64,000 bases of DNA, taken from contig JAUNHC010000006.1 of the NCBI GenBank assembly GCA_030524175.1, positions 1 to 64,000 of the forward strand. Reading direction: 5' to 3'. A model generated the notes under the pieces. It made no database searches, had not been told where the DNA came from, and saw only the letters and a program-made list of their open reading frames with translations. Position numbers and translations under genes: made by a program. Source of the stretch: Eubacteriales bacterium. Lineage in GTDB: Bacteria; Bacillota; Clostridia; Lachnospirales; Lachnospiraceae. Positions within the stretch are counted from its first letter, which is position 1. Each line of letters opens with the position of its first letter. Below are positions 1 to 64,000 of the stretch, one piece after another.

Positions 1-10
1 AGGGAGCCCT

Positions 11-114
11 GTTTGAGCGAAATTCTCATCAGAGAATTTCGCGAGTTGGCGACCGATCCGACAAAGCAGGCCGACTCAGCCCCTTAGTGATTCCATGCGA
101 AACGAACGTACCGC
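11..114 (-). repeat. Structured repeat C, copy 1 (3' UTR-like hairpin element)
   Basis: An 11-bp perfect hairpin (GCGAAATTCTC / GAGAATTTCGC, arms 17-27 and 32-42, loop ATCA) is followed by GAGTTGGCG and, near 78-110, by CAGCC, GTGATTCC, GCGAA and CGTAC blocks. The same blocks in the same order occur at 59497-59598. In both places the element lies downstream of the last gene of a minus-strand operon, with the hairpin 142-151 bases past the stop codon. The three outer stem pairs differ between copies but stay paired. It may be a 3' UTR or terminator-like RNA, or a mobile palindromic repeat; the sequence does not decide. Confidence 0.6.
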
Positions 115-193
115 CGCCCTTTCTCCCCCGTACCGCCCCAGCCGCAGCCTTGCCCGAAAGCGTCCCCCGAAAGCGGCCCCCCGTCTTATATCA

Positions 194-3100
194 TCAACAT
201 TCTTCAAACACCGGTGCCTTCAAGAGCCCGGTCGGTTTAAGCTGGTACTCATATGCCCACTGGTCTCCTTCTGTTCTCCATGCATTAGGTCCGTACCAGA
301 ACTCTGTCTGATTGCAGTTATGTACAGTTCCGAATGTATTTACACGGTTTCCGAACACTGTCAGCTCCAAAGTGTGGTTTCCTGCCTCTGTTTCGCCCAG
401 ATTGATTTCATAGGGTGAATATACGATATACCCTTTTTCCTCGCCGTCCAGAGATACTTTTATCACGGGTGCGCGGAACATGGACGCCTGCACACTGATT
501 TCTCCTCCCTTGCTTGTAAAGGGAATCTTATAGGTGATATTTCCGCCGTAGAAGGGGTATCCCTGTGTGGTGAGATCAGAAAATGCAGCTGTATTTCTGG
601 CCTTTGTTAAAATCTGTTTTCTTCCCTGTACCTGTACGGTAAACTCTCCTAACAGGAACATGGCTTCGATATTTACCTTGGAGTTATAGGGAATCTGTAC
701 CTCCAGACAGTGAGTGCCGGCTGTTATCCGGGGAAGTGCCACTGTGCGGATACATCTGTCTGTGTACCACCCAGTCTGTTTGTTCTCTACCTCTGTTTTG
801 TCCAGTATTATTTTAGTGTTTTCATCGTTCTCCATAGCCAGAGAGCAGGAATCAAGGTCAGTCTCTGTAGTTATAGTATAACGAAGGGAAAGGGTATGTT
901 CAAAGTCTTCCTTCGAGTCATTAGTCCATGGTTGTGCAAAGGCTTCCATTCGCAGGGGATACCCCAGTTTTTCCCTGAATTTATTGTCTATCCTCAGGAT
1001 TTCTTCTTCGGCATTCCACTCTCCCTCATCAAACCGGTACTCCGCCAGATCCAAAATACTCACATTAGGTTCACTGAGGATGATTTCTGTCTCTGCAGGG
1101 ATTGCAATTGTTTGCCCTTCCCTTTTCCGGCTGTATTCTGTTTCCGCCGTGATCTCACTGCGTCCGGGCTGCAGGAACAGAAGAAGGCTGTCATGATCAT
1201 ACATGGTCTTCCCTATGATGGTTTTTCCATCTTCATATGTACAGGAGATTTCGCGGATACTGCCGTTCATGGCATCGTAAAGGGTAGGCCGCCACTCACC
1301 AGATATGGAAATCTTAAGTTTTTCCTTATAGGGAAGGTCTTCATTGACCATAGTTGCCTGTTCACCACCGATCACCATGGCCATACTGTCAAACACATGA
1401 ACTCTGTTTACATGGGCAAGGAACAGCCAGCGGTTTTCACCATCATCACGCATCTGATAAATGAGATTGCTGCTTGGGCTTCCGTTTGCCTCTTTCACTT
1501 CCACCTCCCGTACACCTTTCAGTGCTGAAAGAAGCTGGTATCTGGCAAAGGGAATGATTTCTGATTTCTGTGCAAGAGCTTTTCCTCTCTCTGAGGGGAA
1601 TGCGTCCTCAAGACTTGGGATTTCTCCGGCAAAAATCACCTGTCCTCCTCTTTCCCTGAACTTTTCCAGAATATCCAATGTAGTGCTGCGGAGGGTTTTG
1701 CAGTTAGGCACAAGGATCACATCATAATTCATGCATCCCACCTTGAGAGCAGTATTTTCCTCCTGGCCCTCATTTTGTGCAGGAAGAAGAGACTCCGCGA
1801 TAAAATCAAAATCTATAGTGCCGTACAGAAGCCATCTGATCAGCTTCATGAAATTTTCATCCATTTCCTCACGTACTGAAGCTGTCTGCTCCTTAGGTCC
1901 CCAGAAAAGCCAGTAAGATTCAATGGGATGGATCACCCCTAAGCGCACATGGGGAACACCTCTGGTAAGAGCTGTATTTACCCGTGCAAAATAATCTTCT
2001 ACCAACGGATACTCTTTGTACCAAGGTGACTGGTAACCAATGGCTGCGGGATAATCTCTCTTGGCTTCCCCTGCCATGGAAGTCCAGGTAAGATGAGGCA
2101 CACGCACTGTCACTCCCAGCGCTGCCTGCCAGTCCCCCTGGAGTTTATGTCCGCGGAAATCAAAATCCCAGTTGGTAACTCCGTAAAGCTCGCTCACCAT
2201 ACCTTCCCGGCCATACTGATGTACTGCACTTTGCGCCTGCTTTGCAGTGGAAAGCTCCCTGCGGTCGCATAACATATCGATTCCCGGGATGTCAAAGGAA
2301 CGGTAGGAACGCATAGCCTCCCCCAGAGCAGCAGTCTGTGTTTCCAAAGTAGGCTCTTCCATCATATGTCCTGTGAGGGCAATCCCATGTTCCCGGCACC
2401 ATCCGCCTACTGTATCGGCAAAAGCCTGGGCAAAACGCTCTGCAATATGGTCATGATACTCATATCTGATCCTTGAAACCTTATCCTCTCCCACTTCCCA
2501 GAACAACTCCGGAAGGTGCTTAAGCAAGCTGTGTCCGTAAGCCTTCTGAAAGCTCTCCTCCAAATCATCTGTGTAAGGGATGGTCACATCCACTCTCTCG
2601 TCCGCAAAGCCAAGGCAGGTTTTGTGGGAAAACTGGGGCTCATCTGTAAAAATAGCTGGGACAGACTTCTGGAATTCATCCCCAAGAAGTTCGTAATACT
2701 TTTCATGGGTAACTTCTATGAACCGTTCCACAGCCTTTTTATCCAAGGTATTAAGATATGCCTGATTGTTAAACCAGGGATTATCACCGGAAACCTCAAG
2801 ATATGCAAACCACTCCTGGTATCCCTCTTTCAGGGTATCCTGCTGGTCAATCTTCTCATAATCTGCCAGGAAACCATTTTCTATTTTCACCTGATATCTG
2901 CCCAGAAACTGCCGCTCATCACTGCGGACTGCCTGTCCTGAGGAACGGAGTTCACTTTGCCCGATATCCTTGCCTTCCTGTCTCTCCGGGGTAAAAAGCA
3001 GGAAACGTACTCTGTACTCATGATCCTTTGTCACAAGGCCGCCCCCTGCACCGGAAGGCCAGCGGTCCTCATCATAAAGCCAGGTAAGCATCCCCATTTC

Positions 3101-3346
3101 CTTACATTTCTCGTTTGTATATTTCACAAGACTTAAAAATTCATCCCCCATGTAAGGATTGTCCATTCCTGTACGGCAATGTACATGTCCGCCTCCCATT
3201 CCCATTTCCTTCAGAGAATTAAGGCTGTTGTCGATTTCCTCTTTCGTCATTTTACAGTTCCAGGCCCAAAAGGGGGTTCCCCTGTATTCGCTTCCGGGAT
3301 TTTGGAATAATTCCTGTGTCAGTTTGTCTGTTTTTTTATATAACAT
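194..3346 (-). CDS. GH106-like alpha-L-rhamnosidase family protein
   Basis: A 1050-residue protein resembling glycoside hydrolase family 106 (alpha-L-rhamnosidases acting on pectic and other plant glycans). The N-terminal part carries the family-like stretch PFWAWN, then GMGGGHVHCRTGM and WLYDEDRWPSGAGGG (about residues 27-100); the C-terminal third looks like beta-sandwich carbohydrate-binding folds. No signal peptide is visible, so it probably works in the cytoplasm on imported oligosaccharides. The start is the ATG at 3346, preceded by AAAAGGAGA; it overlaps the end of the regulator gene by 11 bases, suggesting translational coupling. It is the last gene of the kinase-regulator-hydrolase unit. 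The GH106 assignment rests on motif resemblance; substrate linkage is inferred from the GH78 neighbour. Confidence 0.8.
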   Translation of the reverse strand: MLYKKTDKLTQELFQNPGSEYRGTPFWAWNCKMTKEEIDNSLNSLKEMGMGGGHVHCRTGMDNPYMGDEFLSLVKYTNEKCKEMGMLTWLYDEDRWPSGAGGGLVTKDHEYRVRFLLFTPERQEGKDIGQSELRSSGQAVRSDERQFLGRYQVKIENGFLADYEKIDQQDTLKEGYQEWFAYLEVSGDNPWFNNQAYLNTLDKKAVERFIEVTHEKYYELLGDEFQKSVPAIFTDEPQFSHKTCLGFADERVDVTIPYTDDLEESFQKAYGHSLLKHLPELFWEVGEDKVSRIRYEYHDHIAERFAQAFADTVGGWCREHGIALTGHMMEEPTLETQTAALGEAMRSYRSFDIPGIDMLCDRRELSTAKQAQSAVHQYGREGMVSELYGVTNWDFDFRGHKLQGDWQAALGVTVRVPHLTWTSMAGEAKRDYPAAIGYQSPWYKEYPLVEDYFARVNTALTRGVPHVRLGVIHPIESYWLFWGPKEQTASVREEMDENFMKLIRWLLYGTIDFDFIAESLLPAQNEGQEENTALKVGCMNYDVILVPNCKTLRSTTLDILEKFRERGGQVIFAGEIPSLEDAFPSERGKALAQKSEIIPFARYQLLSALKGVREVEVKEANGSPSSNLIYQMRDDGENRWLFLAHVNRVHVFDSMAMVIGGEQATMVNEDLPYKEKLKISISGEWRPTLYDAMNGSIREISCTYEDGKTIIGKTMYDHDSLLLFLQPGRSEITAETEYSRKREGQTIAIPAETEIILSEPNVSILDLAEYRFDEGEWNAEEEILRIDNKFREKLGYPLRMEAFAQPWTNDSKEDFEHTLSLRYTITTETDLDSCSLAMENDENTKIILDKTEVENKQTGWYTDRCIRTVALPRITAGTHCLEVQIPYNSKVNIEAMFLLGEFTVQVQGRKQILTKARNTAAFSDLTTQGYPFYGGNITYKIPFTSKGGEISVQASMFRAPVIKVSLDGEEKGYIVYSPYEINLGETEAGNHTLELTVFGNRVNTFGTVHNCNQTEFWYGPNAWRTEGDQWAYEYQLKPTGLLKAPVFEEC

Positions 3347-4829
3347 TTCCCGTCTCCTTTTCAATATATTCGGAAGGACGCACACCCGTATAGGAATAAA
3401 AAATCCGGCTGAAATAAAACTGGTCTTTATATCCTACCTGTTCTGCCACATCCTTCACAAAAATTTTCTCTTCACTTTGCATGAGTCTCTTAGCCTTTTC
3501 CATCCTTAAATCTGTAAGATAATTATTAAATGAGGCATTTTCATATTTTCTGAAGAGCCTGCTTAAATACGTCTGTGACACTCCCATCTCACGGCTCACC
3601 TTCTGGAGGGAAAGGGGTTCTGCCATGTGAGACTGCACATATCGTTTTATTTTTTGGAAATATTCCTCTGTGCTGAGCTTCTCCATTGCCGGGTCATCTT
3701 TTTTCTCTTTAAAGAGGATGTCCTCCAGGCTGGTGATAAGCTGCTCAATGTCCTCGGCGTTGGAAAACGCCTCGTCAAGAAGGAATTCGCATTCCCGGCA
3801 GTCATCATTCCCTGCCCCGCAGCGCTGCAAAAGGTAGGAAATCTGACGGATCCTGTTCTCCATCCAGATCTGAGGCCGTTCCTCCTTCCCCCATCTGCGT
3901 ATAAGCTTCTCTGTCTCCTTCTGAAGCCGCTCATATTTCTTAGCTTTTGCCAGATATTCCAAATCCTGAAGGTAATCATAATTATTATCCTGCTCTATTT
4001 CCTGGGGGACAGCCTCACTGTCCAGAATGATCATCTGGGTTTTGCCAAGAACAAGACTGGAGTCAAGCACCCTGTACAGCCCCTTTACCATACTGCCGAT
4101 ACCGTCCACAGTAACCGGTTTCCGGCAGATCACTGTGGTGGCATAAGAAGCCTCAGGCTGCTCTTTGGAGATATGCCGTTTGATCATCTCCACATAATCC
4201 TCCCCGCAGAGAATCTCCTCAGGACAAAGATAAAGAGTCTCCTGTCCGTCGCGGCCATATACAAGCATCCACTCATTAATATCAGAGAATACTTCCCCTT
4301 TTCCTCTTTCTGAAAACCGGGCAGGCAGTCCGTTCAGTCTTACAATTGCTCCGTAATACCGGGAAGAGTTGAAATAGTGTTTAAGCTCCTCCTTTTCCAC
4401 AGGTATTTCATTTACCATCCTGTGCATCAGAACATTACGGCCGCGGTAATACTTCGCTTTCAGCTTCTCCTCCAGCCGGCCGAACAGTTCCTTCAGCTCT
4501 GAGGGCACGATCGGCTTCAGTATATAATCTGTCACACCAAAATGCATTGCCTGCTTGGCATACTCAAACTCCTGATATCCGCTGACCACAACAGAAATAA
4601 GTTCCGGATACAATTCCCTGGTCTGTTCTAAAAGCTTAAGACCTGTCATAACCGGCATCTGTATATCGGTTATCAGCACATCCGGTCTGCATTCCTCCAT
4701 CTTTTCCAGTGCTTCTTTTCCATCATAGGCAATACCTGCAACCTGAAACTGACCACATTTTTTCTCTATGATCGTCTTTATCAGATTCACCGCCGTCGGT
4801 TCATCATCAACCACCATTACTCGATACAC
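3336..4829 (-). CDS. Response regulator, YesN/AraC type
   Basis: A 497-residue two-component response regulator. The N-terminal receiver domain (about residues 1-120) shows the acidic pair in VVDDE and the phospho-acceptor aspartate in LITDIQMP; the C-terminal 100 residues form an AraC-type double helix-turn-helix (VSREMGVSQTYLSRLF and VAEQVGYKDQFYFSRIF). The central linker is long, as usual for YesN proteins. Translation starts at a GTG (4829) inside the end of the kinase gene, overlapping it by 13 bases, with AAAGGA upstream. It presumably activates the adjacent importer and rhamnosidase genes when the kinase senses the substrate; the target promoter is not identified. Confidence 0.93.
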   Translation of the reverse strand: MYRVMVVDDEPTAVNLIKTIIEKKCGQFQVAGIAYDGKEALEKMEECRPDVLITDIQMPVMTGLKLLEQTRELYPELISVVVSGYQEFEYAKQAMHFGVTDYILKPIVPSELKELFGRLEEKLKAKYYRGRNVLMHRMVNEIPVEKEELKHYFNSSRYYGAIVRLNGLPARFSERGKGEVFSDINEWMLVYGRDGQETLYLCPEEILCGEDYVEMIKRHISKEQPEASYATTVICRKPVTVDGIGSMVKGLYRVLDSSLVLGKTQMIILDSEAVPQEIEQDNNYDYLQDLEYLAKAKKYERLQKETEKLIRRWGKEERPQIWMENRIRQISYLLQRCGAGNDDCRECEFLLDEAFSNAEDIEQLITSLEDILFKEKKDDPAMEKLSTEEYFQKIKRYVQSHMAEPLSLQKVSREMGVSQTYLSRLFRKYENASFNNYLTDLRMEKAKRLMQSEEKIFVKDVAEQVGYKDQFYFSRIFYSYTGVRPSEYIEKETGNVI

Positions 4830-6598
4830 TGTTCATCGTCCTTTCTTCTCACCCCTATCGTAATACTTAAACCTTCATCCATATTTTTCATAGAAAACAC
4901 AGTGTTGTCCGCATAAAGCAAAAACATTCTTGCATACGTGTTGGCAAGCCCCATTCCGCCAATCTCCATTTCAATATTACTGCGCTTATTCAATATCTTA
5001 TTTTTTATTTTCTCTATTTTTTCCTCCAAATCCTTCATCACATCTTCAGTGATACCCTGTCCGTTATCCCGGACTTCAAAAAACCAGCCCTTGTCATCCT
5101 TCCACCCATGCACATGGATGCGCATGACAGACATACTGTTCACAAAACCGTGTTCCACACTGTTCTCCACAAGCTGCTGAAGTACAATTTTAGGCATCAC
5201 CTCATCCTCGATCCGGGATTCACAGGTTACCTCCACCTCCAGTCTGTGTTCATAGCGTGACTTGAGAAGGAAAATATATTTCTTCAAATATTCCACTTCA
5301 TCCCTGACAGTTGCATAACGTTCTTTTGTGTTAGTGGAGTAGCGCAGCATTGCTGCAAGGCTGCCGCAGATTTCACAGATTTCTTCATCCCCGCTCACAA
5401 TCCCTCTGTTAGAAATTACATTGAGCACATTATAAAGAAAATGAGGATTCACCTGGGCCTGCAGCGTATCGAACTGGGCCTGCAGCTGGAGCAGCGACAA
5501 TCTCTTCTCCTTTATGATAGATTCATTGAGACGGTTCATGAGCTGGCGGTAAGCCTTTGCAAGTGCTTCCATCTCATCATCTGCCGCCATTCGGATTGGC
5601 TCGGCATCCAGGTTCTCAATCCCTGTATTCTCCATCTGTTCTCTCAATTTTGTGATAGGGCTTGACAATTTGCTTGCGATAATAACAACCATTCCCATAG
5701 AGACCACAAAACAGCCCAGAGCCAGTGCCCCGGCCAGAATAAGGGACTGCTTCAGATCCTGTAGTACAGTTCCGCTGTTTTGCACAGCTGCCACGTGGAT
5801 TCCGTAATTTTTTGAAGTGGCAGTTGCCAGAATCTGTTCTTTTCCGTTTGTGATGACATTCTTTACTTCACCTTCTACTCCCTGTTCCAGGTACTTGTCC
5901 AGTTCCTTGTCCTTAATCCCCTTAGTGCGGTACAGAAGGCTTCCGTCAGGCAGCCAGGCTCCTACAAGCACATTGGAATCAGGGAGCTGAAAAATAGTTT
6001 CCAGCTTGTCCACATTATTCTGGACCTCTATATAACCGAAATCTCCTCCCTGCACCTTACGGGCAAGAGAAAAAACCTGGACTGATTTCCGGACACTCCA
6101 GCCATCCTCATGAGGCCCGGTGAGCAGCACCTTTCCATGAAGCTCTGCAGCTTTGTCCAGCCAGTTGATCTGGGATACATCCCGAGACTTACTGATGATC
6201 ATATCCCCTGTATTATTGCTGCTTGCCACATCTCCCATTCCATTAAAAATAATGACACGGTAAAAATTCCGGTTTATATAATCCATGGAAATTCCGGTGG
6301 TAAGCACTGAAATCTGATTCTTTCTCTCTGTATCATTGCCGTTTTCATGGTATTTGGGCATGGACTGCATGGCATACAGCATATCAGGATCTGACAAAAT
6401 ATAGTCTGTCACCTGTTTCATAGTGTCTACTGTAGAATCTATACTGTCTGCAAGCTGTTTGGAATAAAATTCCAGATTCTGTCTGGATACTTCTGTAATG
6501 CGCCTGGAATTATACTGGTAGCACACCACTCCAAGAATTGCAGATATTATAAATATTACAAAAGAAAAACCTACTATCAGCTTTGTACGAAATTTCAT
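4817..6598 (-). CDS. Sensor histidine kinase, YesM type
   Basis: A 593-residue membrane histidine kinase. One transmembrane helix lies at residues 8-27 and a second near 285-310, enclosing an extracellular sensor domain of about 250 residues. A HAMP-like region follows, then a His-kinase domain with the conserved histidine in QAQVNPHFLYNVL and an ATPase domain with EVRDNGQGI. This is the LytS/YesM class that pairs with AraC-type regulators in carbohydrate uptake loci of Firmicutes. It overlaps the regulator gene by 13 bases. A terminator at 6671-6700 separates it from the permease genes, so it has its own transcription or depends on read-through. The ribosome site is weak (TAGGAT). Confidence 0.93.
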   Translation of the reverse strand: MKFRTKLIVGFSFVIFIISAILGVVCYQYNSRRITEVSRQNLEFYSKQLADSIDSTVDTMKQVTDYILSDPDMLYAMQSMPKYHENGNDTERKNQISVLTTGISMDYINRNFYRVIIFNGMGDVASSNNTGDMIISKSRDVSQINWLDKAAELHGKVLLTGPHEDGWSVRKSVQVFSLARKVQGGDFGYIEVQNNVDKLETIFQLPDSNVLVGAWLPDGSLLYRTKGIKDKELDKYLEQGVEGEVKNVITNGKEQILATATSKNYGIHVAAVQNSGTVLQDLKQSLILAGALALGCFVVSMGMVVIIASKLSSPITKLREQMENTGIENLDAEPIRMAADDEMEALAKAYRQLMNRLNESIIKEKRLSLLQLQAQFDTLQAQVNPHFLYNVLNVISNRGIVSGDEEICEICGSLAAMLRYSTNTKERYATVRDEVEYLKKYIFLLKSRYEHRLEVEVTCESRIEDEVMPKIVLQQLVENSVEHGFVNSMSVMRIHVHGWKDDKGWFFEVRDNGQGITEDVMKDLEEKIEKIKNKILNKRSNIEMEIGGMGLANTYARMFLLYADNTVFSMKNMDEGLSITIGVRRKDDEQCIE

Positions 6599-6670
6599 AT
6601 CCTATACCCCATGCCGTCTATTTTCGTATATCTTTGAGCATTATCAACTCAAGTAAACTTATCTTACAAT

Positions 6671-6700
6671 AAAAAGCGCTATTATCCAATAACGCTTTTT
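6671..6700 (-). terminator. Rho-independent terminator after permease genes
   Basis: Arms AAAAAGCG and CGCTTTTT with additional TATT/AATA pairing around a short loop; on the minus strand the stem ends in a T run. It lies between the permease stop (6721) and the kinase start (6598). It is nearly the same hairpin as the one at 12923-12950. Confidence 0.75.
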
Positions 6701-6720
6701 ATACCAAAATTCAATATTTC

Positions 6721-7551
6721 TTAGCCCTTCACTGCACCAGCAACCATACCGTCAACTATTTTCTGGTTAAAGAACAAGAACAAAACCAGCATAGGTATTG
6801 TGATGATCAGCACATCTGCAAACAACAGGTTATAGGAGCTGGAATACCGTCCCATAAAGTTGTAAAGAGTAAGCTGTACCGTTGAATTTTCCGTTCCTGG
6901 CAGAAAATATAAAGGATTCGTAAAATCATTAAATATATTAACTGCATTTAAAATAACAATGGTAGATGTTACCGGCTTTAACAGCGGGAACACGATTTTA
7001 ACAAACAGTTCCCCTCTTGTACATCCGTCAATATATCCTGCCTCCTCCAATTCAACCGGAATCGTGTTCATAAAGCCTCTGTAAAGCATGATCGTAAATG
7101 GAATCTGCAAAGCAGTTTCAATGAGGATCATACCAAACATGGTTTTATAAATATGCAGTCCCTGCATGATCCAGATAGTAGGAAGGATTGCCGGCGGAAT
7201 CATAAGTCCTGTCATAACCAGGACACTGACAGCTTTCGTGGTTTTATCTGACCGTCTCTGAAGCACATAACCAGCCATGGAACCTACTGCGATCAGCAGA
7301 AGTACAGAGCCTAAAGTAAGGATGATACTGTTCTTAAACGCTGTGACAATAAGATAATTATTTGCCTCAAACACCTGTTTGAAGTTATCCCACATCCATT
7401 CTGTAGGAAGAGTAAGGTTAAGGAGATTGGCCTCCTTTCTGTCCTTCAGTGCATTGACCAGCATGAACAGAAATGGAACGGCAAATATTAAAATCCCAAA
7501 AATACATCCAAGTATATCCCCCACCAGGGTAAGTCTCTTCTTTTTCTTCAT
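6721..7551 (-). CDS. Sugar ABC transporter permease (MalG type)
   Basis: A 276-residue integral membrane protein of the carbohydrate uptake CUT1 family, with about six predicted transmembrane helices. The EAA coupling loop is visible around EEAGYIDGCTRGELFVKIVFPLLKP (roughly residues 165-190), and the protein ends in the typical AGAVKG. It starts one base after the stop of the partner permease, with GGAGGTG as ribosome site inside that gene. Together with the partner and the binding protein it imports an oligosaccharide, presumably rhamnose-containing given the flanking rhamnosidases. No ATPase gene is present, so a shared MsmK-type ATPase encoded elsewhere is expected. Confidence 0.93.
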   Translation of the reverse strand: MKKKKRLTLVGDILGCIFGILIFAVPFLFMLVNALKDRKEANLLNLTLPTEWMWDNFKQVFEANNYLIVTAFKNSIILTLGSVLLLIAVGSMAGYVLQRRSDKTTKAVSVLVMTGLMIPPAILPTIWIMQGLHIYKTMFGMILIETALQIPFTIMLYRGFMNTIPVELEEAGYIDGCTRGELFVKIVFPLLKPVTSTIVILNAVNIFNDFTNPLYFLPGTENSTVQLTLYNFMGRYSSSYNLLFADVLIITIPMLVLFLFFNQKIVDGMVAGAVKG

Positions 7552-7552
7552 A

Positions 7553-8413
7553 TCAGTTGTACACCTCCCTGCTGTTGAGGAACTTTTGAAGCGGGAATGC
7601 TATCACCGCTATGAGCACAAACATAATTACGTTTCCTGCCGTGGACAATCCATAGAAGCCCGACGCATACTGCTTGTAAACTACAGATGCCAGTACGTCT
7701 GTTGCAAATCCGGGACCGCCCTTTGTCATAGCCCAGATCAAATCGAAACAGCGAAGGCCGCCGATAAGGGAAAGTGTGATAATAGTGTTCATGGAGGAAC
7801 GCACAAGCGGAATCACAATATGCCTGATGGTCTGCCATCTTGTAGCTCCGTCTATGGATGCAGCTTCATAAAAACTGCTGTCAATGGAACTGATACCTGC
7901 AATAAAGATTACGGTTGATATGCTGACACCTTTCCATACATCTACTCCGATGACAGAGAAGAGTGCAAGGTTCGTATCACCAAGCCAGTTGGGCCCTGCA
8001 ATTCCGATCGCACCGAGAACTGCATTAAAAAGTCCCTTACTTGGATGCATCAGTGCTTTGAATACGATACCAATAGCAATGGCGCTGACAAGGTTCGGGA
8101 AGAAAACAAGGGATCTCAAAAAGTTCTTTGTCTTAATTTTACTTGTCAGGAACAATGCAATAAAGAACGCGATGATCACCTTTAAGGCGCTGGTAGAAAA
8201 TGCATAGATCAATGTGTTTCTCACGGAGATACTTAAGGACCGTTCTCCGAAAAATGTTTTAAAGTTATCAAGTCCTACAAACGTATATGTTTTTAAATCC
8301 CATATTGTTAAGCTGAAGAACAGTGAAGTAACCATTGGGATGATGAAGAAAACCACGAAGATTGCTACTGCAGGAACAAGAAACCAGTTTGTGTATATCT
8401 TCTTTTTATTCAT
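7553..8413 (-). CDS. Sugar ABC transporter permease (MalF/UgpA type)
   Basis: A 286-residue CUT1 permease with six predicted membrane helices and the EAA loop near YEAASIDGATRWQTIRHIVIP. The ATG at 8413 (MNKKKIY) is preferred over the upstream in-frame GTG at 8431 because AAAGGAAAG lies directly before it. A strong stem-loop (8441-8468) sits between this gene and the binding-protein gene, consistent with lower membrane-component expression. It forms the heterodimeric channel with the product of 6721-7551. Confidence 0.93.
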   Translation of the reverse strand: MNKKKIYTNWFLVPAVAIFVVFFIIPMVTSLFFSLTIWDLKTYTFVGLDNFKTFFGERSLSISVRNTLIYAFSTSALKVIIAFFIALFLTSKIKTKNFLRSLVFFPNLVSAIAIGIVFKALMHPSKGLFNAVLGAIGIAGPNWLGDTNLALFSVIGVDVWKGVSISTVIFIAGISSIDSSFYEAASIDGATRWQTIRHIVIPLVRSSMNTIITLSLIGGLRCFDLIWAMTKGGPGFATDVLASVVYKQYASGFYGLSTAGNVIMFVLIAVIAFPLQKFLNSREVYN

Positions 8414-8440
8414 GAACTCTTTCCTTTCCACATAAAGAAA

Positions 8441-8468
8441 TCGGCCGCTTGCAGATGCAAGCGGCCGA
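8441..8468 (-). terminator. Intercistronic stem-loop after SBP gene
   Basis: Two perfect 13-base arms, TCGGCCGCTTGCA and TGCAAGCGGCCGA, separated by two bases. No T run follows on the minus strand, so an mRNA-stabilising stem-loop protecting the upstream SBP message is more likely than a full terminator. Confidence 0.7.
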
Positions 8469-8478
8469 CAACACTAGT

Positions 8479-9795
8479 TTATTTCCAGTCAATACCCAGC
8501 TGTGTAGCCTGTTTCTTACAATCCTCATCATATGCCGCTGCCGCTTCTTCTGCAGTTGTCTGTCCTGTTGCTACTTCTGAACAAATATACTCACAGTTTG
8601 TGCCTTTTACTGCGGTCTGGAACTCTAATGCAACATTGATTTTTCCGTCATCAAAATATTTCTGTGCCTCTTTAACAGCATCGTATGCATCCTCAGGAAG
8701 TTCATAACCCTTGATACAGTATGGGCCGTCCGGTCTCAAAGCTGCTGTATAAGCATCCAGTGCTTCATCAGAGGTATAAAACTCCATAAATCTCAGAATG
8801 TCTTCTTTTTTGTCACTGTTAGCATTTCCATAAACAGAAGTCGGCTCCCAAACAGTCAGGCCGTGGTTTTCCGGGTCGTCTCCAGGAATTCCCATAAGAC
8901 CGATCTTGTTTACGTCATCTCCGTATAACTCATAAATACTGGATAATGCCTGAGTAAGAATGAAGTAGTGAGCGCCTTCTCCATTTACTAATTTGTCACA
9001 AGCATCAGCGTATGTGGTTGCTGTGTAGTCTGCATTAAAGTATTCCTGAAGGTCTGCCAGCTTCTGGAAGCTCTTAACACCAGCCGGTGTATCTGCATAT
9101 TTTGCTGTTCCGGCTTCGAAATTCTCAGCAAAATCCGGTTCTGCCGCAAGTACGTTATAATGGTCTCCAAGATATGGAACCTGGATGGTCCAGCTGTCTC
9201 CAAGAGAAGCGATAACTGCATCTGTACCTGCCTCTTTGATCACTTTACAGTTTTCAAGGAACTCGTCCCATGTGTGAGGAACTTCAAGTCCGTTTGCCTC
9301 ATAAACTTCTTTATTGTACAGGATCGCACCTGACATTGTAGCTGTTAACGGTACGCCGTAAACTGCTGTGTCTGAGCCTGCGCTTACTGCTGCCTTATAT
9401 GTATCGTCCAGTCGATCTGCAAATGCTTCGCCGGAAATATCGATGAAGTTTTCTTCAGGATTCAGCTCTCCAAGCTTAGCTCCTGAGTTGTAGCCGCAAA
9501 GGTCTGTCATATCGCCGGAAGCCAGTCTTGTCTTCACCTGGTTGTCGCCGTCACCGCCGGAAGAACGAAGCTCTACGTTTACATGGATACCTGTTTTCTC
9601 TTCCATCAGATCAAATACTGCCTGATATCCTGCGGTTGCTGTGTCCGGGTCGATCAGAAATGACAGTTCAGCCTCTTTGTACTCCCATTCTTTTTCTGCG
9701 CCCTCATCCTCTGCCGCATATACGGTGGCGGAGCCTGCCAGCATGGAAGCTGCCATTACTGCACAAAGCAGTACGCTAACACTTTTTTTCTTCAT
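8479..9795 (-). CDS. Extracellular sugar-binding protein (ABC transporter)
   Basis: A 438-residue solute-binding protein of the CUT1 (family 1) type, e.g. with the NKEVYEANGLEVPHTWDEFL hinge-region segment near residue 165. The N terminus is a signal peptide (MKKKSVSVLLCAVMAASMLA) ending in TVYA-AED, a signal peptidase I-type site; there is no lipobox cysteine at the place where Gram-positive binding proteins usually have one. Ribosome site AAAGGAGGAAG. It heads the importer genes and follows the GH78 gene. Ligand is inferred to be a rhamnose-containing saccharide. Confidence 0.92.
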   Translation of the reverse strand: MKKKSVSVLLCAVMAASMLAGSATVYAAEDEGAEKEWEYKEAELSFLIDPDTATAGYQAVFDLMEEKTGIHVNVELRSSGGDGDNQVKTRLASGDMTDLCGYNSGAKLGELNPEENFIDISGEAFADRLDDTYKAAVSAGSDTAVYGVPLTATMSGAILYNKEVYEANGLEVPHTWDEFLENCKVIKEAGTDAVIASLGDSWTIQVPYLGDHYNVLAAEPDFAENFEAGTAKYADTPAGVKSFQKLADLQEYFNADYTATTYADACDKLVNGEGAHYFILTQALSSIYELYGDDVNKIGLMGIPGDDPENHGLTVWEPTSVYGNANSDKKEDILRFMEFYTSDEALDAYTAALRPDGPYCIKGYELPEDAYDAVKEAQKYFDDGKINVALEFQTAVKGTNCEYICSEVATGQTTAEEAAAAYDEDCKKQATQLGIDWK

Positions 9796-9861
9796 TTAAT
9801 CTTCCTCCTTTAAATTGTTGTTGTGCTCATTTGATGTATTCATTTTATCTTTCCGGACACA

Positions 9862-9901
9862 AAAAGTACATGGAAAATCAAAGCATTTTCCATGTACTTT
9901 T
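9862..9901 (-). terminator. Hairpin between GH78 and SBP genes
   Basis: Perfect 17-bp arms AAAAGTACATGGAAAAT and ATTTTCCATGTACTTTT around a six-base loop. On the minus strand the stem is followed by TTTTTGTG-type sequence, so it can end GH78 transcription or limit it before the SBP gene. Four Ts also follow on the plus strand. Confidence 0.75.
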
Positions 9902-9936
9902 GAGCACACCATTATCATCGTTACTGTTTTGCTATT

Positions 9937-12585
9937 TTATCTGACAAAGGTGATAGTATATTCTCCTGAACCGGCCTCTGCCTTCATCACACCGTCAACA
10001 ACAGCAAAATTTAAGCCGTCGCTGTCTTTTACTTCCTTCGCATTGTCCAGGCAGATAGTTGCTGTCGTGTTCACCGGAACAGACACTCGGAGAACTGCTT
10101 TGTCTCCCTGATCCTCCCAGCCGCTCTTCACAGAACCGTAAACGGATTTATACTCTGCTTTCAGATAATCCAGACTGCCTCCCAGTCTTGGATAGATCAC
10201 AGAATGCTTGTATCCCGGGTTTGACTCGTCAATTTCCAGTCCTGCAGCCACACGGACCATCCACTCACCGATAGCACCATATGCATAATGGTTGAAGGAA
10301 TTCATGTCAGGGCTCCACATGGTGCCGTCCGGTTTCATTCCATCCCAATGCTCCCATACTGTGGTCGCCCCCATTTTTACCTGGTAGAGCCAGGATGGGA
10401 AATCATCCTTAAGCAGCAGGTCATAGGCTTCCTTTACATGTCCGTTCTGACTTAAAGCATGGCAGAAATAAGGAGTCCCCACAAAGCCGGTCACAAGATG
10501 CCCGTTTTCCTTTTCCAGAAGCTTAAGAAGGCCGTTGATTGTCTTCTCTTTGTATTCCTCCGGTGTCAGGCCAAAGTACAGTGCCACAATATGGGCAGTC
10601 TGGGTCTGTGCTGTCATAATACCATTTTCATCAAAGAAGGTCCTCTGGAACTTGTCTACGATTTTCTCATAAAGTGCCTGATACTTCTCTGCATCCTCGG
10701 TCTTGCCGAGAATTTCTGCAATCTTTGCAAATAATCCTGTGGAATACGCAAAATATGCGGTACATGTAAGATCATTAGGAGTAGCTCCGAAATAGCTTCC
10801 TTCTTCTGCATCCAGAGCCACCCAGTCTCCAAACTGCAGCTTATAATTCCAGATATAATCCACAGCATGGGTTTCCATGAAACTGATCCATCCCTTCATG
10901 CTCTCATACTGTTCTTTCAGGATTTCCTTATCACCAAAGGTAAGGTACATGGTCCAGGGGTTGATGACTGCCACATCTGCCCATGCCGCTGCGGAATGGC
11001 TTCCCTGCTTCAACAGCCAGTTGTCTCCCTCATTGCCTGAAACAATATCAGGAACCACATGAGCCACGCCGCCCTCCGGTGTCTGGTCTGCCTCAACATC
11101 CTTAAGCCACTTACTATAGAAGGAATAGGTATTCATCAGGAAGCAGGCAGTACGGCAGAAAATCTGCGCATCTCCGGTCCAGCCCAAACGTTCATCCCTC
11201 TGAGGACAGTCAGTCGGCACATCTACAAAGTTACTTTTTAATCCCCAGAGAATATTATGGGCAAGCTGGTTCAAGTCAGGATTAGAGCACTCAAAGGTAC
11301 CTGTAGGTTCCATTTTGCTGTGCAGCGTATACACTGTGAAATTTCCAAGTGCCGGCTCTCCCGGGAAGGATACGATTTTCGCATACTGGAAGCCCATGAA
11401 GGTAAAGCTTGGTTTATATACAATTTCTTCTTCCCTTGCAAAAGTATATTTCACAGCCTGTTTAACTCCGCGGAGGTTATCCAGATAAACATTTCCTGCT
11501 GCATCAAGCACCTCGAAACAATGAAGTTCTATCACATCACCTGCTTTGCCCTTTGCAGTCACCTGGATATGTCCGCTCATATTCTGGCCGAAATCAATGA
11601 CCGTATCTCCCTCTGGTGTGCGGAAAATTCTTTTCGGTTTTACTTCCTCTATCTCAGAAACTTTTCCGTTGCTCTGTCCTGTGAGAACGGAAAAATCATA
11701 GTCAACCACCCTTACTCTATTCCAATCTCCTGCAGGCTCTCCTGCTTCTGCCCAGCCTGGGATTTCTTTCCGTGCGTCATAAACCTCTCCGTCATAGATT
11801 TCTGCAAAAACAACCGGGGAGTCAGCGCCTGTCCAGGTATCGTCTGTCACAAGAGTCTCTTCCGTACCGTCTTCATATCTTATCACCATCTGTGCCAGGA
11901 AAGCAGCGTTTTTGCCGTAATGATTGCGGCGCTTCTCAAGCCCTTCAAATCCCATAAGGCCTTTAAACCATCCGGCAGCCAGCATAGCACCCATTCCATT
12001 GCTGCCCTCTTTTATGTATTCTGTCACATCATAGGTCTGGTAACACAGATGTTTCAGATAAGAGGTCCACCCCGGGGTCAGTTCGTCTGTCCCCACTTTT
12101 TTGCCGTTAACATAGAAGTTATACAGGCCAAGAGCAGTTGTGCACACAAAAGCTTCTTTCACAGGCCCTTTCACCTGGAATGCCTTTCTCACATAAGTGC
12201 CCTTAGAATCATCACCATCGGACTCCTGTTCCGCAGTGATAAAGGATGCCTTCCATTCCTTATTGTCCATAAGCCCTGTGACAAAAGATGTCTGAGTCCA
12301 TTCAGTCTCTTCCCCTGCCGCTGAAACTTTCACCCTTACATAGTAGTACTGCATAGAAGACAGGGTGATGCCTTCCGGTTTTACCTGAGCCGAAGCGGAG
12401 GACAACACTTTACCGCTGGCATATATTTTATCAGTAAAGCAGATATCTTTTGCAATTTCCAGTTCATAAGAATCCTGAATGACATTTCGCTTGTCACTTT
12501 CCAATACCCAGCCAAACTGCGGTACATGGGTAATTCCCACCTGCGAATTTTCATAATCCATCAATATTTCTGTTATTCTCAGCAT
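9937..12585 (-). CDS. Alpha-L-rhamnosidase, GH78
   Basis: An 882-residue glycoside hydrolase family 78 enzyme that removes terminal alpha-L-rhamnose from plant glycosides or pectin fragments. N-terminal beta-sandwich domains (about 1-330) include the family segment ALGLYNFYVNGKKVG; the (alpha/alpha)6 catalytic domain carries the signature DCPQRDERLGWTGD (near residue 485) with the acidic residues used in catalysis and later WEHWDGMKPDG. No signal peptide, so probably cytoplasmic. The ATG at 12585 is chosen because GGAGG lies seven bases upstream; an in-frame start at 12618 has no such site. It probably starts the GH78-SBP-permease transcription unit, opposite to nothing else; the 12704-12896 palindrome lies just upstream. 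Confidence 0.95.
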   Translation of the reverse strand: MLRITEILMDYENSQVGITHVPQFGWVLESDKRNVIQDSYELEIAKDICFTDKIYASGKVLSSASAQVKPEGITLSSMQYYYVRVKVSAAGEETEWTQTSFVTGLMDNKEWKASFITAEQESDGDDSKGTYVRKAFQVKGPVKEAFVCTTALGLYNFYVNGKKVGTDELTPGWTSYLKHLCYQTYDVTEYIKEGSNGMGAMLAAGWFKGLMGFEGLEKRRNHYGKNAAFLAQMVIRYEDGTEETLVTDDTWTGADSPVVFAEIYDGEVYDARKEIPGWAEAGEPAGDWNRVRVVDYDFSVLTGQSNGKVSEIEEVKPKRIFRTPEGDTVIDFGQNMSGHIQVTAKGKAGDVIELHCFEVLDAAGNVYLDNLRGVKQAVKYTFAREEEIVYKPSFTFMGFQYAKIVSFPGEPALGNFTVYTLHSKMEPTGTFECSNPDLNQLAHNILWGLKSNFVDVPTDCPQRDERLGWTGDAQIFCRTACFLMNTYSFYSKWLKDVEADQTPEGGVAHVVPDIVSGNEGDNWLLKQGSHSAAAWADVAVINPWTMYLTFGDKEILKEQYESMKGWISFMETHAVDYIWNYKLQFGDWVALDAEEGSYFGATPNDLTCTAYFAYSTGLFAKIAEILGKTEDAEKYQALYEKIVDKFQRTFFDENGIMTAQTQTAHIVALYFGLTPEEYKEKTINGLLKLLEKENGHLVTGFVGTPYFCHALSQNGHVKEAYDLLLKDDFPSWLYQVKMGATTVWEHWDGMKPDGTMWSPDMNSFNHYAYGAIGEWMVRVAAGLEIDESNPGYKHSVIYPRLGGSLDYLKAEYKSVYGSVKSGWEDQGDKAVLRVSVPVNTTATICLDNAKEVKDSDGLNFAVVDGVMKAEAGSGEYTITFVR

Positions 12586-12703
12586 TTTTCTGCCTCCATT
12601 TGTCTTTTTATGATACATGGGGTGAAACGGCGGAGGAGAGCACCGGACCTCTTCCCTTTCCCCGCAGCATCGTCATGTAATTTTCATTGATACTTAAACG
12701 TCA

Positions 12704-12896
12704 GAGTCAAAAGGGAGCCGGGGCAGACACTGTCCTCTCCAGACAGGCTTGCGGAAGCGCGCCTGAAAATCCAGTGCTTACGAAGACTTAGTCGCGAAGG
12801 CTCTCCTGAGCGTCTTAGTCGCAGTTAGTGCTTAGTTGAAGGGAAGCGGGCGTCTGCCTGGAGAGGACAGTGTCTGCCCCGGCTCTCTTTTGACTC
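12704..12896. repeat. Long palindromic element B, copy 1
   Basis: Inverted arms of 39 bases (12704-12742 and 12858-12896) with a single mismatch, beginning GAGTCAAAAGGGAGCC and ending GGCTCTCTTTTGACTC. The 115-base interior contains CTTAGTCGC twice. It sits in the GH78 upstream region. A similar architecture with GATCAAAAG/CTTTTGACC ends lies at 31793-31999. It could be a MITE-like insertion, a cruciform or a long RNA hairpin in the GH78 leader. Confidence 0.75.
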
Positions 12897-12922
12897 CGAT
12901 ATCATACTTATAAAATATAGAA

Positions 12923-12950
12923 AAAAGCGTTATTCTTCAATAACGCTTTT
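12923..12950 (-). terminator. Rho-independent terminator after AraC gene
   Basis: Perfect 12-bp arms AAAAGCGTTATT / AATAACGCTTTT with loop CTTC, followed on the minus strand by six Ts. It lies 21 bases after the AraC stop codon. Confidence 0.85.
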
Positions 12951-12970
12951 CACTAAAATATTGACCATTT

Positions 12971-13969
12971 CTAAGATGTACTTCGGTGTGCTTTCCGATA
13001 CTGGGCTGGTGTGCAGCCTTCTGCCTGCCTGAACTTTTTATAAAAAAAGTTCAGATTATTGTAGCCGCACATGGGTACCAGTTCTGACATGGGGATATCT
13101 GTATTTTCCAAAAGCGCTCTTGCCTTCTTAAGCTTCTGCTCCTGGACATGCTCTACAAAACTCCTGCCTGTCTTTTCTTTTAAGAGTGCAGTCAAATAGT
13201 TTCCGTGCATTCCGAAAGCTTTTCCCATTTCGGGCAAGGTACAGTTCTCATAATTTTCCTCAATATACCCTAGAAGTTCCAGGATCTGTACCTCCTGAGA
13301 TACAGAATCCTTCTCCCGTGAAACATCTCTCCAGGTACGCAGAAGCTCGGTAAAAAGAATGATCACATAACTCTCCAAAACCTCCTGCATTCCCAAATCC
13401 GCCCCGTAATATTCCATCATGATATGCTCCATAATATCGTGGACACGTGGATTTCTGCTGGAAACAAAATAAAGGAAATGCTTACTCTGGCGGCTCTTAG
13501 TCACCGCTTCCACCAAAAACTCCGACACGATCCCTTGTCTTGTCATCCTGCTCAGAAAAGCAGCGTCAAAAAATTCCTTCTTCATCAGGATATTCACCAC
13601 AATATCATCCTCACCCCCGGCCTCAACGGAATGGACCGCCTGGGTGTCAAAGATACATACATCACCCTGAAGAGTGGTAACCTTCTTACCCTCAATCTCC
13701 TGCACACAAGTCCCGGACCATACATAGCACAGTTCTATATAATCATGCTTATGAGGCCGCACCTGACTGAAGCGGTCCTGCCTGGATACCACAATTTTCT
13801 CTCCCGGATCCATAAAATGCACGCTTTCAAAAAGATAAGCACCCTGATCCGTGACCCGGAATTTTTCAAATATTTTCTCATTTAATTCCGCCTGAGGACA
13901 TCCAGCCAAATACGCTTCCTCACCGGGTGTATACCGGCGGATATACTGGTTTAATTCTGATTTATCCAA
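12971..13969 (-). CDS. AraC-family regulator with cupin sensor
   Basis: A 332-residue transcription factor. An N-terminal cupin-type sugar-sensing domain (about 55-150; RPHKHDYIELCYVWSG contains the metal/ligand-pocket histidines) precedes a C-terminal AraC double helix-turn-helix (MGKAFGMHGNYLTALLKEKT and LVPMCGYNNLNFFYKKFRQ). The start appears to be TTG at 13969 with GGGAG eight bases upstream; no ATG fits better. It lies 23 bases after the Rpn-like gene. Its probable targets are the rhamnosidase genes downstream, inferred only from position. Confidence 0.9.
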   Translation of the reverse strand: MDKSELNQYIRRYTPGEEAYLAGCPQAELNEKIFEKFRVTDQGAYLFESVHFMDPGEKIVVSRQDRFSQVRPHKHDYIELCYVWSGTCVQEIEGKKVTTLQGDVCIFDTQAVHSVEAGGEDDIVVNILMKKEFFDAAFLSRMTRQGIVSEFLVEAVTKSRQSKHFLYFVSSRNPRVHDIMEHIMMEYYGADLGMQEVLESYVIILFTELLRTWRDVSREKDSVSQEVQILELLGYIEENYENCTLPEMGKAFGMHGNYLTALLKEKTGRSFVEHVQEQKLKKARALLENTDIPMSELVPMCGYNNLNFFYKKFRQAEGCTPAQYRKAHRSTS

Positions 13970-13992
13970 ATGTGTACTCCCTGTTTTCTCGT

Positions 13993-14853
13993 TTATGGCA
14001 TTATTGACAGTATCTGCTGCACCGTCTCTTCAGGTATATCGAGACAACGGGCTATTGCTTCCGGTGTTTCTCCTTTGGCCGTGAGCTCTAAAACTGCTTT
14101 TGTAAGTTGAATCCCTTCTTGCCTCCCTTTTCTTATCCCATCCTCCACAAGCATCTGTCCTAATATCGTCATTGCAATCGCCTCCTTGATCTCTGCCAGC
14201 TCTGTGCTCTTCAGTACCTTAACTGCAAGAGCATATAAAACCGCCTGCATTTTACTCAAATCTCCTCTGTTCACTTCCGGATATTCCTGGTTGAGCCAGA
14301 AGAACCCTTGCCGGATCCTCTCCTTCTGTGGTATTTCTCCGCTCATCAATGGTGTCAGGAGCAGCGGCACAAGATCCTCTTTTTTTATGCCGCTCATTTC
14401 CATTTCCGACAGTTTCTTCAGAATGATACCTGCGTCCATGTCCTTCAGGCGTACCACCTTCACCTTATAAACATTCAATCCCTCTGTCATCTCACACATC
14501 AGTTCCTTTACCGTGGAGGAACACACTACAATAGTGGTCACCTCAACTCCATATGTACGGCTTGTGACAGCCTCATACTCACGGAACCGCCGGAGGTCCT
14601 CACGGGTAATGCTGTCGCTTTCAAATTCAATGTGGAGCCAGCGGTCATCCTTCATCAGGAAGTTAAAATCTTCATACATCTTCTTGATCTCCAGATGGAC
14701 CATCTCTGTAGGTGCAATCCCTATGGGTTTTTCCTCAATCCCCAGATAAGAAAAAAGCTCCTCCCCGAAAAACTGAGCTGCTGCCTTTAAGGCTGCGTCT
14801 TCTGCCTGACAATAGGCCTGCTCCCTGACAGCAATGTCTTTAGTTTCCTGCAT
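13993..14853 (-). CDS. Rpn-like PD-(D/E)XK nuclease family protein
   Basis: A 286-residue protein resembling the Rpn/PDDEXK_2 family (recombination-promoting nucleases, often annotated as putative transposases). The core shows KDDRWLHIEFES (around residue 68), in which the acidic D and E of the PD-(D/E)XK-like fold can be seen, and the C terminus has the family-typical tail GETPEAIARCLDIPEETV. Such genes are multi-copy in Lachnospiraceae. A truncated duplicate of its last ~35 codons lies at 17422-17558. A good sigma-A promoter is found at 14892-14920. Biological role in this locus is unknown. Confidence 0.8.
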   Translation of the reverse strand: MQETKDIAVREQAYCQAEDAALKAAAQFFGEELFSYLGIEEKPIGIAPTEMVHLEIKKMYEDFNFLMKDDRWLHIEFESDSITREDLRRFREYEAVTSRTYGVEVTTIVVCSSTVKELMCEMTEGLNVYKVKVVRLKDMDAGIILKKLSEMEMSGIKKEDLVPLLLTPLMSGEIPQKERIRQGFFWLNQEYPEVNRGDLSKMQAVLYALAVKVLKSTELAEIKEAIAMTILGQMLVEDGIRKGRQEGIQLTKAVLELTAKGETPEAIARCLDIPEETVQQILSIMP

Positions 14854-15167
14854 AATACCTCCTTTTTAAGGCCATGCAGTTCTATATCTCTATTATAGTA
14901 TGCCACAAAAATACATACAACGGTTTTCTTTATTTTATACACATAGTTTCGGAAGTTTTGTCCGATACGGACATGAAATTCACTTTAAGAATTGTCATAT
15001 AAGACATATAAATATGAAAAACAAACTACAACAGAGATATCCTGCAGGACCACCGTTGTCTGCTTCAATTACTATAACATTTCTCAGATGTTATGTAAAG
15101 TATACCAGAGATAAGAATGCTCACTTTTTCAGACTATATTCCTGCAGGCGCCTCTGACTGCTGTGGA
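14854..15167. other. Intergenic region, mostly featureless
   Basis: 314 bases between the Rpn-like gene and the 55-residue membrane peptide gene. Apart from the promoter at 14892-14920 it is AT-rich with no convincing ORF, terminator or repeat; GTCCGATACGGACAT near 14960 is a short imperfect palindrome. Confidence 0.6.
14892..14920 (-). promoter_or_regulatory. Promoter of the Rpn-like gene
   Basis: On the minus strand TTGTAT (14915-14920), 17-base spacer, TATAAT (14892-14897), about 40 bases before the ATG at 14853. Confidence 0.65.
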
Positions 15168-15335
15168 TTACATTATCGGTTTACTTTTTATCCGGCGCAG
15201 TTTTTCCTGACAAAAAAGCTCCTGCTCCTCATCCTCCACGGTTCGATTTACGGAACTTATTTTTGCTAATCCCCACATAATAATCACTAACAGTAATAAT
15301 AGAAGCCCGGCAAAAACTGTGCATACAAATAACAT
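15168..15335 (-). CDS. Small single-span membrane protein
   Basis: A 55-residue peptide: a hydrophobic helix at residues 1-22 (VFAGLLLLLLVIIMWGLA) followed by a charged cytoplasmic-type tail rich in E, K and R (VEDEEQELFCQEKLRR). The ATG at 15335 is preferred over the upstream in-frame ATG at 15374 because AAGGAGAGG lies directly before it. It follows the guide-RNA-like region downstream of the TnpB-like gene. No family recognised; it may simply be an unrelated small membrane protein. Confidence 0.5.
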   Translation of the reverse strand: MLFVCTVFAGLLLLLLVIIMWGLAKISSVNRTVEDEEQELFCQEKLRRIKSKPIM

Positions 15336-15420
15336 GTGATAACCTCTCCTTACCTTTTCACTTTGAGGATACAAAATATCCCCTCTGCAAAACAGAACAA
15401 ATACATTACATTTTATAACT

Positions 15421-15550
15421 TTGAATATATACGCAACTGCGGCTTTACCGACTCCTTGAACGGGCCGGAAGGCGATATTCTACCAAAAGCCGGCAGCCTT
15501 TAGCCACAGGCCTTTTGCTGGTTTCCCAGCATTTATATAAGAGTGATTTC
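15421..15550 (-). ncRNA. Candidate guide (omega) RNA scaffold downstream of TnpB-like gene
   Basis: Minus-strand sequence immediately after the TnpB-like stop codon. It can form GCTGG-GAAA-CCAGC (a GNRA-capped hairpin, near 15517-15530), an AAAAGGC...GCCGGCTTTT stem (near 15485-15517), a GCC-TTCC-GGC hairpin (near 15464-15473) and then CCGTTCAAGG. TnpB omega RNAs are encoded at and beyond the 3' end of tnpB in this orientation and consist of such compact hairpins ending in a guide. The scaffold end, and therefore the guide, cannot be fixed from a single copy. RNA identity is inference. Confidence 0.5.
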
Positions 15551-16774
15551 TCACTGCTTACATCGAAAATCATCAATACATTTCTGACCGAGATTTCTGG
15601 CACTGTTCAAAAACCGATTGCCTCTGTGATCATTACAGCAGAAATATGTATCACGCTTTTTCTTTATATCACTTCCACAGTAAAAACAATGATCGCTGGT
15701 ATTCTGCGCTCCCACTTCTAAGATAAGAATCCCCTGCACCCATGCTTTGTATTTCAGATAACGCCTTATCCTTGCCGACAAATATATAGGTGAATACATT
15801 CCGCACCGGTACTGTACCAGAGATGAAAATTCTTCTTCATATTCCGGAAGTATGATGAGCTTTACTTTATTATTGCAGCAAAAATCTATCACTTCCCGGC
15901 TTACTTTATGGGCATAATATTCGGATAAATTCCGGAGATGAACGTAGTGCTTTTTATTGCTTTGTGTTTCCTTATCATTTTTGGTAAATTTTTCTGAACA
16001 TTGTATTTTCTTTAAAATATTATTGCATTGGTATCTGTACATGTCACCACCGCGGCAAAAATGAACTGCTTGCTGTTTGCCTGCATTGTCCATTACACAG
16101 CAGACAGTAAAAACATCTGTGTTTGTAAACTGCAGGCTGCAGATTTTATCCCCTTTCAGCATTCGTGATTTAGCATTTCGTATATCATCCACCGGAAGCT
16201 TTACCGGAACGTGCAGCATATAAAAATGCTTATATTTCACTAAATTAGGTGACATCGAAATACCATCGGAAGGAAGCTTTCTGCCTTTTAACGGATATTT
16301 TTTCCATACCCAGTTTTCTCCGTCCCAAAGCTTTAAGGTGACCTTTTTATCCGTCAAATCCTTGTACATTCCCTTGTAAAAAGTAACTGTTGCATCAACC
16401 TTTTGAGGAAACACTTTCTGTAAGTCCAATTTACCTGCATTGGCTTTGTCCTCCTCCATATACGATGCCAAGCATGTTTTCGCCGCGGTTGCTGCCTTAT
16501 CAATAGCTGCTCTGCGGAAATACACCGGTACATTATGATATGGGAGCTCTACTTCCGGAACTCTTCCATCTCTTCCTGCCACAGTAAGTATCTCCAAGCC
16601 TCTCTGGATTTGAAACATATTTAAATTCCAAAGTTCCTCTCTTCGTGACAGTAAATCAAAATAAAAACCTACTATATCTCTGAAATAATCCTCTGTTTTA
16701 TAAAAAAATTCATTTTCTGAACTAAGAAGTGTATATTTCCATGTTCTGATACTATATCCTTTTTTCTTTTCCAT
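15551..16774 (-). CDS. Nuclease-dead TnpB-like (Cas12-related) protein
   Basis: A 407-residue TnpB-like protein of the IS605 OrfB type. Its C-terminal half aligns with TnpB RuvC and zinc-ribbon motifs: RuvC-I is ICSLQFTN, with Gln215 where the catalytic Asp is expected; RuvC-II is IILPEYEEEF, with Glu311 kept; RuvC-III is RGNRFLNSARN, with Phe388 in place of the catalytic Asp. Zinc ligands C363, C366, C379/C380 and H383 remain. Two of three catalytic acids are therefore missing while length, fold motifs and reading frame are intact. No tnpA is nearby. This pattern matches domesticated, nuclease-dead TnpB proteins (TldR-like RNA-guided regulators), but a decaying transposon gene is the alternative. 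The ribosome site before the ATG is weak. Confidence 0.8.
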   Translation of the reverse strand: MEKKKGYSIRTWKYTLLSSENEFFYKTEDYFRDIVGFYFDLLSRREELWNLNMFQIQRGLEILTVAGRDGRVPEVELPYHNVPVYFRRAAIDKAATAAKTCLASYMEEDKANAGKLDLQKVFPQKVDATVTFYKGMYKDLTDKKVTLKLWDGENWVWKKYPLKGRKLPSDGISMSPNLVKYKHFYMLHVPVKLPVDDIRNAKSRMLKGDKICSLQFTNTDVFTVCCVMDNAGKQQAVHFCRGGDMYRYQCNNILKKIQCSEKFTKNDKETQSNKKHYVHLRNLSEYYAHKVSREVIDFCCNNKVKLIILPEYEEEFSSLVQYRCGMYSPIYLSARIRRYLKYKAWVQGILILEVGAQNTSDHCFYCGSDIKKKRDTYFCCNDHRGNRFLNSARNLGQKCIDDFRCKQ

Positions 16775-17421
16775 AACTTACCACTGTCGCAATACTGTTA
16801 TAAAATGACAAGGACCAATATATTCATATTTTTAGACATTTAAAACACTATTGACCATTTTATGACTGCGCAAAATAATCATGGAGTTTTCCATAAGTTT
16901 ACAAAGAACTGCTTTGTGACTGCATAACCCATATGAAATGACCATATTTCTCAAGGGAATCTTAAAATATACAAACATGTTAAATATAATTTTTATATAC
17001 CACTATGTGACTGCTTAAAGGAAAATATATTGAATTTTTAATGAATTTAGATATAAAATAGATTCGAAAAAAGTTAATTACGCTTTATCAGATGTACATT
17101 TTTATAGTTAAAATCGACATTATTACATATTGACTGTTCTAATTTTTAAGGTTATACTAAAAAAGTGGAAAAAAAATAGAAAATATTTAAGAAAAGACCA
17201 GCAGAAACTTGTCATATTATAACAGTAATATGATATTTTTTTGTCCAAAATTGCAAGTATGGTGTCAATCAAATATATCAGAAAGGGACTATTCTAAGAA
17301 ATCATTTAGAACAATCCCTTTCGATTCCCTTCCAACCTGCTGACTTCAAACCATGGACACACATAGCAAAGCTCAATATATTCACAATTTTGCAAATATC
17401 GGCACATTTAAATCTGCCCTA
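16775..17421. other. AT-rich intergenic region upstream of TnpB-like gene
   Basis: About 650 bases of very AT-rich DNA without a credible ORF, unlike the surrounding genes. It contains three copies of TGACTGC in similar contexts (near 16863, 16918 and 17007), a possible minus-strand TATAAC -10 element at 16798-16803, and a hairpin at 17281-17322. It separates the TnpB-like gene from the second kinase gene and may hold the left end of a former insertion. Confidence 0.6.
17281..17322 (-). terminator. Hairpin, possible terminator
   Basis: Arms GAAAGGGA / TCCCTTTC closing an inner TTCTAA / TTAGAA stem. On the minus strand no clear T run follows, so termination of the kinase transcript is only likely, not certain. 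Confidence 0.45.
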
Positions 17422-17558
17422 TCTAAATGTGTACTCACTGTCTTTCTCATTTATTGCATTATTGACAGTATCTGCTGTACCGTCTCTTCAGGTATATCGA
17501 GACAATGGGCTATTGCTTCCGGTGTTTCTCCTTTGGCCGTGAGCTGTAAAACTACATT
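17422..17558 (-). pseudogene. Truncated duplicate of the Rpn-gene 3' end and AraC start
   Basis: These 137 bases closely match 13965-14102, covering the AraC translation-start region, the intergenic gap and about the last 35 codons of the Rpn-like gene, and stop four bases before the kinase stop codon at 17562. The shared stretch includes GACAGTATCTGCTG and GGTGTTTCTCCTTTGGCC. The rest of the gene is absent, so this is a relic left by duplication or by insertion/rearrangement around the TnpB-like gene. Confidence 0.85.
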
Positions 17559-17561
17559 TGC

Positions 17562-19313
17562 TTACCGTGCCTCACAGATAGCCGGAAGGATAATCTCAGC
17601 AATAGTAGCCACATTAGGTTCACTGTCAAATATCAATGATGCCTCATCGCCGAAATACAGTTTGAGACGTTCCCTGACATTGTTTACTCCTATTTTGCTG
17701 AACCGGGTTCCTTGTTTTTGACTGCAGTTCAATTTCACTGTACTTTCCTGATCCATGCCGGTACCGTTGTCAATCACTTTGATATGCAGTTTATTATCAT
17801 AAATTTTTGCAGTAATATGGATACGGTAATTTTCCCGACCTTCGCTGAAGCCGTGGATGATAGAATTTTCTACTAAAGGCTGAAGTATAAAACGCAGAAC
17901 ACGATATTGCGCTGCCCGTTCATCTATATCTGTTGTAAATTCGAAAATATCACTGTAACGGTATTTCTGGATAATTATATAGTTCCGCACACTTTCCAGC
18001 TCGTCCCGCAATATGGTCTCACCCTCTGCCTTTCCCAGATTATACTGAAGCAGATTGATAAGTGCTGTACTCATCTCTCCAATATTATCCACCCCCTGCA
18101 TTACAGCCAGCCACTTGATAGAATCCAGTGTATTATAGAGAAAATGGGGGTTGATCTGGGCCTGAAGAATCTGGTATTCCATCTCTGCTTTCCGCTTCTG
18201 GTCAGCCCTCTCCTTGGCAAATGAGTGATTGATCTGCATGAGCATACAATTAAATGTTTGCCCCAGCTGTCCGAATTCATCTCGTCTGGTCACATTCACA
18301 TGGGCATCAAAATTCCCCTTTGCCACTTCTGTACAGATATTCATCAGTTCTTTTACAGGTCTGTTGATAAGCCTGGTCATCCAGGCAGCATACCCTAATG
18401 AGATAAGTGCCACTACAAACAAAGTGATCTTCAGCACCTCCAGCATGTCACGGAACATCTGTGTTGCTGTATCTTTCCGGACAAAACGTACAATACTCCA
18501 GTCAGCAACAGGGATTTTCTCGGAGACTATCACTACATCTTTGTTATATAGCTGGCCTTCTATCTGCACACTTCCCTGCAGAACCTGCGGATATCTTTCA
18601 AGGACATCATCATATCCTGCCTGAAGAGGATATTGAAAAAGAATATTTCCGTTACTGTTTACAATTACAGCTTTATCCTTTAGCCTGATAGACGAGGATG
18701 TAAAAAGTTTATGTAGGCTTTCATAGGATATATCCAAAACGGCAATTCCATAAACTTCCTTCGTCTCACTGTCAAACAGGGGACGGATATAGGAGGTGCT
18801 GCTTAAATAATTGTCATCCTCTGTGGTATGGAAATCTGTCCAGACGCCTTTTCTCCCGCTTTCGTATTTATATCTGTCCAAATATTCTTTATAGTAGGTA
18901 TATCCTCCAGGCCCGGAAAAGCCGGCACTGGTTGAACACCGGAAGCCATTAGTCCCTAGAATATGTACATTGTTGATACTGTAATTGATGGAACTCATAG
19001 CATTAATGTATGTCTGGATTTCTTCTTTATCTTCCTGAGATACCTCTGCAGCTTTATGGGCAAAAACCGCCTCTTTTACTGTGGGATGAGTAAGCAGCGA
19101 ATAGATGCTCTCATCAATCATATTGATCAATACATTAAATTGTTCTTTTGTATTGTTGGTAATTTCCAGGTGATATTCGATTTCTTTATTTTCCAATATG
19201 TTCCTGTAAAAACTCATGATACTGGCAGACATGATCAGTAAAATAAGCAGGAACAGAAAGAATATCCCGAAAAATATCTCAATGGAAATGGAATGGGTCC
19301 TCTTAAACTTCAT
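17562..19313 (-). CDS. Sensor histidine kinase, YesM type (second)
   Basis: A 583-residue membrane kinase. Transmembrane helices at about residues 12-33 and 293-313 flank an extracellular sensor region (Cache-like, with GYTYYKEYLDRY near residue 140). A HAMP domain (RLINRPVKELMNICTEVAKG) follows, then the phospho-acceptor motif QAQINPHFLYNTLDSIKW and ATP-binding motif VIDNGTGMD. It is 18 bases downstream of the AraC-type regulator gene, with ribosome site GGAGGA. Presumably senses the ligand of the 21-28 kb importer. Confidence 0.93.
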   Translation of the reverse strand: MKFKRTHSISIEIFFGIFFLFLLILLIMSASIMSFYRNILENKEIEYHLEITNNTKEQFNVLINMIDESIYSLLTHPTVKEAVFAHKAAEVSQEDKEEIQTYINAMSSINYSINNVHILGTNGFRCSTSAGFSGPGGYTYYKEYLDRYKYESGRKGVWTDFHTTEDDNYLSSTSYIRPLFDSETKEVYGIAVLDISYESLHKLFTSSSIRLKDKAVIVNSNGNILFQYPLQAGYDDVLERYPQVLQGSVQIEGQLYNKDVVIVSEKIPVADWSIVRFVRKDTATQMFRDMLEVLKITLFVVALISLGYAAWMTRLINRPVKELMNICTEVAKGNFDAHVNVTRRDEFGQLGQTFNCMLMQINHSFAKERADQKRKAEMEYQILQAQINPHFLYNTLDSIKWLAVMQGVDNIGEMSTALINLLQYNLGKAEGETILRDELESVRNYIIIQKYRYSDIFEFTTDIDERAAQYRVLRFILQPLVENSIIHGFSEGRENYRIHITAKIYDNKLHIKVIDNGTGMDQESTVKLNCSQKQGTRFSKIGVNNVRERLKLYFGDEASLIFDSEPNVATIAEIILPAICEAR

Positions 19314-19331
19314 TTGAATTCCTCCGCCCCT

Positions 19332-20900
19332 CTAATCACTGTCCTCCTGCCTGATCATTGAATATTTGTCCCTGTATTCTTTGCACTGCATTTTTGTGAT
19401 CTCTTTGAATACTTTGCTGAAATAATAAGGACTGTAAAAGCCGATACTGTCTGCTATCTCGTATATTTTCATATTTGTATCTGCGAGAAGATGCTTTGCC
19501 TTTTCAATGCGGTACTGATTCAGATATGTCACAAAATTAATACCTGTCTCCTGTTTAAAAAGCATGGACAGATAATTTTTGCTTATGGAAACATGATCAG
19601 CCACATCTTGAAGCGTAATATTAAGAGCATATTGTTCTTCTATATAGGCGATACTTTTTCTTACACTTACACTGTATTTTGACTCGCATCCTCCTCCCTG
19701 CATGAGTGTGTCAAATATATCACAGATGTAATTCTCAGCCTCTTCAATGGAGGTAAGCACATTCCAGTTATCATAGTCCAGCTTACTGATAAGATTTTCC
19801 CCGGCAGTAATGCCTTGTTTCTCCATAGCAGACTTGGCGCTGAAAAGAAAATCAATAAACACATGGCGAACATGAGAATAATTCATCTGGTTTTTCAAAA
19901 GCACAAAAATTTCATTTATGTAGGACCGGATTCCTGACATGTCACCTTCATCCAAAAGTCTTGCTATCTTGGAACTGCTGACATGGATATTTTCCATTGT
20001 TTTTAAATGTCCCTGGAACCTACTGTCAAAAATAATAAACTGGTCCCCGCCAAAAAAACAACGTTGTCGCGCAAGCTCTGCCTGGCGTATCATACTGGGA
20101 ATCTGATCCGGCCCCATAATATTGCTGATTCCTCCCCGGAGTTTTACGGAGAAGTAATATTTTAATTTCCTGCTGATAAGCTGGCTTTTCTCCAGAAAAT
20201 GCTGCTGGAGCAAATCTCCTTGGGGACAGATAAGGGTAATGTAATAATGGAGCTGATAGATCACCTCGCTGTACACCGCATCGGGAAATTCACGTTCCAC
20301 CAGAGATACTGCAGTCTTACCCAGCATATCCAGACTCTGTTCATTTAAGGAACTGATGTTGCAGTAATATTTGATCACCCCATAGGAGGACTCAGGAAAC
20401 AAGCCCTTGTCAGGGGCTTCCAGGCGTTCCTTGGGAACACAGGTGTTGATCTGGCCCTTGGATAAATTACAGCTAAGATAAGCTGCTCTCTCCCGCTCTC
20501 CCAGTCCGCCCTTTTCCACCTCTTCGTGTATATCCAGGCGGACGCTCTCCAGGGTGGAAAGCAGGGTGTCCGCATTGATTTCCGATTTCAGCAAATACTT
20601 TGACACCCCAAGTTCCATGGCTCTCTTGGCATATTGAAAACTTTCATAATTTGTCAGGATAATAAATGAAAGGTTTTTGTTGATCTTTTTTGCCCTGGTA
20701 ATAAACTCCAGACCATCCATAAAAGGCATTTTAATATCTGCCAGTACAATGTCCGGTCTCAGGGATTCTACCATTTCCAACGCTTCATTTCCATTGGCCG
20801 CTTCACCAACAACATGGTATCCATGTGCCTCCCAGTCTATTGTTGTTTTCAAGCCTAAGCGTACTAAAAATTCATCATCTACGATTAAAATGCGATACAT
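19332..20900 (-). CDS. Response regulator, YesN/AraC type (second)
   Basis: A 522-residue regulator: receiver domain at the N terminus (LIVDDE, and VLADIKMPFMDG with the phospho-acceptor Asp) and C-terminal AraC helix-turn-helix pair (VADHVSISKNYLSMLFKQET, then IADSIGFYSPYYFSKVFKE). The ATG at 20900 (MYRILIVDDE) is chosen over the upstream in-frame start at 20939 because the receiver domain begins there and GGGGGG precedes it. An inverted repeat at 20958-20990 lies in its upstream region. Confidence 0.93.
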   Translation of the reverse strand: MYRILIVDDEFLVRLGLKTTIDWEAHGYHVVGEAANGNEALEMVESLRPDIVLADIKMPFMDGLEFITRAKKINKNLSFIILTNYESFQYAKRAMELGVSKYLLKSEINADTLLSTLESVRLDIHEEVEKGGLGERERAAYLSCNLSKGQINTCVPKERLEAPDKGLFPESSYGVIKYYCNISSLNEQSLDMLGKTAVSLVEREFPDAVYSEVIYQLHYYITLICPQGDLLQQHFLEKSQLISRKLKYYFSVKLRGGISNIMGPDQIPSMIRQAELARQRCFFGGDQFIIFDSRFQGHLKTMENIHVSSSKIARLLDEGDMSGIRSYINEIFVLLKNQMNYSHVRHVFIDFLFSAKSAMEKQGITAGENLISKLDYDNWNVLTSIEEAENYICDIFDTLMQGGGCESKYSVSVRKSIAYIEEQYALNITLQDVADHVSISKNYLSMLFKQETGINFVTYLNQYRIEKAKHLLADTNMKIYEIADSIGFYSPYYFSKVFKEITKMQCKEYRDKYSMIRQEDSD

Positions 20901-20957
20901 GATGCCCCCCACTCTTGCCTTTCCTGAAAGATGTCTCATTGTTTTTTATTTAACGGG

Positions 20958-20990
20958 TTTTACGCTGAGGTATATCACCTCAGCGTAAAA
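20958..20990. promoter_or_regulatory. Perfect inverted repeat upstream of regulator gene
   Basis: 14-bp arms TTTTACGCTGAGGT / ACCTCAGCGTAAAA with a five-base loop. Because it reads T-run first and A-run last on both strands it lacks the usual terminator U tract; an operator for the regulator gene or a 3' stem-loop of the dehydrogenase transcript are both possible. Confidence 0.55.
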
Positions 20991-21014
20991 CTAATTATAT
21001 CATATGGATTCTTG

Positions 21015-22103
21015 TTATTCAAATGTTAAGGCCACCTTGAAATCTCCATATTTCCCCGTGGCATACTCAAAGCCTTTCTCCCACTCTTCAATGGGGAAGC
21101 TGCTGGAAACCACCCCGTCTGTTTTCAGCTTGCCGCTGCTGATGTTCTCAATAACAAAGGGATAAGCATAAGGACTCAGATGTGCCCCCAGAATATCCAG
21201 TTCTTTGCGGTCGCCGATAATGGACCAGTCTACTGTGGTGGGAGCTCCGAAAACACTGAACTCCACCATGCGGCCCAGTTTTCGTACCATACTCAGGCCC
21301 TGGATCACACTGGATGGATGACCGGTTGCCTCAATGTATACGTCACATCCGTAACCGTCCGTAATCTCTTCTATGGCCTTTATCACATCCGTCTTTCCCG
21401 GATTCCACACCAGGTCAGCGCCGAACTCTTTTGCTTTTTCCAGACGTCCGTCTACCATATCCAGTACAATGAGCTTCCTGGGATTCTTCATTCTTGCATA
21501 GGTCGCCATTCCAAGACCCAGTGTACCTGCTCCGGAAATCACCACAACGTCCTCATTTGTGATATTCCCTCTGTCCACTGCATGCTTGGAGCACCCGTAT
21601 GGTTCAATGAGCAGTGCCTGATCCAAGGGCATGGATTCAGGGACCTTGCTTATGACACAGGTCTTTGGAAATCGTACATATTCTGCCATACCGCCGTTGT
21701 TGGTATGCTGAAATCCAAAAATATTGTGAGGCTGGCACATCCAGTAATGGCCGTCTTTACAGAACCGGCATTCACCGCAGGGAACAATCTGATCTGCAAT
21801 GATACGGTCACCCAGCTCATATCCCTTTACGTTCTCACCCATTTCCACAATGTGGCCAAAAAACTCATGCCCGGGAATAAATGGAGGTTTTACCCATGCA
21901 GGCTGTGTTTCATCTCCCCAGAACATAGCAGCTCCATGATTACATTTCAAATCCCCTGCACAGATGCCGCAGGCCTCTGTTTTGATAATAATGTCATCCG
22001 GACCGCACACCGGTGTAGGATAAGCAGTTTCAAATACATAGTTGTCTTTTCCATAAGCAACCAATGCTTTCATCGTTTTGGGAGTAGTACCAATATTAGC
22101 CAT
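21015..22103 (-). CDS. Zinc-dependent polyol/alcohol dehydrogenase
   Basis: A 362-residue medium-chain dehydrogenase (MDR family). Catalytic-zinc motifs EACGICAGDLK and GHEFFG, four structural-zinc cysteines in CGECRFCKDGHYWMC, and the Rossmann signature GAGTLGLG (about residue 190) are visible. The sequence resembles erythritol/L-threitol and related polyol dehydrogenases, which oxidise a sugar alcohol to a ketose with NAD. It lies at the end of the importer gene set (about 35 bases after the ATPase stop), suggesting the imported compound is a polyol. Substrate is inference. Confidence 0.85.
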   Translation of the reverse strand: MANIGTTPKTMKALVAYGKDNYVFETAYPTPVCGPDDIIIKTEACGICAGDLKCNHGAAMFWGDETQPAWVKPPFIPGHEFFGHIVEMGENVKGYELGDRIIADQIVPCGECRFCKDGHYWMCQPHNIFGFQHTNNGGMAEYVRFPKTCVISKVPESMPLDQALLIEPYGCSKHAVDRGNITNEDVVVISGAGTLGLGMATYARMKNPRKLIVLDMVDGRLEKAKEFGADLVWNPGKTDVIKAIEEITDGYGCDVYIEATGHPSSVIQGLSMVRKLGRMVEFSVFGAPTTVDWSIIGDRKELDILGAHLSPYAYPFVIENISSGKLKTDGVVSSSFPIEEWEKGFEYATGKYGDFKVALTFE

Positions 22104-22138
22104 AATAAATTCCGCCTTTCTATTTTTATGATCTGCTT

Positions 22139-23263
22139 TTATGACCGGATTCGTTCACCGGTCTCTTTATCAAAAAGATGTGTCCGTTCTTCATGAAACA
22201 GAAGCTGTACCAGATCCCCGGCCTCATAAGATACATCCTCAGCGGTTGTCATGCTGAGAAGCTGTTCGCCCACACGCACGGAAATTCTCCGTTCATCTCC
22301 TAAATTTTCATAAATAGCCACGGGAACCGGTGTGCTTTTCACTTTACTTTTTGCAATAAGAACATCCACAGGACGCACGCCAAGAGTCACTTCCATGCCG
22401 TCCCTTACAATTTCATTGTATTTCCCAGGCACTTCCACCTGCAGTTCACTTCCCGAAAAAGTAAACATAAACTGTCCGTTTTTCTCCACGATCCTGGCCG
22501 GCATCAGGTTCATGGGGGGCTCACCGATGAAGCCTGCCACAAATTCATTTGCAGGATCGTCATAAACCTCCAGCGGCGTTCCTATCTGCTGTATTTCCCC
22601 GTCCTTCATAATGATGATCCTGTCTGCCAGAGACATGGCTTCCATTTGGTCATGGGTAACGATAATAGTAGTACACTTCATCTCATGATGCATTCTCTTG
22701 ATCTCCTGACGGAGCTGCTGACGCATTTTGCCGTCCAGATGACTTAAAGGCTCATCCAAAAGCAGCAGGCCCGGACGGCGCACAATAGCCCTTGCGATAT
22801 TCACCCGCTGCTTCTGCCCGCCGGAAAGAGCAGGCGGCTTCATTGTCAGGAGCTTATCTATTTTCATAAGAGGAGCCACATATTCAATGGCCTTTTTGAT
22901 TTCCGCCTCGGATTTCTTTTTTGCCCTCATATTAAATGCCAGATTGTCGTAGACATTCAATGGAGGATAAAGTGCATAATCTTCAAAAGCCAATCCGATG
23001 TTCCTGTCTTTGGGATGTAGTTCATTGATCAACACATCCCCTATGTACATCTCTCCCTGGGTAATATCCTCCAGTCCTGCGATCATACGGAGAGTTGTGG
23101 ATTTCCCACAGCCGGAAGGCCCCAGGATACCTATGAATTCTCCGTCCTCACAAACATAGGAAACGTCCTTCACAGCATAATCATTCACTTTCTTTTTGCG
23201 GAATAACTTTTTTTCCTGATTATCATAACGCTTATATATATTTTTTAATACCAGCTGTGCCAT
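22139..23263 (-). CDS. ABC importer ATPase (MsmK/GlpT type)
   Basis: A 374-residue ATPase of the CUT1 type: Walker A GPSGCGKST (about 48-56), ABC signature LSGGQKQRV, Walker B LLLLDEPLSHLD, switch His in IIVTHD, and a C-terminal TOBE/MalK-like regulatory domain. In the Q-loop, FEDYALYP has Glu94 where most members have Gln. A 10-residue basic insert (KKLFRKKKVN) follows the first strand. It is 11 bases downstream of a second, different ATPase; such pairs occur in glycerol-type (GlpS/GlpT) importers. Confidence 0.92.
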   Translation of the reverse strand: MAQLVLKNIYKRYDNQEKKLFRKKKVNDYAVKDVSYVCEDGEFIGILGPSGCGKSTTLRMIAGLEDITQGEMYIGDVLINELHPKDRNIGLAFEDYALYPPLNVYDNLAFNMRAKKKSEAEIKKAIEYVAPLMKIDKLLTMKPPALSGGQKQRVNIARAIVRRPGLLLLDEPLSHLDGKMRQQLRQEIKRMHHEMKCTTIIVTHDQMEAMSLADRIIIMKDGEIQQIGTPLEVYDDPANEFVAGFIGEPPMNLMPARIVEKNGQFMFTFSGSELQVEVPGKYNEIVRDGMEVTLGVRPVDVLIAKSKVKSTPVPVAIYENLGDERRISVRVGEQLLSMTTAEDVSYEAGDLVQLLFHEERTHLFDKETGERIRS

Positions 23264-23274
23264 CTTTTGCCCTC

Positions 23275-24411
23275 CTACTCTTTTCCGGTATAACGCGCAA
23301 GATTGTTCCTTGTGATAAACGCTCTGCTGGTACCGTGAAAATAAAGTGCATTTTTCATATTTGGCTTTATATATACCTTCTGATCCAGGGCTGCTATGGT
23401 ATCATTCGGACAAGTAACCGCAATATTTGCATCCCCGATTTTCACAGTCATTATCACCTTATTTCCAATAGGCTCATTGGCATACACAGTTCCTTCAAAC
23501 CAGTCCTTCCCAGGCTTTTCAAAGGAAAAACGAATGTCATTTCCCCTGAGTCCAATATGGATATCATCCGTATCTGTCTCTGCCAGTGAATCCGTGGTAT
23601 CCTCTGAGGGAAAAAGTGCTATATCCTGGTCCAGCATTTTAAAATAAACACTTCCCGGTCCTATATAACGTCTTGCAGAGAGAAGATTGATCTCCGGTTC
23701 GCCGAACAGACTTGCCACAAATTCATTGCATGGAGCATAATACATTTCCTGAGCAGTCCCGATCTGTATGATCTTACCTTCATTGAGAACCGCAATACGG
23801 TCTGCCAGGGACATTGCTTCCATATAATCGTGGGTAACGTAAATGGTAGTGGAATTGATGGAGGTCTGCATCTCCTTCAGCTCGCCCCTCATGAAATGCC
23901 TGAGCTTTGCGTCCAGATGGGCCAAAGGTTCATCCATAAGGAACACGTTTGGGTTACGCACCAGACATCTTCCAAGTGCGACCCTCTGCCTCTGTCCGTT
24001 AGAAAGCTGGCTTGGCTTTCGTTCCAGAAGCTGGTTGATCTTCATCATTTTTGTTACCTTATCCACTGCTTCCTTGATATAAGCCTCATCCTTACGGTAA
24101 AGCTTACTTCGCATAGGCGATGCGATGTTGTCATACACGGAAAGGTTGGGATATAATGCATAATTTTCAAAAACCATGGACACATTCCTGTCCTTTGATT
24201 CCACATGATTTACAATTTCACCGTTGATTTTCACAAGTCCCTTTTCCGGAAATTCTGCACCGGCGATGGTTTTTAAAAGTGTTGTCTTACCTGCACCTGC
24301 CGGACCAAACAATACAAAGAATTCATTGTCCTTTACTGTCAGGCTTACATCGGAAAGGGCAATGACATCACCGAATTTTTTTGTAATATTGCAAAGTTCT
24401 ATCTGAGCCAT
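23275..24411 (-). CDS. ABC importer ATPase (MalK/GlpS type)
   Basis: A 378-residue ATPase paired with the next gene. Walker A GPAGAGKTT, ABC signature LSNGQRQRV (Gly to Asn in the second position pair), Walker B VFLMDEPLAHLD, switch His in IYVTHD, C-terminal TOBE domain. The Q-loop reads FENYALYP, again Glu (residue 82) for Gln. The ATG at 24411 (MAQIEL) follows GGAGG; the upstream in-frame start at 24444 overlaps the permease gene and lacks a site. The two ATPases probably form a heterodimer. Confidence 0.92.
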   Translation of the reverse strand: MAQIELCNITKKFGDVIALSDVSLTVKDNEFFVLFGPAGAGKTTLLKTIAGAEFPEKGLVKINGEIVNHVESKDRNVSMVFENYALYPNLSVYDNIASPMRSKLYRKDEAYIKEAVDKVTKMMKINQLLERKPSQLSNGQRQRVALGRCLVRNPNVFLMDEPLAHLDAKLRHFMRGELKEMQTSINSTTIYVTHDYMEAMSLADRIAVLNEGKIIQIGTAQEMYYAPCNEFVASLFGEPEINLLSARRYIGPGSVYFKMLDQDIALFPSEDTTDSLAETDTDDIHIGLRGNDIRFSFEKPGKDWFEGTVYANEPIGNKVIMTVKIGDANIAVTCPNDTIAALDQKVYIKPNMKNALYFHGTSRAFITRNNLARYTGKE

Positions 24412-24427
24412 TTTCACATTCCTCCAA

Positions 24428-25282
24428 TCAGCCTTTAACCGCACCGAAGCTTAATCCGCGCACCAGATGTTTCTGGATAAACAATGCTACAATAACCTCC
24501 GGGAGAACAGCGATGGTGGATGCAACCGCAACCTGCCCGTAATGTACCGTATCTGAAGCGATATAACGCAGCGCTGTGATGGTAATTGTCTGAATCTTAA
24601 AACCGCTTAAGATCAGCGGGAAAGTAAAGCTGTTCCAGGCAAAAATAAATGCCAGAAGTGCCGATGCCACCAGACCAGGCTTGATCAGCGGCACCAGTGT
24701 CTTAAAAAAGATTTCGTACCAGCTGTAGCCATCCAGCTGAGCAGCCTGTTCCACCTCAATGCTGATATCTTCAAAGTATCCGCGGACCACCCAGATGAGC
24801 AGCGGCATGGTGATGAGCTGATACACCCAGATCAATCCGAAATAAGTGTCATACAGCCCAATTTTCTGGAAAATAAGGAAAATTGGTAATATAACCATAA
24901 TTTCCGGGGCAAATTTAAAGGATAAAATCTGAAAAGCCACATCCTCTTTTTTTCTGAAATTGTACCGTGCCAGAGCATATGCACAGGGAACACCTGCAAT
25001 GACTGTTATGATCACTGCTCCCCCTGCCACCACCAGATTCTGGAAAAAGGCTTTGAAGTAATCCGTCCCCACCAGAACCGCCCGGAAATTGTCCAGAGTA
25101 GGAGTAAAACGGAAAATAGTATTATACATCTGTGCATCAGATTTAAAAGCACAGATCACCATCCAGACCAGCGGAAAAAGTGCAAACATGGCAAAAAGCG
25201 TCAAGCCCAGATTCCGCAGTACAGGTTCTAAAAACCGGAACGTTTTCTTATTTTTGCTGCTGTCTGTAAGCTGTTGATTCAT
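24428..25282 (-). CDS. ABC transporter permease (MalG type)
   Basis: A 284-residue CUT1 permease with six predicted helices, EAA loop around EQAAQLDGYSWYEIFFKTLVP and the C-terminal LSFGAVKG typical of MalG-like subunits. Ribosome site GGAGGGGG. It lies 12 bases after the partner permease gene and 16 before the first ATPase gene. Confidence 0.93.
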   Translation of the reverse strand: MNQQLTDSSKNKKTFRFLEPVLRNLGLTLFAMFALFPLVWMVICAFKSDAQMYNTIFRFTPTLDNFRAVLVGTDYFKAFFQNLVVAGGAVIITVIAGVPCAYALARYNFRKKEDVAFQILSFKFAPEIMVILPIFLIFQKIGLYDTYFGLIWVYQLITMPLLIWVVRGYFEDISIEVEQAAQLDGYSWYEIFFKTLVPLIKPGLVASALLAFIFAWNSFTFPLILSGFKIQTITITALRYIASDTVHYGQVAVASTIAVLPEVIVALFIQKHLVRGLSFGAVKG

Positions 25283-25294
25283 AAGTCCCCCTCC

Positions 25295-26218
25295 TTATTG
25301 TCCTGCTGCCTGTTTCGCCAGGAATCTCTGACGTTTTACAAGGAATTTTGCAGTTTTGTTAATAATAAACCAGAGAATCAAAAGGAACGGAAGGGCTGTG
25401 GCCAGCTTCTGATAGGTAAAGCCGGTAATATATCCGGTAAGAGATATATTCATCAGGGTATCCCCGGGTCCTCCTTTTGACAGTGCATATATAATTCCAA
25501 ATTCCTGCAGTGCTGCCATTAGCCTAAACAGCAGTGCAATGTACATAAATGGTTTCAGCATTGGAAATGTAAGGGTTTTAAAGGTGAACCATGCACTGGC
25601 CCCGTCAACTGCCGCTGCCTCAAATGGTGATTTTGGCAGAGACTGGATTCCTGCCAGCACCAGCAGAAGCACAAAAGAAGTGTTGACCCATGCATCAATA
25701 AGTACAGCGGTGAACAATGCGGTACTGTGGGATGCCGCCCACGGGAAATTATATACACCGAAAATATTAAGAAATTTTTCCATGATCCCTACAGTGTTGG
25801 AGGTCATCAGCTGCCAGATCAGAACTGCGATTGCCGGTGCCACCATGAGAGGGAATGTGAACAATACCTTCAGAATCCTGCTGTACCTTGTATCTTTCTT
25901 TAATAGCAGAGCTACGCCTGTTCCAAGGAGCATCTCCGTACCTGTTGCAAAAATACCGTATTTAAGCGTTACTCCAAGAGCATGATAAAATTCCTTGCTC
26001 TTAAACATATTTATCCAGTTCCGCAATCCCACAAATCCCCATTTCGGAAGCCGGAAAGAATAATTTGTAAAGGAAAGAATGATCGCAGTGACAAAAGGAA
26101 TCATTATCCCTATGAGGATGATCAGTCCGGGAGCTATAATATAGTATGGTCTCCTGCGTATGTGAGCCGGTATCTGGTTATAATCCACTTCCCCGCTCTT
26201 TTTCTTTTTTCTGAGCAT
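25295..26218 (-). CDS. ABC transporter permease (UgpA/MalF type)
   Basis: A 307-residue CUT1 permease with six predicted helices; EAA loop near FEAAAVDGASAWFTFKTLTFP. The ATG at 26218 (MLRKKKK) is preferred: AAGGAGAGG precedes it, and upstream in-frame sequence back to 26374 runs through a stem-loop and has no coding character. Confidence 0.92.
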   Translation of the reverse strand: MLRKKKKSGEVDYNQIPAHIRRRPYYIIAPGLIILIGIMIPFVTAIILSFTNYSFRLPKWGFVGLRNWINMFKSKEFYHALGVTLKYGIFATGTEMLLGTGVALLLKKDTRYSRILKVLFTFPLMVAPAIAVLIWQLMTSNTVGIMEKFLNIFGVYNFPWAASHSTALFTAVLIDAWVNTSFVLLLVLAGIQSLPKSPFEAAAVDGASAWFTFKTLTFPMLKPFMYIALLFRLMAALQEFGIIYALSKGGPGDTLMNISLTGYITGFTYQKLATALPFLLILWFIINKTAKFLVKRQRFLAKQAAGQ

Positions 26219-26314
26219 TTTGAACCTCTCCTTCCCAATATTGAAATATGCCGGGGTTACTTCCTTTAAAGTGTGCCGTGAGCCCCACGGCCCCACATCT
26301 CCCGGAAGAAAATC

Positions 26315-26358
26315 AGGGTGCTGCACAATGGCCGGTTTCGTACATTCTGCAGCACCCT
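26315..26358 (-). terminator. Intercistronic stem-loop after SBP gene
   Basis: 11-bp arms AGGGTGCTGCA / TGCAGCACCCT around a 22-base loop, between the SBP stop and the permease start; on the minus strand GATTTTC follows. Likely protects SBP mRNA and reduces read-through into the permeases. Confidence 0.65.
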
Positions 26359-26487
26359 CGGATTTGTCATACATTAAGTGTTATGAATCACATGTGTCTG
26401 CTGCCGCAGACCTAATATAGTCAACAGTCTCATGACCATGCAGGGGATTCAGCAGCTGCTGTCCCAAAGATACCGCCACGGACATTC

Positions 26488-27885
26488 TTAATACATAGAT
26501 AAATCAATGTCAGATACTGCCATATCCATCTTTTCCTTAAGTGCATCAAGTCCATCCTGAACGCTGTCATATTTTCCGGCAACGATATCCTGGAGTGCTG
26601 CTGCCCATTCTGTTGTCGTCTCAAAGAAATACGGCTGTGGAGTAAATAAAATCGTAGTATCATTGATGGTAGCTTCATATGCTTCAATATATCCGGGCTG
26701 CCCTTCCATAAGAGTCTTAAATTCCTCAGACTCCCATACAGAAGTACGTGCAGGGTCAAGGCTGTTGCCTTCTATTGTTGCATATTTTGCAAAATCCTTG
26801 CTGGTAAAGTACATAATGTAGTACCATGCTGCACCTTTATTCTGTGATGCAGAGTTCATGGCAACAGACCATGTCCAGTAATTAGAAATCTGGGGATCGC
26901 CTTCCTTTGCAACAGGAAGAGGCGCAAATGCAATATTACCGGCTTCTTCTGATGCGCCTTCCCAGTTCTGATGTACCGGGTTATTATCAGCGTCAAGTAC
27001 CATAGCAGCATTTCCTGTGCCAAGGTCTACACCACAGTCATACCAGGTATATTTTGACCAGGAAGGGCTTCCCCCACGTTTGATCATATCTACGAAAAAC
27101 TCTGTCATTGCAACAGCTTCCGGTGAATTGACCTGAGATACCAGTTTATCACCTTCGATGGCAAAATCCTTAGCTCCGTGAGCAGCAAACATGCTCATGT
27201 ATGCCGGATGGATCGTACCCCAGTCACGTGCTCCGCGTACTGCTACTGCATAGGAATTGTCTCCATTCCATTTCTGCAGTTTGTCACAGGCTTCCAGAAG
27301 CTGGTCATAGGTTCTTGGCACTTCAATTCCGTTCTCTTCAAATGCCTTCTTATTATAAGCCATTGTATACACTTCAAATGCCAATGGAAGTCCAAGCTGC
27401 TGTCCTGCTCCTACCGGGTCTCCAGGAACACCGGACCATTTCAACGCATTCACTGCACTCTGTACAAAATCATCATAATCATAATCCGGAGTTATCATTT
27501 CCGGATCTTTCAGAAATGTATCAAGATCCTCAACATAACCTGCTGCTGAATAATCCCAAAGCTGATATGCACCTGACATAAATAAGTCAGGACTTCCTGA
27601 ACCACTTGCCAGAGATGTAGAAACCTTATCAAAATAGCTGCTCTCCGGTGTAATGGAATACTCAACATGGATTCCTGTCAATTCCTCAAAATCCTCCAGT
27701 TTTTTCACCATTGCTTCCGATGCCGTATGCTGCACCATTTGGATCTCAATGGTTGTGCCTTCGTATTTCTTCCAGTCAAAATCACTTTCGGCCTGTGCTG
27801 TTACCGCTGTGGCAGCCAGCGTTCCTGCCATCATTGCTGTGCACAGAGATACAGACATTGCACGTTTGAACCATTTCTTTCTCAT
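26488..27885 (-). CDS. Extracellular solute-binding protein
   Basis: A 465-residue family 1 binding protein. Signal peptide MRKKWFKRAMSVSLCTAMMA through TAVTAQA-ESD with a signal peptidase I-type site; no lipobox cysteine at the cleavage position. Hinge segments such as NKKAFEENGIEVPRTYDQL are typical of CUT1 binding proteins. Ribosome site GGAGGG. First gene of the importer operon; a promoter is seen at 27946-27974. Ligand unknown, perhaps a polyol in view of the dehydrogenase. Confidence 0.93.
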   Translation of the reverse strand: MRKKWFKRAMSVSLCTAMMAGTLAATAVTAQAESDFDWKKYEGTTIEIQMVQHTASEAMVKKLEDFEELTGIHVEYSITPESSYFDKVSTSLASGSGSPDLFMSGAYQLWDYSAAGYVEDLDTFLKDPEMITPDYDYDDFVQSAVNALKWSGVPGDPVGAGQQLGLPLAFEVYTMAYNKKAFEENGIEVPRTYDQLLEACDKLQKWNGDNSYAVAVRGARDWGTIHPAYMSMFAAHGAKDFAIEGDKLVSQVNSPEAVAMTEFFVDMIKRGGSPSWSKYTWYDCGVDLGTGNAAMVLDADNNPVHQNWEGASEEAGNIAFAPLPVAKEGDPQISNYWTWSVAMNSASQNKGAAWYYIMYFTSKDFAKYATIEGNSLDPARTSVWESEEFKTLMEGQPGYIEAYEATINDTTILFTPQPYFFETTTEWAAALQDIVAGKYDSVQDGLDALKEKMDMAVSDIDLSMY

Positions 27886-27945
27886 TTACTAACCCTCCTG
27901 TTTGTTTGATGTATTTTTTTCACTTAATGCATGTAATATATGGAT

Positions 27946-27974
27946 ATTATAACTATAAGCGTACAAATTCTAAA
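27946..27974 (-). promoter_or_regulatory. Probable promoter of importer operon
   Basis: TTTAGA (27969-27974), 17-base spacer, TATAAT (27946-27951) on the minus strand, 60 bases upstream of the SBP start. The -35 match is weak, as expected for an activator-dependent promoter. Confidence 0.5.
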
Positions 27975-28080
27975 TGGTTATTTTACCAAAATTCCATAAT
28001 TTATTATTATAATTTCGTTATTTTATAGTCAAATTGGATAATACATCCAAAAACTATAAAAATATTACGATTTTACTGTA

Positions 28081-28142
28081 TACAAAAAAAGCATCCCCCG
28101 GCAGAAACTGCTGTACAACAGTTCCTCCCTTGAAGGATGCTT
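28081..28142 (-). terminator. Strong Rho-independent terminator after ACT gene
   Basis: Arms AAGCATCC / GGATGCTT with an inner AACTG...CAGTT stem; a run of eight Ts follows on the minus strand. It ends the paaK-ACT transcript. Confidence 0.85.
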
Positions 28143-28185
28143 ATCTGGCTTTCATTTATTGATATTTTACAGTTTCAAATCTTTT

Positions 28186-28617
28186 TTACAGCCTTTCCAA
28201 TTCTTCCTGGCAGATGGGCCGGATTCCGCTCTGCTGAAGCACATGGACTGCTTTCTGATTGTCCTCGACCCGGAAAATCATATATGCCAGGCCTTTTTTC
28301 CTGGTGATAAAGGCGTACATGTATTCCACATTCACATCACTGTCTCCCAGGACACGGATGACCTTGGAAAGTCCGCCCGGCTCATCAGGGATTGCAACTG
28401 CCAGCACCTTGGTGATGGAAAACACATAATTTGCCTCTTTAAGAACCGTAGATGTCTTATACACATCATCCACGATAATACGCACAATACCGAAATCCTC
28501 TGCCTCAGCAAGAGAAAGTGCACGCAGATCAATACCATTTTGGGAAAGCACATCCGTGAACTCAGCCAGTCTGCCCGGCTTATTCTCTAAAAATACAGAA
28601 ATCTGTTTTACTGTCAT
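28186..28617 (-). CDS. ACT-domain protein (amino-acid-binding regulator)
   Basis: A 143-residue protein made of two ACT domains (about 1-66 and 70-143; VFLENKPGRLAEFTDVL and LAVAIPDEPGGLSKVIRVL are the ligand-binding turns). ACT proteins bind amino acids and modulate partner enzymes. The gene lies 16 bases after paaK, a pairing common in Clostridia, and may tune aryl-acid activation to aromatic amino acid levels. ATG at 28617 follows AAGGAGGG; the longer in-frame start is inside paaK. Confidence 0.9.
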   Translation of the reverse strand: MTVKQISVFLENKPGRLAEFTDVLSQNGIDLRALSLAEAEDFGIVRIIVDDVYKTSTVLKEANYVFSITKVLAVAIPDEPGGLSKVIRVLGDSDVNVEYMYAFITRKKGLAYMIFRVEDNQKAVHVLQQSGIRPICQEELERL

Positions 28618-28633
28618 AGGAATTCCCTCCTTT

Positions 28634-29941
28634 TTATTGCTGATACAGGTTACGTTTGTCAACCACACGGACAGCCTTGCCTTCGCTTCTTGTGATGGTT
28701 TTCGGGTTGACAAGCTTCACTTTTGCATAGATGCCAAGCATAGCTTTCAGTGCATCTACAAGTTCCTTCTCTTTTGCTGAAACAGCGCTTAAGCTGTCGG
28801 AGAACATCTCCGGAGTCATCTCTACCTGTACCTCAATGGTATCACTGTTATTCACACGGTCAACAATGATCTGATAGTTAGCCGGATATCCCTTGTTCAT
28901 GAGAACCGTCTCAATCTGGGACGGGAATACATTGACGCCCTTGACAATGAGCATATCATCGCTTCTGCCCAAAGGCTTGGTCATCTTCACATGGGTTCTG
29001 CCGCAGGAACATTTCTCTCTGCTCAATATGCAGATATCACGGGTACGATAGCGGATAAGTGGGAATGCTTCCTTAGTGATGCTGGTAAATACAAGCTCAC
29101 CCTTCTCACCGTCCGGCATAACTTCCCCTGTCTTCGGGTTGATCACCTCCGCGATAAAATGATCCTCATTCACATGCATTCCTGTCTGGGCAGAGCACTC
29201 AAAGGACACTCCCGGACCGGAGATTTCTGTAAGTCCATAGATATCGTAAGCCTTAATTCCAAGCTTTTCTTCTATATCACGGCGCATCTCCTCCGTCCAG
29301 GCTTCTGCACCGAAGATTCCTGCTTTTAACTTAATCTCATCCTGAAGACCTCTCTCAATGATACTCTCTGCAAGGTAAGCAGCATAAGACGGGGTACAGC
29401 AAAGAATAGTGGAGCCAAGGTCAGTCATGAACTGAATCTGACGCTCTGTATTTCCCGATGACATGGGAAGTGTAAGACATCCAACCTTATGGGAGCCTCC
29501 GTTCAGTCCCGGACCTCCTGTGAAAAGGCCGTAGCCATAACATACATGACATACATCATCCTTAGTTCCTCCTGCTGCCATAATTGCCCTGGCACAGCAG
29601 TCCTCCCATAAATCCAGATCATGCTGTGTATAGAAAGCCACAACACGTCTTCCTGTTGTTCCGCTGGTGGACTGAATACGAACACATTCTTCCAGCGGTC
29701 TTGCCAGCAGTCCGTAAGGATAGGCATCACGCAGATCATCCTTTGTGATAAACGGTAATTTATGTAAATCATCAACAGACTTGATATCCCCCGGCTCAAT
29801 GCCCATCTCTTCCATTCTTGACCTGTAATACGGGACATTATCCCAAACATTCTTCACCTGCGCTGCCAGTCGTTCACTCTGCCACTGCCTGATCTGCTCA
29901 CGGGAGGCACATTCGATTTCTGGCTGATAGTAATTCTCCAT
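28634..29941 (-). CDS. paaK: Phenylacetate-CoA ligase
   Basis: A 435-residue adenylate-forming enzyme that activates phenylacetate or indole-3-acetate-type aryl acids with ATP and CoA. Motifs: P-loop-like STSGTTGRRV (about residue 90), YGLTEISGPG and the C-terminal DMLIVKGVNVFPSQIE hinge region typical of PaaK. ATG at 29941 with AAAGGAAA upstream is preferred over the in-frame start at 30034. It is followed directly by the ACT gene. In gut Firmicutes such enzymes often work in aromatic amino acid fermentation. Confidence 0.93.
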   Translation of the reverse strand: MENYYQPEIECASREQIRQWQSERLAAQVKNVWDNVPYYRSRMEEMGIEPGDIKSVDDLHKLPFITKDDLRDAYPYGLLARPLEECVRIQSTSGTTGRRVVAFYTQHDLDLWEDCCARAIMAAGGTKDDVCHVCYGYGLFTGGPGLNGGSHKVGCLTLPMSSGNTERQIQFMTDLGSTILCCTPSYAAYLAESIIERGLQDEIKLKAGIFGAEAWTEEMRRDIEEKLGIKAYDIYGLTEISGPGVSFECSAQTGMHVNEDHFIAEVINPKTGEVMPDGEKGELVFTSITKEAFPLIRYRTRDICILSREKCSCGRTHVKMTKPLGRSDDMLIVKGVNVFPSQIETVLMNKGYPANYQIIVDRVNNSDTIEVQVEMTPEMFSDSLSAVSAKEKELVDALKAMLGIYAKVKLVNPKTITRSEGKAVRVVDKRNLYQQ

Positions 29942-30070
29942 GTTCTTTGTTTCCTTTCCTGATTTTTCTTCTGTGCCCGTAAATTTTAACACTTCCGCCG
30001 CACAGTCGTCTGTATTAATACTATACCACTTCAAAGCTTCAACGTAAATACAAATCTGCTTTTCCGTATA

Positions 30071-30120
30071 AAAAAGCAGCCGCCATCCTCAAAGTGAAAC
30101 CGGGGATAATGACTGCTTAT
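30071..30120 (-). terminator. Rho-independent terminator after aldolase gene
   Basis: Arms AAGCAG / CTGCTT with inner GGATAATG-GATGG-type pairing, followed on the minus strand by six Ts. It closes the 39-30 kb sugar locus. Confidence 0.75.
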
Positions 30121-30133
30121 TCTCATATCAGAT

Positions 30134-30985
30134 TCAGAATTTAGATAATTTAAGTTTCTCTTCCAGATACCCGCACAGGCGCTCCTGTACAAACATAGGA
30201 ACGTCCAGCATTTTCAGCGGTCTGTCATCTCCTTCCAGCATATGTACATACTCCGCCAACGCATCATAATAAACTCCCAGGAATTCTGTACCCACATTGA
30301 ATTTATTGATCCCCTTCCGGAAAGCAATCTCAAGCTGGTCATGAGGGATTCCGCTTCCTCCGTGAAGTACAAGAGGAACATCTGTGGCAGCATTGATTTC
30401 CTCCAGCCTTGCAATATCCAGATGAGGTGTTTCTACATACACTCCGTGGGCATTTCCAATGGCAATGGTAAGGGAATCCACTTCTGTCTCCCGGCAGAAA
30501 CGTTCTGCTGCGTCTGCTTTTGTATAGTAATCCCTCTTATCCCCATCATAGTCCTGTGCCAGTCCTACATGTCCGATTTCTGCTTCCACGTCAGCCCCAA
30601 GAATATGTGCTGTCTCTGTCACCTTTCTTGTCAATGCAATATTCTCTTCCAGACTGTAAGCGGAAGCGTCAATCATAACTGAGGGAAATCCTTTTTTGAT
30701 AGACTGGATCACTGATCCATAGTCATAGCTGTGGTCAAGATGAAGTCCCACCGGCACCTTCACAGATTCTGCCAGTTCCTTCACCATCCGGGCAAAACCG
30801 GCCACATTGATAGTATTATTTTTTTCACAATGCTCCGGCAAAAGCATTACAAGAACCGGTGTATTTGTTTTTTCTGCTGCAGCAACCACCGAATACGCCA
30901 TATTATAATCCATACAAATGAATGAAATAACTGCTGTATTACACTCATCTGCCATTTTCAAAATCGTGCTTACCTTCTCTAACAT
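30134..30985 (-). CDS. Class II fructose-bisphosphate-type aldolase
   Basis: A 283-residue zinc aldolase of the Fba/GatY/KbaY family that cleaves a ketose 1,6-bisphosphate to DHAP and an aldehyde. Zinc and phosphate motifs are visible: GLHLDHSYDYG, ADVEAEIGHVG, AIGNAHGVY and VLHGGSGIP. ATG at 30985 follows AAGGAGGAAAA. It is the last gene of the unit with DhaL and DhaK-like subunits, so its substrate may be an unusual sugar phosphate produced by them. Confidence 0.92.
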   Translation of the reverse strand: MLEKVSTILKMADECNTAVISFICMDYNMAYSVVAAAEKTNTPVLVMLLPEHCEKNNTINVAGFARMVKELAESVKVPVGLHLDHSYDYGSVIQSIKKGFPSVMIDASAYSLEENIALTRKVTETAHILGADVEAEIGHVGLAQDYDGDKRDYYTKADAAERFCRETEVDSLTIAIGNAHGVYVETPHLDIARLEEINAATDVPLVLHGGSGIPHDQLEIAFRKGINKFNVGTEFLGVYYDALAEYVHMLEGDDRPLKMLDVPMFVQERLCGYLEEKLKLSKF

Positions 30986-31041
30986 TTTTCCTCCTTCTCG
31001 CCCACTGTTTTTGGGCATAATGGTATGCTTTGGTATTCTTC

Positions 31042-31683
31042 TTATCCGTTCTCTTTCACTGTGTCACAGAATGCCCGGAACCAAAGACTTGCCGATACTG
31101 CCCCCGGATCCGGCAGCCCCAGGGTCTTATCTTTAAAGTTTTTGCTTCTTCCTATGCCGGACTTCATATTTTTGCTTTCCTCCGCCCCGTCCTCTGCGGC
31201 CTGACACGCCTTTTCAAAAAGGAATATCACATCCTCAGACTGTGAAGCGGCCTGTTTCATGGCAATACATGCAGGGTAAAGGGCATCCAGCATGGTTTTC
31301 TGTCCGGGTCTGGCTTTTCCCCGGCGCTCTATGGCCTGTTCCCCTTCCATAAAATATTCGCTCAGTTGTCCGGCAGTTACATACTCCTTATGCCCAAGTT
31401 TTGAAAGCCCACCGAAAAACATGGTGCCGAATATAATGCCGGAAGCACCTCCCATTGTTTTGATCAGCTCTGTGCTGACTCCGTAACACAGCTCGTCCAC
31501 ATAATCAAACTGTTGTTTTCCAAGAAGCCTTCCTACTGCTTCACATCCCCGCTTCATCCCCATGCCATGGTCACCGTCGCCTATGACAGAATCAATTTCT
31601 GTGAGATAGGGCTCTTTTTCTGTAATAAGGGCTGCGCCCCGGACAAACATTTTCTGAAACAGTTCTACATACAGCCTTTCCAT
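31042..31683 (-). CDS. dhaL: DhaL-type kinase subunit (ADP/ATP-binding)
   Basis: A 213-residue DhaL-family protein, the nucleotide-binding part of dihydroxyacetone-type kinases. Metal-binding aspartates are in IDSVIGDGDHGMGMKRG and the helical barrel segment TMGGASGIIFGTMFFGG is typical. Ribosome site AAGGAGA. It is separated from the DhaK-like gene by a 330-base gap that holds palindromic element B copy 2. No DhaM (PTS phosphodonor) gene is nearby, so ATP would be the donor. Confidence 0.9.
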   Translation of the reverse strand: MERLYVELFQKMFVRGAALITEKEPYLTEIDSVIGDGDHGMGMKRGCEAVGRLLGKQQFDYVDELCYGVSTELIKTMGGASGIIFGTMFFGGLSKLGHKEYVTAGQLSEYFMEGEQAIERRGKARPGQKTMLDALYPACIAMKQAASQSEDVIFLFEKACQAAEDGAEESKNMKSGIGRSKNFKDKTLGLPDPGAVSASLWFRAFCDTVKENG

Positions 31684-31792
31684 TGAATCTCCTTCTCAAG
31701 CACACTGACCGGATCCCGTTCAGCCAAACTGTACTGTTTGGCTAAAAGCAATCTGATCCGCACTCTGATTAAACAAAATGATTTGATGTAAG

Positions 31793-31999
31793 GATCAAAA
31801 GGACACTGGAGTGTGTTTGAAAATTCATTCCGACAATCTGCACGCCCCACTTTGCGGTATATTTGGCTCCAATTCGGTCAGCGTAGCCCGCTACGCCTCC
31901 CTCATCGGAGCCAAATCTCCCACAAATTGTGACGCACATCTTGCCGAAAGCAATTTTCAAACACGCTCTGGGCAGTGTCCGTCCTGGCACTCTTTTGAC
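31793..31999. repeat. Long palindromic element B, copy 2
   Basis: About 207 bases that fold back on themselves over nearly the full length: ends GATCAAAAG / CTTTTGACC, then GTGTTTGAAAATT / AATTTTCAAACAC, then TTTGGCTCC / GGAGCCAAA, with GCGTAG-CCCG-CTACGC at the centre. It lies inside the operon between the DhaK-like and DhaL genes. Small ORFs through it are by-products of the repeat. It resembles 12704-12896 in architecture and end sequence, not in the interior. Confidence 0.75.
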
Positions 32000-32016
32000 C
32001 CCTACATCCTGTTCTT

Positions 32017-32964
32017 CTATATGACAAAACCATACCCTTTTTCCGGGTGCAGGTATTTCCTCATTTCCTCATCGCAGGCAATGAGGCTTATCATACAGCC
32101 GGTTCCTTCGTAGACATCAAAATAAGTTCCTGCCCCGCAGCCCCACATTTTAAGTCCCTGTTCTTTCAGCCACTGTACTGCTGAATTGAGGATCACAAAG
32201 CTTTCTGTATATCCCACACCGCAGTGGCTGTTCACGGAAAGATAAAAAGAGTCATCTCTCCACTGTTCCATTTCCTCCAGAAGAATGCCGCACGCCTCCC
32301 GGACCATCTGGTCCACAGACTGGTATGGGGATGTTTTCACAGCAGGCTCCCCGGAAAAGCCTTCTCCAAATAAGATCATTCCTTCCCGGATATTCACTGA
32401 AACAGAGCGGAGACGGCTGTTTGCTTTTTCTGCCAGCCCCCAGATTTCATCCAAGGAAAGTCCCTCCCTGGCTGCTGCCCCGCAGATCTTACAAATCTGG
32501 CCGATTCCGTGAAGCCCGCCTCTGGCCTCCTTTGCCTCACCCTCACAGCTTAAGATGTCATCGGAAACACAGCACAGCTTTGCAGGGATCCCGTCATGGG
32601 CCAGTAGTTCCACAGCCATGTCATTATTCAGATAATCCCCCATAAAATGATTGGTAAGAAACAGCACCCCGCAGCCGCAGTCTACAGCCTTAGCCATTTC
32701 ATACAAAACAAAAGCGTTTGGGGCACTGTCAAAATTCCCATGTACCATGGCATCGGCCAGCCCGTTGTCCGCAAACCCAGCCCACATAGGGCCGTAGCCC
32801 CCTCCGCCGTTGATGATGATACGGACCTGACCGTCCCTCAGGTTATTTCTGTATAATCCGTATCCATATTCTGAAGGAAGCCTTGTATACTTGCCGGGAT
32901 TTGCAAGCATGATTCCCTGCAAGGCTTCCTCATGAGCACTTTCTTTTGAATTCCACAGCCTCAT
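32017..32964 (-). CDS. DhaK-like kinase subunit lacking substrate histidines
   Basis: A 315-residue DhaK-domain protein. Dihydroxyacetone kinases bind the ketone covalently through a histidine in GIHGEPG and use a second histidine in GGGSGHEP. Here the corresponding places read GFSGEPA (Ser204) and GGGGYGPMWAGF (residues 53-64), so both histidines are absent, while the aspartate in HFMGDYLNN (Asp110) is kept. The protein is therefore probably not a standard dihydroxyacetone kinase; it may act on a different small sugar or sugar acid, or be a regulatory relative. It is coupled to two permease genes upstream and to dhaL downstream. Confidence 0.88.
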   Translation of the reverse strand: MRLWNSKESAHEEALQGIMLANPGKYTRLPSEYGYGLYRNNLRDGQVRIIINGGGGYGPMWAGFADNGLADAMVHGNFDSAPNAFVLYEMAKAVDCGCGVLFLTNHFMGDYLNNDMAVELLAHDGIPAKLCCVSDDILSCEGEAKEARGGLHGIGQICKICGAAAREGLSLDEIWGLAEKANSRLRSVSVNIREGMILFGEGFSGEPAVKTSPYQSVDQMVREACGILLEEMEQWRDDSFYLSVNSHCGVGYTESFVILNSAVQWLKEQGLKMWGCGAGTYFDVYEGTGCMISLIACDEEMRKYLHPEKGYGFVI

Positions 32965-32974
32965 CCGGCTTCAC

Positions 32975-33820
32975 CTATCCTTTCACTGCTCCCGCTGTCA
33001 TACCTTTGACAAACTGCTTCTGCACTATGGAATAGAATATGATCATAGGTATTGTGATGATGATCAGGATTGCAAACAAGATTCCCGGCTGGCTGTTGTA
33101 AACTCCTTTATACTGCTGGGCGATCAAAGGAAGAGTTTTCGTGGTAGCCTTGGTCATGTTGCAAAGAGCCAGGAAAAATTCATTCCAGCAGGTCAAGAAT
33201 GTCCAGATGGCAACCACAACAATTCCCGGTTTCAGCATAGGCATGATGATTTTTGCATAAAGCTGTACGATATTGCAGCCGTCCAGACATGCTGCCTCCT
33301 CCAGTTCCTTTGGAACACCTTTCATAAAGCCCTGAAGAATGGTCACTGCATAAGGAATATTCAATGCAATGTACGGGAAGATCAGCCCGAAATAATTATC
33401 CAGAAGCCCCATTCTGCTGTTAAGCTGTGTAATGGGAATGACCAGCGCACTGATAGGAACCATCAGAGTACATAAAATAAGGTTGTACATGAGTATTTTT
33501 CCATATACATTCTTTCTGGAAAATCCGTAAACCGCCATGGATGCGCAGAGCACAGTGGCTGCTGTGGATACCACGGATATCACAAGACTGGAAATAAAAT
33601 TGTTTATGATGGTAGGGTTATCCGTTATGGCTTTTATGTAGTTGCCGACTGTCAGATCAGTAACAAAAAGGTTAGGGGCATAAATAGAGTTCTGTGTCCG
33701 GAAGGAAAGGCTGAGAGCATAAACCAACGGGATCACCGCAATGACCGCCATGATCACCAGAAAGACTCCCCAGCCGGCATTTTTATGTCCTAACCGGTTC
33801 TTAGTTATTGTGTCTCCCAT
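32975..33820 (-). CDS. Sugar ABC transporter permease (MalG type)
   Basis: A 281-residue CUT1 permease with six predicted helices, EAA loop EEAACLDGCNIVQLYAKIIMP and C-terminal MTAGAVKG. It follows its partner by two bases (ribosome site AAAGGAGAG) and precedes the DhaK-like gene by ten bases. No ATPase is encoded in this locus. Confidence 0.93.
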   Translation of the reverse strand: MGDTITKNRLGHKNAGWGVFLVIMAVIAVIPLVYALSLSFRTQNSIYAPNLFVTDLTVGNYIKAITDNPTIINNFISSLVISVVSTAATVLCASMAVYGFSRKNVYGKILMYNLILCTLMVPISALVIPITQLNSRMGLLDNYFGLIFPYIALNIPYAVTILQGFMKGVPKELEEAACLDGCNIVQLYAKIIMPMLKPGIVVVAIWTFLTCWNEFFLALCNMTKATTKTLPLIAQQYKGVYNSQPGILFAILIIITIPMIIFYSIVQKQFVKGMTAGAVKG

Positions 33821-33822
33821 AA

Positions 33823-34767
33823 TTACTCTCCTTTCTTCTTCATGAAATCACCGGAGCCAAGGAATTTCACCTGGACAAATGTCAGGATCAAGGCAAACAG
33901 AAGAATTGCCACTGACACTGCACATGCATAACCCATCTGGTTTTCCGTGAAGCCCTTCATGAAAATATAAGTACCCGGCATTTCTGTGGCATGGTTAGGT
34001 CCGCCCCCGGTCATTACTCCGATCAGCGCATAAGTCTGGAGTGATCCGATAATGCCAAGCATCAAAAGAGATTTATGTACCGATGACAGAGAAGGAAGAT
34101 ATACATTTCTTATTTCCTGCCAGGTATTGGCGCCGTCAATTCTTGCCGCCTCTTTCATATCGTCAGGTATCTGTGATATTCCGCCGATATACATGATCAT
34201 GGACCAGCCTGTCCACTCCCAGATATTTGCCAGCATGATACCGTACAAAGCTATTTTATTGTTTCCCAGAACATTGATGGTACTGGATAATCCAAACCAC
34301 TGGTTCAGGTAATGTCCGATGATTCCCTGATAAGGCTGGAAAATCTTGCTGAATATGATCGCCACTACTGTCACTGATGTAACTACAGGGATAAAAAACA
34401 AGGTCCTGTAAAATGTTCTGGACATGGATTTTCCATTTGTTTTCCTGCTTTTGATCCTCTCTTCCACCGCATAGGCCAGAAGAAAGCCAAGGCACGCCTG
34501 CACCGGCACGGTAATAGCGATCCACATGATCGAGTTTTTGATCGTCACCCAAAATGTACTGTCCTGAAACACCTTTGTAAAATTGGCAAGAGCCACAAAT
34601 TTCATATTGCTCAGTGTAGCCCATTCAAACATGCTGTTTTTCAGGATAAACACAATGGGATATAAAATATAAAAACAAAAGAAGAACATTGCCGGCAGGA
34701 TAAACAGATATCCTGCGTAATTAATGTTTAATTTCCCCTTTTTCTTCACCCTTGCTGTATTTGCCAT
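33823..34767 (-). CDS. Sugar ABC transporter permease (MalF/UgpA type)
   Basis: A 314-residue CUT1 permease; six predicted helices, a longer cytoplasmic insert (EERIKSRKTNGKSMSRTFYR) and EAA loop KEAARIDGANTWQEIRNVYLP. Ribosome site GAGGAG. A stem-loop at 34788-34813 lies between it and the SBP gene. Confidence 0.93.
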   Translation of the reverse strand: MANTARVKKKGKLNINYAGYLFILPAMFFFCFYILYPIVFILKNSMFEWATLSNMKFVALANFTKVFQDSTFWVTIKNSIMWIAITVPVQACLGFLLAYAVEERIKSRKTNGKSMSRTFYRTLFFIPVVTSVTVVAIIFSKIFQPYQGIIGHYLNQWFGLSSTINVLGNNKIALYGIMLANIWEWTGWSMIMYIGGISQIPDDMKEAARIDGANTWQEIRNVYLPSLSSVHKSLLMLGIIGSLQTYALIGVMTGGGPNHATEMPGTYIFMKGFTENQMGYACAVSVAILLFALILTFVQVKFLGSGDFMKKKGE

Positions 34768-34787
34768 AGTCTTCTCCTCTTTTTAAG

Positions 34788-34813
34788 AGAGAGAACCGAA
34801 ATAACGGTTCTCT
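34788..34813 (-). terminator. Intercistronic stem-loop after SBP gene
   Basis: 10-bp arms GAGAGAACCG / CGGTTCTCTC around AAATAA. Followed on the minus strand by TTAAAAAGAGG, not a T run; interpreted as mRNA-stabilising or partial terminator. Confidence 0.65.
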
Positions 34814-34857
34814 CCATTCCTTAAGACTATACATTTCCCATGAAAAGTATATCTTTA

Positions 34858-36165
34858 TTATAATGCATCCTGGGCGTCCTGAATATGCTGGGCAGCTTCA
34901 TCTACAGAATAGGTTCCGCCCACAAGTCCCTGCATAGCTTCCTGGACTGCTGTCTCGATGGTAGGCTCTGCGATTCTCTGGTTAACCAGTCCGTTTGCAA
35001 TATCCTTGCCGGAACGGTTAAATTCATCAACTGCATTCTGAAGTCCTTCTCTCTCCACCATAGCGCTTGTATCCGGCTCAATGTTCGGGTATGACAGATG
35101 GTTATTCATATCATTTGCGATTTCCTGAGCGCCTTCTCCTGAAGCAAAGCTTACAAGAGCTTTCCAGGCTGCATCTGGATTTTCACAGTTCTTTGTGATT
35201 CCGTAACCGAAGTCAACACCGCCGATTGCTTTGGAGTCAGAAAGCCCTTCTGAGATTGCCGGAAGATAGAAATAATCATAATCCCAGTTTGCAACTGCAT
35301 CGGAAACATCTTCAGCAGTATATTCCTGTGCCCACCAGGAACCGAGGAGCATCATGCCTGCCTGTCCTGCCAGGAACAGTGTAGTTCCGTCGCTGTAGCT
35401 TGTGGAGGACAGAGAGCCGTCCTGCATTACGCCGTCATCAAAAAGCTTCTTATAATTTGTCATGGCCTGCTTCATCTCGTCGCTGGTCCACTGTGTTTTG
35501 CCGTACTGACAGTCGTCAAACAGTGTGTCACTGATCTGTGATGTACACATGATCAGGAGATTCACGTGCTGCCAGCCGTCAGCGCCGCCGAAGAACAATG
35601 GAGCATAGCCTTTCTCTCTCAATGTCTGGGAAACAGCTACCAGTTCATCATAGTTCGTGGGCGCTTCCAATCCCAGTTCCTTAAACAAGGTCTTATTGTA
35701 CTCCACGTAAATATCCTGTGTTTCAATAGGAAGTATACGGTGGCTTTCATCACCCTCTGCATTTCCAAGGGTAAGCTGGCTCTGTGTTACATTGTCATAG
35801 ACAGATTCCCAGTCATCTCCCCACTCCTTCTTTGCGTAATCCGTAAGGTCGATGAGATAATCTGAATAGGTCTGGGTCAAAGAGCCCGGCTGTAAACCAA
35901 CGATATCAGGCAGGTTATCAGACGCAGATGCGGCAGAAAGTGCCTGGAGGTACTCCGGATTATAATTGTAGTTCGTGTAGTCGATCTTAATATCCGGGTT
36001 TGCTTTTTCAAATGCATCGATCATTTTCTCTGCGGTACGTGTCACCGGTGACCAGGTCCACAATGACACTGTGGTGGGTTCTGCAGCAGATACTGTGGCT
36101 GCACTCAATGAACATCCCAGCATTGCTCCGGCTACTATTACACTTGTAAGTTTTTTGTTCCTCAT
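34858..36165 (-). CDS. Extracellular sugar-binding protein
   Basis: A 435-residue family 1 binding protein; NKTLFKELGLEAPTNYDELV is a typical hinge-region segment. The signal peptide MRNKKLTSVIVAGAMLG-CSLSAATVSA-AEP has a cysteine, but its context (AMLGC) is a poor lipobox and a signal peptidase I site VSA-AE follows. ATG at 36165 follows GGAGGG. It is expressed from the ROK/kinase locus; ligand possibly rhamnose, another deoxy sugar or a polyol. Confidence 0.92.
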   Translation of the reverse strand: MRNKKLTSVIVAGAMLGCSLSAATVSAAEPTTVSLWTWSPVTRTAEKMIDAFEKANPDIKIDYTNYNYNPEYLQALSAASASDNLPDIVGLQPGSLTQTYSDYLIDLTDYAKKEWGDDWESVYDNVTQSQLTLGNAEGDESHRILPIETQDIYVEYNKTLFKELGLEAPTNYDELVAVSQTLREKGYAPLFFGGADGWQHVNLLIMCTSQISDTLFDDCQYGKTQWTSDEMKQAMTNYKKLFDDGVMQDGSLSSTSYSDGTTLFLAGQAGMMLLGSWWAQEYTAEDVSDAVANWDYDYFYLPAISEGLSDSKAIGGVDFGYGITKNCENPDAAWKALVSFASGEGAQEIANDMNNHLSYPNIEPDTSAMVEREGLQNAVDEFNRSGKDIANGLVNQRIAEPTIETAVQEAMQGLVGGTYSVDEAAQHIQDAQDAL

Positions 36166-36216
36166 GTTTTTTCCCTCCATATGAATCCATCAATTAGTTT
36201 AATAACACCTTTTTAA

Positions 36217-36232
36217 AGATTCGGCCGAATCT
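36217..36232. promoter_or_regulatory. Perfect 16-bp palindrome, possible operator
   Basis: AGATTCGGCCGAATCT lies between the kinase stop (36258) and the SBP start (36165). Its symmetry and position suit a repressor site, for example for the ROK protein encoded upstream, but a short terminator is possible because Ts flank it. Confidence 0.5.
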
Positions 36233-36257
36233 AAAAAACCATTTCACAGCAATCATA

Positions 36258-37727
36258 TTACTCTATAGTTTCTTCGTATTTATCTACAGCTTCTTTCCAA
36301 TAACACCTGTTTTCAGGTTCAAATACTTTTATGCCAAAAGAATCCTTTGAAAGGCTTCTCATCTCTTTTACTGTTTTCACTTCTCCCAGGGCGTACAGCT
36401 GTGTCAGAAGATTTCCTGCTAGTGTGGCATATGGCATCCCTGCACGGATCTCACATCCAAGGACATTGCTGATCATCTCCATGAGCAGTTCATTGCGCAC
36501 TGCCCCGTTGATCACATATACTTCCCTATATGAAATGCCTAGCTCTGTGAGAGCATTTGCATAATGACATATTTTAAGTGCAATACTTTCAAAAATACTT
36601 TTTGCAAATTCGCCGTCACTGCTCAACTGTCTTTGCCCTGTTTTTATGAAATACCGGTTCATTTTCCGGCAGAAATCTCCTCCGGCATCGTTAAATTCCG
36701 GAGCCTCCACATCAAACCAGGGAACCTCCTGCTTCTCCGCCCTGGCAAGTTGGATCAATTGCGGATGTGTATAGCTTTTTCCCTCATCCCTTCTTGTTCT
36801 GATAAATTCATTTAAATGCCAGCACGCGGAAAAATCCCGGTATATGATCTTGCTTTTATCAATTCCTCCAGTATTTTTGAAACCCTTGCGGTATGCCTCT
36901 TCTGAGAGAAGACATTCGTCTCTCTCTATCCCCATACTAACATTTGTTCCAATACTGATATACAGCTTTTCTTCTCCGAAATCCGGTATAGCGGCAACTG
37001 CCGAAGCGCTGTCATGGGATACGCAGGCCACCAGCCTTGTATTTTTCATCCCGGTTTGAAGCCTTATATTTTCAGACAGCTTTCCTTTAAAGGTTCCCGG
37101 TTCCACTATCTCTGTATAAATTTTTTCCGGCACAGAAAACCGTCCGGCAACTTCCATACTCCAGTCTTCCTGTCTCTTGTCCATGAGACAGGAGGTTCCT
37201 GCGATAGTCATCTCTGTTGTTTTTACTCCTGAGAGAAAATATCCCAGCAGATCGGGAAGAAGAAGCATACTTTCTGCATTGTCCAGCACGGGACAGTCTG
37301 ACGTCCTGTAGGAGTAGAGCTGGGGCAGTGTATATGTCCTGTTGCACTGGCATCCTGTTAGTCTGAACAGCTCATAGGACGACATTACCTTCTCCATATC
37401 CCGGATGACTGTACGGGTGCGCTCGTCCCTGTAATGGTAAACCGGCTCCAGCAGTCTTCCTCTTATGTCGAGCAGCCCGTAGCTTGCTCCCCAGGTATCT
37501 ATTGCCGCTGTATCTGCTTCTCCGTACTTTTCATTAAAGTAAGCCATACCGTCAATGACAGCATGATACAGGGAAAACACATCCCAATACAAAGCAGTCC
37601 CTATATCAACAGGGCGGTTTTCAAAGTCCCTGTATTCCCTGATGCTCATCCGTTTTCCGTCAAATTCCCCAAAAGCCATCTTACCGCTGCTGGCTCCGAT
37701 ATCTACTGCCGTTACTTTCCTGTTCAT
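36258..37727 (-). CDS. rhaB: FGGY carbohydrate kinase, rhamnulokinase-like
   Basis: A 489-residue FGGY-family sugar kinase with two ASKHA ATPase domains: VDIGASSGKMAFGEFDG at the N terminus, AIDTWGASYGLLD (catalytic-region Asp) and HYRDERT, then the adenosine/phosphate motif SIGTNVSMG and VINGAVRNELLM. The DTWG/HYRD pattern is closest to rhamnulokinases, which make L-rhamnulose 1-phosphate. An L-rhamnose isomerase gene is not in the window, so the sugar is uncertain. Ribosome site GGAGAG; 82 bases after the ROK gene. Confidence 0.8.
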   Translation of the reverse strand: MNRKVTAVDIGASSGKMAFGEFDGKRMSIREYRDFENRPVDIGTALYWDVFSLYHAVIDGMAYFNEKYGEADTAAIDTWGASYGLLDIRGRLLEPVYHYRDERTRTVIRDMEKVMSSYELFRLTGCQCNRTYTLPQLYSYRTSDCPVLDNAESMLLLPDLLGYFLSGVKTTEMTIAGTSCLMDKRQEDWSMEVAGRFSVPEKIYTEIVEPGTFKGKLSENIRLQTGMKNTRLVACVSHDSASAVAAIPDFGEEKLYISIGTNVSMGIERDECLLSEEAYRKGFKNTGGIDKSKIIYRDFSACWHLNEFIRTRRDEGKSYTHPQLIQLARAEKQEVPWFDVEAPEFNDAGGDFCRKMNRYFIKTGQRQLSSDGEFAKSIFESIALKICHYANALTELGISYREVYVINGAVRNELLMEMISNVLGCEIRAGMPYATLAGNLLTQLYALGEVKTVKEMRSLSKDSFGIKVFEPENRCYWKEAVDKYEETIE

Positions 37728-37809
37728 GTCAACTCTCCATTCATTGTCAAAGGGAATTTACTGCCCCCATGTCCGCTCACAGCTTAGGGCTGCTATCCAG
37801 ACAATCCGG

Positions 37810-39033
37810 CTATATACGTTCTTCTCCAAACTCGAAAGCTTTCTGCATCACAAGTGCAGCCGCTCCCATTGCTCCCAGATTCTTTCCGAATTCTGAGGCA
37901 ACGATCTCCAATCCCTGGGAATTTTCTTTGATTGAATCCCGGCTGACCCGTTTTCTTACATCCTTCAGGAGTAAGTCACCCATCTCAGCCAGTTCACCAA
38001 ACAACACTATCTTTCTTGGTGCAAATATGTTCACAAGCATACTTAAGGTATCACCCAGGAAGCCTCCTATTTGTTTCAGCAGATTTATGGAATCCTCGTG
38101 TCCCATCTTCACAGAGTCTGCAAACATTGCCATAGTGACCTGTTCCATATCTCCATTGACCAGCTCACAGATTTCTCTGAATCTTCCCACACGGATACCG
38201 TCAATGATTTTATTTACAATTGCCACGTCGGAAATTTCTGAATTCAGGCAGCCGTATCGTCCGCATGCGCAGAGTCTGCTTCCGCCCTTGATCTTCACAT
38301 GGCCCAGTTCTCCTGAAAATCCATGGGCACCGCTGACAGGCTGGTTGTTTACAATCGGTATCACCCTGGCACCGGTTCGGATTGACACAAAGAGCATGTC
38401 CTCACATTCTCCGTGATACACAAGCCATTTATATGCAAAAATCATAACATTTACATTATTGTCCATATAACAGGGGGTATGGAATTCTTCTTCTATCATC
38501 TTCTGAATGGGAATATTTGACCATCCTCTTATATGACTGTAGGAAATGGCCAGCCCTGCATTTACATCACTGTAACCCGGCACGCCTAAACCGATCCCCA
38601 CCACTTTCTCACTTTTATCCCCCAGAAACTCCACAGCCTCATGGATCATCTCTTTGATCAGGCTGATCACCTTATGGGCCGATTTATGTCCTTTTTCAAT
38701 ATCTTGGCCTCTGTCGTAAATCAGTTTCCCTGTAAAATCCAGTGTGACACAATAAATACTGCTTCTGTTAAATCCTACCCCGATGAAATATCCTCCCTCA
38801 GGATTGATCCTAAGCCATACAGGTCTTCTTCCAACTCTGGCATCATTACAGCTCTCTTCGTAGATCAATCCGTCATGTATCATTTCATCTACTGTACTAA
38901 GCACTGTTGTCATGCTGTATCCCGTGATTTTTTTCACATCGTTCCGTGAAATATCCTCACTGGAACGGATTACACTCAGCATTTTATTTCTTTGATTATT
39001 TTTCCTGTTTTCTAAAATAGAATCAATCCCCAT
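37810..39033 (-). CDS. ROK-family transcriptional repressor
   Basis: A 407-residue ROK protein (NagC/XylR type). An N-terminal winged helix-turn-helix (about 15-75; ISRNDVKKITGYSMTTVLSTVDEM) precedes the ROK sugar-kinase-like domain, with the zinc motif CACGRYGCLNSE and the GHVKI segment. Such proteins repress sugar genes and release DNA on binding a sugar or sugar phosphate. Ribosome site GGGAGGAC. It probably controls the kinase-SBP-permease-DhaK unit that follows. Confidence 0.92.
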   Translation of the reverse strand: MGIDSILENRKNNQRNKMLSVIRSSEDISRNDVKKITGYSMTTVLSTVDEMIHDGLIYEESCNDARVGRRPVWLRINPEGGYFIGVGFNRSSIYCVTLDFTGKLIYDRGQDIEKGHKSAHKVISLIKEMIHEAVEFLGDKSEKVVGIGLGVPGYSDVNAGLAISYSHIRGWSNIPIQKMIEEEFHTPCYMDNNVNVMIFAYKWLVYHGECEDMLFVSIRTGARVIPIVNNQPVSGAHGFSGELGHVKIKGGSRLCACGRYGCLNSEISDVAIVNKIIDGIRVGRFREICELVNGDMEQVTMAMFADSVKMGHEDSINLLKQIGGFLGDTLSMLVNIFAPRKIVLFGELAEMGDLLLKDVRKRVSRDSIKENSQGLEIVASEFGKNLGAMGAAALVMQKAFEFGEERI

Positions 39034-39157
39034 GTTTTCTGTCCTCCCGCTTAAACTTCTTCTCCGTCCACGGCAGATCGCCGGAAACGTCAGATATTCA
39101 GTTCATCTCAATACTATTAAGTATAACAGAATTACATGGTTTTTGTATGTATCAGCC

Positions 39158-39856
39158 CTATTTCTTTCTCCGGTTTTCCCTGTTTTCTTTATATATATCG
39201 AAAAAGCGTGCGACTTCATCTCTGTCCAGAGGCGCTTCTGATTTCAGTATATATTTTGTAAGCAAAACCTGCTCGGCAATGGATTCACATGCCTCTACCA
39301 CATTCATGGCATCCTCCACCGTCTTTCCCACTGCGAGACTTCCATGATTGCCCAGAAGAACGATTCTGTACCCATCTGCCAGATAGGGCTCTGCCATAGT
39401 CAGAATATATTTTGTCCCGGGGGCTCCATAGGGTACGCAGGGAATCTTGTGAAAGTTCCCCATCATTTCAGGCAGGGCTTCTGTCTCCACATCCATGCAG
39501 GCCATAGAAAAGGCTGTGAGGATCTTGGAATGGCTGTGTACCACACCGCCTACATCCCAGCCGTTGGCTTCACAGATATCGTAAGCCATGGAATGCATGA
39601 TAACCTCAGAGGTTTCCTTCATTCCCCAGATACGGCTGCCGTCCTCGTCAATAACCGCAATCTTATCCGGTGTCAGAAGTCCCTTGTTCTGGCCTGTAGG
39701 TGTTATGTAGATCTTTCCGTCCTTCTTCGCGGAAATATTGCCGGCAAAGGAATTTACAAGTCCTTTATCATCCATGCGTTTGGCGACAAACAGAACTTCA
39801 TTTATCGCTTCCGATGAAATACCCAGCTCCTGCATCTTTTTTTCCATTTCATCCAT
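39158..39856 (-). CDS. Class II aldolase/adducin family (RhaD/FucA type)
   Basis: A 232-residue zinc aldolase of the L-fuculose/L-rhamnulose/ribulose-phosphate family. Motifs: SFAGNISAK with TPTGQNKG for phosphate binding, VVHSHSKILTAFS (zinc histidines) and LLGNHGSLAVG. It would cleave a ketose 1-phosphate to DHAP and lactaldehyde or a similar aldehyde, fitting the rhamnulokinase-like enzyme downstream. Ribosome site AAGGAGGAAG; promoter at 39906-39934. First gene of the locus. Confidence 0.88.
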   Translation of the reverse strand: MDEMEKKMQELGISSEAINEVLFVAKRMDDKGLVNSFAGNISAKKDGKIYITPTGQNKGLLTPDKIAVIDEDGSRIWGMKETSEVIMHSMAYDICEANGWDVGGVVHSHSKILTAFSMACMDVETEALPEMMGNFHKIPCVPYGAPGTKYILTMAEPYLADGYRIVLLGNHGSLAVGKTVEDAMNVVEACESIAEQVLLTKYILKSEAPLDRDEVARFFDIYKENRENRRKK

Positions 39857-39905
39857 AAGTTCTTCCTCCTTGGAAGTGATTAATTATTATCTTTTCGATG
39901 TATTT

Positions 39906-39934
39906 ATACTACAACGCTTCATCATATTTGTCAA
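39906..39934 (-). promoter_or_regulatory. Promoter of aldolase/ROK locus
   Basis: TTGACA (39929-39934), 17-base spacer, TAGTAT (39906-39911) on the minus strand, about 50 bases before the aldolase ATG. Confidence 0.6.
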
Positions 39935-40082
39935 TAAGGAGAATAAACTTCGCTGTTTTATACAAATTTTCAATACTTTTATTGTGTTATATCACGTATT
40001 TAAATCGTTTTCGTTTTTATTCTTCCCTAAATAGTCATATTTAATATGATGTTTTCTCTATTTATATATGATGACGCACAAA

Positions 40083-40122
40083 ACAGCGGCCCCGGGGATA
40101 AGTCTTTCCCCAGAACCGCTGT
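40083..40122 (-). terminator. Rho-independent terminator
   Basis: ACAGCGG / CCGCTGT outer arms and GGGGA / TCCCC inner stem; TTTT follows on the minus strand. Ends the 143-residue protein gene and possibly the sigE transcript. Confidence 0.75.
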
Positions 40123-40133
40123 CCTGCATTACT

Positions 40134-40565
40134 TTATAGAAACTCTTTTAATTTTTCAATATTATCTTCTTCATAATCCTTGAGATGTTCCATCAGCTTT
40201 TTGATATCTTTTTCCACATCATTGTCGTACTGATGGAGCTTTTTCACCGCTTCGGTGACACCCATGCTGCTGCCCTGGATCAGCATCTTCGCGATATGGG
40301 AGGCAGAACTGTCAGTCATTGTCTGAAGATTGACCATCAGGTAAGTCCTGACCTTCTCAAAGGTATTCAGCCCTTTTTCATCAAATCCGTTTTGGTTAAG
40401 AAGCTCTCTTGCTTCCTTGTGGAATTTCTCGTACCCGGTAAGCTGTTTTTCCAGATATTCCTTAAGAGCCTTGTCATCGGTCATCCCGATGAGCTGCTGC
40501 AGTGTATCAACACCCATCTGGGAATTCTGGTAAACATAATTTAAAAACTCTGCATTTGCATTCAT
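40134..40565 (-). CDS. Conserved helical protein of unknown function
   Basis: A 143-residue, highly charged, predicted all-helical protein without signal peptide or membrane helix; its pattern (MGVDTLQQLIGMTDDKALKE, YEKFHKEARELL, SASHIAKMLIQGSSMG) resembles four-helix-bundle ferritin-like proteins of Clostridia but lacks obvious metal ligands. I do not recognise a function. ATG at 40565; upstream in-frame sequence to 40643 is noncoding in character. It lies about 117 bases downstream of sigE, where sigG is often found in other Clostridia and Bacilli. An inverted repeat (40587-40650) precedes it. Confidence 0.75.
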   Translation of the reverse strand: MNANAEFLNYVYQNSQMGVDTLQQLIGMTDDKALKEYLEKQLTGYEKFHKEARELLNQNGFDEKGLNTFEKVRTYLMVNLQTMTDSSASHIAKMLIQGSSMGVTEAVKKLHQYDNDVEKDIKKLMEHLKDYEEDNIEKLKEFL

Positions 40566-40586
40566 AATCTGTACTCCTTTCCTTAA

Positions 40587-40650
40587 CCTGACAGTGAAAC
40601 CGCAGCAAAATCTTCTGCCGGCCTTACAGCCTTTGTTTTTCACTGTTAGG
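40587..40650. promoter_or_regulatory. Inverted repeat upstream of 143-residue protein gene
   Basis: Arms CCTGACAGTGAAA / TTTCACTGTTAGG (12 of 13 paired) separated by 38 bases, in the gap between sigE and the helical protein gene. May be an operator or a weak terminator for sigE. Confidence 0.45.
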
Positions 40651-40682
40651 ATGTGGAAAAAAAGCCTTGATTATACAGAATA

Positions 40683-41414
40683 TTATTCGTATTTGACAAT
40701 TTCTTTTTTCAGCCGCTTCATAATGCGTTTTTCCAGTCGTGAGATATAAGACTGGGAAATCCCCAGCAGGTCAGCCACTTCCTTCTGGGTTTTCTCTCTT
40801 CCCTCCGAACAGCCCAGACCAAAGCGCAGCTTGATGATAGTCTGTTCTCTGGGGGAGAGCTTGGATATGGCTTTGGCAAGGAGGGTGATCTCCACTTCAT
40901 CCTCCAGATGCCGGGAAATGACATCCTCATCCGTTCCCAGTATGTCCGAAAGCAGAAGTTCATTTCCGTCCCAATCCACATTCAGCGGCTCGTCAATGGA
41001 AACCTCCATCTTTGTCTTGCTGTTCCTTCTCAGATACATAAGAATTTCATTTTCAATACAGCGGGACGCATAAGTTGCCAGTTTGATTTTTTTCACCGGG
41101 TTAAAGGTATTGATGGCTTTGATCAGGCCGATCGTGCCGATGGAGATCAAGTCCTCCACACCCACTCCCGTATTGTCAAACTTTTTGGCTATATAGACCA
41201 CCAAGCGGAGATTATGCTCGATCAAAATTGCTTTTGCCTCTTTTTCCTGGTCTGTGCCTAATTTTCCGATGACATAGGCTTCCCGCTGGGGCTCCAGCGG
41301 TGCCGGCAGGACATCGCTCCCGCCGATATAATAAAGCTCCCTCGGTCTGGTTAGGACCAGCCGGGAAAGAACCTGAAACGGATTATAGTTTATGCTGGCT
41401 GCTTTCATGCTCAT
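40683..41414 (-). CDS. sigE: RNA polymerase sporulation sigma factor SigE
   Basis: A 243-residue sigma-70-family factor for mother-cell gene expression. Region 2 ([34 protein letters not shown]) and region 4 ([20 protein letters not shown]) are clear; the first ~20-30 residues before the core form the pro-sequence removed by SpoIIGA. ATG at 41414 follows GGAGGGG; the longer in-frame reading to 41549 overlaps spoIIGA. It is 14 bases after spoIIGA, the conserved order in spore formers. Confidence 0.95.
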
Positions 41415-41428
41415 AGATGTGACCCCTC

Positions 41429-42280
41429 CTAATGCAATAATCTGGAATTTAACAGTACCTTGTACTCTTTTCCCAAAGTGGAGGGTTCGAAGGACAATGC
41501 AAACACCGGCCTGGATATGTGAACCACTTCTCTGGGAGTATGGATACAAAGGTCTTCTAAAGTGACTGCCAGCAGCATTCCTTCTTCCCGGCCTACAGTC
41601 TTATAGGGCAGAAAATGAGGGTGCAGCCCGGCAAGCTCTGTGCTTTGAAGCTCCCCTGGGTTCTCTTTCAGGTGTTTCAGTTTGTCTACCAATTCTCCGG
41701 ACAGCATTGCTTCCAAGATATCAGGTTTCACAATGGAAACCGGTCCGCCGCCTATTGGATCTGTCAGAAGATTGCCTGTGTCGTAAAATCCGTAAGACGA
41801 CTGTACTTTTCCCTGATAGGACAGGGTTATAGGATAGATGTTCTTCATCCGCGCCCGGACAGAATCGGACAAATATACAAGGGCAGAAAGTCCCAGGTAT
41901 GTACAGACGGCAGACAGCAAGAAAGTTTTCAGGGTTATGCTGCTTCCCGCAGTCATGACTTCCCAAAAACCTCCGCATAAAAACGCCGTCAGGTACAGCG
42001 TTACCATTGCTTTTGCCAGCAATCCGCCTTTTTTTAGTCCGCATCCGATCATAAGCATCCCCATGGCACATGCGCCGTGGAGAAGAATTGTCACCGGAAG
42101 AAACGCTTCTGTGGGTATATAGAGAATAAGGCAGGAAAACAGGGCGCCTACAGCCGCCGCAAGAAGGCATCTCTTACGGCTTCCCCTGCACCGAAACATT
42201 ATTCCCACAAGACGCAGAAGAATATAATCCATCAAGAGATTCGTCACGAAGACAACATCTATGTATATCTCGTAATACAT
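41429..42280 (-). CDS. spoIIGA: Sigma-E processing protease SpoIIGA
   Basis: A 283-residue membrane aspartic protease that activates pro-sigma-E during sporulation. Five N-terminal transmembrane helices ([20 protein letters not shown] is the first) precede the protease domain with the aspartic-protease motif [14 protein letters not shown] at 42280 is chosen because the conserved [11 protein letters not shown] start is there. The upstream region has the special spoIIG-type promoter. Confidence 0.93.
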
Positions 42281-42328
42281 AAAAAACCCCCTATGACCTG
42301 TCAATCCTTCACTTTGGTAAGTGAATTC

Positions 42329-42404
42329 ATTATAGGTGATAGGGGGTGCGTATTTTGTCAAAAGAAGGGACCTGTTCCCAAGAATTTCTCGTTATGTTTC
42401 GACA
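42329..42404 (-). promoter_or_regulatory. spoIIG-type promoter with Spo0A box
   Basis: On the minus strand TTGACA (42356-42361) and TATAAT (42329-42334) are separated by 21 bases, too long for a normal sigma-A promoter but like the Spo0A-activated spoIIG promoter of Bacillus subtilis. A perfect 0A box TGTCGAA lies at 42398-42404, and TTTGACA, one base off a 0A box, overlaps the -35 region. Confidence 0.8.
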
Positions 42405-42427
42405 GCCGTTCCTAACATTATGTTAAC

Positions 42428-43198
42428 TTATTCCTGATTTTTCTCATGAAGGGCCTCCAGCATCATGCGAAGCTCCTTCACAGGAAACTGCCCCGGTGCC
42501 GAAGCAGCGCCTACAATTCCAAAGGTGATACAGGAACCGAAGTTCTCGCCGGATATTCTGCTGATGGAACCCATGCTTCCCATGGACATGGCGATAAGAG
42601 GTTTCTCTGTATATTCCTTTCCCATGGTGCTCGTAACCTGCATAAGTGCCGCAACATCATCGAATTCATGAGGCATTACGGCCATTTTAAGGATATCTGC
42701 TCCTGTGGCATCCATCTTTTGGAAACGTTCAAGCAGTACCTGGCGGCTGTCTGTTTTTGAGAAGTCATGGGAAGATGCGATCACCTTGGCTCCTGTATGC
42801 TGCAGAGTATGTATCAGTTCCCTTTTTTCCGCCTCATTTCCAAAGACTTCTACATCGATCAGGTCGGCTCTTCCGGTGTTTGCTGCCGCAACATTTAAGT
42901 TTACATAATCTAAAGTCGAAATTTGGCAGCTGCCACCTTCTTTTTTTGTACGGATTGTAAATAAAAGGGGAATCTGTCCTAAAATGTCGGAGAGATTTCG
43001 TAAGGTTTCACTTGTTTTTTCTATGTCCATAAGGTCTTCATAGAAGTCTGCACGCCACTCAATAAGGTCCGCTCCGGCCCGGACAGCATTTCGTACTTCT
43101 TCACATAACGCTTCCCATGTGGAGGAGGTGAGCGGAACACAGACTTTCGGAATTCCTTCTCCTATGGTAAGACTTTTAATCTGAATTGGTTTTGTCAT
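42428..43198 (-). CDS. aroD: 3-dehydroquinate dehydratase, type I
   Basis: A 256-residue (beta/alpha)8 shikimate-pathway enzyme that dehydrates 3-dehydroquinate through a Schiff base. Catalytic residues are recognisable: Glu in LIEWRADFYED, His in VIASSHDFSKT and Lys in ILKMAVMP. Ribosome site AAAGGAGA. It is divergent from aroE, with 61 bases between their starts. Confidence 0.95.
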   Translation of the reverse strand: MTKPIQIKSLTIGEGIPKVCVPLTSSTWEALCEEVRNAVRAGADLIEWRADFYEDLMDIEKTSETLRNLSDILGQIPLLFTIRTKKEGGSCQISTLDYVNLNVAAANTGRADLIDVEVFGNEAEKRELIHTLQHTGAKVIASSHDFSKTDSRQVLLERFQKMDATGADILKMAVMPHEFDDVAALMQVTSTMGKEYTEKPLIAMSMGSMGSISRISGENFGSCITFGIVGAASAPGQFPVKELRMMLEALHEKNQE

Positions 43199-43201
43199 TT
43201 C

Positions 43202-43230
43202 TTGACATCTCCTTTGCAGTGGAATAAAAT
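43202..43230 (+). promoter_or_regulatory. aroE promoter
   Basis: Consensus TTGACA (43202-43207), 17-base spacer and TAAAAT (43225-43230), 30 bases before the aroE start; it begins next to the aroD start codon, so the two divergent genes share this short control region. Confidence 0.8.
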
Positions 43231-43259
43231 AGGTTCATATAAAACGGAGGTTCTTTATT

Positions 43260-44135
43260 ATGAATATTACAGGACATACGCAACTTACCGCCCTGCTTGG
43301 AAGCCCTGTGGCCCACAGCATCTCCCCGCTGATGCACAACGAGGCATTCCGGCTCCGTGGTCTGGATTATGTATATTTATGCTTTGATATCAATGAGAAT
43401 ACCCTGCCGGCAGCTGTTGCAGGCCTGAAGGAATGCGGCATCCGGGGCTTTAACCTTACAATGCCAAACAAGAACAGGATCGTAGATCTTCTGGATGATC
43501 TTTCCCCCGCTGCCAGACTCATCGGCGCTGTGAATACTGTAGTCAATGACAATGGACGGCTTACAGGATACAATACTGACGGCATTGGATATATGCAGTC
43601 CGTGGCTGACGCCGGCTATGATATCAAAGGAAAAACAATAACTGTCATGGGTGCAGGAGGCGCCGCCACTGCCATATGTGCCCAGGCTGCCCTTGACGGT
43701 GTGGATGAAATACATATTTTCGCCCGCCGTACCAGCCGTTTCTGGGAACGCACCCAAAGGCTGGCCGACACCATCAACAGCACCTTAAGCTGCAGGGCCT
43801 GCCTCCACGAGAACCAGGATCATTCCGCCTTGAAGTCGGCAGTTTCCAAAAGCGCACTCCTGCTCAACGCCACCTCTGTAGGCATGGCGCCAAATACAGA
43901 TACTTCTATTATTTCCGACAGGTCTCTTTTCCGCCCGGATTTAATCGTATCCGATGTTATCTATAATCCTAAGGAAACCCTGCTGTTAAACCAGGCTAAA
44001 GCTGCCGGCTGTCCCACCTTCAACGGTATGTACATGCTTCTCTATCAAGGCGCCGAGGCCTTCCGCTTATGGACAGGAAAGGATATGCCTGTGAAAGAGA
44101 TCAAAGAGAAATTTTTCTCTGACGGAGAGCATTGA
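43260..44135 (+). CDS. aroE: Shikimate dehydrogenase
   Basis: A 291-residue NADP-dependent shikimate dehydrogenase. Substrate motif GSPVAHSISPLMHN, catalytic Lys in FNLTMPNKNR and Asp in NTDGIGY, and nucleotide-binding GAGGAATAICA are visible. Ribosome site CGGAGG. The only clear plus-strand gene in the window; ends in a terminator shared with thrS. Confidence 0.95.
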   Translation: MNITGHTQLTALLGSPVAHSISPLMHNEAFRLRGLDYVYLCFDINENTLPAAVAGLKECGIRGFNLTMPNKNRIVDLLDDLSPAARLIGAVNTVVNDNGRLTGYNTDGIGYMQSVADAGYDIKGKTITVMGAGGAATAICAQAALDGVDEIHIFARRTSRFWERTQRLADTINSTLSCRACLHENQDHSALKSAVSKSALLLNATSVGMAPNTDTSIISDRSLFRPDLIVSDVIYNPKETLLLNQAKAAGCPTFNGMYMLLYQGAEAFRLWTGKDMPVKEIKEKFFSDGEH

Positions 44136-44166
44136 CTTCTCTTCTGGCTCTAAGGGCAAATATATG

Positions 44167-44213
44167 AAAAAGCTGCTGCCGCGGAGGCTTTCCCCCGCCG
44201 GCCGCAGCTTTTT
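44167..44213. terminator. Bidirectional terminator between aroE and thrS
   Basis: AAAAAGCTGC / GCAGCTTTTT arms with T runs on both strands, between the convergent genes aroE and thrS. Confidence 0.88.
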
Positions 44214-44237
44214 ATTATCGTTCTATGTTTCGGCTGA

Positions 44238-46172
44238 CTATTTAGACGCTTCTTCCACTTCTACCTTACGGTTTTCTCTTGTTCTGATTTCTTCTTTTAA
44301 TGCCTGGATGAATTCCGGAAGGTCTTTTGCCCCTTCATCGCCTAAGAAGCGGCTTCTCACAGAAACCTTTCCTTCTTCCTCTTCTTTGGCACCAACTACC
44401 AGCATGTACGGAATCTTCTGCAGTCTGGCTTCACGGATCTTATACCCGATCTTCTCTGCCCTTGTATCTGTTTCTGCACGGATACCGGCCTCTTTTAACT
44501 GAGCAAGCACCTTGTCTGCGTAATCCATATATTTCTCTGAAATAGGCAGTACCTTCACCTGCACCGGAGCCAGCCATGTGGGGAATGCTCCTGCAAAATG
44601 TTCGATAAGGATGCCGATGAAACGTTCAATGGAACCGAAAGCCACACGGTGGATCATGATAGGACGGTGTTTCTCTCCATCTGCGCCGATATATTCACAG
44701 TTAAAGCGCAGAGGAAGCTGGAAATCAAGCTGAATCGTGCCGCACTGCCAGGTTCTTCCAATGGAATCCTCCAGATGGAAGTCAATCTTCGGTCCGTAGA
44801 AGGCTCCGTCCCCTTCATTTACCACATAGTTAAGACCAAGATCATCCAGTGCACCTCTGAGGGCGTCAGTTGCCATTTCCCAGTCCTCATCACTGCCCAT
44901 AGAATCCTCCGGACGGGTGGACAGCTCTACATGGTATTTAAATCCGAACAGCTGATAAACCTCGTCGATCAATTTTGCAACGCCCTTGATCTCATCACGG
45001 ATCTGCTCCGGCATCATGAAAATGTGGGCATCATCCTGAGTGAAGCAGCGCACACGCATAAGGCCGTGAAGCTGGCCTGATTTCTCATGACGGTGGACAA
45101 GTCCCAGTTCACCCATGCGAAGAGGCAGGTCACGGTAGGAACGCGGCTCTGACTGGTATACAAGAATACCGCCCGGGCAGTTCATAGGCTTGATGGCAAA
45201 ATCTGTCTCATCGATAACAGTGGTATACATGTTCTCTTTATAATGATCCCAATGACCGGAAGTTTCCCATAAATGGCGGCTGAGCATGATAGGAGAAGAA
45301 ATCTCCACATAACCGGCCTTATTATGAATTTCTCTCCAGTAATCAAGAAGAGTGTTCTTAAGCACCATACCCTTTGGCAGGAAGAACGGGAAACCAGGTC
45401 CTTCTTCTCTCATCATGAAAAGTCCCAGTTCCTTGCCCAGTTTCCGGTGGTCACGCTTTTTCGCTTCCTCCAGACGGGTGATATATTCCTCCAAATCTGC
45501 TTTCTTTGTATAAGAGGTTCCGTAAATCCTTGTGAGCATCTTATTCTTCTCACTGCCTCTCCAGTACGCACCTGCAATGCTTGTAAGCTTAAAGGCCTTC
45601 ACCGGCTTAGTTGTCATAAGATGAGGACCTGCACAGAGATCCACAAATTCTCCCTGCTGGTAAAAACTGATCTCTGCATCCTCAGGAAGGTCTTCGATCA
45701 GCTCTACCTTATAAGGCTCCTGTTTTTCTTTAAAATACTGGATAGCTTCTGCCCTGGGTTTGGTGAATCTTGTAATGGGCTGTGATTCCTTAACGATCTT
45801 TTTCATCTCTGCTTCGATTTTTCCCAGGTCATCTGCAGTGATGGGAGTTTCGCTGTCAATATCATAGTAAAATCCATCTGCCACAGAAGGTCCGATCGCC
45901 AGCTTCACATCAGGATACAGACGCTTGATCGCCTGAGCCATAATGTGGGAGGTTGTGTGGCGGAATGCACCCTTGCCCCCTTCGCTGTCAAAGGTAAGGA
46001 TATTCAGTTCGCAGTCCCTGTCAATGACAGTACGCAGGTCTGCAACCTCACCGTCCACCTCGCCGGCGCATGCAACACGGGCCAGGCCTTCGCTGATATC
46101 GGAAGCAATGTCAATAATTGATTTTGCCTCCGCGTATTCTTTTTTAGAACCATCTTTTAATGTGATAATCAT
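44238..46172 (-). CDS. thrS: Threonyl-tRNA synthetase
   Basis: A 644-residue class II synthetase: N-terminal TGS and editing domains, then the catalytic core with motif 2-type residues, KPMNCPGG for zinc/threonine recognition and the C-terminal anticodon-binding domain ending near residue 640. ATG at 46172 (MIITLKDGS) is preferred; the longer in-frame reading enters the T-box terminator. Controlled by the T-box leader upstream. Confidence 0.97.
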   Translation of the reverse strand: MIITLKDGSKKEYAEAKSIIDIASDISEGLARVACAGEVDGEVADLRTVIDRDCELNILTFDSEGGKGAFRHTTSHIMAQAIKRLYPDVKLAIGPSVADGFYYDIDSETPITADDLGKIEAEMKKIVKESQPITRFTKPRAEAIQYFKEKQEPYKVELIEDLPEDAEISFYQQGEFVDLCAGPHLMTTKPVKAFKLTSIAGAYWRGSEKNKMLTRIYGTSYTKKADLEEYITRLEEAKKRDHRKLGKELGLFMMREEGPGFPFFLPKGMVLKNTLLDYWREIHNKAGYVEISSPIMLSRHLWETSGHWDHYKENMYTTVIDETDFAIKPMNCPGGILVYQSEPRSYRDLPLRMGELGLVHRHEKSGQLHGLMRVRCFTQDDAHIFMMPEQIRDEIKGVAKLIDEVYQLFGFKYHVELSTRPEDSMGSDEDWEMATDALRGALDDLGLNYVVNEGDGAFYGPKIDFHLEDSIGRTWQCGTIQLDFQLPLRFNCEYIGADGEKHRPIMIHRVAFGSIERFIGILIEHFAGAFPTWLAPVQVKVLPISEKYMDYADKVLAQLKEAGIRAETDTRAEKIGYKIREARLQKIPYMLVVGAKEEEEGKVSVRSRFLGDEGAKDLPEFIQALKEEIRTRENRKVEVEEASK

Positions 46173-46236
46173 GGTTACTCTCCTTTTCTTGTATAATGGA
46201 ACAAAGTGCGGCTGGAAAACAGCTTTCCTTGTATAT

Positions 46237-46494
46237 AAAAAACCCTTACAGCGCTGTATGTGCACTGTAAGGGACGAGTTCTATCGCGGTTCCACCCTGC
46301 TTGCCAGACTGTATGCCCTCAGGGAGCTTGTCTGACCACTTTGTGTGATGGTAACGGAATCACCGGACCGGATTAGGGCCACTCAGAGGTAGTTTTCGAC
46401 TGTTTCCCGATAAGATGCTTCCACCATATGCACCTCTCTCTGGAACGTTCCGCAGTTTACTCGTCTCGTCATCGTGTTAGCTGTTTTTTGTATG
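46237..46494 (-). promoter_or_regulatory. T-box riboswitch, threonine
   Basis: The T-box sequence AGGGTGGAACCGCG is at 46285-46298 on the minus strand. Downstream, CCCTTACAG / CTGTAAGGG arms (46243-46273) with a T run at 46237-46242 form the terminator. Stem I shows AACTACCTCTG, with the specifier codon ACC (Thr) at 46388-46390. Uncharged tRNA-Thr is expected to allow thrS read-through. Confidence 0.93.
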
Positions 46495-46500
46495 TTTCCC

Positions 46501-46529
46501 ATTATATATGGGGAAATTTTATTTGTCAA
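46501..46529 (-). promoter_or_regulatory. thrS promoter
   Basis: Full consensus TTGACA (46524-46529), 17-base spacer, TATAAT (46501-46506), directly before the T-box leader. Confidence 0.88.
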
Positions 46530-46546
46530 TGGATTGGGCGAAAATC

Positions 46547-47293
46547 TCAGATATTTCCCTTTAATTTTTCTTTTACCAGGGCAAACACTTCCCGTACCAC
46601 ATAATGTACCTGGAGAAGAGGATCCGATTCAGCAGCAATTCCTTCCGCATTCCTGTATCCCAGCTTATGAGCAAGCTTCACAGCCCTGTACACATGAAAA
46701 TTATTGGAAATGATTCCTGTACGGCTTTGGGCACACGGGGACAAATCTGCGGAAAAAGCAAGATTTTCCCTGGTGTTTGTGGATTTATCCTCAAGGATCA
46801 TACGATCCCCGGGAACTCCATGAGCACTTAAATACTCCTTCATACACTCAGCTTCTGTAATATCCTCCCCTGAGCCCTTTCCTCCTGACAAAATAAGAAT
46901 GGTATCCTGATTTTCTTCCGCATACGCCAAAGCTGCTTTCAGCCTCTTGTTTAATGCTTTCGAGGGAACATTTCCCCTTACCTGTGCTCCAAGAACAACC
47001 ACATAGTCCAGATCACTGCTGCCCTTCCAGGTCATCCCCTGGATAACCTTCCCGCATATGGCCAAAAATATGACTGCCCCTGCTATAAAAAGAGCAATGA
47101 CTGTTCCCTTCAGCCAGCCCGGAAAAAATCCAGGGTGGCTTTTGCCATAGCGTACAAGAAAACCGCCTCCCAAAAACACAACACCTGCAGCCAGCCAAAT
47201 CCAGGCAAAATCAGCAGTGATTCCTGCATAAATAATGATAGCCAGATAATAAACAACACAAACCATTCCTGCCGCTATACATACCCCAGTCAT
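46547..47293 (-). CDS. YdcF-like DUF218 membrane protein
   Basis: A 248-residue protein with three predicted N-terminal helices (about 1-85) and a C-terminal DUF218/YdcF domain (LDYVVVLGAQVRGNVPS, ILSGGKGSGEDITEAECM, NLAFSADL, GIISNNFHVYRAVKLA). Members are linked to envelope or vancomycin-type sensitivity (SanA/YdcF family); the exact activity is not established. Ribosome site AGGAGGG. Confidence 0.85.
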   Translation of the reverse strand: MTGVCIAAGMVCVVYYLAIIIYAGITADFAWIWLAAGVVFLGGGFLVRYGKSHPGFFPGWLKGTVIALFIAGAVIFLAICGKVIQGMTWKGSSDLDYVVVLGAQVRGNVPSKALNKRLKAALAYAEENQDTILILSGGKGSGEDITEAECMKEYLSAHGVPGDRMILEDKSTNTRENLAFSADLSPCAQSRTGIISNNFHVYRAVKLAHKLGYRNAEGIAAESDPLLQVHYVVREVFALVKEKLKGNI

Positions 47294-47448
47294 TTGTCAG
47301 CCCTCCTGTATCTTTTTCCTCATACCCATTTCCACGGTCTTTTTTCCTATATCCTATCCCATGTGCCCTTTTTCCGTAAACTTTCCTGATGCAAGCCTTA
47401 CTGCTCACTCCGCTGCCGGGACTATCCCGGAAAATTCACAATACACAA

Positions 47449-47482
47449 ACGGACCGCCGCAGATATTTCAGAGACAGTCCGT
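47449..47482 (-). terminator. Weak hairpin after SEC-C gene
   Basis: ACGGAC / GTCCGT arms 16 bases past the SEC-C stop, followed on the minus strand by TTTG. Weak terminator candidate. Confidence 0.45.
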
Positions 47483-47497
47483 TGATCATGCATTTTA

Positions 47498-48010
47498 TTA
47501 ATTTTTCCCGCAGCAATGTTTGTATTTCTTACCGCTGCCGCATGGACATGGGTCATTACGGCCAACCTTATGCCCCTTCACAACTGTACCTGATTTCTTC
47601 TGCTCCAGGTAAAGCTCTTTTCTTCTCTCTTCAGTGAAAATCTCATTCCACTGAGGCAGCTCATACAGCCAGTCCGCTTTAGCGTCTACCATATTCTTGA
47701 ACAGCAGCTCTTTGTCAAAGCCAAGATTTACAACTGTGTTCTCATCCATTGTCTCAATGGGGTTAGGATTCTTCAGGCTGTCGTTGATACCATCCAGAAA
47801 GCCTACCATTGTGAGAACTTCCTGTCCATATTTTTCTGCCAGCTCTTTGACAGATCCGGTCACTACTTCATCCGGTGCATCCAGGAGCTGCTCATAAATA
47901 GCTTTTTCAATATTAAAATAATTTGCCCAGAATCTCTGGAGCTTATTGCGGTCTGCCTGCTGATCGTAGGCAATGGAACGCCACTGCTCTAAGATAGTTT
48001 TATCGCTCAT
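47498..48010 (-). CDS. SEC-C zinc-motif protein
   Basis: A 170-residue protein whose C terminus is a SEC-C metal-binding motif ([18 protein letters not shown]), like the tail of SecA; the rest is helical and uncharacterised. ATG at 48010 (MSDKTILEQ) preferred over 48043 from the GAGGA ribosome site. Function unknown; such proteins may bind SecB, ribosome or SecA partners. Confidence 0.85.
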
Positions 48011-48209
48011 TTGTCTAGTCCTCTTTTCCCAAAAAAATTTCACTTGCGCGCAGTATGGTCTTATGATCCTTCTGCAGCGCAGAATTACTCGCCTTTTGCC
48101 CGTAATCGTGTTATATTATACCATCATTTTAGAGAAAACACAAATCCTAATGTTTGTATTTTTTGTGAACAATAATGGGGGAGGATGGGATCCCGGAAGG
48201 TGGTTGAAC

Positions 48210-48449
48210 GGGGATGAGAAGGGAAACCGGTGCGGGGGCTATCGCTTGCGGCGGACAGGTCTAGGCTTTCATTTGTAGCTTGGGGACGGAAAAGTCGTGC
48301 GGCAACTCGCAGCGTTTGCTGATGCAAACGCTGCTCAGACAGGCCTTACTCCGCGCCAAGGCGCGGCTTTTCCTGACCGCTCCAACTGAAAGCCAAGATC
48401 TGTCTCGTCCTCGCTCAAAGCCCCCACACCGGTTTCCCTTCTCATCCCC
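48210..48449. repeat. Nested palindromic repeat A, copy 1 (240 bp)
   Basis: Outer arms GGGGATGAGAAGGGAAACCG / CGGTTTCCCTTCTCATCCCC continue into GGGGGCT / AGCCCCC; inside are GGCTTTC / GAAAGCC, GCAGCGTTTG / CAAACGCTGC and CCGCGCC / GGCGCGG hairpins. A same-length copy lies at 58660-58899 with compensatory changes in the stems. Small ORFs through it are consequences of the repeat. Possible roles: structured RNA, palindromic mobile element or transcription-blocking structure. Confidence 0.85.
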
Positions 48450-48972
48450 TTCCTTTACGCTTTCGCCATCTGGAGTGTTTTAAATTTTAGCTGGCAGTTT
48501 TTGAATGCGGAAATTTAATTTAACGTTGATTAAATTTTAGGATTGGCGGGACGTTGAAAAATGCTAGGCAATTCCAAATGCTTGTTCAGAGCACCTCTGC
48601 CCTTTCTCTCCCTGTCCAGCCCTATCCAACCTTACCGAAAAGATAACATTTCATGGCGAAATGTAATTTGATATATAAACTTTTTTTATTTTTATGTATA
48701 AACTGCAAATACAATGCCCATACTATAAATGTTCATTGGAACCCCCTTCAATGACACACCACCAAAGACAAAATATGAAATACTTATATCCTCCCCTTTA
48801 AACGCGGAAGGCCTTGCGGCTGTGCAGGCTTTCCGTGTTTTTTTATGTATGGAGATCAAGGTCTCATCCCCTTTTTTCCTTAGCATTTCCGATTCGCTTC
48901 TGTCTGCCACGGTTTGGTGATCCTGTGATCATTTCTTAACGAATCTTTCGTGTTGATGGATAGTAGATTGAA
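48450..48972. other. Intergenic region with orphan terminator
   Basis: AT-rich DNA between repeat A and tandem array D. It contains a plus-strand terminator (48801-48844) with no gene before it; TTAAATTTTA-type words near 48490-48545 look like degraded units of the neighbouring array. No supported ORF. Confidence 0.6.
48801..48844 (+). terminator. Orphan plus-strand terminator, possible sRNA end
   Basis: ACGCGGAAGGCC pairs imperfectly with GGCTTTCCGTGT, followed by seven Ts on the plus strand. No plus-strand gene lies upstream, so a small RNA of up to 150-200 bases may end here. Confidence 0.55.
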
Positions 48973-49510
48973 TACCAATAAATGCAGCAATCTGGCAATC
49001 TTTATAGGTATTTCAAAGCTCATACATAGCAAAGCTCCATGAAATTCATACTCAAATACCTATAAAATTGGAAATGGATTAATTCTTATAGGTATTTTCA
49101 AGCCCAAACATAGCAAAGTTCCATGAAATTCATACTCAAATACCTATAAAATTGGGAATCGGTTAAATTTTATGGGTATTTCCAAGCTCAAACATTGCGA
49201 AGCATTACAAAATTCACCCTAAAGTACCTATAAATTTGGGAATCGGTTAAATTTTACGGGTATTTCCAAGCTCAAACATTGCGAAGCATTACAAAATTTA
49301 CCCTAAAGTACCTATAAAATTGGGAATCGATTAAATCTTATGGGTACTTCCAAGTTCAAACATTGCAAAACATTACAAGATTCACCCTAAAGTACCTATA
49401 AATTGTGGAATAGGTTACATCTTATGGGTACTTTCAAACCCAAACATAGCAGATCATCATGAAAGTCATCAAAATACTTATAAAACCGGAAATCGGTTAA
49501 ATCTTATAGG
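48973..49510. repeat. Tandem array D1, 84-bp period
   Basis: Seven units start at 48973, 49057, 49141, 49225, 49309, 49393 and 49475: exact 84-bp spacing except the last (82). Each unit opens with a palindrome of TACCTATAAAATT / AATTTTATGGGTA type around GGGAATCGGTT; the other half is a conserved spacer (TCAAACATTGCGAAGCATTA in middle units). Spacers are alike, so this is a tandem repeat, not CRISPR. Confidence 0.9.
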
Positions 49511-49604
49511 GGAATTCTGATTGAAATGAATATGTCCGCCAAAGAAATACGCCATGTACTGAAGCACACCAACAGAAAAGGAATTAGAAAGAGGGCAAAA
49601 TGAA

Positions 49605-49648
49605 GAACAGCCGGGTTTCTATAAAAACACATTGAAACCAGGCTGTTC
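49605..49648 (-). terminator. Hairpin downstream of SDR gene
   Basis: GAACAGCC / GGCTGTTC with inner GTTTC / GAAAC. On the minus strand TTCATTTTG follows. Plausible terminator of the purC-to-SDR operon. Confidence 0.55.
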
Positions 49649-49749
49649 CTTAAGTTGAAAAAGTAAGCTCTGCAAGGAAATCCTTTCTTGCCCTGGTAAG
49701 CTGACGGGGTTACATTGAGCAAGCAGGGATGCACAGATGAAATTACGCT

Positions 49750-50547
49750 TTATTTTTCATGGGCTGACTGTTCCTTGGCCCGCTGGTATGCAAGATATGC
49801 ATTCTGCACCTTGAACATGCCGCCGTCAACTCCTATAATCTCACCTGTTATGTAACCGCCTTCCGGCGAGGTGAGAAAGCCCACAAGGGCAGCCACGTCC
49901 TCACCTGTTCCGAATCTGTTCAGAGTAAGATCTTTCACCTGCTCATCTCCGCGCTCACGGATCATGGCATCTGTCATATCTGTGTGGATGATCCCCGGCG
50001 CATATGCATTGACCGTGATATGGTATGGCCCAAGCTCTCCTGCCGCTATCTTCGTGAGCATATCCACTCCGGCTTTGCTGGCAGCGTAAGCCGTAAGGCC
50101 GCAGTCAGCAAAATGACCGGAAATAGAAGACGCATTGGCTACACGACCATAATGATTCTTCTTCATATATTCTGATGCAAATTTCAGCATGTAAAACTGG
50201 CTTTTAAAATTAGTATTCAGTACACGGTCAAGATAATCCCCATCCATCTCATCTATGAAACGAAAATCAAAAATCCCGGCATTATTCACAAGGATATCAA
50301 TCCTTCCGAACTTTCTGCCGATAACTTCAATGACTCGTGCCGCTTCCCCTTCTTTTGACACATCGGCACGGTAAATCCCACACTCAGGTTCCAATGCCTG
50401 CATTTCTTTTAAAGCTGATGCCGCACTTTCCACATGAGACCTGTATACTGCACATACAATATTACCTCTTTTTGCCAGTTCAAGGCTTATTGCCCTGCCC
50501 ATACCTCTTGTTCCCCCGGTTACAACTGCAATCCGTTTTTCTCCCAT
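49750..50547 (-). CDS. Short-chain dehydrogenase/reductase (FabG-like)
   Basis: A 265-residue SDR. Cofactor motif VTGGTRGMGRAI, NNAG at about residue 88, catalytic Ser in ANASSISG and YxxxK in YAASKAG, plus the GTGEDVAALVGFLTSPEGG end typical of FabG-like 3-ketoacyl or sugar/alcohol reductases. Substrate unknown. Last gene of the pur-like operon, 29 bases after the HAD gene. Confidence 0.9.
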   Translation of the reverse strand: MGEKRIAVVTGGTRGMGRAISLELAKRGNIVCAVYRSHVESAASALKEMQALEPECGIYRADVSKEGEAARVIEVIGRKFGRIDILVNNAGIFDFRFIDEMDGDYLDRVLNTNFKSQFYMLKFASEYMKKNHYGRVANASSISGHFADCGLTAYAASKAGVDMLTKIAAGELGPYHITVNAYAPGIIHTDMTDAMIRERGDEQVKDLTLNRFGTGEDVAALVGFLTSPEGGYITGEIIGVDGGMFKVQNAYLAYQRAKEQSAHEK

Positions 50548-50576
50548 AACATAATCCTCTCCCAGATTGTCTCCAG

Positions 50577-51389
50577 TTATTTTACTCCCAGCTTCTCCAG
50601 CTCAGCAGCCGCCTGTTTAAAATCATGAAACTGGACAGCATGTATTCCCAATTTTTCTGCACCCTTACAGTTTTCTAATCGGTCATCCACAAAAACGCAC
50701 TTATCTGCCTTCAGGCTGAAACGATCCAGCAAAGTGCGGTAGATGTCCGGCTCAGGTTTGATCTGCCCCACCTGACAGGAAAACACTGCTCCGTCCGCAT
50801 ATTTCAGGAAACTCATCTGAGGACGGTTACGCTCAAGCATATAATTGCTGTAGTTGGACAAAATGTACAAATGATATCCCTTATTTTTCAGATATTTCAC
50901 CCAAGTCTCCGCGTAATCTGCCGCTGAAATAGTTTCCGGGCTGCGGCGCAGAACCTCCCGGATATCAGCTTCATATTCAGGCGCACTCTCAACAAAGCGG
51001 CGTACATAATCCTCTTCCTCCAGAAGTCCTTTATCACGCTCGTCCCAAATGGGGCTTCGGAATACTGCATCCGCAATCTTCTCATATTTCTCTTCTTCGA
51101 AGCCAAAACCTTTCAAAAAAGTTTCCCAGTCATATTTAACCAGCACTTGTCCCACATCGAAAATAATATTTTCTATACTTCTTTCTGGCTTCTGCTTCTT
51201 CCCAAACATTCTGTACACCATCCAAAAAATATAGATAAGCACAGGCACTAAAAATGCCGCGCCCAAAGCGCCCCTAAACATTGCCTGTGAATTCTCACCC
51301 TCGCCCATGGCAAATATCATGGGAAGGCAGAATACTGCAAGGAGCAAAACCACGGCAATGATCGCCCCGACTCTCTTAAAATTCTTCAT
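50577..51389 (-). CDS. Membrane-anchored HAD-family hydrolase
   Basis: A 270-residue protein: two N-terminal membrane helices (about 7-28 and 39-58) then a HAD phosphatase domain with nucleophile motif FDVGQVLV, cap domain, LSNYSNYM (motif II), KPEPDIY (Lys motif III) and FVDDRLEN (acid motif IV). Catalytic residues are intact. ATG at 51389 lies one base after the dat stop, so translation is coupled. Substrate not predictable; the membrane anchor is unusual for this soluble family. Confidence 0.85.
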   Translation of the reverse strand: MKNFKRVGAIIAVVLLLAVFCLPMIFAMGEGENSQAMFRGALGAAFLVPVLIYIFWMVYRMFGKKQKPERSIENIIFDVGQVLVKYDWETFLKGFGFEEEKYEKIADAVFRSPIWDERDKGLLEEEDYVRRFVESAPEYEADIREVLRRSPETISAADYAETWVKYLKNKGYHLYILSNYSNYMLERNRPQMSFLKYADGAVFSCQVGQIKPEPDIYRTLLDRFSLKADKCVFVDDRLENCKGAEKLGIHAVQFHDFKQAAAELEKLGVK

Positions 51390-51390
51390 A

Positions 51391-52239
51391 TTATACCTGT
51401 CCGGTTCCTTTTTTAAATTTGTCATAATAAGCCTTATACAATCTGTCCAGAATTTCCGGTGCCTTACCGCCAACCGGTTTTCCGTCAATACTTTCTGCAG
51501 CATGGCATAACGCGCCTGAACGGCTCACGATCACTTCATCTGCTGTAAATAATTCCTCCACTGTAAAGGGTTCTTCCACTACCGGTATCTCCAGCTCCCG
51601 TGCCAGCTCAAGCATATGTTTTCTTGTAATCCCCGGAAGGATCAGATTGTCACAGGGGGCTGTGCGCAGAACTCCGTCTTTAATGATGGACACATTGCTG
51701 TGAGCACATTCAGTGACACGGTCGCCTCTGTGAAATACTGTCTCATCACATCCCTGGGACTCTGCTTTCTGGGCTGCCATCACATTAGGGATCAGATTCA
51801 ATGTCTTAATGTTGCAGAGATAATAACGGTTGTCCTCCATGGTAATTAGTTTTATCTTTTTTTCCATAGGTGCAGGATGAATAGGATTGAGCATTATCAT
51901 AAGATTGGGCTTTACATCTCCGTCCGGATATTTATGGCCGCGGTAAGCAGTGCCTCTGGAAGCCTGCCAATAAAGAAGTCCGTGTTCTCCGTCAAACTCC
52001 TTCACCACTCTCAGCAATTCCCCTGTAATATCCTCCCTTGACATTGTGAAGGGAATTTCCAGCAGACGGCAGCTGTTGTAAAAACGGTCCAGATGCTCTT
52101 CCAAAGCAAAAGGCTGTCCGTTAGCCACTGACGTTGCATCGTAAACTCCGTCCCCAAAATAATATGCACGGTCAAGAACAGGAATTTTCAGTTCTTCCAC
52201 CGGTGCAATTTCCCCATTATAATATCCTACACGTTCCAT
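51391..52239 (-). CDS. dat: D-amino-acid aminotransferase-like (class IV PLP)
   Basis: A 282-residue fold-type IV PLP aminotransferase. The PLP lysine is in NIKTLNLIPN, followed by GCDETVFHRGDRVTECAHSN and GITRKHML, which match D-alanine transaminases better than branched-chain enzymes. It would interconvert D-alanine and D-glutamate for cell-wall synthesis. Ribosome site AAGGAGG. Confidence 0.85.
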   Translation of the reverse strand: MERVGYYNGEIAPVEELKIPVLDRAYYFGDGVYDATSVANGQPFALEEHLDRFYNSCRLLEIPFTMSREDITGELLRVVKEFDGEHGLLYWQASRGTAYRGHKYPDGDVKPNLMIMLNPIHPAPMEKKIKLITMEDNRYYLCNIKTLNLIPNVMAAQKAESQGCDETVFHRGDRVTECAHSNVSIIKDGVLRTAPCDNLILPGITRKHMLELARELEIPVVEEPFTVEELFTADEVIVSRSGALCHAAESIDGKPVGGKAPEILDRLYKAYYDKFKKGTGQV

Positions 52240-52301
52240 AAAATTCCTCCTTATTCTAAAAGCAGTATCTTTGCTTCTTATCCTTTACAGTATATAACTC
52301 A

Positions 52302-52323
52302 CGCCGGAGAAATCTCCCCGGCG
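52302..52323. terminator. Stem-loop between purA and dat
   Basis: CGCCGGAGA / TCCCCGGCG pairing (one mismatch) around AATC; no T run on the minus strand, so likely a stabilising stem or attenuating structure rather than a full terminator. Confidence 0.45.
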
Positions 52324-52331
52324 CAATAATT

Positions 52332-53612
52332 TTATTTATTTCTATAAATGATATCGTTCCTTCCAGGACCATTGGAAATCATTGTGATCGGGAAACCAAT
52401 CTGTTCTTCCACAAACTCCACATATTTCCGGCAGTTTTCAGGAAGATCTTCATAATTTCTGATTCCGCGGATATCACTGTTCCATCCAGGAAGAACCTTA
52501 AGAACAGGCTTTGCCTTCTCAAGCATAACAGTAGTCGGGAAATCCGTTGTCACTTCCCCGTCAATTTCATAGCCTACGCATACAGGAATCTCTTCCAGAT
52601 ACCCTAACACATCAAGAACTGTGAAAGCCACATCTGTGGTTCCCTGCATACGGCAGCCATATTTAGATGCCACACAGTCAAACCATCCCATACGTCTTGG
52701 ACGTCCCGTAGTAGCACCGTACTCTCCGCCGTCTCCGCCGCGTCTTCTCAGCTCATCAGCCTCTTCCCCGAAAATCTCGGAAACAAACGCACCTGCACCT
52801 ACAGCACTTGAATATGCCTTGCACACAGTGATGATCTTCTTGATCTCATATGGCGGCACACCTGCACCGATGGCACCGTAAGCAGCAAGAGTGGAGGATG
52901 AAGTTACCATCGGATAGATACCATGGTCCGGATCTTTCAAGGAACCAAGCTGTCCTTCCAGAAGAATTTCCTTTCCTTCCTTCAGGGCATTCCACAGATA
53001 CAATGCTACATCACATACATATGGCTCTACCATCTTCTTATATTCCATAAGCTCTGCCATGATATCCTCCGGTTTCAGCAGAGGTTTGTGGTAAAGATGC
53101 TCAAAAAGAACATTCTTTGTCTCACAGACACGCTCAACTTTTTCTCTGAGAGATTCCTCATCAAAAAGTTCGCTTACCTGGAAACCAATCTTAGCATATT
53201 TATCCGAATAAAACGGTGCGATACCGGATTTCGTGGAACCAAAAGATTTTCCTCCCAGGCGTTCTTCCTCATACTGGTCTAAAAGGATATGGTAAGGCAT
53301 AACGATCTGTGCCCTGTCGGAAATGAGAATTTTGGGTGCAGGTACGCCTCTGTCCACGATTTCATTATATTCCTTGAAAAACACAGGAATATTCAGTGCT
53401 ACGCCATTGCCGATCACACTGGTAGTGTGATCATAGAACACACCTGAAGGGAGTGTGTGAAGTGCGAATTTACCATAGTTGTTCACAATAGTATGTCCTG
53501 CATTTGCACCTCCCTGGAATCTTACGATAATATCAGCTTCCTGGGCAAGCATATCGGTAATTTTACCTTTTCCTTCATCTCCCCAGTTCGCTCCAACTAC
53601 TGCTTTGATCAT
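52332..53612 (-). CDS. purA: Adenylosuccinate synthetase
   Basis: A 426-residue GTP-dependent enzyme joining IMP and aspartate. N-terminal GDEGKGKITDML, NAGHTI and the GTP-binding SATTGRPRRMGWFD region are diagnostic. Ribosome site GAGGAGG. It follows the DUF2207 gene by 41 bases. Confidence 0.97.
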   Translation of the reverse strand: MIKAVVGANWGDEGKGKITDMLAQEADIIVRFQGGANAGHTIVNNYGKFALHTLPSGVFYDHTTSVIGNGVALNIPVFFKEYNEIVDRGVPAPKILISDRAQIVMPYHILLDQYEEERLGGKSFGSTKSGIAPFYSDKYAKIGFQVSELFDEESLREKVERVCETKNVLFEHLYHKPLLKPEDIMAELMEYKKMVEPYVCDVALYLWNALKEGKEILLEGQLGSLKDPDHGIYPMVTSSSTLAAYGAIGAGVPPYEIKKIITVCKAYSSAVGAGAFVSEIFGEEADELRRRGGDGGEYGATTGRPRRMGWFDCVASKYGCRMQGTTDVAFTVLDVLGYLEEIPVCVGYEIDGEVTTDFPTTVMLEKAKPVLKVLPGWNSDIRGIRNYEDLPENCRKYVEFVEEQIGFPITMISNGPGRNDIIYRNK

Positions 53613-53653
53613 AACACTTTTTCCTCCTCGTGTTTTCTCTAAATATTGTTCCT

Positions 53654-55645
53654 TTACCAGCTTCCGCCGCCTCCGCCGCCGAAACCTCCGCCGGAAAAGC
53701 CGCCTCCGCCGCCAAAACCTCCACCGCCGGAAAAGCCGCCTCCGCTGCCTCCGCCTCCATTGAAACCTGAATCTTTAGGCGGTTCGGCCACAGTCAGTGC
53801 TCTGGACACCGTATTCATGTTTCCCATAAAGGCACGGTGGAAATAGTAATAATTCCACATATGATAATCAGGACTTGAACCTATATACCACTGTGGTGCC
53901 GGAATAGCCAGACCCTCCAGCTTCTTTGCGAAAATATCTGATAAACCGAACACATAGGTATAAGGCAGGATGTGGTAAAACCACTGGGGATTCTCCTCCG
54001 CCATTGCTTTCAGACGATCCAGCTCTGCTGTCTCAATAAAGTCTCTGAAACCTGCCAGACGTCCCATCCATTCCACACACTGATGCGTCCGTTTTTTCAT
54101 AAATCCGGTAAGCAGCACGCATATACCGCTGGCTGCCGCCACAGCCACAAGGGCTATAACAAAATTAAAAACTTCTCCCTGGCGCCACTGCATAAGATAA
54201 CTTCCCGCCAGCCCCGCAATGGAAACCATGGAAAGACCTGCTCCCATCACGCACATAGAACGCTGCTGGGACTTGGTTCTTGCGTACCAATTATCTATAA
54301 TATTATTAAACAGACAAATTCCAACAAACAAAAGCACAATGTCAGCCACATAAAAAATAGTGCGGAAAACACTCATCTTGGAAAATGCCGACAATAGGAC
54401 CACAAAAACCGTCATAGGCAGAACCGCCAAGACAGAACATACACCCCTGGCAATCCTGGAGCCAGTAGTATAGATCCCTCCTTTGCCGTTCACATATGCT
54501 TTAAGCTGTGTCTTGGAAACAGAAATCGTCTCTGCACAATGAAATTTCAAGCTTTTCAGGGAAACTTCACTGCCTTTTCTGAAAATCTGTTCAAACAGGA
54601 CAGAAGCATATCTTGGAGAGTCTGCCGGAAAAGTTTTATCTGTTTTCAGAAAATATATCTTCCCCTTGCCTCTATCCTCAATTTTCAGATACCCTTTATC
54701 CGCCCAATAGATGATCAGAGACAGGATATCCTTATCCTCTATACTTCCGTCAATAATATATCCCACCGCCGCACTGTCAAGGCCTTCCGGGGGCTGATAC
54801 TGGATAGATGGTATGATCTGCTCATCCCTTCCGAAAAAGAAGAACAAAAGTGCTGTCACCAGCAAAACAAGCAGTGCTGTAAACAAAATGAGCAAGTCCA
54901 CTCTGCCTATGGTATGGCTTTCTGTAAAATATCCCTCTCCAAGTTCAGCATAAAGGGTGACTCCGCTTAAAAAGGGAAGGTCAGACTTTAATGTACCTGT
55001 GAGGGTATTTCCCTCCCATGATAGATCAATAATATCCTCCGCATTGTCCGTAGAGCCGTATTTACCATAATAGAGCCTCAGGGCTTCATGACTGAACTCT
55101 TTAGGAAAATGGAAGGCAAAGCTGCTCCCGGCAGGTATACTGTTCTGCCATGTCATAGGGAGAAGATTGTAATAGGCTTTGGTGAAGTCTTTCTCCTGGA
55201 AGCAGGGCGTCACTTTGTAACGCAGCTCATAGGTCTGGGGGCCGTAAACAGTCGCCGAAGCATCCCCAAGCCTCATTGTAAAGAAGCCCTTGCTTGTCTC
55301 CGCAGTTACCGGGACATTGCACCCTAATATCTCAACTTTTGCATAGTACGGGACACGTGTTAAATTTTCGTCCGCATCAAAGGCCTCACTGTATCCCTTC
55401 TGGGGAACATACCGGTATATGCCGTGGCGGGAAGTGAGCATGTCCACCTGGATAACCTCTTTCACCAAATAGCTGTTGTCTTCTCCCAGCGTGACATCCA
55501 CCTGATAATTCTCGGTTTCCATATTGTTGTCATATTCCACATCTGCCGAAACTGTAGTGAGGCGCTCAATGAAGCCTCCCCCGAAAATCATAACAATGAC
55601 AAAAAACCATATGATGATACTTAATCCGGATGTTCCTTTTTTCAT
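53654..55645 (-). CDS. DUF2207 membrane protein with glycine-rich tail
   Basis: A 663-residue protein: signal/membrane helix at the N terminus, a ~220-residue extracellular DUF2207 domain (ENYQVDVTLGEDNSYLV onward), several transmembrane helices near 258-280, 405-450 and 470-510, a cytoplasmic region, then a C-terminal tail made almost only of Gly with Ser, Phe and a final Trp. Such tails and the neighbour lemA are typical of this family; LemA/DUF2207 pairs are thought to act in the envelope. Exact function unknown. Confidence 0.88.
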   Translation of the reverse strand: MKKGTSGLSIIIWFFVIVMIFGGGFIERLTTVSADVEYDNNMETENYQVDVTLGEDNSYLVKEVIQVDMLTSRHGIYRYVPQKGYSEAFDADENLTRVPYYAKVEILGCNVPVTAETSKGFFTMRLGDASATVYGPQTYELRYKVTPCFQEKDFTKAYYNLLPMTWQNSIPAGSSFAFHFPKEFSHEALRLYYGKYGSTDNAEDIIDLSWEGNTLTGTLKSDLPFLSGVTLYAELGEGYFTESHTIGRVDLLILFTALLVLLVTALLFFFFGRDEQIIPSIQYQPPEGLDSAAVGYIIDGSIEDKDILSLIIYWADKGYLKIEDRGKGKIYFLKTDKTFPADSPRYASVLFEQIFRKGSEVSLKSLKFHCAETISVSKTQLKAYVNGKGGIYTTGSRIARGVCSVLAVLPMTVFVVLLSAFSKMSVFRTIFYVADIVLLFVGICLFNNIIDNWYARTKSQQRSMCVMGAGLSMVSIAGLAGSYLMQWRQGEVFNFVIALVAVAAASGICVLLTGFMKKRTHQCVEWMGRLAGFRDFIETAELDRLKAMAEENPQWFYHILPYTYVFGLSDIFAKKLEGLAIPAPQWYIGSSPDYHMWNYYYFHRAFMGNMNTVSRALTVAEPPKDSGFNGGGGSGGGFSGGGGFGGGGGFSGGGFGGGGGGSW

Positions 55646-55660
55646 GGGTTATCCTCTATT

Positions 55661-56215
55661 CTAAAAAGACACTTTAACATTTTCACGTTCAGTCTCAGAG
55701 TTCACTTCATAGAGAGGCTTTCTCTGAAAACCAAACAAATTAGCCAGGATATTTCCGGGAAACATCTCTGTCTTAGTATTATATTTATTCACCACACCGT
55801 TGTAATAACGTCGGGAGCCGGCAATCTCCTCCTCAACCCGGGCCATCTGATCCTGCAGATTCAGAAAATTCTGATTAGCCTTCAGATCCGGATAGCTTTC
55901 CGTCAGGGCAAAAAGAGATTTCAGAGTTCCGGAAAGGGCATTGTCATTGGCAATCTTCTGCTCCGGGGTGCTGGAATTCATAGCCTGGTTACGGGCCTTG
56001 ATCACCGCATCCAGAGTTTCTCTTTCGTGCTTTGCATATCCCTTGACTGTCTCCACAAAATTCGGGATCAGATCATATCTTTTCTTAAGGGAAACATCCA
56101 TTGCGGAAAATGCTTCCTCACTCTTGTTGCGCAGCTTCACAAATCCATTGTAGGAAGAAATCAGCCACACAATGATCAGAAGAATAATAATACCGACAAT
56201 TGCAATTAAAATCAT
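55661..56215 (-). CDS. lemA: LemA family protein
   Basis: A 184-residue LemA protein with an N-terminal membrane helix (MILIAIVGIIILLIIVWLIS) and a long helical-bundle domain (KRYDLIPNFVETVKGYAKHE, LANLFGFQRKP at the end). Family members are inner-membrane-anchored with the coiled domain inside or outside; role uncertain. Ribosome site AAGGAGGC. Fourteen bases after purB and sixteen before DUF2207. Confidence 0.93.
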   Translation of the reverse strand: MILIAIVGIIILLIIVWLISSYNGFVKLRNKSEEAFSAMDVSLKKRYDLIPNFVETVKGYAKHERETLDAVIKARNQAMNSSTPEQKIANDNALSGTLKSLFALTESYPDLKANQNFLNLQDQMARVEEEIAGSRRYYNGVVNKYNTKTEMFPGNILANLFGFQRKPLYEVNSETERENVKVSF

Positions 56216-56229
56216 ATTACGCCTCCTTA

Positions 56230-57663
56230 TCAGACGTTAATTTCAGCCTTCACTCCCAGTAAGTCCTTGTGTGAATCTAAAATCGGGCGGACCACCTTGG
56301 AAAGAAATGCGTCTGTCTGCTCTTTTGCACGGCCTACGTATTTCGCCGGGTCCATTGTTTTCTGCAGTTCCTCCAATGTGAGATTAAAGGCCGGGTCAGC
56401 AGCGATCAGCTCCAGGAGATTATTCTCCTTTCCCTCTACCTTCACATTGCGTCCTGCTTCCATAGAAAGCTCACGGATACGCTCGTGCAGTTCCTGACGG
56501 TCACCGCCTGCCTTTACTGCATCCATCATAATATTCTCTGTGGCCATGAAAGGAAGCTCAGACATAAGCCGCTTCTCTATCACCTTTGGATATACCACCA
56601 GACCGTCCACCACATTCAGGCAGAGATCCAGGATTCCGTCCACAGCCAGAAAGCCTTCCGGAATACTCAAGCGTTTATTGGCAGAATCGTCCAGAGTTCT
56701 CTCAAACCATTGGGTTGCTGAGGTGATCGCCGGATTCAGTGCATCCACCATCACATATCTGGAAAGGGAAGCAATCCTCTCGCTTCTCATGGGATTTCTC
56801 TTGTAGGCCATAGCAGAGGAACCAATCTGTGACTTCTCAAAAGGTTCTTCCACTTCTTTCAGATGCTGAAGAAGACGGATATCGTTGGACATTTTATGTG
56901 CGCTTGCCGCAATTCCTGCAAGTACATTCAGTACACGGGTGTCCACCTTACGGGAATATGTCTGTCCCGATACAGGATAGCATTCCTTAAATCCCATTTT
57001 TTCAGCGATCATAGGATCAATTTTATCAATTGTCTCCTGATCCCCGTCAAAGAGTTCCAGGAAGCTTGCCTGGGTGCCTGTTGTTCCCTTGGACCCCAGA
57101 AGCTTCATGGTACTGATCACATATTCCAGATCCTCCAGATCAAGAAGAAATTCCTGGGTCCACAATGTGGCGCGCTTGCCCACGGTGGTAGGCTGTGCCG
57201 GCTGGAAATGAGTGAAAGCCAGTGTTGGCTGTGCCTTATACAGAGCTGCAAATTCTGACAGCTCGGCGATAACATTTACCAGTTTCTTACGCACAAGTTT
57301 CAGGGCTTCTGTCATCACAATGATATCTGTGTTATCACCCACATAGCAGGAGGTTGCTCCCAGATGGATGATTCCCTTCGCTTTCGGGCACTGCACGCCG
57401 TAGGCATAAACATGAGACATCACATCATGGCGTACCTGGCGCTCACGCTCCCTGGCAACATCGTAATTGATATCATCCACATGCTCCTTCAGCTCGTCTA
57501 TCTGTTCCTGGGTAATATTCAGTCCCAGTTCCTTCTCTGTCTCCGCAAGAGCAATCCATAATCTTCTCCAGGTACGGAATTTCATATCCGGCGAAAAAAT
57601 ATACTGCATCTCCTTGCTGGCATAACGCTCTGACAACGGACTTACATATCTGTCTGTACTCAT
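56230..57663 (-). CDS. purB: Adenylosuccinate lyase
   Basis: A 477-residue fumarase-superfamily enzyme used twice in purine synthesis. The signature [14 protein letters not shown] (with flexible catalytic loop) lies near residue 288; [12 protein letters not shown] and [11 protein letters not shown] are also typical. ATG at 57663 fits [14 protein letters not shown]. Between purC (21 bases upstream) and lemA. Confidence 0.96.
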
Positions 57664-57684
57664 CTTCGCTCTCCTGCTTCTCAA

Positions 57685-58392
57685 TCAGTCTAATCCAAGG
57701 CGGTGGAACACTTCGTTATAAGCTTCTTCCACATTGCCCATATCACGTCTGAAACGATCCTTGTCCAGTTTTTCATTTGTATTTACATCCCACAGACGGC
57801 AGGTATCCGGAGAAACCTCATCGGCAAGAAGGATTTTTCCATGGAAACGTCCAAACTCAATTTTGAAATCAATGAGCTTCATTCCTGCATTCAGGAAATA
57901 TTCTTTCATAATTTCATTAACCTTAAGTGTGTAGGTTCTGATCTGGTCAATTTCTTCCTTTGTTGCAAGGCCAAGTGCCAGAGCATAGTCGTCATTGATA
58001 AACGGATCTCCCAGATCATCATCCTTGTAGCTGAACTCAAGAATAGGACAAAGAAGCTCTCTTCCCTCTTCAACACCCATACGCTTGGAAAAGCTTCCGG
58101 CTGCCACATTACGGATAATAACTTCAAGGGGAACGATGTCTACCTTTTTTACTGCTGTTTCTCTATCATTTAATTCTTCGATGAAATGGGTTGGGATTCC
58201 TGCAGCCTCAAATTTCTGGAAAACAAGATTTGTCATGCGGTTGTTAATAGCACCTTTCCCTACGATAGTGCCTTTTTTCTCACCGTTGAATGCAGTTGCG
58301 TCATCTTTATAGCTGACGATCACTACATCCGGGTCCTCGGTTGCATAAACTTTCTTTGCTTTTCCTTCGTAAAGCTGTTCTTTTTTCTCCAT
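57685..58392 (-). CDS. purC: SAICAR synthetase
   Basis: A 235-residue phosphoribosylaminoimidazole-succinocarboxamide synthase. [35 protein letters not shown] and the DFKIEFGRF and [14 protein letters not shown] motifs are conserved. ATG at 58392 after AGGTGAAAG. First gene of the operon; its leader holds three 44-bp repeats. Confidence 0.96.
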
Positions 58393-58408
58393 GTCTTTCA
58401 CCTGTTCC

Positions 58409-58530
58409 TTTCTTATGCTTGGCCGAATGGCCATGTTGGTATCCTGTAAGGATTTCTTATGCTTGGCCGGATGACCATGTTGATTTCCTGTAAGGATTTC
58501 TTATGTTTGGCCGAATGGCCGTTTTCTTGC
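58409..58530 (-). repeat. Three 44-bp repeats in the purC leader
   Basis: Units start at 58409, 58453 and 58497 (last partial). Each holds the stem TGGCC-N4-GGCCA (GAAT, GGAT and GAAT loops; the middle one imperfect) and, between units, TCCTGTAAGGA, a second small inverted repeat. They lie in the 5' UTR between the promoter at 58548-58576 and the purC ribosome site. Their role (RNA control of purC or protein binding) is unknown. Confidence 0.85.
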
Positions 58531-58547
58531 ATTGCACATTCGTAGAA

Positions 58548-58585
58548 ATTATATAACATTGCTTTGTTAAAAGCAATAACAAAGC
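58548..58585 (-). promoter_or_regulatory. purC promoter with overlapping inverted repeat
   Basis: TTGCTT (58571-58576), 17-base spacer, TATAAT (58548-58553). The -35 region lies inside an inverted repeat GCTTTGTTA / TAACAAAGC (58561-58569 and 58577-58585), a good operator candidate for purine-responsive repression. Confidence 0.7.
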
Positions 58586-58659
58586 GGAAATTTTCAATTG
58601 CATTGGAATTAATAGGGATTAATGATGGGGGGATGGGATTCCCCGGAAAGTTGTCGAAC

Positions 58660-58899
58660 GGGGAGGAGAAGGAAAGTCGGTGCGGGGGCTATCGCTTGCG
58701 GCGGACATATCTAGGCTTTCATTTGTAGCTTGGGGACGGAAAAGGCGTGCGGCAACTCGCAGCGTTTGCTGATGCAAACGCTGCTCAGACAGGCCTTACT
58801 CCGTGCCGGGGCACGGCTTTTCCTGATCGCTCCAACTGAAAGCCAAGATCTGTCTCGTCCTCGTTCAAAGCCCCCGCACCGACTTTCCTTCTCCTCCCC
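58660..58899. repeat. Nested palindromic repeat A, copy 2 (240 bp)
   Basis: Same 240-bp plan as 48210-48449: outer arms GGGGAGGAGAAGGAAAGTCG / CGACTTTCCTTCTCCTCCCC, identical GCAGCGTTTG / CAAACGCTGC hairpin, inner CCGTGCC / GGCACGG. At least five base pairs differ from copy 1 on both sides so that pairing is kept. Followed after 86 bases by tandem array D2. Confidence 0.85.
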
Positions 58900-58984
58900 T
58901 TGCTCTACGTTTTCTCCCCATCATTGCGTTTGTGTGTTTTATTTGATAATTCTTATAGCGATATGCGTTGGGTATCTTGAGGAC

Positions 58985-59440
58985 TACCGATAAAATTTAA
59001 CGGGTTGGGGATTTTGTGGGTATTTTGTGGCGTTATTTGAAGGGAATGGCCGGGAATCTCGGGGGATTACCTATAAAATTGGGGGAATCGGAGATTTTAT
59101 GGGTAATTTAAGACGTCATTTGTAGGGGAAAGCCGGGAATTTCAGGGGAATTACCTATAAGATTGGGAGGATTGGAAATTTTATAGGTAATTTAAGGCGC
59201 TATTTGAAGGGAATAGCCGGGAATCTCGGGGGAATTACCTATAAGATTGGGAGAATCAGAAATTTTATAGGTAATTTAAGGCGTTATATTAAGAGAACAG
59301 CCGGGAATCTCGAGGGAATTACCTATAAGATTGGGGGAATCGGAAATTTTATAGGTAATTTAAGGCGTTATTTGTAGGGAAGAGTTGGGAATGTCGGGTG
59401 AATTACCTATAAGATTGGGGGATTGGAGATTTTATGGGTA
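58985..59440. repeat. Tandem array D2, 84-bp period
   Basis: Units start at 58985, 59068, 59152, 59236, 59320 and 59404 (spacing 83, then 84 four times). Each opens with TACCTATAAGATT-type sequence paired to AAATTTTATAGGTA, around GGGGGAATCGG; the spacer half is of ATTTAAGGCGTTATTT...GCCGGGAATCTCGGG type, different from array D1. The first unit is degenerate. Confidence 0.9.
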
Positions 59441-59496
59441 GGTTAAGATGTTGTCTGAGAAAAATGCGAGGAAGATGTTCTGGAATTGGCGATAGA

Positions 59497-59598
59497 GTTT
59501 GAATAAAATTCTCTGATGAGGATTTTATGAGTTGGCGGGGGCGCCAGAGCGGGCCGGCGCAGCCATTTCGTGATTCCTTGCGAAGCGATCGTACTGCG
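59497..59598 (-). repeat. Structured repeat C, copy 2
   Basis: Hairpin ATAAAATTCTC / GAGGATTTTAT (59503-59513, 59518-59528), then GAGTTGGCG, GCAGCC, GTGATTCC, GCGAAGCGA and CGTAC. Downstream of the glutamine-type ABC ATPase stop (59671), in the same orientation and distance as copy 1 relative to its gene. The region 59599-59670 is otherwise unremarkable, with GCCGGCCC pairing to upstream GGGCCGGC. Confidence 0.65.
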
Positions 59599-59670
59599 CC
59601 GGTTCCCTCTGCTCTGGTTTCCTTGCTGCCGGCCCAGGCTTCTCTTGCTATGCCGTTCAGCACATTTTTC

Positions 59671-60357
59671 TTACCCCTGATGAAACTTCCCGAGAAACTC
59701 TTTCATGCGCACATTTCCTGAAGAAAATACCTCCTGGGGGGTGCCTTCCACGGCGATCACGCCTTGATCCATAAAAATGATCCTGTCTGAAATATCCCTG
59801 GCAAAGCTCATCTCATGGGTGACAATGACCATGGTAATATGGTCCGCTGCCAAATCTTTGATAACCTTCAGTATCTCTCCTGTAAGTTCCGGGTCAAGGG
59901 CTGAAGTGGGTTCATCGAAAAACAAAATCTTAGGATTCATGCAGAGTGCCCTGGCAATAGATACACGCTGCTGCTGTCCTCCTGACAGCTGGAAGGGGTA
60001 TGCATCTGCTTTCTCTGAAAGTCCCATTTTTTTAAGAAGCTCGGCGGCCTGGGCATAGACCTCTTCCTTCTTCCTTTTCTGCACCCGCAGAGGTGCGTCC
60101 ACAATATTCTTCATGACAGAGAAATGTGGGAAAAGATTGAAATTCTGGAACACCAGTCCAACCTCTCCCTGCTTGATGATTTCTCCGTCATCGGGCTTTT
60201 CCAGGCCTGTGGCACAGCGGAGAAGGGTTGATTTGCCTGAACCGGAGGGGCCGATAATGCTCAGCACCTCTCCTTCCTCTACATCCAGGGAAATATCCTT
60301 AAGCACTTCTAAGTCTTCAAAACTTTTTTTGATATGTTTCATCTCAAATAATTTCAT
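59671..60357 (-). CDS. Polar amino acid ABC transporter ATPase
   Basis: A 228-residue GlnQ/HisP-type ATPase: Walker [11 protein letters not shown]-loop [11 protein letters not shown], signature LSGGQQQRV, Walker [14 protein letters not shown], switch His in VIVTHE. Smaller than the sugar ATPases, without TOBE domain, as usual for amino acid importers. Last gene of the importer; 41 bases after the permease. Confidence 0.95.
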
Positions 60358-60398
60358 AAGAAATTCCTCTCACCTGATCAGTATTCAGCAATAGTAGT

Positions 60399-61049
60399 TC
60401 AACGGTAGTAGTTCAGCTTCTGTTCCACTTTTTCCATGACTACAGCTACAATAAGATTAAAGATATAGTAAAATACTGCCGCAATAATAAAGGGCATCAT
60501 GGTTGTCTGGGAGCTTGCGATCTGCTTTGCTATGGTAAACATTTCCGCCACAGCCACTACAAATGCAAGGGAAGTATCTTTGACCAGGGTAATAACCTCG
60601 TTTGTCACTGAGGGCAGGATCCGTTTGATCACCTGGGGCAGAATAATGCGGAAAAATGTCTGCACCTTATTGTATCCCAGGATTTTTGCTGCCTCATACT
60701 GTCCCACAGGCATGGATTCAATCCCGCCCCGGTAAATCTCAGCAAAGTAAGCAGCATAATTCACCGCAAAGGCAATGAATACTGCGATCAGGCTGTATCC
60801 CATAGAAATCCTGATTCCAAAAATAAAGTACGGTCCGAAATAAACCACCATTAACTGCAGCATCAGCGGGGTACCCCGCATTATGGATATGTATGCGGTG
60901 ACTATTCCCCGGATGACCGGATTTTTAGACATCCTCCCAAAACAGATGATCAACCCAAGGGGCAGCGAAAACAGCAGGGTTACAAAAAAAATCTCTACAG
61001 AGACCAGCATTCCTCCTGCAAGCTGCTGTAGCATAACACTTAAGCTCAT
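60399..61049 (-). CDS. Polar amino acid ABC transporter permease
   Basis: A 216-residue HisM/GlnP-type permease with five predicted helices and the conserved MRGTPLMLQLMVVYFG and EIYRGGIESMPVGQYEAAKILG segments. Ribosome site AGGAGGA. Forms the channel of the 59.7-62.2 kb importer. Confidence 0.94.
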   Translation of the reverse strand: MSLSVMLQQLAGGMLVSVEIFFVTLLFSLPLGLIICFGRMSKNPVIRGIVTAYISIMRGTPLMLQLMVVYFGPYFIFGIRISMGYSLIAVFIAFAVNYAAYFAEIYRGGIESMPVGQYEAAKILGYNKVQTFFRIILPQVIKRILPSVTNEVITLVKDTSLAFVVAVAEMFTIAKQIASSQTTMMPFIIAAVFYYIFNLIVAVVMEKVEQKLNYYR

Positions 61050-61120
61050 GGCTTTTCCTCCTAAATATTTCTCTCGCGGAACATTGTCGCTGTATTGCGT
61101 ACATTCTTCTAAAGAGCAAG

Positions 61121-61192
61121 AAAAGAGGGTGCTTAACGTACCCTCTGTCTCTCAGTATTCATATCACTGCAGCAGGATCTTGACCCTGCTGC
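61121..61192 (-). terminator. Two stem-loops between SBP and permease genes
   Basis: First AGAGGGT / ACCCTCT (61124-61146) followed on the minus strand by TTTTCTTG, a terminator-like hairpin; second GCAGCAGG / CCTGCTGC (61169-61192). Together they should reduce transcription from the SBP gene into the permease and ATPase. Confidence 0.75.
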
Positions 61193-61314
61193 TTATATTT
61201 ATTGCTTAACACTGTTAAGCTGATCTTTATTCGCTCATTCAGTTTTCGTACGATCTGCGCAGTGACTGCACAGGCTTATCTGAACTGTTGCCTTTATTCT
61301 GCATCAGCCTCTGC

Positions 61315-62184
61315 TTACTCTGCTGCTTCTTTGTCGTCTGCTGCATCGGCATTTTCCGCTTCGTCTGCTTTCGCATCATCTGCATTTATCTCATCGCCAA
61401 GGCAAAGCATATCAGCTACTTCATACTGCTCTGCAAGCTTGTCAATCTCTCCTGCTTCATACAGCTTAATAACCTCAGCCCATACGGTATCTTTAAGCTC
61501 ATCGTTGCCCTTCTTGAATCCAATACCGTACTGTTCGCTCTGGATCGGCTCATCAAGAATGATATATTTGCCTTCTTCTCTCTGTGCCAGCTGATATTTG
61601 GCAACACCGATATCTACAGCCACTGCATCTGCAGCTCCTGAATCAATATTCATAAATGCAGTGTTATAATCGGGATTCTCTGTAAGTGAACCGAAGCTTT
61701 CTGTAAGCTCCTTGTTGTCATCACCGTTCAATGCAGTCAGTGCGGCAGAAGCAGCCTGTACCACAACATTCTTGCCTGCCAGATCTGCCAACTTCTCAAT
61801 GCCGGAATCTGCTGCCACTACCATTACCTGTTCATTGTTCAGGTACGGGTCTGACCATGTATAGTCATCCTCACGTCCATTGATGGTAAAACCATTCCAG
61901 ATACAGTCGATATTTCCGGAATTCAACTCCATATCCTTGGAATCCCAGTTAACCGGCTTCTTCACCAGTTCCCATCCAAGGTTATCACATACCTTCTGGG
62001 CAACATCCAGATCGAATCCGACATAATCTCCATTGTCGTCCATATATCCGAAAGGCGGGTACTCTGCATCAAACCCTACTGTAAAGGTAGTTCTTTCATC
62101 TTCTGCTGCCTGTGCAGTCACACCTGTCATCATTCCCGCAGTCATCACCGCTGCCATCATTATTGCCAGTGTTCTCTTTTTCAT
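61315..62184 (-). CDS. Amino acid ABC transporter binding protein
   Basis: A 289-residue family 3 (amino acid type) binding protein: FTVGFDAEYPPFGYMDDNGDYVGFDLDVA is the N-terminal lobe signature. Signal peptide ends in VTAQA-AED, without lipobox cysteine. The C terminus is an acidic, Ala-rich tail (ADDAKADEAENADAADDKEA). Ribosome site AGGAG. Probably polar amino acid uptake; specificity not predictable. Confidence 0.93.
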   Translation of the reverse strand: MKKRTLAIMMAAVMTAGMMTGVTAQAAEDERTTFTVGFDAEYPPFGYMDDNGDYVGFDLDVAQKVCDNLGWELVKKPVNWDSKDMELNSGNIDCIWNGFTINGREDDYTWSDPYLNNEQVMVVAADSGIEKLADLAGKNVVVQAASAALTALNGDDNKELTESFGSLTENPDYNTAFMNIDSGAADAVAVDIGVAKYQLAQREEGKYIILDEPIQSEQYGIGFKKGNDELKDTVWAEVIKLYEAGEIDKLAEQYEVADMLCLGDEINADDAKADEAENADAADDKEAAE

Positions 62185-62322
62185 TGATATATCTCCTCTT
62201 TCATATTTTATGTTGTTGTATCACGTAGTCACTCTACCACGTGAAAGTGTATGGTAATCGTATCATATGCCTCACAAACTGTCAAGAGGAAAACAATGAA
62301 TTTACTATGAATAATCCAATTC

Positions 62323-63105
62323 TTATGACCCTGTACTTCTGTGATACTCCCGTGTGAATTCCTCCAGCATGGTGTCAATATTCCGGGAATAAACTTCCTT
62401 TTCGGGACGTTTGGCAAAATGCTCTAGGTCTTCCTTGATTTCCTGTCTCAGTTCTTCTTCCACATCCAGCTCTGTAAGCTTACTTTCGTATTCTATAGGG
62501 GTACATATGCTCTGACAGGCCAGGAGATAAGACTTAAGCGCCTCCCTGCTCTGGCTGATCTCATATGCTTTCCGGAAACAGTCAAGGGCTTTCTCCATCT
62601 GAAAGAGATAGCTGCACGCACACCCCAGATTGTGATAAACATTTTCTCTCAGCCCATCGCTGATCTTTTCCAGGTCATCCCGCTGCAAAAGCTTTTCATA
62701 TACACGTATGGCATTGACATACATGCCGTTCTCCACAAGGGAATCCCCCTTGCGCTTCTCTCTGACAGCAGGTGCCTCTGCATCAAGCTTTGCCAGCTGA
62801 CCGTTAAGAATGCGCAGTTCCTCATAGGAAAGATAATTGATTTCTTTAAAAACCGGATACAGAACATCCTCCGCACTGGCGAATTTGCCCAGATGAGGAC
62901 GAAGTTTGGCTGCCAGTCTGGGCAGCTCCAGTTCCTCCTGTATCCAGGTACACAGACCTTCATTGATAATGGTTTTGTCCACCAGATACAGATTGTGGTA
63001 CAGGTAATAGCAAAGCTCTTCCAGAGAGTAAATATTAGTGCTGATATTCTCTATAAAATACGGTGTCTCTGCCTTCTTAGTCTGACATAAAATATATCCG
63101 CTCAT
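62323..63105 (-). CDS. Tetratricopeptide-like protein of unknown function
   Basis: A 260-residue, mostly helical protein with TPR-like repeats (about 130-200: NGMYVNAIRVYEKLL, ENVYHNLGCACSYLFQMEKALDCFRKAYE) and a charged C terminus. The N-terminal 110 residues do not resemble anything I recognise. It starts 12 bases after the DUF5716-like gene and uses ribosome site GAGGAGG. Probably forms a functional pair with that protein, as in other Lachnospiraceae. Confidence 0.8.
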   Translation of the reverse strand: MSGYILCQTKKAETPYFIENISTNIYSLEELCYYLYHNLYLVDKTIINEGLCTWIQEELELPRLAAKLRPHLGKFASAEDVLYPVFKEINYLSYEELRILNGQLAKLDAEAPAVREKRKGDSLVENGMYVNAIRVYEKLLQRDDLEKISDGLRENVYHNLGCACSYLFQMEKALDCFRKAYEISQSREALKSYLLACQSICTPIEYESKLTELDVEEELRQEIKEDLEHFAKRPEKEVYSRNIDTMLEEFTREYHRSTGS

Positions 63106-63117
63106 CTCTAGCCTCCT

Positions 63118-64000
63118 CTACCACTGTACAGATTCTTTCCATATTTTGCCGCTGCCCGGATACATTTCTCCAAATCCCAGGTCTTTCACCGTGATCCGGC
63201 ATTCCTTCCTGGAAACATACTGCAGATCCAAAGACAGGCGCGTGGTCTTATTAGGACGCTTGGGAAGGCCCGGGAGCTGCATGGCAACCCGCTTTTTCTC
63301 CTGTTCCCCAAAGGTGCTCACCACAAAAACAAGTTCCTGGGTATCGTCCAGAATAAATTCGCAGTACGCCTTACACTCATACCAGTTATTCCCTGCCTCG
63401 ATGAGAGGATAGTAGGTGGGGGAACCCATAACCCTCATATCCATGCCCACATCCGAGAGCACAAGGGAATCACTCATATAACGGTAGCCTTTCAGATTCT
63501 TATCCTCCAGGCGGTCTTTGCCTGCCGCACAGGCACCCTTGGCAAAGAGGTTATTGCCGTAAAACACTTTGCGTTTCTGGTAGCAGAGTGCCTTCACCGA
63601 CTGCTGTGCCCACTGCTGGTCAAAGCCTTTTCCAGTGATCTGTATACTGGAAAACAACTCAGTGCCTAAAGTGGACTGGATAAATTTACAGAACTCTAAA
63701 TCCCGGATTTCTCCCTCTTCGCTCAATTCTGTATCCACCGGCTCATCAAGACGGGCAAGAATAGGCCTGGAAGCACCGTTTAATGTCAGCTTGCGGAAAG
63801 AGACACTTTCCGGCGTAAAGGCATACCAGGCCACACTTCTGTTCCAAGTCTCTCTCTTCTGGGTAAGCGCATAATAATAGAAGCATTCCCCGTAATCCAT
63901 AAGCATATATTTCTCTTCCGGGAAGCCCAGATACTCACAGGCCTTCTGAAAGTTTGAAACCTGTACCTGATTAAGGGAGGGGGCTGATACTACCAGGCAT
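63118..64000 (-). CDS. DUF5716-like protein (partial, N terminus outside window)
   Basis: The reading frame is open to the window end (64000); only the C-terminal ~294 residues are present. They include LVVSAPSLNQ, LMDYGECFYYYALTQK and RVMGSPTYYPLIEAGNNW, reminiscent of DUF5716 proteins and of Hsp70/actin-like ATPases (ASKHA fold). The internal ATG at 63906 is not the true start. Role unknown; paired with the TPR-like gene. Confidence 0.65.
   Translation of the reverse strand, partial: CLVVSAPSLNQVQVSNFQKACEYLGFPEEKYMLMDYGECFYYYALTQKRETWNRSVAWYAFTPESVSFRKLTLNGASRPILARLDEPVDTELSEEGEIRDLEFCKFIQSTLGTELFSSIQITGKGFDQQWAQQSVKALCYQKRKVFYGNNLFAKGACAAGKDRLEDKNLKGYRYMSDSLVLSDVGMDMRVMGSPTYYPLIEAGNNWYECKAYCEFILDDTQELVFVVSTFGEQEKKRVAMQLPGLPKRPNKTTRLSLDLQYVSRKECRITVKDLGFGEMYPGSGKIWKESVQW

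Follow-up and report, generated by a model that had tools for sequence, protein, structure and literature searches.

Nuclease-dead TnpB-like proteins of gut Clostridia as probable RNA-using regulators at the head of often switchable surface-polysaccharide operons

A TnpB-like protein with a dead RuvC site

The window, a 64,000-nucleotide stretch of contig JAUNHC010000006.1 from a Lachnospiraceae genome, carries on its minus strand an uninterrupted frame of 407 amino acids (15551..16774) that encodes a nuclease-dead TnpB-like protein, here called dTnpB. A structured RNA and a short open reading frame lie behind the gene, and an inverted repeat lies in front of it. A first, sequence-only reading of this DNA had described the frame as intact and the zinc ribbon as kept, and both descriptions hold: the protein scores 37.6 bits against Pfam PF07282 (Cas12f1-like TNB zinc-ribbon; cut-off 26.3), and the ribbon stretch (15638..15688, minus strand) contains Cys363, Cys366 and Cys379, which are invariant in the 58 rows of our alignment A5. 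Since L111 and L129, which have no ribbon cysteines, were left out of A5, this invariance applies to those 58 rows only; the alignment covers 57 of 68 loci and also leaves out three relatives with a D-E-D triad (L153, L155 and L156) and the cut, broken or duplicate copies L107, L109, L125, L135, L144 and L147.

The sequence-only reading had also proposed that two of the three RuvC acids are replaced. Both a multiple alignment with D-E-D relatives and a profile-profile alignment (hhalign, probability 99.9) place Gln215 (codon at 16130..16132, minus strand) at the RuvC-I Asp position and Phe388 (15611..15613, minus strand) at the RuvC-III Asp position, as proposed, and the profile alignment gives no aspartates in another register. 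The third assignment needs correction. Glu311, previously taken as the RuvC-II Glu, lies one residue off the catalytic column, in a freely variable position where K, N, E, D, R and further residues occur; in both alignments the catalytic position is that of residue 310 (15845..15847, minus strand), which is proline in 63 of 74 aligned rows including that of the window. Because the RuvC-II column is that of Pro310, all three acids are lost (Q215, P310 and F388).

The predicted structure of the window protein shows a complete TnpB/Cas12f fold (REC-RuvC-zinc), and in structure comparison Cas12f and TnpB matches cover the chain from end to end; no NusG-like chain stands among the 50 matches listed. 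By sequence, solved structures gave four matches with E-values of at least 0.14, two of them Cas12f/Cas12m. The protein falls below the curated cut-off of NCBIfam NF040570 for RNA-guided TnpB (52.6 against 100 bits). It is unlike Cas12f and dCas12f in that it scores 40.1 bits against a Cas12f2 cut-off of 450, and a repeat search of the two flanks examined (14850-15600 and 16700-17700) found no CRISPR-like array. The earlier statement that tnpA is absent agrees with a search of the whole genome for Y1 transposases (PF01797), which was negative in this 90.7% complete genome and positive in 5 of 14 genomes serving as control. Thus neither the D-E-D triad nor the genomic Y1 TnpA of an active IS200/IS605 TnpB was found.

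The source genome holds four dTnpB copies, the other three being 42-52% identical to the window protein, and the family has about 70 detected members across Clostridia. Matches occurred in 17 of 64 Blautia genomes, of which 15 have true members and two (G250 and G261) only distant D-E-D types, and in 8 of 200 genomes sampled at family level, of which 5 have true members by E-value, a division that is our own reading. When named genomes were scanned with a profile as guide, 70 loci came up, including a few D-E-D proteins or fragments; these loci lie in Blautia, Coprococcus comes, Eubacterium callanderi, Anaerotruncus colihominis and uncultured Clostridia. A scan of genome contigs with the single window protein as query found no match, and a scan of viral contigs found one, a D-E-D protein.

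At the three catalytic columns, not one of the 71 family rows of the multiple alignment has an acid (gaps in 0, 1 and 3 rows); the alignment has 74 rows, the other three being L153, L155 and L156, and the 71 include near-duplicate loci (L134/L135 and L071/L111). As judged from these alignments, loss of the triad is old and shared by the family and not recent decay. We therefore consider it highly improbable that dTnpB is a dead IS605 gene on its way to becoming a pseudogene. Such decay would fit the presence of D-E-D relatives in the same genus, the broken copies L079, L076 and L152, and the two sequences without ribbon cysteines (L111, which equals L071, and L129). Yet most members keep the frame, the zinc ribbon and the pairing of the RNA described below while the acids are gone from every row, which favors selection over decay, as the sequence-only reading had supposed. 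The window copy deviates at 7 of 93 highly conserved positions, within the range of 0 to 11 among 27 other rows, three of which exceed it (the broken L107 is left aside). In L111 and L129, loss of the ribbon cysteines may be a further step of loss.

The proteins of a related D-E-D family (L033, L084, L085, L153 and L155), all without zinc-ribbon cysteines, are followed by IS200/IS605-like stretches, and by eye L085 and L033 have a Y1-transposase-like frame upstream. Those at L033 and L084/L085, which we compare as IS200/IS605 TnpB with omegaRNA, are homologous to dTnpB (hhalign probability 99.9) but differ from it in keeping D-E-D while the zinc cysteines are absent. Their downstream stretch is conserved up to an end in GTCATGTGAG and then differs between loci. 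TnpB genes of this class typically have an RNA at their 3′ end.

The RNA partner and its tail

The region behind the window gene (15415-15562, minus strand) folds with z = -4.11, and 1 of 200 shuffles was as good, so the structured region that the sequence-only reading saw there is borne out. Its core (15415..15538, minus strand) matches our model R1 at 91.5 bits and contains a pseudoknot; the tail AAGTTAT (15415..15421, minus strand) comes after the 3′ strand of this pseudoknot. A 5′ hairpin overlapping the stop codon (15536..15562, minus strand) is a probable extension of the RNA outside R1, suggested by the fold. The core measures 124 nt in the window and 111-190 nt among aligned loci. Across 28 homologous loci the region covaries: in five helices, which include the long-range strand pair of the pseudoknot, 92.6% of cells are paired compared with 73.4% in shuffles and at most 45.1% when partners are slid, and double changes occur in 21 of 28 pairs. 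This alignment (A1) comprises 28 of the 30 loci that share the AAGTTAT pattern, the near-duplicates L066 and L067 having been left out.

Gene and RNA travel together. The covariance model finds exactly four RNA copies in the source genome, one per dTnpB, and under strict filters 33 matches in the 64 Blautia genomes, all 33 beside a dTnpB gene (in G262, a gene fragment). Orphan RNA copies, for which we looked with R1 in the source genome and the genus, were not found. A looser descriptor recovers the RNA at 52 of 70 loci, behind dTnpB at 48 and in front of it at 4, and in none of 109 distant windows; the 18 loci with no match to it are mostly distant ones. Rfam has no family reaching its gathering score in seven loci, and in window positions 14800-17600 the best E-value was 0.52. 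At L117 (Anaerotruncus colihominis) and L120, L122 and L128 (strain 1XD42-1), dTnpB is instead preceded by the RNA, whose tail starts 25-35 nt ahead of the start codon and near the ribosome-binding site; this leaves little room for a guide.

In most Blautia loci AAGTTAT directly follows the closing helix, with variants in some loci and in distant clades, although this statement rests on loci found by the AAGTTAT pattern itself (30 of 39 contexts, from which the 27 tails we tabulated are a selection). Among the other nine contexts, the heptamer occurs in another setting at L080 and L079, is replaced by AAGTAAT or AAGTATT at L064, L071 and L060b, and gives way to a different tail (GAGAGGTAT) at L081-L083; at L076 no AAGTTAT tail was seen. 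Past the heptamer the tails are A/T-rich, differ between orthologs and show no further match to targets. The 18-nt tail of the window occurs at 13 places in the genome, including its own, compared with 10 for a reversed control, and thus is not enriched; the E. callanderi variant occurs at 5 places compared with 8 for its control, and by coordinates 4 of the 5 are the RNA genes themselves. An 11-nt match between the window tail and its own upstream repeat was considered as a guide target and rejected: tails match their own upstream regions over a mean of 8.31 nt and those of other loci over 8.28 nt (32 loci), showing no excess, and the core of the repeat varies by locus.

Two uses of such a tail can be envisioned. 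The one we favor, set out below, is that AAGTTAT serves as a short, fixed guide. The main rival, which we think somewhat less probable, is that the heptamer is no guide but an ops-like leader element, and that dTnpB binds its own RNA while the operon is being transcribed. Acting in cis, it might then serve as an antitermination or stability factor specific to its locus, comparable to UpxY in the capsule operons of Bacteroides. In favor of this reading, the RNA stands between dTnpB and the operon at 48 of 70 loci (with four 5′ cases and 18 loci without a descriptor match), and the tails past AAGTTAT look unselected. Moreover, the RuvC site of TnpB trims its RNA, which a dead site could not do. 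The complete REC-RuvC-zinc fold of the model, together with zinc cysteines that just a few members lack, exceeds what RNA binding should need, however, and the tail is followed by no general terminator, a T-run being present in only some loci.

Polysaccharide operons and invertible upstream segments

Pfam assigns the first two genes behind dTnpB at 69 loci (112 proteins) mainly to polysaccharide families: Epimerase 21, Polysacc_synt_2 17, Glycos_transf_2 16, Bac_transf 12, Glycos_transf_1 12, DegT 7, UDP-glucose dehydrogenase 7 and NTP_transferase 6, where several families may overlap on one protein. Among 105 upstream proteins used as control, the commonest families number 3, DegT among them. 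The genes vary in detail yet remain mainly polysaccharide genes across distant genera. The sequence-only reading had noted carbohydrate regulators and importers around the protein, had suggested a regulator of sugar use and had proposed to test whether close homologs share the substitutions and such synteny; loss of the acids is general in the family, and the synteny is mainly with surface-polysaccharide synthesis. We rejected the sugar-use regulator on these paralog neighbors and on the window copy, which has only an apparent, truncated operon remnant. Likewise, "orphan" describes the window copy and not the family, which heads polysaccharide operons.

Behind the window RNA stands only a 55-amino-acid ORF (15168..15335, minus strand), followed by unrelated genes. 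By eye it resembles the N terminus of the CapD-like proteins encoded by the first operon gene at L046 and L186 and is probably a remnant of a polysaccharide operon that appears from the sequence to have been lost. Because of this apparent loss, the sugar importers nearby are probably not partners of dTnpB. Protein, RNA and a somewhat degenerate switch are still encoded by the window copy, but any action of it would have to be in trans, on other loci of the genome.

Other features of the neighborhood deserve mention. An alcohol dehydrogenase gene of the window (21015-22103) has a very similar counterpart upstream of the paralog L047 at 106 kb of the same contig (C51 of the source genome), which suggests a duplicated block, perhaps an old segmental duplication. 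A 286-amino-acid protein at 13993-14853 (minus strand) has weak PD-(D/E)XK and HTH matches below Pfam cut-offs, and we take it to be perhaps an Rpn-like recombination protein.

Upstream of the window gene, two arms (proximal, 16793..16812; distal, 17208..17227) that are 95% complementary flank 395 nt (16813..17207). The repeat scores 17, compared with at most 12 in 10 shuffles. Inverted repeats scoring at least 18, with arms roughly 90-450 bp apart, precede the gene at 37 of 68 loci (three D-E-D relatives are among the misses), but occur in none of 53 distant windows and in no shuffle. Many arms are palindromes in their own right (for example, TGTCGCTTAT-7nt-ATAAGCGACA), and the arms differ between loci. 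Within a single B. schinkii genome, a 371-bp segment shared by L105 and L116 (97% identity) is oriented oppositely at the two loci. We read these segments as switchable promoters heading polysaccharide operons, with inversion visible between the paralogous loci L105 and L116, and regard 16813..17207 as a candidate invertible promoter segment. Its three best promoter-like matches are directed away from the gene, so that the assembly may show the "off" state; this reading is weak because the number of promoter-like sites, 14, is near the shuffled mean of 9.9 (sd 3.3).

The window segment also contains a GTCA-N7-GTCA direct repeat (16852..16866, minus strand), a motif enriched upstream of family genes. 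GTCA-N6..9-GTCA repeats occur upstream of 32 of 69 loci, several having two blocks about 80-90 bp apart. They number 44 in 42.5 kb near the genes (37 on the plus and 7 on the minus strand) compared with 45 in 790 kb far from them, both strands counted. Their strand flips in inverted loci (L105 and L116, L110 and L121). From their resemblance to such sites, we assume that they could bind an OmpR/PhoB-type activator.

Thus, dTnpB is found between an invertible segment and polysaccharide genes. Could the pair control only its own dosage or the inversion switch, with the polysaccharide operons simply carried along? Switch, gene and RNA are tightly coupled physically, and a tyrosine recombinase gene adjoins 9 of 39 contexts, one confirmed as Phage_integrase (a count that uses single linkage and a crude gene caller and includes one contig twice). 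However, the downstream genes, variable as they are in detail, are mainly polysaccharide genes in distant genera, and the switch arms differ by locus while the RNA is conserved. We consider such a purely autoregulatory or structural role quite improbable.

TTRGAT-AAGTTAT sites and a possible mode of action

The pattern TTRGAT-AAGTTAT occurs at 21 places in the 64 Blautia genomes, compared with 5 for the reversed pattern. Nine of the 21 sites lie just before dTnpB genes and nine of the remaining 12 are linked to polysaccharide genes, which for most of these sites is confirmed by Pfam matches of the ORF itself or of a homolog. Seven stand directly before a polysaccharide gene (L177, L181, L183, L184, L186, L187 and L192), L174 lies 0.84 kb before one, and L190 lies directly after one, its own downstream gene being beyond the stretch examined; L175, L178 and L182 have no polysaccharide link. 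Since L181, L186 and L192 are orthologous and L184 and L190 flank one gene, the sites are not all independent. Counting all sites, 8 of 15 dTnpB genomes and 4 of 49 others carry one (p = 0.0004). With sites beside dTnpB genes excluded the counts are 7 of 15 and 4 of 49 (p = 0.002), and with only the polysaccharide-linked ones among these, 6 of 15 and 2 of 49 (p = 0.0014), the two being G212 and G229, in which dTnpB was not detected. A longer form, TTRGATAAGTTATAAA, occurs in one of the 200 family-level genomes, G098, which is one of the 5 dTnpB carriers (p = 0.025, weak alone); of its two places, one is behind the genome's own dTnpB RNA and the other before a CapD-like gene. No TTRGATAAGTTAT site is present at the window locus, and E. 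callanderi has no sites of the TTRGAT-AAGTTAT type.

As a separate observation, a TTAGATAAGTTATAAATATAA-like element lies beside polysaccharide genes at L186, L181, L192, L187, L184, L190, L183, L177, L174 and L200, with no dTnpB in the stretch examined (about 1.5 kb on each side or less). At L186, L181, L192, L187 and L200 it sits between two genes.

At the sites TTRGAT precedes AAGTTAT, where a TAM would stand, while it is absent before the copy in the RNA gene. We consider TldR-like binding of TTRGAT-AAGTTAT sites with a short, fixed guide to be the best explanation, with a probability of about 0.4. It builds on a fold that is intact in the window model, a triad dead throughout the family and an RNA linked one-to-one with the gene in the genus. 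An IS200/IS605-type TnpB would have been domesticated in Clostridia, losing its three RuvC acids while keeping fold and RNA, and would have come to stand first in surface-polysaccharide operons, of which many would be phase-variable. Together, protein and RNA would make up a ribonucleoprotein able to bind DNA but not to cut it, guided by the 3′ tail of the RNA (AAGUUAU, then A/T-rich). TTRGAT would act like a TAM at the sites, which are found in front of dTnpB genes as well as in front of or between polysaccharide operon genes. Occupancy of these sites would reduce transcription, such that an operon switched on by promoter inversion would limit both itself and others. That the family thereby coordinates several phase-variable polysaccharide operons within one cell through shared sites, as a triple-dead TnpB with an evolutionarily fixed guide imposing RNA-guided mutual exclusion, is an attractive but doubtful extension of this idea.

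The sense orientation of the sites, which lie in leaders and between genes, would be explained as well by a leader RNA element, and counts as evidence against the fixed-guide reading; TTRGAT, which the sites have and the RNA genes lack, argues against the leader. UpxY, with which the leader reading invites comparison, is a NusG-like antitermination factor in which we know of no TnpB fold and in these respects is unlike dTnpB. The architectures are nevertheless parallel: UpxY and UpxZ are encoded by the first genes behind the invertible promoter of polysaccharide operons, that is, promoter, upxY and capsule genes in this order, at several loci per genome (PMC12632263).

How does the family compare with known RNA-guided repressors? 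The sequence-only reading had likened the protein to TldR, and the likeness extends to the TnpB fold, the dead triad, an adjacent structured RNA and a stable association with non-transposon genes, the last apparently lost for the window copy itself. For guide and target, the decisive feature, we found only the AAGTTAT heptamer with TTRGAT in front, and no longer match; one published TldR needs a guide of only 6 nt. The dTnpB RNA differs from that of TldR in its usually fixed AAGTTAT and A/T-rich tail and in that it can sit 5′ of the gene. By analogy, the family seems to work most like TldR, from which RNA-dependent DNA binding and repression are predicted. The nearest parallel appears to be the csrA-tldR loci of Oscillibacter and Flavonifractor, which have a dead RuvC site in a TnpB superfamily protein, an adjacent RNA, domestication beside a surface-structure gene, several copies per genome and, in the csrA-linked clade, upstream DNA inversions involving promoters (PMC13418256). 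There, in contrast to the polysaccharide operons beside dTnpB, the targets are flagellin genes reached through differing guides, and the recombinase is Hin instead of the phage-integrase (tyrosine) family member found beside some dTnpB loci (PMC13418256). The words polysaccharide, capsule and Blautia are absent from the text of that report. The founding TldR paper aside, we found no link of TnpB or TldR to polysaccharide loci in the literature, judged by titles and abstract openings, nor did those of papers mentioning both "TnpB" and "capsular polysaccharide" connect the two.

The description that our findings support is of a domesticated, nuclease-dead and RNA-partnered regulator in Clostridia, whose members are probably RNA-using regulators at the head of often switchable surface-polysaccharide operons in gut species. 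The family would be a sizeable and apparently undescribed branch of domesticated TnpB proteins, tied to the surface of common human gut bacteria, and it raises the testable question of how Blautia and its relatives choose which surface polysaccharide to make. As an RNA-protein pair in which the guide function has possibly been fixed or lost, it also bears on how CRISPR-like guides arise and disappear.
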